A stretch of DNA of 21,593 nucleotides, from positions 1-21,593 of the forward strand of contig LT649536.1 of the NCBI GenBank assembly GCA_900128395.1. Direction: 5' to 3'. The notes under the pieces were generated by a model. That model searched no databases and was not told the origin of the DNA. It saw nothing but the letters and a program-made list of their open reading frames with translations. Positions 1 through 21,593 of the stretch are shown piece after piece. Made by a program: the position numbers and the translations under genes. Positions within the stretch are counted from its first letter, which is position 1; every line of letters starts with the position of its first letter. The DNA comes from Stramenopiles sp. TOSAG23-2. Taxonomy: Eukaryota > Sar.

Positions 1-468
1 TGTTTGTGTTTAACTTTTTAATATTTTTTTTTGAAGGGCATGGTTGTTCTAAAACTCGTATTTTTTCATTTTCGTGTTTCAAAACACTCTACAGGCATAA
101 ACGATTATATGACGATTTCCGGCATAAAATTATAGATAGTGAATCGATCTAGTTTCGAAGATTATGCCATTGAAAATTTTTTGCTCCTCAGAGACATGAT
201 CATACGGAAAGAGCTTAAAAATATGTAGAAATAGCATATAAATACCATTAAAAATTATGTAAAACTAGGTACTATGTAATATTATGGTCTTTTTTATATT
301 CCTCCTGATCTTATCGAAGATGGGTCATATATATATCATAATATAAGCAATTTTATATAAAATTTTAAAAAAATACGTAACAATTTTTTACCTCGTACCA
401 TCATTTGATTAATTCCTATAATATCATACTCCTCCTCCAAAAGAACACTTCAGTAACAGAAACGCTAC
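1..468. other. AT-rich intergenic stretch, no gene seen
   Basis: I see no convincing coding region, tRNA or structured RNA here. The DNA is AT-rich with short A and T runs. It lies downstream of the lysyl-tRNA synthetase stop codon, so its right part probably holds that gene's 3' untranslated region. Confidence 0.6.
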
Positions 469-2430
469 TTAAAATGGGACACGAGTGTATGCTGTACTAT
501 GAACATTACTGCCTTCATCATGATTAACATTCATGGCCACATCTGCTGGTTTAACTTGTGGTCTTTCAACAACAACGGTGGCTGGTGCTGCAGTGGTGGT
601 GGTGGTGGTGGTAGGAGCAGCTGGTGCTGCTACTTTTTTACTGGAAGCTTTTACTTGTGGTTGTTCAAGATTTTTTGCTTTTCCGGAACTATCTTCTTCT
701 GGTTTCATAGCAGGGAACAATAAAACTTCTTTGATTGTATTTTTATCAGTCAAGAACATGGTTAACCTGTCAATACCTAAACCCCATCCGCCAGTTGGTG
801 GCAAACCATATTCCATAGCTTCGCAAAATTGTTCATCCTTGAATTGTGCTTCATCATCACCTTGTGCTTTTTGTTTTGCTTGATCATCAAAACGTTGACG
901 TTGAACTCTTGGATTGTTCAATTCAGTATATGCATTACATAATTCTTTACCATTAATGAATAATTCAAAACGTTCCGTCATGCCAGCTTTGCTCCTGTGG
1001 TATTTGGCCAATGGTGACATTAATTCTGGATGATCAATGATAAATGTTGGGCGCTCATTAATTTGCGATTCGATGTAATGTTCAACTAATTTATCAAGCA
1101 ATTTTGCAGTAGTACGTGGATGGCAGTCAAGCTCTAACTCTGCTACTTTTTTGTCCAAGAATACACGTGCTTCTTCCGTATCGATTGGTGGAATTTTGAA
1201 ACCACCACGTTCCTCCACACCTTGAACCATTGGAACACGTTCAAATGGTGGTTCAAAATCAATCACAATAGGCTCGCCTTCACCATCAACACCACGGTCT
1301 GGGTGGTACGTCAATTTGTAAGATCCAGTGATTTCATATACCATGCCACGTATCATGTCCTCGGTCATGTCCATCAAATCGTGGTAATCTGCATATGCCA
1401 TGTAAAATTCACACGTAGTGAATTCTGGATTGTGTGTCATGTCCATACCTTCATTACGGAATTGACGTCCAATTTCGTATACACGATCTAATCCACCAAT
1501 GATCAATGTTTTCAAATAAAGCTCTGGAGCAATACGCATAAACATTTGCATTTTCAATTCGTTATGTACCGTGACGAACGGCAATGCAGTTGCGCCACCA
1601 GGAATCATATTTAAAATAGGTGTTTCAACTTCCAAAAAATTACGCATGTCCAAATAACGACGCATGTAATTGATACATTTTGCCCTAGTAGCAAAAACAT
1701 TTCTTGCAGATTCATTACAAATTAAATCTAAATAACGTTTACGGTAACGTGTATCTTGATTGGTCAAGCCAGATTTATTACCACGTGCTTTTGGCAACAT
1801 TCGTAAACATGGTGATAAAAGTTTCACATCTTTTGGAAAGATACTCAATTCACCTGTCCTGGTTTTCCCTGGAGTTCCAGTTAAACCGATGATATCACCA
1901 CGTCGTAAAACATCATGAATTTCATAAAATTTCTCTTCACCTCCTTCATGTGCATTTAAACTACACATAGCTTGTATTTTCTCACCGTCCCCTTGGATAT
2001 TGTAGAAAACTAATTTTGCACTTGATGAGCGAATGTTGACGATGCGACCGGCAATGGAAACGGTAGTACTTTCATCACGTTGTTCTTTTTCCATGGAATC
2101 AAATTGCTTACGGAAACTTGGTAAGTCCATATCAACTTTAAATTTGTGTGGATATGGATTTATTTTTGCATCATCTTTTTCGAGTTCACCAATAAACTTT
2201 TTACGATTTTCAAAATATTTCCATGGCTCAACTGCATCATCTCCACCACCTAATTTCTTTCTCTTTGGTTTTTTAGGCCCTTGTTTTGCTTCCCTTTCAG
2301 CTTTTGCTTTTGCCTTTGCTGCTTTCTTAGCAGCTTTTTGCTCTGCTTTTCTTCTACGGCGTTGTTCCGCTTTTGATAATTTTTCCCCTCCATCGCTTGT
2401 TTGTGGTGCATTTGGTACTTGTTCCGACAT
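469..2430 (-). CDS. KARS: Lysyl-tRNA synthetase, class II, cytosolic type
   Basis: This 653-residue enzyme charges tRNA-Lys with lysine using ATP. Residues 1-60 are a lysine/alanine-rich basic extension (KAEQKAAKKAAKAKAKAERE), as in eukaryotic cytosolic enzymes, where it helps bind tRNA. An OB-fold anticodon-binding domain spans about 122-207 and the class II catalytic core about 225-577. Motif 2 reads FRNEGMDMTHNPEFTTCEFY (324-343) and motif 3 GGWGLGIDRLTMFLT (547-561). The typical end of the core, EVLLFPAMKP, is at 568-577. About 75 residues of low-complexity Ala/Thr/Val/Pro tail follow, including TTTTTTT, longer than the usual short tail. No organelle presequence is visible, which favours the cytosol. 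The start is the first ATG of the open frame and the stop is TAA. It is divergent from the immunophilin gene. The call is secure; the symbol is by homology to the animal gene. Confidence 0.97.
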   Translation of the reverse strand: MSEQVPNAPQTSDGGEKLSKAEQRRRRKAEQKAAKKAAKAKAKAEREAKQGPKKPKRKKLGGGDDAVEPWKYFENRKKFIGELEKDDAKINPYPHKFKVDMDLPSFRKQFDSMEKEQRDESTTVSIAGRIVNIRSSSAKLVFYNIQGDGEKIQAMCSLNAHEGGEEKFYEIHDVLRRGDIIGLTGTPGKTRTGELSIFPKDVKLLSPCLRMLPKARGNKSGLTNQDTRYRKRYLDLICNESARNVFATRAKCINYMRRYLDMRNFLEVETPILNMIPGGATALPFVTVHNELKMQMFMRIAPELYLKTLIIGGLDRVYEIGRQFRNEGMDMTHNPEFTTCEFYMAYADYHDLMDMTEDMIRGMVYEITGSYKLTYHPDRGVDGEGEPIVIDFEPPFERVPMVQGVEERGGFKIPPIDTEEARVFLDKKVAELELDCHPRTTAKLLDKLVEHYIESQINERPTFIIDHPELMSPLAKYHRSKAGMTERFELFINGKELCNAYTELNNPRVQRQRFDDQAKQKAQGDDEAQFKDEQFCEAMEYGLPPTGGWGLGIDRLTMFLTDKNTIKEVLLFPAMKPEEDSSGKAKNLEQPQVKASSKKVAAPAAPTTTTTTTAAPATVVVERPQVKPADVAMNVNHDEGSNVHSTAYTRVPF

Positions 2431-3294
2431 AATTATTTAATTATTATTATTATTATTATATTTTTCTCTTCCTCTTATATATATTATATATAGTAAAATT
2501 ATGAATAATCACTATAGTAAAATATAATTCTTTTTTGTTTATTTATATTTCTATATAATGTAATATGTTTCTCTTTTGCATCAATATATTCTATCTATAT
2601 ACTCTTCACACATAATAATTCACAAATATTTCTATTTTATATCCACAAAAAAATCAATGGTGTGTAGTTATATTTTTCACTAAAATATTGAATTCGGATT
2701 CTAATGGCTGGGAAATTTCTAATTTTTAATAATAATGATAATTCCTGATGTACAAAAAAAATGTTTAAAATATTAATAATATGGAACTATCCTTCTCATT
2801 ACTTATCCATTATAAAGTTTATTTTCTATCTTGTTACGGTAATTTAAATATAATTCTATCATTAATTATATGTAATTATCATAGTATACAATTTCAGTAT
2901 AAATTGATAGGCAAATAATGGAAAATCATGTGTGGAGAATTATTTTGGAAAAATACATATTTACAGAATTTGGTAATTTTCTTGCTTTTGTAGGCCTTTG
3001 TCGCGAATATTTTTCATTTTTTGTAAAATTTATTTTTTTCGTACAATAATATGTTTCGAGGCATGTTCCTACCATGGGCTTAGCATTGAATTAAGCTTAG
3101 CAACAACGTATGCCTATAACAATAATACACAAGGGTTGATAGTTCGCAGGATATATATGAATTATAGAAATATAAATATATATATATATATATCTTGATA
3201 ATCCTTATAGTATATATATTAAATAGAGGGATATTGTATTGGTACAATTTGAAATAATAGGAATTAATAATATATTGTAACTATCAATAAAACA
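2431..3294. promoter_or_regulatory. Divergent intergenic region between lysyl-tRNA synthetase and immunophilin
   Basis: The two flanking genes start from opposite edges of this 864-base AT-rich region, so it must hold both promoters and 5' untranslated regions. An ATT/TTA triplet run lies just upstream of the synthetase start (about 2436-2460) and an AT dinucleotide run at about 3174-3193, some 100 bases before the immunophilin start. I could not identify a specific TATA box or transcription-factor site. A 66-codon open frame at 2998-3198 looks like chance. Confidence 0.5.
3173..3193. repeat. AT dinucleotide microsatellite
   Basis: An uninterrupted TA repeat lies about 100 bases upstream of the immunophilin start codon. 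Similar TA runs lie before three other plus-strand genes in the window. Confidence 0.8.
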
Positions 3295-4695
3295 ATGAAG
3301 AAGAGCAATTATATTATATTATTATTAGCATTGTTGCTATCATCATTCATAGCAACATCGGTAGTATTAGCGTCGTCAGAAGAATTTGATGAATTTGCGG
3401 AAGTATTTGGTGATGATGAAGATGATGAACTTGATGAAGATGACGATATGGACGATGATGAAGAAAATAGTGATGTAGACTTTGATGGTTCAATCAGTGG
3501 AAAGCAATTTTTAATCAAAAATGCCAGGAAATCAGGTGTTAATGTACATGAATCTGGCTTACAATATAAGGTGCTTCGCTCGGGTGATACAACACATGGT
3601 GTTACACATCCATCTGCTACAGATATTTGTACAGTGCATTACACAGGTAAACTAACAAGTGGTGACGTATTTGATTCTTCAGTTGCACGTGGAACCCCGG
3701 CGCAGTTTGCACCAAATCGTGTAATACGCGGTTGGACAATTGCATTGCAAATGATGTCTCCAGGCGATAAGTGGATATTAACCATACCATCTGAATTAGC
3801 ATATGGCGAAAAAGCTAGTGGAAAAATACCAGCAAATTCAGTCTTGATTTTTGAAGTGGAATTAATTAGCTTCAGAGGACCATCTTGGCGTGATTATTTG
3901 AGCACTAATACAATTATCATCATAGTATATATGTTGTATACATTTTATAATTTGTTTTTTGGGAATCGTGGTGGTGCACCAAAGGGCTGCAAAGACGTGC
4001 CATTCAAAGAAGCTATGGCTGGTAATCTAGATAAAGTTTATTTCGAAATTACAATTGGTGGAGAGAAAAAAGGTCGTTTAAATATGCTTTTATTTAAAGA
4101 TATTGTACCAAAAACAGTGAAAAATTTCAAAACCCTTTGTACAGGTGAGAAAGGATTTGGATACAAAGGCTCCCCATTTCATAGAATTATACCAGATTTC
4201 ATGTTGCAAGGTGGAGATTTTACTGCACAAAATGGAACAGGGGGCAAATCTATTTACGGCCGTAAATTTGATGATGAATTCACTGAAAAAGGAATGGTAA
4301 AACATTCGAGGCCAGGCTTATTATCAATGGCAAATGCAGGTCCAAATACAAATGGTTCTCAATTCTTCATCACAACTGCTGTAACATCACATTTAGATGG
4401 AAAACACGTTGTATTTGGGGTAGTAGCAGATAAAGAATCGATGAAATTAGTCAAAGAGATTGAAGCAATAGGCAGTAGTAGTGGAACACCAAGTAAAAAA
4501 GTTATTGTAGCTAATTGCGGTTATCTTCAAGAAGTACCAGCCGTGAATAAAGCTAAACATTCCCATAGTCATGATGGTGTAGAATGCCATGGACACGGAG
4601 AAGCATCATCAGATGTGAATAATAATAAAAAAGATGATGATGCAAAGGCTAAAAAACTTGAAAAAGAGAAGGTTGATATCGAGAAGATGGATTAA
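3295..4695 (+). CDS. Dual-family immunophilin: signal peptide, FKBP, membrane segment, cyclophilin
   Basis: This 466-residue protein carries two unrelated peptidyl-prolyl isomerase domains. Residues 1-27 form a signal peptide (hydrophobic core [20 protein letters not shown]), followed by an Asp/Glu-rich stretch at about 29-63. The FKBP domain is at about 88-193 and keeps FDSS, the pocket motif VIRGW and the ending [20 protein letters not shown]. Residues 203-222 form a hydrophobic segment suited to crossing a membrane. The cyclophilin domain is at about 247-411, with [16 protein letters not shown] (catalytic Arg297) and NGSQFFIT. The position equal to Trp121 of human cyclophilin A is His366. 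A His-rich patch ([15 protein letters not shown]) and a charged tail close the protein; no KDEL-type signal is present. If the signal peptide is cleaved, the FKBP domain would be in the ER lumen and the cyclophilin in the cytosol; this topology is inferred. I see no ASAFAP-type plastid motif. Confidence 0.93.
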
Positions 4696-5863
4696 ATAAA
4701 ATATACGGGAGTACGTTTATTAACCTGAAAATATTTTTATAAAAATTAAAGGAGTGTGTTTTATAAAATATTTTAAAAAATGTATGATACACCAGTATTT
4801 TAGTTTTTTATAAATTTTTATAAAAATAATCATAATAATGGTTTAAAATGTAAAAAAATGTACGTAGTTTTCAATTAAATATACGTTCGTATTTGATTAC
4901 CTATCACATACGAAGTATAATACAAATCATTTTACTCTCTAGAGTACATTTTCGTAATTTTCTTCTTATGAGATACAAAACTAAAAAGTTAAAATATCCA
5001 CACATATTAAATATATCGTATGTGTTTTAATATTCGCATATAAGAAGTTAAAAAAAAAATACGACTCACTCGTATTCGTAGAAAAAATGTAAAGCACTAT
5101 GTTTTCATTCCCATGCTTCCTTAGCCCTTTCCTTTACTGTTTTCTTTTCCGCTGGTAACCCTCGCTAAACCGGTCAAAACTGTACACTTAACACTTAACA
5201 CTATTCACTATGGGTGAAATAATCATAATTGTTTCTATATTTTCGGATATTTGCTATTTTTACAAATATATGAAACATAAAATTGGCATTTTAGAAAACG
5301 ATATATACGGACAGGGCCATAAAGTATAGATATTAGACTAATATATTTTGATAGTAGAAACTCATGACCCAGGGCCAAACGCGCAAACGCGCAAACGCGG
5401 CCTATAATTATTTTAGATACAGTACTATATGCCACGTACTCCCTCGTGAGTAATCCTATATAGGTATATTGGAAAAAAAAAAAGAAGGACGATCAATACA
5501 TTTTGTTGATTTCACCGATTCTAAATTGATATAATTACTACAGTACAGTATAATGCTGTGAGATCCGGGAGATGAAAAATGAAAAAAGAGGGGCAAAAAT
5601 AAAATTTCGTTCAGCACACACGTGACATGGTACAGTCTATTAGTATACTAGATGTATAAAGAAATTAGAAAGATAAAGAACAACGTATTATATATAAATA
5701 TATATTAGCAAAGTATATCAAGATAATTTAAAGTGTTTCGTGCATGTTACTATTGTTGTTGTTGAATATATTTTAACTTTTTGATACGATCCCTTTCGGT
5801 ATCGATTTTTTTGTACAAGATACACAAACAGAAGCAGCTTCTGAAAAATAAGAAGTAGAAAAG
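4696..5863. other. Intergenic region, no gene seen
   Basis: These 1168 bases separate two plus-strand genes and should contain the immunophilin 3' end and the promoter of the heptad-coil gene. The DNA is AT-rich. A 66-codon minus-strand frame at 5235-5435 resembles no family and looks like chance. A short GC-rich tandem repeat at 5379-5399 is the only distinctive element. No tRNA or known structured RNA was recognised. Confidence 0.55.
5379..5399. repeat. Short tandem repeat, AAACGCGC unit
   Basis: The sequence AAACGCGCAAACGCGCAAAC is about two and a half head-to-tail copies of an 8-base CG-containing unit. It stands out from the AT-rich surroundings and lies about 470 bases upstream of the heptad-coil gene. 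It could be a clustered protein-binding site; no factor can be named. Confidence 0.5.
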
Positions 5864-8800
5864 ATGAAACATTGTTACTTTTACATAATTTGGATCATGG
5901 CAACATCGTTTATTGTTGTGACACCTGTAAGCGGCCGCTGCAGAGATGGTGGTATGCGAAACGTGAGAAACGGAGGAGGTTGTAGTTGCAGCCCGTCACA
6001 ATGCAGAAGAGATTGGACTGTAAGCGCTGGTGGCGACAATGGTTATGACGAATGCTGTGGTTGTGACATTAGTTGTGAGGCTATGACGAAATTGATTAAC
6101 AACGCAAAGAACATAGCGAACGCTGCTCACAAAACAGCGAACGCTGCTCACAACACAGCGAACAAAGCAAAGACCACAGCGAACAAAGCAAAGACCACAG
6201 CTGAGGAAGCCGGAAGAAAAGCTGGAGAAGCCAAAAAAACAGCTGTGGAATCCGAAAGAAAAGCTGGAGAAGCCAAAAAAACAGCCACTACAGCACAGTC
6301 AACAGCAAAGGCGGCGAAAGATAGTGCTGGAGAAGCCAAAAAAACAGCCACTACAGCACAGTCAACAGCAAAGGCGGCAAAAGATAGTGCTGGAGAAGCC
6401 AAAATAACAGCAAAGGCGGCGAAAGATAGTGCTGGAGAAGCCAAAACAACAGCCACTACAGCACGGTCAACAGCAAAGGCGGCAAAAGATAGTGCCACTA
6501 CAGCAAAGAAAACAGCTGCGGAAGCCGGAGGAAAAGCTGGAGAAGCCCATAAATCAGCTGGAGAAGCCAAAACAACAGCCTCTACAGCACAGTCAGCAGC
6601 AAACGAGGCGAAAAAAAGAGCTGGAGAAGCCCATAAATCAGCCACGACAGCACAGGAATCAGCATCTACAGCACATAAATCAGCTGGAGAAGCCCATAAA
6701 TTAGCCACTACAGCACAGAAAACAGCCATCACAGCTCAGTCAACAGCAAAGGCGGCGAAAGTTAGTGCCAGTACAGCACAGGAAACAGCAAAGGCGGCAA
6801 AAGATAGTGCCGCTACAGCAAAGAAAACAGCTGCGGAAGCCGTAGGAAAAGCTGGAGAAGCCCATAAATCAGCTGGAGAAGCCAAAACAACAGCCTCTAC
6901 AGCTCAGTCAGCAGCAAACGAGGCGAAAAAAAGAGCTGGAGAAGCCCATAAATCAGCCACGACAGCACAGGAATCAGCATCTACAGCACATAAATCAGCT
7001 GGAGAAGCCCATAAATTAGCCACTACAGCACAGAAAACAGCCATCACAGCTCAGTCAACAGCAAAGGCGGCGAAAGTTAGTGCCAGTACAGCACAGGAAA
7101 CAGCAAAGGCGGCAAAAGATAGTGCCGCTACAGCAAAGAAAACAGCTGCGGAAGCCGTAGGAAAAGCTGGAGAAGCCCATAAATCAGCTGGAGAAGCCAA
7201 AACAACAGCCTCTACAGCTCAGTCAGCAGCAAACGAGGCGAAAAAAAGAGCTGGAGAAGCCCATAAATCAGCCACGACAGCACAGTCAACAGCCACCACA
7301 GCACAAAAAACAGCCACTACAGCAAAGTCAACCGCAAGCAAGGCTCACTCATTGGCTAGTACAGCACAGAAAATAGCCGGAGAAGCAAAAGATGGAGCGG
7401 AACGTGTAAAAGAAAGTGTTCAAATTACAAAAGCAAGTGTGGAAAAGTTGAAAGAAACAGCTGATAATAAAATCAAAGAGTTAAAAGAAAGTACTAATAC
7501 TCACGTCACAGAAATCAAAACTAAACTGGATGAACAAAAGGAAAAAACAAACGATTTATCGATTAAAAATTCACGTTTATGGCAAAAAGAACAAATACGT
7601 TTACAACATGATACGACGATGCAACATCGTAAAACCAAAGATAATACAAATGAAAAATCATCATGTAAAAGTGAACGTACAAAAGGTACAATTATATTTC
7701 CTGCAATTGAAATTTCAAATGAAATTGAAGACAAAGAAGATACAACATGTATTGATACCAACCGTGATGAATTATTAAAATCATTTTGTTCCTTTAGAAT
7801 GGATTTAGACAATTTATTTAAAATACAAAGTATTAAAAAAGAAGCAAAAACATTTTGGCCTAATATATGTTGTAAAGAACGTAATGGTAATGATATTTCC
7901 AAAACATTAGAATCGTGCAAACCACCTGAAGGTAGTGATATTAAACCTGAAAACATGATACCATTTGCTTTATCACAAGGTGGACATTACAATCGTCATA
8001 ATTTATATGTGGAAGTGACGGAGGCCATTAAGGAGAATGGATATTTACATGAAGGCATGGAAAAGTTGCTCGATTCGTTTCCATCATCTATGGATATAAA
8101 AAAAGAAAAAGCAAAAGAAAAGGTTGGCAAGTTCTTTAATGAGGTCTCATTATGCGGCCCACGTATTGTGGATGCTCCGGGAAACAATGAAAATAAATTA
8201 TGTGAATTGTTTGTTCCTTATAAACATGCAATGAGAAACTTTTACAATTTAATTAAAAGTTTGTATATCAAACCAATGAAAATCCAATCAGCATTTTTTT
8301 TAGAAACCATGGAGCGTTCGCTGCGTAAACGTTCGGAAACGAAACGTGTAGGAAAAAGCAATATACAAAATATAATGCAAATGAAACCTAAAACCACTGC
8401 AGAAGCAACATGCACGGGCGGTTCCAAATGGACGTCTTCGGAACTAAAAGAGAAAAAGCAAGACTTTTGTCTTGGTTACAACCATTTAGATTTAAGCGAT
8501 ACCAACATTAAAAACGTTGCGATACATTATTTGAAACACGATATATCGTACGATGATAAGAAAATGTTTGAGTTGTCTGAGCAATTGCGTTACGAGGTAA
8601 CAGACAGTTCCTGTCCCGCACCATTGTTCACTGCGAATGATATTTCGATTCAACAAGTCGGGATGGATGTATTAGGAAAAGAAAAAGAATGGGTAGCAGT
8701 TGTTAATTTGAATACCCAGGATAAAGATGGTTATTTACAAAGTGAGTTGCCACATTGCGAAGATCGAAAATATTTAATTGGTGCTAAAGTAGTAGTGAAA

Positions 8801-9016
8801 GCATATGTAGATGACAGAAATTGTTGTAAAACGATGAAAGACTCAACAAAATGTGAAGATTTATGCGGAAAGCCATTGAGAAGATTGAACGATACTGACC
8901 ACAAACATTATTCCAAAGACGTGGTGTTGACGGGAACGCATTACGAGGTAAAAAATCCACATGATGTGAGAAGGAGGAGGCGGTTGTTGAAGGATCGCAA
9001 CAGTCACTTGTGTTAA
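5864..9016 (+). CDS. Large secreted protein with alanine-rich heptad coil, function unknown
   Basis: I do not recognise this 1050-residue protein. Residues 1-24 look like a signal peptide (FYIIWIMATSFIVVTPVSG). A cysteine-rich segment with eight Cys at 26-71 follows (CSCSPSQC, CCGC). From about 75 to about 545 the chain repeats a heptad of the form (S/T)A-x-x-A-x-x, for example TATTAQS TAKAAKD SAGEAKK. This predicts a very long alanine-core helix or coiled coil. It is rich in Lys and Glu and almost free of large hydrophobics. Within it, a 105-residue block (15 heptads, 315 bases) recurs 2.4 times. Residues from about 545 to the end are non-repetitive with scattered Cys (CC, CPAPLF, CKTMKDSTKCEDLC), suggesting a disulfide-bonded extracellular domain. 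The end is basic (RRRRRLLKDRNSHLC). A cell-surface or extracellular-matrix rod is plausible, and resemblance to LEA or alanine-helix proteins may be compositional only. The stop is TAA. Confidence 0.88.
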   Translation: MKHCYFYIIWIMATSFIVVTPVSGRCRDGGMRNVRNGGGCSCSPSQCRRDWTVSAGGDNGYDECCGCDISCEAMTKLINNAKNIANAAHKTANAAHNTANKAKTTANKAKTTAEEAGRKAGEAKKTAVESERKAGEAKKTATTAQSTAKAAKDSAGEAKKTATTAQSTAKAAKDSAGEAKITAKAAKDSAGEAKTTATTARSTAKAAKDSATTAKKTAAEAGGKAGEAHKSAGEAKTTASTAQSAANEAKKRAGEAHKSATTAQESASTAHKSAGEAHKLATTAQKTAITAQSTAKAAKVSASTAQETAKAAKDSAATAKKTAAEAVGKAGEAHKSAGEAKTTASTAQSAANEAKKRAGEAHKSATTAQESASTAHKSAGEAHKLATTAQKTAITAQSTAKAAKVSASTAQETAKAAKDSAATAKKTAAEAVGKAGEAHKSAGEAKTTASTAQSAANEAKKRAGEAHKSATTAQSTATTAQKTATTAKSTASKAHSLASTAQKIAGEAKDGAERVKESVQITKASVEKLKETADNKIKELKESTNTHVTEIKTKLDEQKEKTNDLSIKNSRLWQKEQIRLQHDTTMQHRKTKDNTNEKSSCKSERTKGTIIFPAIEISNEIEDKEDTTCIDTNRDELLKSFCSFRMDLDNLFKIQSIKKEAKTFWPNICCKERNGNDISKTLESCKPPEGSDIKPENMIPFALSQGGHYNRHNLYVEVTEAIKENGYLHEGMEKLLDSFPSSMDIKKEKAKEKVGKFFNEVSLCGPRIVDAPGNNENKLCELFVPYKHAMRNFYNLIKSLYIKPMKIQSAFFLETMERSLRKRSETKRVGKSNIQNIMQMKPKTTAEATCTGGSKWTSSELKEKKQDFCLGYNHLDLSDTNIKNVAIHYLKHDISYDDKKMFELSEQLRYEVTDSSCPAPLFTANDISIQQVGMDVLGKEKEWVAVVNLNTQDKDGYLQSELPHCEDRKYLIGAKVVVKAYVDDRNCCKTMKDSTKCEDLCGKPLRRLNDTDHKHYSKDVVLTGTHYEVKNPHDVRRRRRLLKDRNSHLC
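6264..6430 (+). repeat. Short in-frame tandem repeats of 63 bases (three heptads)
   Basis: The block beginning GCTGGAGAAGCC near 6263 recurs at about 6326 with near-identical sequence, an offset of 63 bases or 21 codons. A shortened version follows from about 6389. The unit encodes TAKAAKDSAGEAKKTATTAQS, three heptads. The near-identity at DNA level indicates recent duplication inside the coding region. Confidence 0.75.
6515..7285 (+). repeat. 315-base tandem repeat inside the heptad-coil gene, about 2.4 copies
   Basis: Copies start at 6515, 6830 and 7145 (marker GCTGCGGAAGCCG), exactly 315 bases apart. The last copy ends near 7285, where it diverges. Each full copy encodes 105 residues, or 15 heptads, so gain or loss of a copy preserves both reading frame and heptad register. 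Copies 2 and 3 share the variant EAVGKAGE where copy 1 has EAGGKAGE. That suggests copy 3 was duplicated from copy 2, or the reverse. Confidence 0.92.
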
Positions 9017-9104
9017 AAAGTGGGGTAGTATAGGGCCTTTAAATTTAAAATGTAGCAGAGAGAGTAAAAAACAAAATTTTAACTTTTATATAAAAACAGA
9101 ACTT
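9017..9104. terminator. Shared 3' intergenic space of two convergent genes
   Basis: Only 88 bases lie between the stop codons of the plus-strand heptad-coil gene and the minus-strand LRR-LNR gene. Both polyadenylation regions must be here or extend into the opposite gene, so the transcripts probably overlap at their 3' ends. I could not fix cleavage sites. Confidence 0.5.
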
Positions 9105-11237
9105 TTACGATCTACAATCTCCACCATCATATTCACATTCATATGAATTACACTCTACATCACAATATCCATCGTTCTTCACATGACGACTCCAACAATA
9201 TTTACTACATAACGGCTCACAATCCAAAGACTTGTCAATACTACACACTTCATTACCAGAGAAATACGATTCAACGTTATTCGTTTTTATCAATTTTTTC
9301 AATCCATCATCAACATCTGTAATATTATTATCTCTTGCGTCTAGATAGTTTAACCGTTTAAAATTAGATAAATATAATGGAAGGGATTTTAAATTACACC
9401 GTGCGACTCCCATTTGAACAAGGTTACCTTGTAGCGATTCGTCAGGAAATGTTAGTAACTTATTTCCATTCAAATATAAAAACATTAAATTTGGAAATTT
9501 TTCTCTGTTGAAAATTATATTCAGAGTCATACCATTATTAGCGAAAGCAAGAAACTGCAACAACGGCATATTTATATCAATTTTTGGCGGGTATAAACCA
9601 ATATTACTTTCTAATTGGACACCAACAAGATTCTTATGTGTCCACAATGCCTTTTCGTCATATCGTGTAATATTATTATTGCGCAAATGTAAAGTCACCA
9701 ACTTTTCCCATTTACTAATATTAACATCAAACGCATTCAACTTATTATATGAGACTCTAAAGTCAACCATCTCATTTAAACGTTCCATTTTTGGTGGCAA
9801 TGTCTTTAAGCTACAATTTGTAATTACAACCTTTCTCAAACCATCCATTTCACTTACAATATTATCCGGCAACTTCGTCAAATTTTTTTCCCCCTCAATT
9901 TTCAAAAATGCACAATTACATTTCGGATGAAATGGTCTATTACAAAAAGGAATTTTAATTTGGCATCCTTTGTTCCATATCAAATCTTTTATTTCAAAAG
10001 TTTCCTCGTCACATGTATTTAAAAACGATATGGTAGCCAATTGCCCAATAACTATAACGACTAAACCTAGTACATAAATAAAACTCATAGTAAATACTGT
10101 CATTTTTGCGCAACGTGGAAAGTATTTATTTTGTGTCTTTGCTATTTCATCTCTTAATGAGGTTGCATACAACGATTGACGTCTTCTATTCTTTTTCTTA
10201 GATTCCTCCTCTTGTTTTTTACTTATGTTTAAACTGATAAGATCAAACAAACTATGTTTCAATATTGCACGTAATTTTCCAGCCAATGAAAACGATGGCA
10301 TCATAATAATTTGTATTATTTCAGCCACAGATATTTGCATGTCATAGACTACTTGTATTAAAAAAAGTGGCACAAATACAAAAAATAAATCAATTGCAAT
10401 GTCAAGTTTCACTTGGAAATTACGTTCGCCAACATCAATTTTTGTTTTTCCTGTATTACTACTTTTTTTGTACATAATCTTACAGCGATAAATAGATTCA
10501 ATTATAAGCATCAAAGCAAACAGCGCATTCCATTCAATTGGTAATGTACAGGAATACACTGTTATTAAATTTGTAAATTGTATCCAATTTTCAACAAATT
10601 CATGTAAATATAATTTATATAAATAAAATTTTCCATTTATACCTAAATTACTATTATATAAGTTGAATATATATTTAAGTCTTCCCCCTCTGCTATTGCG
10701 ATGTAGAAACTTTTTTTTTCCCCATCGTCTTACTATTCGTTTCCAACAAAGACTAAAATATGAAAATTGGAAAAAAAATATGATGGAAAATATTAAAAAT
10801 ATCCATATAAATTCCATATTGGCACGGGAAAAGTTTGTAGTTCCACGCGGATTCGCATATTTGAAATAAATATAAAATTGAAACCCAGATATTACCAACA
10901 TGGTGGTAAGTAAAAGAAACCCACTGCAACCAAAATTTTTGCAATTGCATGATAAATTATCCAATATATCTTGCGCAATTTGATCTGTTGTAGATACAGT
11001 TCGTTTGATTCTTTTTTTATCCTCTTTTTCTTTCTTCTTTTTTTGAACCTCGTTGTTGGTAATGCATAAAAGATCCAATGGTTGCATACCAGATTGTATT
11101 TGTTCTTTCTTTAAATTCTTCTCCATTTCACTGGATATATTGTTAGTATGCATCATAACAATTTCAACATTCTTTAAAGCGTCATTTTGATTACCCTGCT
11201 CAACATTGTCAATATTATTAATATTATCATTCTCCAT
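9105..11237 (-). CDS. Multi-pass membrane protein with leucine-rich repeats and a Notch-type LNR module
   Basis: This 710-residue protein has no cleavable signal peptide. A hydrophilic N-terminal region (1-100, with KKKKEKEDKKRIKR) is followed by hydrophobic segments at about 105-125, 142-163, 220-248, 279-318 and 378-404, separated by basic loops (RRWGKKK; KKQEEESKKKNRRRQ). After the last segment comes a Cys-containing stretch (CDEETF, CQIKIPFCNRPFHPKCNC, 409-442). Leucine-rich repeats follow at about 453-660 (LRKVVITNCSLKTLPPKMERL; LVTLHLRNNNITRYD; LMFLYLNGNKLLTFPDESL; LNYLDARDNNITDVDDGL). The last 30 residues match an LNR (Lin-12/Notch repeat): CWSRHVKNDGYC, CNSYEC, then DGGDC. The LRR and LNR parts are probably extracellular, with the N terminus cytosolic. 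A receptor or adhesion role is inferred; no kinase or other enzymatic domain is visible. The stop is TAA. Confidence 0.88.
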   Translation of the reverse strand: MENDNINNIDNVEQGNQNDALKNVEIVMMHTNNISSEMEKNLKKEQIQSGMQPLDLLCITNNEVQKKKKEKEDKKRIKRTVSTTDQIAQDILDNLSCNCKNFGCSGFLLLTTMLVISGFQFYIYFKYANPRGTTNFSRANMEFIWIFLIFSIIFFFQFSYFSLCWKRIVRRWGKKKFLHRNSRGGRLKYIFNLYNSNLGINGKFYLYKLYLHEFVENWIQFTNLITVYSCTLPIEWNALFALMLIIESIYRCKIMYKKSSNTGKTKIDVGERNFQVKLDIAIDLFFVFVPLFLIQVVYDMQISVAEIIQIIMMPSFSLAGKLRAILKHSLFDLISLNISKKQEEESKKKNRRRQSLYATSLRDEIAKTQNKYFPRCAKMTVFTMSFIYVLGLVVIVIGQLATISFLNTCDEETFEIKDLIWNKGCQIKIPFCNRPFHPKCNCAFLKIEGEKNLTKLPDNIVSEMDGLRKVVITNCSLKTLPPKMERLNEMVDFRVSYNKLNAFDVNISKWEKLVTLHLRNNNITRYDEKALWTHKNLVGVQLESNIGLYPPKIDINMPLLQFLAFANNGMTLNIIFNREKFPNLMFLYLNGNKLLTFPDESLQGNLVQMGVARCNLKSLPLYLSNFKRLNYLDARDNNITDVDDGLKKLIKTNNVESYFSGNEVCSIDKSLDCEPLCSKYCWSRHVKNDGYCDVECNSYECEYDGGDCRS

Positions 11238-11380
11238 GATGGTACCTAAAAATTTTTATACTATTTATATTGGATCACCAAAATAACCACTGTGTGGTAC
11301 CTGATGATGACGACTATTATATATACGCGAGGAAGAATATATGCAACGTGTAATCCGTATGGCGGTTTAGTGCATGTTTA

Positions 11381-11401
11381 GTCGTGCAGTCGTGCAGTCG
11401 T
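11381..11401. repeat. Short tandem duplication, GTCGTGCA unit
   Basis: GTCGTGCA occurs twice head to tail, followed by a partial third copy GTCGT. Two similar small tandem duplications follow at 11471-11487 (ATCAAGT unit) and 11494-11510 (GTCATCA unit). Confidence 0.7.
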
Positions 11402-11425
11402 CTGCGTCAGGTGCTCACTGGCTCA

Positions 11426-11455
11426 GACTCTTTCTAAATAAAAGAAGAAAGAGTC
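11426..11455. repeat. Inverted repeat, 10-base perfect arms
   Basis: GACTCTTTCT at 11426-11435 is the exact reverse complement of AGAAAGAGTC at 11446-11455, with a 10-base A-rich loop. It could fold as an RNA hairpin in either transcript direction or form part of a DNA-binding site. Confidence 0.6.
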
Positions 11456-11589
11456 GTCAGCAGCAGTCACATCAAGTATCAAGTATTAGTTGGGTCATCA
11501 GTCATCAGTATGGCCATAGTGCTATAATCTACAGGTACAATTTTGTATAGTCTGAGTGTAGTGCAGCGGAATCCTGAAAAATATCCTTA

Positions 11590-11642
11590 ATCCCCAAGCT
11601 CACTTGGGGATGGGTGGTCCATCCCCAAGCAAAATCCCCAAG
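11590..11642. repeat. Hairpin cluster built on the 9-mer ATCCCCAAG
   Basis: ATCCCCAAG occurs directly at 11590-11598, 11621-11629 and 11634-11642, and inverted (CTTGGGGAT) at 11603-11611. The inverted copy can pair with the first copy across a 4-base loop. It can also pair with the second copy, giving perfect 11-base arms (CTTGGGGATGG at 11603-11613 and CCATCCCCAAG at 11619-11629) around the loop GTGGT. The alternatives are mutually exclusive. Confidence 0.75.
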
Positions 11643-11982
11643 GTACTTGTTGTAGTGTTAGTGTTGTATAATTACCTATATATCTATATTACCTGACTTT
11701 TATCCGTAATGCTATTACTATGCTATTTGAAAATGGTACATCTACACATACATACGTATAAAACATGTATGTGAACAATGTTTACATCAATACAACGCAT
11801 CACGTATCATATTTAGATACATACAAACCTATTAATATCCATCGAAAACAAACACTTTAAAAAAAATATAAAAGTATTTCAACCTCTATATAGTCGTCAC
11901 CCTCTCTATTATCACACATTACACCCTGTTCTTCCATGATTCACGGAAAAACTTTTCTCTCTTTTTTCTAAAAGTACTCTTT

Positions 11983-14522
11983 CTACTCTTCATGTGCACC
12001 AATATCATCATCTAACATTTTCGCCAATTCAAAAATTGAACCACCTTGTGATAAATAATCTACGTAATCATCGTTTCCATTATTATTATATATATTATTA
12101 CTACTACTATGGTTTTTATTTTGTTGTCTTGCGGACGACGACGATGACGATGATGAAATGTCAATAGCATTTATACCTACTTTAATTTCTTCTTGATCAT
12201 CATCAATTTCTGGTTTTGATACATTATTTGATTTCTTTTTGCTTTTTACCGTCACTGCTGTCTTTCGAGTATTATTATTATTTTTATTTTTATTATTACT
12301 ACCATTGATGTTACTTCCCCTATCGTCAATACTCTCAATGGACGTAGCTTTTTTCTTCTCCTTTTCACGTTGTTTCTTTTTCTTACGTTTCTTTTTCTTT
12401 GCCTTAGCTTTACTCGATTTTTCCGCAGCTTCTTCAGCATACATTTCATCCCATTGACTTAGTTGATAAGACAAATGGAATTTTTCACAACTACAATTTG
12501 TACATACCATACATTTACATTCATTACAATAGAAGCAATCTCTTGCATTTTTACCACTTATATTGTTGCATATTGTACATGTGATAAAATAATTATTCCA
12601 TAGAGAAGATGCACGTTTTGATAAGACTGGATCGCCAGATTTTTGCAACATTTCAACTTTTTTTAAATCAATTAAATGAGCATGACGGTTTGGTTTTTCA
12701 AAGACAATATTAGAATCACTCTCAGGATTCCCGTTATTGTTACTATCGTTACCATTATTTTTTGAAGAAACAAAATTTGCTTGGCGAGTATCACTACCTT
12801 TTGATTTCTTTTTCTTGTTTTTATTATTATCATTAATAGTTTTACTACTATTATTATTACTTTGATTCTTGTTGTTGTTGTTGTTCTTCTTCTTCTTATT
12901 GGTATTATCACCACCATCTAATATAGCTTTTTTACGAATTGCAGCTAGTATTGGATTGCCATTACCACCCCCATTATCACCCATTTCACCAACTTTTAAT
13001 ACTTTTTCAAGCCCTTCCAATGCCATTCCAGCCATAGATCGTTCTCCCAGTAAATTGCATAAAATAGTTACGCATCCACATTTTGACAACGCTTCAATTT
13101 GTTTACCGGAACCACATGATGTTGCATTTAAAATAACCCAACAAGCTTCTATTTTAACATCTTGATCAGTACGATCATCTGATATAAGTTTAATTAATAA
13201 TGGTATTACCCCGGAATTCAATACATACTGAATTTGATCCTCCGAACCAGCAGCAATATTGGACAATGTCCAACACGCTTCTTTCTGGATTTCCCGATTT
13301 GAATGACTAACTAACTTCTCCAACCGATGCACTGCATTTAACTGTACAATATGCTGTGTATAATCCTGTTTTTCATCCTCCGCGCATACGATGTTTCCTA
13401 TTGTCCTCAATGCAGGTTTTGCTACACGCCATGAGCGATGCTCGAGCAATGCAATCAAGCGTTGGCATACATTAGAATGGACAACTTGTTCCACATATTT
13501 ACTTGGACCATCACATAAATGACTTAATGCCCAGCAAACGTGACTAAGCACTTCCGTATCATCATTACTGATGATTTTTACTAGGCAAGACAAGACAGCT
13601 TGTAAATTAAACGACGAGGTGGACGATGAATATGCTTGTGGTTGACCATCGCATATATTGCTCAATGCCCATGTAGATATACGCTGTAAGGACAAACGGT
13701 TACTGTTATTTATTATTTGCAACAATGGCACCAAAGCCTTTTCCTTTAACACTTTGTCCCTGGCTGGCGGCCCATCACCGGCTAGATTACCCAATACCCA
13801 TACAGCTTGTTCTAACACTTCATCATTTGAAGATCCCATCAAACCAACTAATGCTGGAATTGCTCCTTTTTGTATTAATACCCGTGCATGGTCGCTGGAA
13901 CCTGCCGCCACATTTGTTAATGCCCATAAAGCTTCTACCTGCAATTCAGTCACGTCATCACGTTTTAAAAAACTAAGCAATCGCGGTATTAAATCATGAG
14001 CTATTACATCATCTATTAAATATTCTCGCTCTACACTTAAAAGTTGTCGTATTTTCTTAGTTGCTGCTAATTGATCATCCGTTTTTGTACTATACAATGA
14101 TTTTTCTACTTGTCTCAGCAAACTTCTTAAAGCAGGCGTTTCACTATGGCGGTGGATCATGCGATGTTGCTGATGTTGTAAAAATTCTTCTGGTGTTCGG
14201 TAGTTTGGTTGACTTGATTCAGCTTTCCCACCTAAGATTACATCCATGTCTAATACTTGAAAATCGTTATTACTTTTACTTTTATTATTATTATTACTAT
14301 TATTATTATTATTACTTGATGGGAAGGAGCTGGTATCATATGACTCCCTCCTTCCCTTTTTTTCCTTGCATCTCCACTTTTCATACGTTTAACACCACTT
14401 ATTTGAGGTTTTAACATTTCTGTATTTTTATCAACAGTGTTGTCTACATTATCATTACTTGCATCTGAACCATTATTCCTTTTATTATTATCAACCTGTA
14501 AATTTACACTTTTACTATCCAT
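11983..14522 (-). CDS. Importin alpha (karyopherin alpha) with extended C terminus; one predicted intron
   Basis: Importin alpha binds nuclear-localisation signals of cargo and pairs with importin beta for nuclear entry. The proposed model joins 14522-14345 and 14249-11983 across a 95-base intron, giving 814 residues. Exon 1 ends in a basic stretch, GVKRMKSGDARKKREG, matching the end of an importin-beta-binding domain. ARM repeats occupy about 100-480, with the cargo-binding Trp/Asn ladder visible as WALTN, WVLGN, WALSN, WTLSN and WVILN; one repeat has WALSH. The last ARM repeat (LIDLKKVEMLQKSG to SLWNNYF) is separated from the others by about 75 Asn/Lys-rich residues. After it come a cysteine cluster (CTIC, CFYCNECKC, CTNCSC, then H), a Lys-rich tract (KAKKKKRKKKKQREKEKKK) and an Asn/Ser-rich tail with an acidic end. 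Usual family length is near 530 residues. The stop is TAG. Family assignment is very sure; the intron model is moderately sure. Confidence 0.9.
14250..14344 (-). other. Predicted spliceosomal intron in importin alpha
   Basis: On the minus strand the segment begins GTCATATG (14344) and ends TTTCAAGTATTAG (14250). Joining the flanking exons restores one frame: exon 1 ends in phase 1 with A, and exon 2 supplies AC, giving Asn, then ATG GAT GTA. The joined protein reads DARKKREGGNMDVILGGK, a plausible importin-beta-binding-domain end. Without splicing, exon 1 runs into a low-complexity Ile/Val stretch and a stop. The donor is GTCATA rather than GTAAGT/GTGAGT, which lowers confidence. Confidence 0.6.
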
Positions 14523-14826
14523 ATTTATTATAATATATTATATTAAATATATTTATAAAATGATTTATTATTATGATCTATTTATTTATATGTATATTTG
14601 AAATATATATATCCCTCCACCCCTCCACTCGATACCTATCTATCTATATATGTATCTACAATAAGGAGGAATTTTCAATTTCTTTATTATTCTTTTTGTT
14701 TTGTTTTTGGTATGATAAATATATATATAAAATGCATCACACAATCTTCGAGAGTATCATATGGATTATAAATAAATAAAACACATATATTTATTATATT
14801 ATATTATATTTTATAAATTTGTATTA

Positions 14827-14851
14827 TTGTGGGATACACATTGAGATAATT
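14827..14851 (+). repeat. Left terminal inverted repeat (25 bases)
   Basis: Exact reverse complement of 15679-15703; see the candidate mobile element. Confidence 0.9.
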
Positions 14852-15678
14852 ACAGGGTGAATATTATGAGTTCTAAATAGGATTTATAGACTACATATCA
14901 GTACAATAAAAAATTCTATCGGAAATTTGTACGCCGTTTTGCACAATGGATTTTCACATATACCATAATAAAGCCATTTAATGCATTCATTACTTCACTA
15001 ACGAGCACTCCCAAGAACATTCAATATGTATATACGAGCAATTTAATGTTACAATCTCTTTATTTATATACAAAATGAAAATAATTTATGCTTTCTATTG
15101 TTTTTAAAGACGGAATACTGATGTTGTAAAATTATTTTTAAATAAATGCACTAAATTCCCATAAATCCGACTATAAACCTTAAAAAATATCGAATAGCAA
15201 AAAATACTTCCCTATGCAATTACATCAAAAGTAAAGTGGGTTATCGATTACCAGTCGGTATGTGAACTGGAATATATCTCAGTTAGTGCGCATTTTGTTC
15301 TTTTTATGAAAAAAATATATTTTTGTATATTTAGTGTGTATGTGTTGGGTGACATGGAAGAGAATTGCATGCATTGTTGAACTTGGAGAGTGTGTAAATC
15401 CTTTGGTGTGTATAGTGTATGGCACAAAAATTTTTGCGCACTACCTTGGTATGTCTCTGGTGCCTCTTTAAAATCGCATTAATAAAAAAGTTGGATTTTT
15501 GGAGTTATGGGCTTGGGTTTGGGTTTTGGTCAGTGGAGATTCTGAATTACCTTGCTGTGTAATGTACCAAACGGTCATATAACTAATTATACCTTAAGAC
15601 TCTCCTGCTCACAAGGACAAAGATAGTGCTATGTCATGTAAGTATAAGTACCTAAAATTCCCATTGTGTGTCCATATA

Positions 15679-15703
15679 AATTATCTCAATGTGTATCCCA
15701 CAA
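15679..15703 (-). repeat. Right terminal inverted repeat (25 bases)
   Basis: Exact reverse complement of 14827-14851; see the candidate mobile element. Confidence 0.9.
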
Positions 15704-16304
15704 ATATTATTTTTTGGCCTTTCAGCTTTCTTCCACAGCTTTCCTCGTATTCTAATACCCTTTTCAAGTATATAGCTGAGCATCTTCAACCTATATACAG
15801 ATATCTTTGCTTTGCTATCCCCATATACTATTTTAGATGCATGCTATCATCCATCACATATGCTAATGCTATATCACAGCTTTTAATCATTTTATCATTT
15901 TATCATTTTTAATTTTTATCTGTGTGATAGCATGAATATTTCCATACCTAACCGGCTAACACTATACAACTTATCTAGGAAATTCCCGCAGTGCGATGTG
16001 TACTTTTGTGTTTTCGTGTTTTATTTGATCGGATTTTTCCTCGCGGCACCTCGTATTACCTGCTGTGTCTACAGTATCCTATACAATGCTATGTTCATAT
16101 TAGCAAACCACTCAGCCATACAAATTTATTATTATTATTTTTGGGCCTCATCATCGAATCGTCGAATGAATGAACAACAAAGATGTGTATATATCATTTC
16201 GTGTGTGTGTATGTATATATATATGATATGATATACAGAATAGATACATAACAATCAAAAAGAGAAAGAGAAATCAATAGCAGTACCACTAGTACTATCA
16301 TATC

Positions 16305-19300
16305 ATGTTGCGTAGATATATTATTAACAATTATGGAGTTGCCCCCCCCCAAAAAGTAAAAACAGTTTTAAAACATTTCGCAAGTGTTCATTTTTCTTCC
16401 ACAACAACAACTGGTGGGGATGACGGTGATGGGGAGGATAATAATAACAATAATAATAATAGTGATAGTGAAGATAATAATAATATTAACGACGATGATG
16501 ACGTTGGAACAACAATCGATACTACACAAGAAAGTGTGACAGGCGTAGCACGGCGCGGGTTTGAACCATTGAATACATTGAAAATTTTGAAAACTGCATC
16601 AAAAGCTGTTGCAAATAAGCATAAAGATAAGCAAGATGCTATATTGCGTTATCGTATGAATATTAAAGACGAAGATTTAGGTGATATACGTAGAATGTTT
16701 GAACAACGTAGGCTATTAAGAGATGTGCAAAAGAGCAATGAATTAGGCGATGAGGAAATGATGGACGTGGACGATGAGCAGCCTGAATGGGTCATTGAGG
16801 ACGAAAACTACAATTATCCTCCCACCGGCTTTTCCCCAACTGATGTTGAAACATTGTATAAATTTTTACATCCATCCGGTAAAATCATGCCAAGGTATCA
16901 AACAAAATTAAGGGCAAAACATCAACGCAAATTAGCAAAAGCGGTCAAAGCGGCGAGACAAATGGGGTTAATACCCACGACATATGCGTTGCCAAAACAT
17001 TTGCAAGAAAAATTTGTACCAGAGGCACTATATGCGCGTGCTCAAACGATGACAAAAAGAGAAAAAACAGATATACGCAACAAGAAAAAAAAAGAAAGAA
17101 AAAAATTAAGATCATTGGAGAATAGGAAAATAATATTAAATGAAAATGAGTTACCAAGTGTTTTAGTTTCTGGTGGCCCTTATTTATTTCACAATAGCAT
17201 GGAAGGTATTGGTACATACGTTGAACGTGTAAAAGATGGGGAGGATTATGAAATATCATTAAGAGGTTCTAACGATAATATCGAAAGAATCTTGGAAAAG
17301 GTCGAACATCGTAAACAAAATTTAATTACAGAGACATTGGAGTTTCCAAAAGAACTTGCAATACCAATTATTGGAAAGAAAGGAGCGAATTTAAGACGAT
17401 TTGGGCAAGATCATGGAGTATATTTAAAATTAAAGAGTGATACGAGCGGTGAAGGCAACTTTGATAATTTAAAAGTAGAAATGATTGGTTTGCAAGAAGA
17501 AGTTGAGTTTGCTAGCGAGGCTATGAAAATATTTGTAAAGGATCCAAGCATCGTACGACCTTTTCGTTGGAGGTATGAATATTTGCTACATAATCATTTT
17601 TCATCGGAAATTGGCAAAATCAATGCCATGTGCAGTGAATTTAAAGGACATGTCGTCTTTAAAGATGGGACAGTATTATGCTATGTTGACAAAATGAACC
17701 CTTTCAGTAAGAAGAAAAGCAAAGATACCATGGCAAAGGCAATACGTACATTTGCATCGGAAAAGTTGATACGTTTACCAATTAATAGTAGTGCTGTTCC
17801 AGACTGGTTGCAGCCTTTGTTTGGGGATACAAATGGAAATAAAAATGCATTTTTATTGAAGAAATATTTGATGCAAAATTATAACGTCACATTATATGAC
17901 AGTAACGAGGACGACGACGATGAGGATGGAAGATACTGGGTAGTAGGTCTTGATGACAATGATACAAGGCAATTTCAAAGTGATTTTTTAAGATTAATTG
18001 GAAATTCATTTGTAATTGATAATAGTGTCTTGCCACGTGTTCTTGGTCAAGTTAAAAAAATCCAAGATACCACCAACACATTTATCCAGTTTTTGTACAA
18101 AGATTCCACTAAGAAGGAAAATGTATGCTTAATTATTGGAAGTGATGATAATGTAAATAATGCAAAAGATTTAATTGAAAAAATTAGTAGCCGTGATAGT
18201 TTCGAAAAGGAAGCAGGTGTTCAACAGACAATGTTAAAAATTCGAGAAGATATGAAATATGATTGGAGTATTGCAAATGAATTTATCAATTGTTCTGTAC
18301 AGAGTGGAAACAGTGACGATGAAGTTGCAGTATTTTATGATACTGATGAAAGCTTGCAACGATTAGAAGATTATATTCAAAAACGAAATTTACATGTTGA
18401 TGGTAGTAATGATGTAGAATTTGTTGAAGATGAAATATATTTACCAAGCATTATTGTACCTCAAATTTCTGGGAAAGGTCAAAAAAATTTAAGATGTCTT
18501 CGTTTTTTCACCGGTGCAAATATATCATTAAGCGATGCTGGCTTAAAGTTTCAAGGGCCAAAAGAACAAGTGGAGGAAGCTGTAAGACTTACTCGTTCTA
18601 AAATAGAAGCCATATCCCAGCAAGCCACTGACAAACCGACTGATGTTTATGAATTTCCAGTAGCAGCTGTTCCAGTATTTATGCAAAAAGACAAAAGGAA
18701 TGCCATGAATGAATTCACACGCATTTCTGCAGAGACTGGAACTTTATTGCAATTTAAACAGGAAGGTTTAGATTTACGTAAAAAAACCCTTTTGATTTTT
18801 GGCACTCCAGCACAATGTAAAGTGGCCAAACAACGATGTGTTGATGTGGTGGATTCAATAAATATAGAATCGGTCACAGTGCAATTAAATAAATATACAA
18901 GCGATGGTGTTGATACGGACACGATTACGGATGGAGTGTTTGATAATTTACATAATTTTCAAGTGCGTTCAAATGCAGCACTTATTGTTAGAAGTGATAC
19001 AGTAGAAATACACGGCGATGAAAGATACATCGATAAAGGTGTTGCAGTATTAGGAGAGATAATTGACACATTTAAAGATAAGGAAACGCAAATGATTACC
19101 ATCCCAGAAAACAGAATTTCTGAAATTATTGGCGGAGGTGGTAAAAACATTCGTCGATTGAAAAAGATATCAGGATGCAGCGGAATTCAAATTCATGACG
19201 AAAGAACTGTTGGTGTGGAGGAAGGATTTAAACAAGTTGAATTTACTGGAAAAAGGTACCAAACGGAAATTGCCATTGACCAGTTGTTTCAAGACCTAGA

Positions 19301-19877
19301 ATTTGCAGATAGAAGATATTCCACTATTACTCGTAATGTAGATAATAAAGATTTGCAATTACTATTGCAAGACGATGGTGAATTTTTAAGAAACTTAATT
19401 ATAATATGCGGGATTAAGATGTCAATAAAAGAGGAAGAAACGCTTACTGGTAGAGATTCAAGCAGGGTTGAATTTAAAGGTTTCGGCTCGAATCTTTATA
19501 AAGCATTAAGCTTAATTGAAAAATATGTTAAAACAGGAGAAAGACCAGAGTTTTTTGAAATGAAATATACTATAAAAAAGAACAAATTAAGTCAAGTTTT
19601 AGGCGTTCCAGGCTTAAAGAATATTGGCAACAACGCACAAAGTACAATCCCAGGACATTTGAAACATTTGAAAATGGTAGAGAGAAATAGTCTTGCGTTG
19701 TTTAAAAGCTTATCAAAGCGTCGTTATGGCGTTGTTGATTTAACAATTGTTGGAACGAAAGAGGAAATTAGTAAAGCAAGACAATTATTAGACCCGGATC
19801 AAGTTGCATTGTTTGAAATTCAAGAAGAATGGCTTGAACGTGAAAAAATGGGGGTGCAGGCAGCATCATATTCTTAA
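16305..19877 (+). CDS. Mitochondrial bS18-like ribosomal protein fused to multiple KH domains
   Basis: This 1190-residue protein starts with a presequence-like segment (MLRRYIINNYG, then HFASVHFSST; basic, hydroxylated, almost no acids), pointing to the mitochondrion. An Asn/Asp-rich low-complexity stretch follows (38-66). Residues 171-233 match bacterial-type ribosomal protein bS18: PPTGFSPTDVETLYKFLHPS, GKIMPRYQTKLRAKHQRKLA and KAVKAARQMGLIP. A very basic linker (KREKTDIRNKKKKERKKLR) leads to RNA-binding KH modules. The clearest have the G-x-x-G loop: IPIIGKKGANLRRF (about 344-412), VPQISGKGQKNLRCL (about 711-770) and ISEIIGGGGKNIRRLKKISG (about 930-996). Degenerate KH-like repeats are likely near 570-630 and 785-850. 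The string of KH units recalls vigilin-like proteins. A role in the mitochondrial small ribosomal subunit or in binding mRNA is inferred. Plastid import is less likely without a signal peptide. The stop is TAA. Confidence 0.85.
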   Translation: MLRRYIINNYGVAPPQKVKTVLKHFASVHFSSTTTTGGDDGDGEDNNNNNNNSDSEDNNNINDDDDVGTTIDTTQESVTGVARRGFEPLNTLKILKTASKAVANKHKDKQDAILRYRMNIKDEDLGDIRRMFEQRRLLRDVQKSNELGDEEMMDVDDEQPEWVIEDENYNYPPTGFSPTDVETLYKFLHPSGKIMPRYQTKLRAKHQRKLAKAVKAARQMGLIPTTYALPKHLQEKFVPEALYARAQTMTKREKTDIRNKKKKERKKLRSLENRKIILNENELPSVLVSGGPYLFHNSMEGIGTYVERVKDGEDYEISLRGSNDNIERILEKVEHRKQNLITETLEFPKELAIPIIGKKGANLRRFGQDHGVYLKLKSDTSGEGNFDNLKVEMIGLQEEVEFASEAMKIFVKDPSIVRPFRWRYEYLLHNHFSSEIGKINAMCSEFKGHVVFKDGTVLCYVDKMNPFSKKKSKDTMAKAIRTFASEKLIRLPINSSAVPDWLQPLFGDTNGNKNAFLLKKYLMQNYNVTLYDSNEDDDDEDGRYWVVGLDDNDTRQFQSDFLRLIGNSFVIDNSVLPRVLGQVKKIQDTTNTFIQFLYKDSTKKENVCLIIGSDDNVNNAKDLIEKISSRDSFEKEAGVQQTMLKIREDMKYDWSIANEFINCSVQSGNSDDEVAVFYDTDESLQRLEDYIQKRNLHVDGSNDVEFVEDEIYLPSIIVPQISGKGQKNLRCLRFFTGANISLSDAGLKFQGPKEQVEEAVRLTRSKIEAISQQATDKPTDVYEFPVAAVPVFMQKDKRNAMNEFTRISAETGTLLQFKQEGLDLRKKTLLIFGTPAQCKVAKQRCVDVVDSINIESVTVQLNKYTSDGVDTDTITDGVFDNLHNFQVRSNAALIVRSDTVEIHGDERYIDKGVAVLGEIIDTFKDKETQMITIPENRISEIIGGGGKNIRRLKKISGCSGIQIHDERTVGVEEGFKQVEFTGKRYQTEIAIDQLFQDLEFADRRYSTITRNVDNKDLQLLLQDDGEFLRNLIIICGIKMSIKEEETLTGRDSSRVEFKGFGSNLYKALSLIEKYVKTGERPEFFEMKYTIKKNKLSQVLGVPGLKNIGNNAQSTIPGHLKHLKMVERNSLALFKSLSKRRYGVVDLTIVGTKEEISKARQLLDPDQVALFEIQEEWLEREKMGVQAASYS

Positions 19878-20238
19878 AGAAGCAACGTCGTAAAAACCTT
19901 TTTTTATAAAACTATATTTTCTTCTTAAAATGCAGATAATATTTAGTATTTTATAAGTTTCTATTTTCATAAAAACGGGGATATTTTTCAACGTTTCTCC
20001 CATGCTTAGAGACTACAAAAGAAATAGGTTTTGGAGCAAATACATGCAATAGCACTATATACTATTATTATCTTCTTTTTAAATAATATAATAATTTCAA
20101 TAATAATTGAATTGATAAATAATATATATATATCAATTAATAACTAAGAAATATTATAATTAGATTAGAGAAATGAATATGTTGAAGAGAATATATATAT
20201 ATATATGAAGAGAGAGACTATATATATATATATATATC
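19878..20238. other. Intergenic region with TA microsatellites
   Basis: These 361 bases are AT-rich and hold no gene. Two TA runs (about 20193-20206 and 20219-20237) bracket a GAGAGAGA stretch. The second run ends two bases before the ankyrin gene's ATG. Confidence 0.7.
20219..20237. repeat. TA dinucleotide repeat abutting the ankyrin-gene start codon
   Basis: An uninterrupted TA run sits directly before ATCATG. A comparable run (21533-21560) lies directly before the next family member's ATG. Confidence 0.85.
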
Positions 20239-21266
20239 ATGTCGTCAATGGTAACGAATCCGCCACATGCGAAACGACAACGTACGTTGTTACAACCGGC
20301 AACCATCGAAGCGTTACAAGAAGAACGTGCGGAACCTATTGAAATTGGTATATTAGTTTTACCAGCTGGATTTGAGTCTGCCTGCGGGATAATGACAAAA
20401 ATACTTCTACATTTAGATATTCGATCATTATGTAATGTTAAACGATCTTCTTTAATACAACAATGTAGAAAAGCATTTGGATGTGATGATTTTGAACGTG
20501 TACGTGATGAAGCCTTAAGTATTGATTATAAAGGTAGAAGAAGTATAAATGAGATGAGACTTTCACATCCAGCGAGAAGACTTTATTTATTAATTGAAAG
20601 ATATCAAAGAGAGTTTCCACGTGGTACTTATCACAGAGGTCGAATACCAACACCTATCGTATGTGCATGTCAACACGGACGTACGAATGATGTAGAATTA
20701 TTTATGAATCTTCATACTTATCACAAGTATATTACTAATTGTGATGTGAATGGCTACAGAGATGATATGACATTGAAAGATATGGTGAGTCAAGTCGGTA
20801 AAACTAGTGAAGGTTATGATCGTACACCTTTTACCGAGATGATATGACATTGAAAGATATGGTGAGTCAAGTCGGTAAAGATAGTTATGGTGGTGAATGG
20901 ACACCTTTAATGATAGCTGCATTGAAAGAACATTTCCAAGTAGTTAAATATTTAATTGAACAAGGTGAAGCTGATCCTAATGCAACTAGTTATTATGGAA
21001 TGAATGCATTACATTATGCAGCAGGTTGGAACAGAACGTATACTAATTTGATTCAGCTCTTGTTGAATAATATGTCTCTTGATAGTATTAACCAAGAAAA
21101 CAACGTTGGAGAAACTCCGTTAGACTATTGTTATGGTGAGAATGATAGTCCAAATCGCCAAGAAATCATTGCACTTTTACGTTCAAAAGGTGGAATTGCA
21201 AATGATTATGATGAAAATGGTAATGAAATAGATTCAGAAGATGAAGATGATTACGAAGATTACTAA
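20239..21266 (+). CDS. Ankyrin-repeat family protein, frame broken by a 77-base duplication
   Basis: Two overlapping frames encode successive parts of one protein. The first (20239-20847, 202 residues) begins MSSMVTNPPHAKRQRT, with a short basic motif that could be a nuclear signal. An unassigned N-terminal domain follows (ACGIMTKILLHLDIRSLCNV; HPARRLYLLIERYQREFPRG), then the first ankyrin-like part (TPIVCACQHGRTNDVELFMN). It stops at TGA 20845-20847. The second frame (to TAA 21264-21266) continues with WTPLMIAALKEHFQVVKYLI and MNALHYAAGW, clear ankyrin repeats, then TPLDYCY and an acidic tail. At the junction a segment beginning GAGATGATATGACATTG is repeated 77 bases apart, shifting the frame. 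Either this copy is damaged, or an intron at about 20798-20871 (GTAAAA to TCAAG, 74 bases) restores a 317-residue protein, or the assembly is wrong. Ankyrin repeats mediate protein binding; the partner is unknown. The family resembles multi-copy ankyrin families in diatoms, from memory. Confidence 0.7.
20759..20879 (+). repeat. 77-base tandem duplication, first 44 bases identical
   Basis: Bases 20759-20802 and 20836-20879 are identical (44 bases). Beyond that the copies diverge by codon-like substitutions (KTSEGYDRTPF against KDSYGGEWTPL), so the second parts look like two different paralogues. The 77-base offset is not a multiple of three and explains the frame break. Confidence 0.9.
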
Positions 21267-21528
21267 AAATTCAAAGAGAGAGAGAGAGAGAGAAGTCACA
21301 TCTTGCATGTTTAATTATTGAATATATAATAATATAAGATTTAACACCAAGCATCTCTAGATATATCTATACACACCCACCCTCTTTCACTTGTTGTTGC
21401 GCATTTACAACCTCTCTTCATTCATCTCTCCTCTTATAAATCCTCTTTTTTCACCTTTTTTAATTCATTTTTGATTCGAACTAAGAAAATAGAAATATTA
21501 ATAAATAGAAATAGAAATAGAAATAGAA

Positions 21529-21561
<33 letters not shown>

Positions 21562-21565
21562 CAAC
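21267..21565. other. Intergenic region rich in microsatellites between two ankyrin-family genes
   Basis: No gene is seen. It contains a GA run (about 21276-21292), a pyrimidine-rich stretch (about 21370-21470), an AAATAG hexanucleotide repeat (about 21503-21531) and a TA run (21533-21560) ending just before the next ATG. It should contain the promoter of the next gene. Confidence 0.7.
21503..21560. repeat. AAATAG hexanucleotide repeat followed by a TA microsatellite
   Basis: Four or more AAATAG units run into a TA repeat of about 14 units. The end of the repeat is five bases before the start codon of the truncated gene. Confidence 0.85.
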
Positions 21566-21593
21566 ATGGCATCCATTACTGCGACGAATCCTA
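21566..21593 (+). CDS. 5' end of a second ankyrin-family gene, cut by the window edge
   Basis: An ATG at 21566 begins MASITATNP before the window ends. It resembles MSSMVTNP, the start of the preceding ankyrin gene, and shares its position directly after a TA microsatellite. With nine codons visible the family assignment is inferred from that resemblance and from the tandem position only. Confidence 0.5.

Follow-up and report, generated by a model that had tools for sequence, protein, structure and literature searches.

In the window analysed here (the whole stretch of 21,593 nucleotides of contig LT649536.1, from Stramenopiles sp. TOSAG23-2), a single open reading frame joins the ribosomal protein bS18 to a string of KH domains. 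It occupies positions 16305-19877 (+ strand), encoding 1190 amino acids with zero internal stops. Profile searches (Pfam and NCBIfam) and residue counts give the order along this single chain as a basic N-terminus, a bS18 core and then the KH string (Table 1). The initial annotation had proposed a bS18-KH fusion in one frame, and this is borne out; the 1190 residues are uninterrupted and match both profiles, and we regard the fusion as solid. Since the frame does not encode a small stand-alone protein, we file it as a fusion variant rather than as plain bS18; the small stand-alone size is usual for bS18, not obligatory.

Table 1. Parts of the bS18-KH protein and their positions in the window (P0001, P0002 and P0003 are relatives described in the text)
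Feature	Residues	Positions	Strand	Remarks
Presequence-like N-terminus	1-38	16305..16418	+	net +5; 36/38 identical in P0001
Asn/Asp-rich low-complexity stretch	39-83	16419..16553	+	net -13; 5/21 aligned residues identical in P0003
Conserved N-terminal extension	84-165	16554..16799	+	two predicted helices; 51/82 identical to P0003
bS18 domain	166-235	16800..17009	+	PF01084, TIGR00165; 57/70 identical to P0003
Pfam bS18 core	179-223	16839-16973	+	PF01084
Basic linker	236-275	17010..17129	+	net +11; 24/40 identical to P0002, 15/33 to P0003
KH module a (degenerate)	276-338	17130..17318	+	partial KH strand/helix order in model
KH module b	339-415	17319..17549	+	GKKG loop 357-360 (GTKG in P0002)
KH-like module c (degenerate, weak)	416-485	17550..17759	+	partial fold only
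KH-like module d	486-566	17760..18002	+	full KH order in model; 28/66 identical to P0003
KH module e	567-636	18003..18212	+	loop shortened (LGQVKK); KH order, two helices merged in model
KH-like module f	637-703	18213..18413	+	only strand-strand-strand-helix in model; 86/400 shuffles reach score
KH module g	704-775	18414..18629	+	loop GKGQ (GRRL in P0002)
KH module h	776-852	18630..18860	+	no GxxG; most conserved module (84%)
KH module i	853-925	18861..19079	+	no GxxG; full KH order in both models; 2/400 shuffles reach score
KH module j	926-1001	19080..19307	+	GGGG loop 943-946 (GSSG in P0002)
KH-like module k	1002-1080	19308..19544	+	no GxxG; full KH order in both models; 128/400 shuffles reach score
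KH-like module l	1081-1164	19545..19796	+	GVPG loop 1100-1103, deleted in P0002
C-terminal tail and stop codon		19797..19877	+	little conserved; 5/23 identical to P0002

The bS18 domain and its genomic context

The bS18 core, previously placed at about residues 171-233, is confirmed by two profiles: PF01084 matches residues 179-223 with 60.1 bits (cut-off 21; E=2.2e-16), and the NCBIfam S18 equivalog TIGR00165 matches residues 180-225 with 48.9 bits (cut-off 38.75). A sequence search of the PDB at E<=1 gave 102 matches, the best 60 of which all carry S18 names, the top ones being bacterial bS18. The protein thus shares its core with ordinary bS18 and bS18m (bacterial bS18, animal MRPS18C), matching at equivalog level, but while the longest of the best 60 of these 102 solved chains has 143 amino acids, the fusion has 1190, including an N-terminal extension and a KH arm. 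A pattern scan found no cysteine in residues 166-235, and hence the domain has no Fe-S site of the animal type, as described for animal bS18m (PMC11791143, in part). Upstream of the core, the first 30 residues contain five Lys/Arg and no Asp/Glu, a composition compatible with the suggested mitochondrial presequence, and a low-confidence structure model predicts the two helices of the N-terminal extension at residues 91-118 and 122-145.

A search for a separate, stand-alone bS18, as the initial annotation had called for, returned none: the fusion frame is the sole PF01084 match in the 17.45-Mb assembly, with no second even at E<=10, counted in an assembly from which the mitochondrial genome is probably absent, as no COX1 match was found. 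According to the available part of PMC9976891, bacterial bS18 shares the platform with bS6 and bS21, close to the 3' tail of 16S rRNA, and lines the pocket of this tail, which upholds for a bacterium the platform position that had been claimed for bS18. Here, bS6 is encoded by a frame that stands alone, and bS21 gave no match in the assembly at E<=1, which may reflect absence, divergence or a gap. No light-harvesting match (PF00504) was found in the assembly either. The only triose-phosphate isomerase match in the assembly is an unfused frame; stramenopiles often have a TPI-GAPDH fusion. A thymidylate synthase frame is also present, and is uninformative on lineage. The stramenopile label was not confirmed by these checks.

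The KH arm

The Pfam KH profile (PF00013) matches the fusion protein with 104.7 bits (E=2e-30), in five stretches at a loose setting of E<=10. We also built a KH profile from the organism's own genome, using 19 KH matches from elsewhere in the assembly (a twentieth, on C375, was left out). This profile scored 26.1 bits at residues 346-405, 7.4 bits at 583-624 and 18.4 bits at 931-966, while 111 of 200 shuffled proteins gave a match, with a best score of 4.3 bits. We then cut the arm into KH-type modules (a-l, overlapping by a few residues), about twelve by a count that rests partly on spacing, and compared each with 400 of its own shuffles. Seven of the twelve (a, b, e, g, h, j and l) scored above all 400. 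For modules a (9.1 bits, best shuffle 8.6) and h (5.5 bits, best shuffle 5.2) the difference is narrow. Module e reached 14.4 bits, and PF00013 matches it at E=2.4e-7 when searched alone; module g reached 9.9 bits, with a PF00013 match when searched alone (E=0.0013, 18.9 bits) under the 21.5 cut-off, and its KH order is full in one structure model and lacks the first strand in the other. Module l (8.1 bits) has an incomplete fold in both models. Four modules (c, d, f and k) are without sequence support as KH domains, and c and f are also without the full KH order in the models. Of these, d gave no match with the own-genome profile, and the score of c, the least conserved module (26/67 identical to P0002), was reached by 177/400 shuffles.

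The structure models have low confidence (mean pLDDT 45.4 and 57.3). Together with structure comparison, they support the KH type I fold (strand-helix-helix-strand-strand-helix) among the modules, and with the PF00013 match both the profile and the structure check identify KH modules. In the structure comparison, modules h-i aligned with unnamed chains of 90S and pre-40S entries, presumably Pno1/Dim2 and Krr1; in these match lists, the absence of a family does not exclude it. Weak secretin matches (profile E=2.4; structure probability 0.63-0.77) were rejected as homology and taken to reflect a shared KH-like arrangement.

In a pattern scan, GxxG was present at the KH loop position in three of the twelve modules (b, j and l), in line with the earlier description of three GxxG modules among degenerate ones, and the other nine, including the best-conserved module h, lack it. 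Like vigilin, the protein has many type-I KH modules in a long tandem series, but it differs in that nine of its twelve modules lack GxxG and in the attached bS18. The assembly also has a separate vigilin-like frame with 13 KH domains (on C81), to which the fusion protein is only weakly similar (31% over residues 899-1045, E=0.008). "Vigilin-like" therefore holds only as a description of a KH string, but given this separate frame and the attached bS18 domain, the protein is not a vigilin orthologue.

Relatives of the fusion protein

Relatives were sought in a protein collection predicted from genomes and metagenomes, and spliced eukaryotic relatives may therefore be missed; one search scored no more than 7989 candidates, those with the most words in common. 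These searches gave six proteins (P0001-P0006), among which the complete bS18-plus-KH protein occurs only in this genome and in the near-identical P0001, a 99% identical protein of 1190 amino acids with the same fusion, found on another record of 3802 bases. P0002 (62% identical) covers the junction and the arm, but of the bS18 region it has just the final 14 residues, 13 of them identical; being cut short, it gives no bS18 profile match. P0003 consists of the N-terminal extension, bS18, the linker and a stretch resembling module d. It has no recognisable modules a and b, ends just inside e and gives no KH profile match at E<=1; either its gene model is incomplete or its arm is truly different. 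We left three records out of the comparison: P0004 and P0006, which look chimeric (a piece of the fusion protein adjoining unrelated sequence), and P0005, a short, near-identical piece. Viral contigs, scanned twice, yielded no relative.

We found no paper pairing bS18, bS18m or ribosomal protein S18 with a KH domain in the open-licence literature, and broader searches of that literature showed none either, judged by the title and the opening of the abstract of the matches listed. Neither "K homology" nor "bS18" was found in the available part of PMC8998825.

What the arm may do

On balance, we favour the reading that this is the organism's mitochondrial bS18, to whose C-terminus some twelve type-I KH modules are added in tandem as a rod that would help to hold mRNA or the 3' region of the rRNA. 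The basic N-terminus would take the protein into mitochondria, and the bS18 core would dock with bS6 on the platform of the small subunit. The GxxG modules (b and j in each of the two species compared, and l in the present one) may then grip RNA in single-stranded form, whether mRNA emerging from the channel or the rRNA of the small subunit. The modules without this loop may act as spacers and offer surfaces to protein partners, much like the loop-less KH domains of Krr1 and Dim2. The platform would in this way gain a permanent extension made of KH modules. In favour of this reading are the bS18 and KH matches above curated cut-offs, the sole PF01084 match, the stand-alone bS6, the conserved junction in P0002 and the make-up of P0003, as well as the conserved GxxG loops of b and j, the predicted KH folds and the lack of a PF00504 match. 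RNA capture may nonetheless be minor, since nine of the twelve modules (h included) lack GxxG and the loop of l is missing in P0002. The low confidence of the models and the restriction of the complete fusion to this genome and P0001 also count against the reading. That the KH arm replaces Shine-Dalgarno pairing and PPR-type delivery, with bS18 reeling in mRNA at the exit as a KH-built counterpart of bS1, seems rather unlikely to us. Bacterial bS1 likewise has several RNA-binding domains in a row and is attached to the small subunit close to the mRNA exit, but it is a separate protein with OB-fold (S1) domains and a different anchor.

Other known systems offer partial parallels. Pno1, a KH protein, sits on the pre-40S platform, where its GKDG loop contacts the 3' end of the rRNA (PMC5695908, in part), and the first KH domain of Krr1 and Dim2, which lacks GxxG, binds proteins (PMC5738357, in part). 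These are KH proteins of the small-subunit platform that use GxxG-less KH domains for protein contacts, but they are separate cytosolic or nucleolar assembly factors with two KH domains and no fusion to a ribosomal protein. Mammalian mS39 with LRPPRC-SLIRP and plant mS83, a PPR protein near the mRNA exit, are likewise RNA-binding repeat proteins tied to the small subunit (PMC8998825, PMC11637978, both in part), but these are PPR proteins on separate chains, whereas here KH modules and bS18 form one covalent chain.

The missing GxxG loops would also fit an arm that is chiefly a scaffold of rRNA and protein, replacing lost or fragmented mitochondrial rRNA rather than capturing mRNA. Precedents exist in the Toxoplasma mitoribosome, where rRNA fragments are brought together by AP2 proteins and the components also include RAP and HPR proteins (PMC11652630, in part), and in other mitoribosomes, where PPR and OPR proteins bind rRNA (PMC8998825, in part). 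However, the conservation of the b and j loops in both species compared speaks against this, and we consider it a possible but doubtful alternative. It is less likely still that the protein is a precursor cut within mitochondria to release bS18 and the KH part as separate proteins, the fusion only coupling their synthesis and import. In other systems, ribosomal proteins are known to be freed from fusion precursors, and the Lys/Arg-rich linker between the two parts would suit such a cut, but its conservation in P0002 is above what would be expected of a mere cleavage spacer.

The remaining explanations fare worse. A role outside the mitoribosome, for instance as an RNA-binding protein of the cytosol or of a relict plastid with a captured bS18 domain, is very unlikely: it would leave the mitoribosome without a bS18, given the only match in the assembly, and it sits poorly with the basic N-terminus and the lack of light-harvesting matches. 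Closest to refuted is an assembly or gene-calling artefact, with two adjacent genes read as one. The two apparently chimeric records indicate that such joins occur in databases, and P0003 has bS18 without a KH match, but the frame is continuous, P0001 reproduces its full length on a separate record, and P0002 keeps the junction, starting within the final 14 residues of the bS18 region.

How mitoribosomes find the start of translation varies by lineage: mammals, and perhaps plants, use PPR proteins, and yeast uses translational activators at an mRNA exit that has been remodelled (PMC8998825, in part). If the platform-extension reading holds, a bS18 with a KH rod attached would solve start-finding in another way, from within a core protein of the platform, and would mean that a protein of this kind can come to anchor a large arm for handling RNA.

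Reading frame and domain content of the bS18-KH gene

The initial annotation placed bS18 and KH domains in one uninterrupted frame, and 1190 codons do indeed run in a single frame without an internal stop. GC at third codon positions comes to 0.28 for the N-terminus, 0.36 for bS18, 0.22 for the linker, and 0.26 and 0.24 for the two halves of the KH arm. The identity proposed for the bS18 core was borne out by the Pfam profile Ribosomal_S18 (residues 179-223; 60.1 bits, E=2.2e-16) and by the S18 equivalog of NCBIfam, for which the protein scores above the cut-off; that of the KH part was upheld by KH_1, which covers five stretches (104.7 bits, E=2.1e-30). A PDB sequence search returned 102 sequences at E<=1, with bacterial bS18 as the top matches; the best 60 of the 102 are all S18-named, and the longest chain among them is 143 aa.

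Several other features of the window were recorded (see table). The 77-bp tandem duplication sits where two overlapping frames meet and, as 77 is not a multiple of three, the repeat coincides with the frame split.

Features of the window (nucleotide positions) and of the bS18-KH protein (residues)
Feature	Position	Strand	Description
FKBP-cyclophilin protein	3295-4695	+	466 aa; signal-like N-terminus, hydrophobic stretch between the two domains; resembles dual-family immunophilins
Repeat-array protein	5864-9016	+	1050 aa; signal-like start; long Ala/Lys/Thr-rich array with 21-, 42-, 63-, 105- and 315-bp periods; alanine-zipper family match
LNR protein	9105-11237	-	hydrophobic stretches, leucine-rich repeats and C-terminal Notch (LNR) domain in one protein
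Armadillo-repeat protein	11983-14247	-	importin-alpha-like; Asn-rich C-terminal extension with Cys-rich stretch and Lys runs
bS18-KH gene	16305-19877	+	1190 aa
Frame before the duplication	20239-20847		no Pfam match
Tandem duplication	20755-20908		77 bp, 2.0 copies, 87% matches
Frame after the duplication	20844-21266		ankyrin match
Module b loop	residues 357-360		GKKG; GTKG in P0002
Module e	residues 567-636		loop shortened
Module g	residues 704-775		GKGQ at loop position; GRRL in P0002
Module h	residues 776-852		no GxxG at KH loop position
Module j loop	residues 943-946		GGGG; GSSG in P0002
Module l loop	residues 1100-1103		GVPG; deleted in P0002

Relatives and genome context

The full bS18-plus-KH chain was observed in this gene and in the database protein P0001, and two further relatives, P0002 and P0003, show overlapping parts of the chain; no bS18 profile match was found in P0002 and no KH profile match in P0003 (at E<=1). 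P0001 (1190 aa, 99% identity) comes from a separate record of 3802 bases, a length that would fit a transcript. P0002 is identical in 600 of 974 columns, starts at residue 222 within the end of bS18 and covers the entire KH string (KH_1, 77.6 bits). Because it starts mid-domain and nearly fills its 2920-base contig, it is probably truncated by the contig end. Across its junction, 13/14 residues of the bS18-region end and 24/40 of the linker are identical to our protein.

The chief result against a fixed architecture is P0003 (358 aa). It shares the N-extension (51/82 identical) and bS18 (57/70; PF01084, 59 bits), followed by a weak likeness to module c (8/32) and a stretch resembling module d (28/66), and its C-terminal end falls just within module e; no counterpart of module a or b can be recognised in it. 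Two other matches, P0004 and P0006, each join a piece of the protein to unrelated sequence and are probably chimeric records.

The second, stand-alone bS18 that the initial annotation had suggested looking for was not found among the 793 contigs (17.45 Mb) of the source assembly; PF01084 (Ribosomal_S18) matched the fusion gene and nothing else, even at E<=10. There is one bS6 match, within a 106-aa frame, and bS21 was not found at E<=1. Neither PF00504 nor COX1 was found in the assembly. KH_1 has at least 23 matches: at least 13 in one vigilin-like 1401-aa frame on contig C81, at least four on C95, at least three in the fusion gene and at least one each on C75, C405 and C375. The match on C405 (G000:C405, L017) has NRDG at the GxxG position and lies in a single long frame; by eye, the later part of that frame resembles leucine-rich repeats.

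Loops and constraint along the KH arm

At least three KH modules with GxxG, accompanied by degenerate ones, had been described from the sequence. This agrees with our results: b, j and l carry GxxG at the KH loop position and e, g and h do not. The most conserved module is h (65/77 identical to P0002) and the least conserved is c (26/67). Since h has no GxxG, the RNA loops alone do not account for how conservation is distributed along the arm; this speaks for contacts of a protein or structural kind in addition to RNA holding.

Putative placement and role of the arm

In Flavobacterium, the pocket for the 16S 3' tail on the platform is built from bS18, bS21 and bS6 (PMC9976891), so an arm borne on bS18 would likely lie near the mRNA exit. 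Precedent for KH domains at the platform comes from Pno1, Krr1 and Dim2 of cytosolic ribosome assembly: at the platform, Pno1 touches the 3' end of the rRNA with its GKDG loop (PMC5695908), whilst the KH1 domains of Krr1 and Dim2, which lack GxxG, bind proteins (PMC5738357). To deal with mRNA or rRNA, other mitoribosomes have taken in proteins of the PPR, OPR, AP2, RAP and HPR types (PMC8998825, PMC11637978, PMC11652630). From the pocket, the KH precedents and this recruitment elsewhere, we lean towards reading the gene's product as a mitoribosomal protein that sits at the platform and carries a KH arm; the strongest rival takes the arm to be an rRNA scaffold.

Searches of the open-licence literature brought up no paper that links bS18 to KH domains and, as far as these searches reach, KH modules on bS18 are unreported. 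The fusion itself falls within a known kind: mitoribosomal proteins that have gained a lineage-specific RNA-binding extension.
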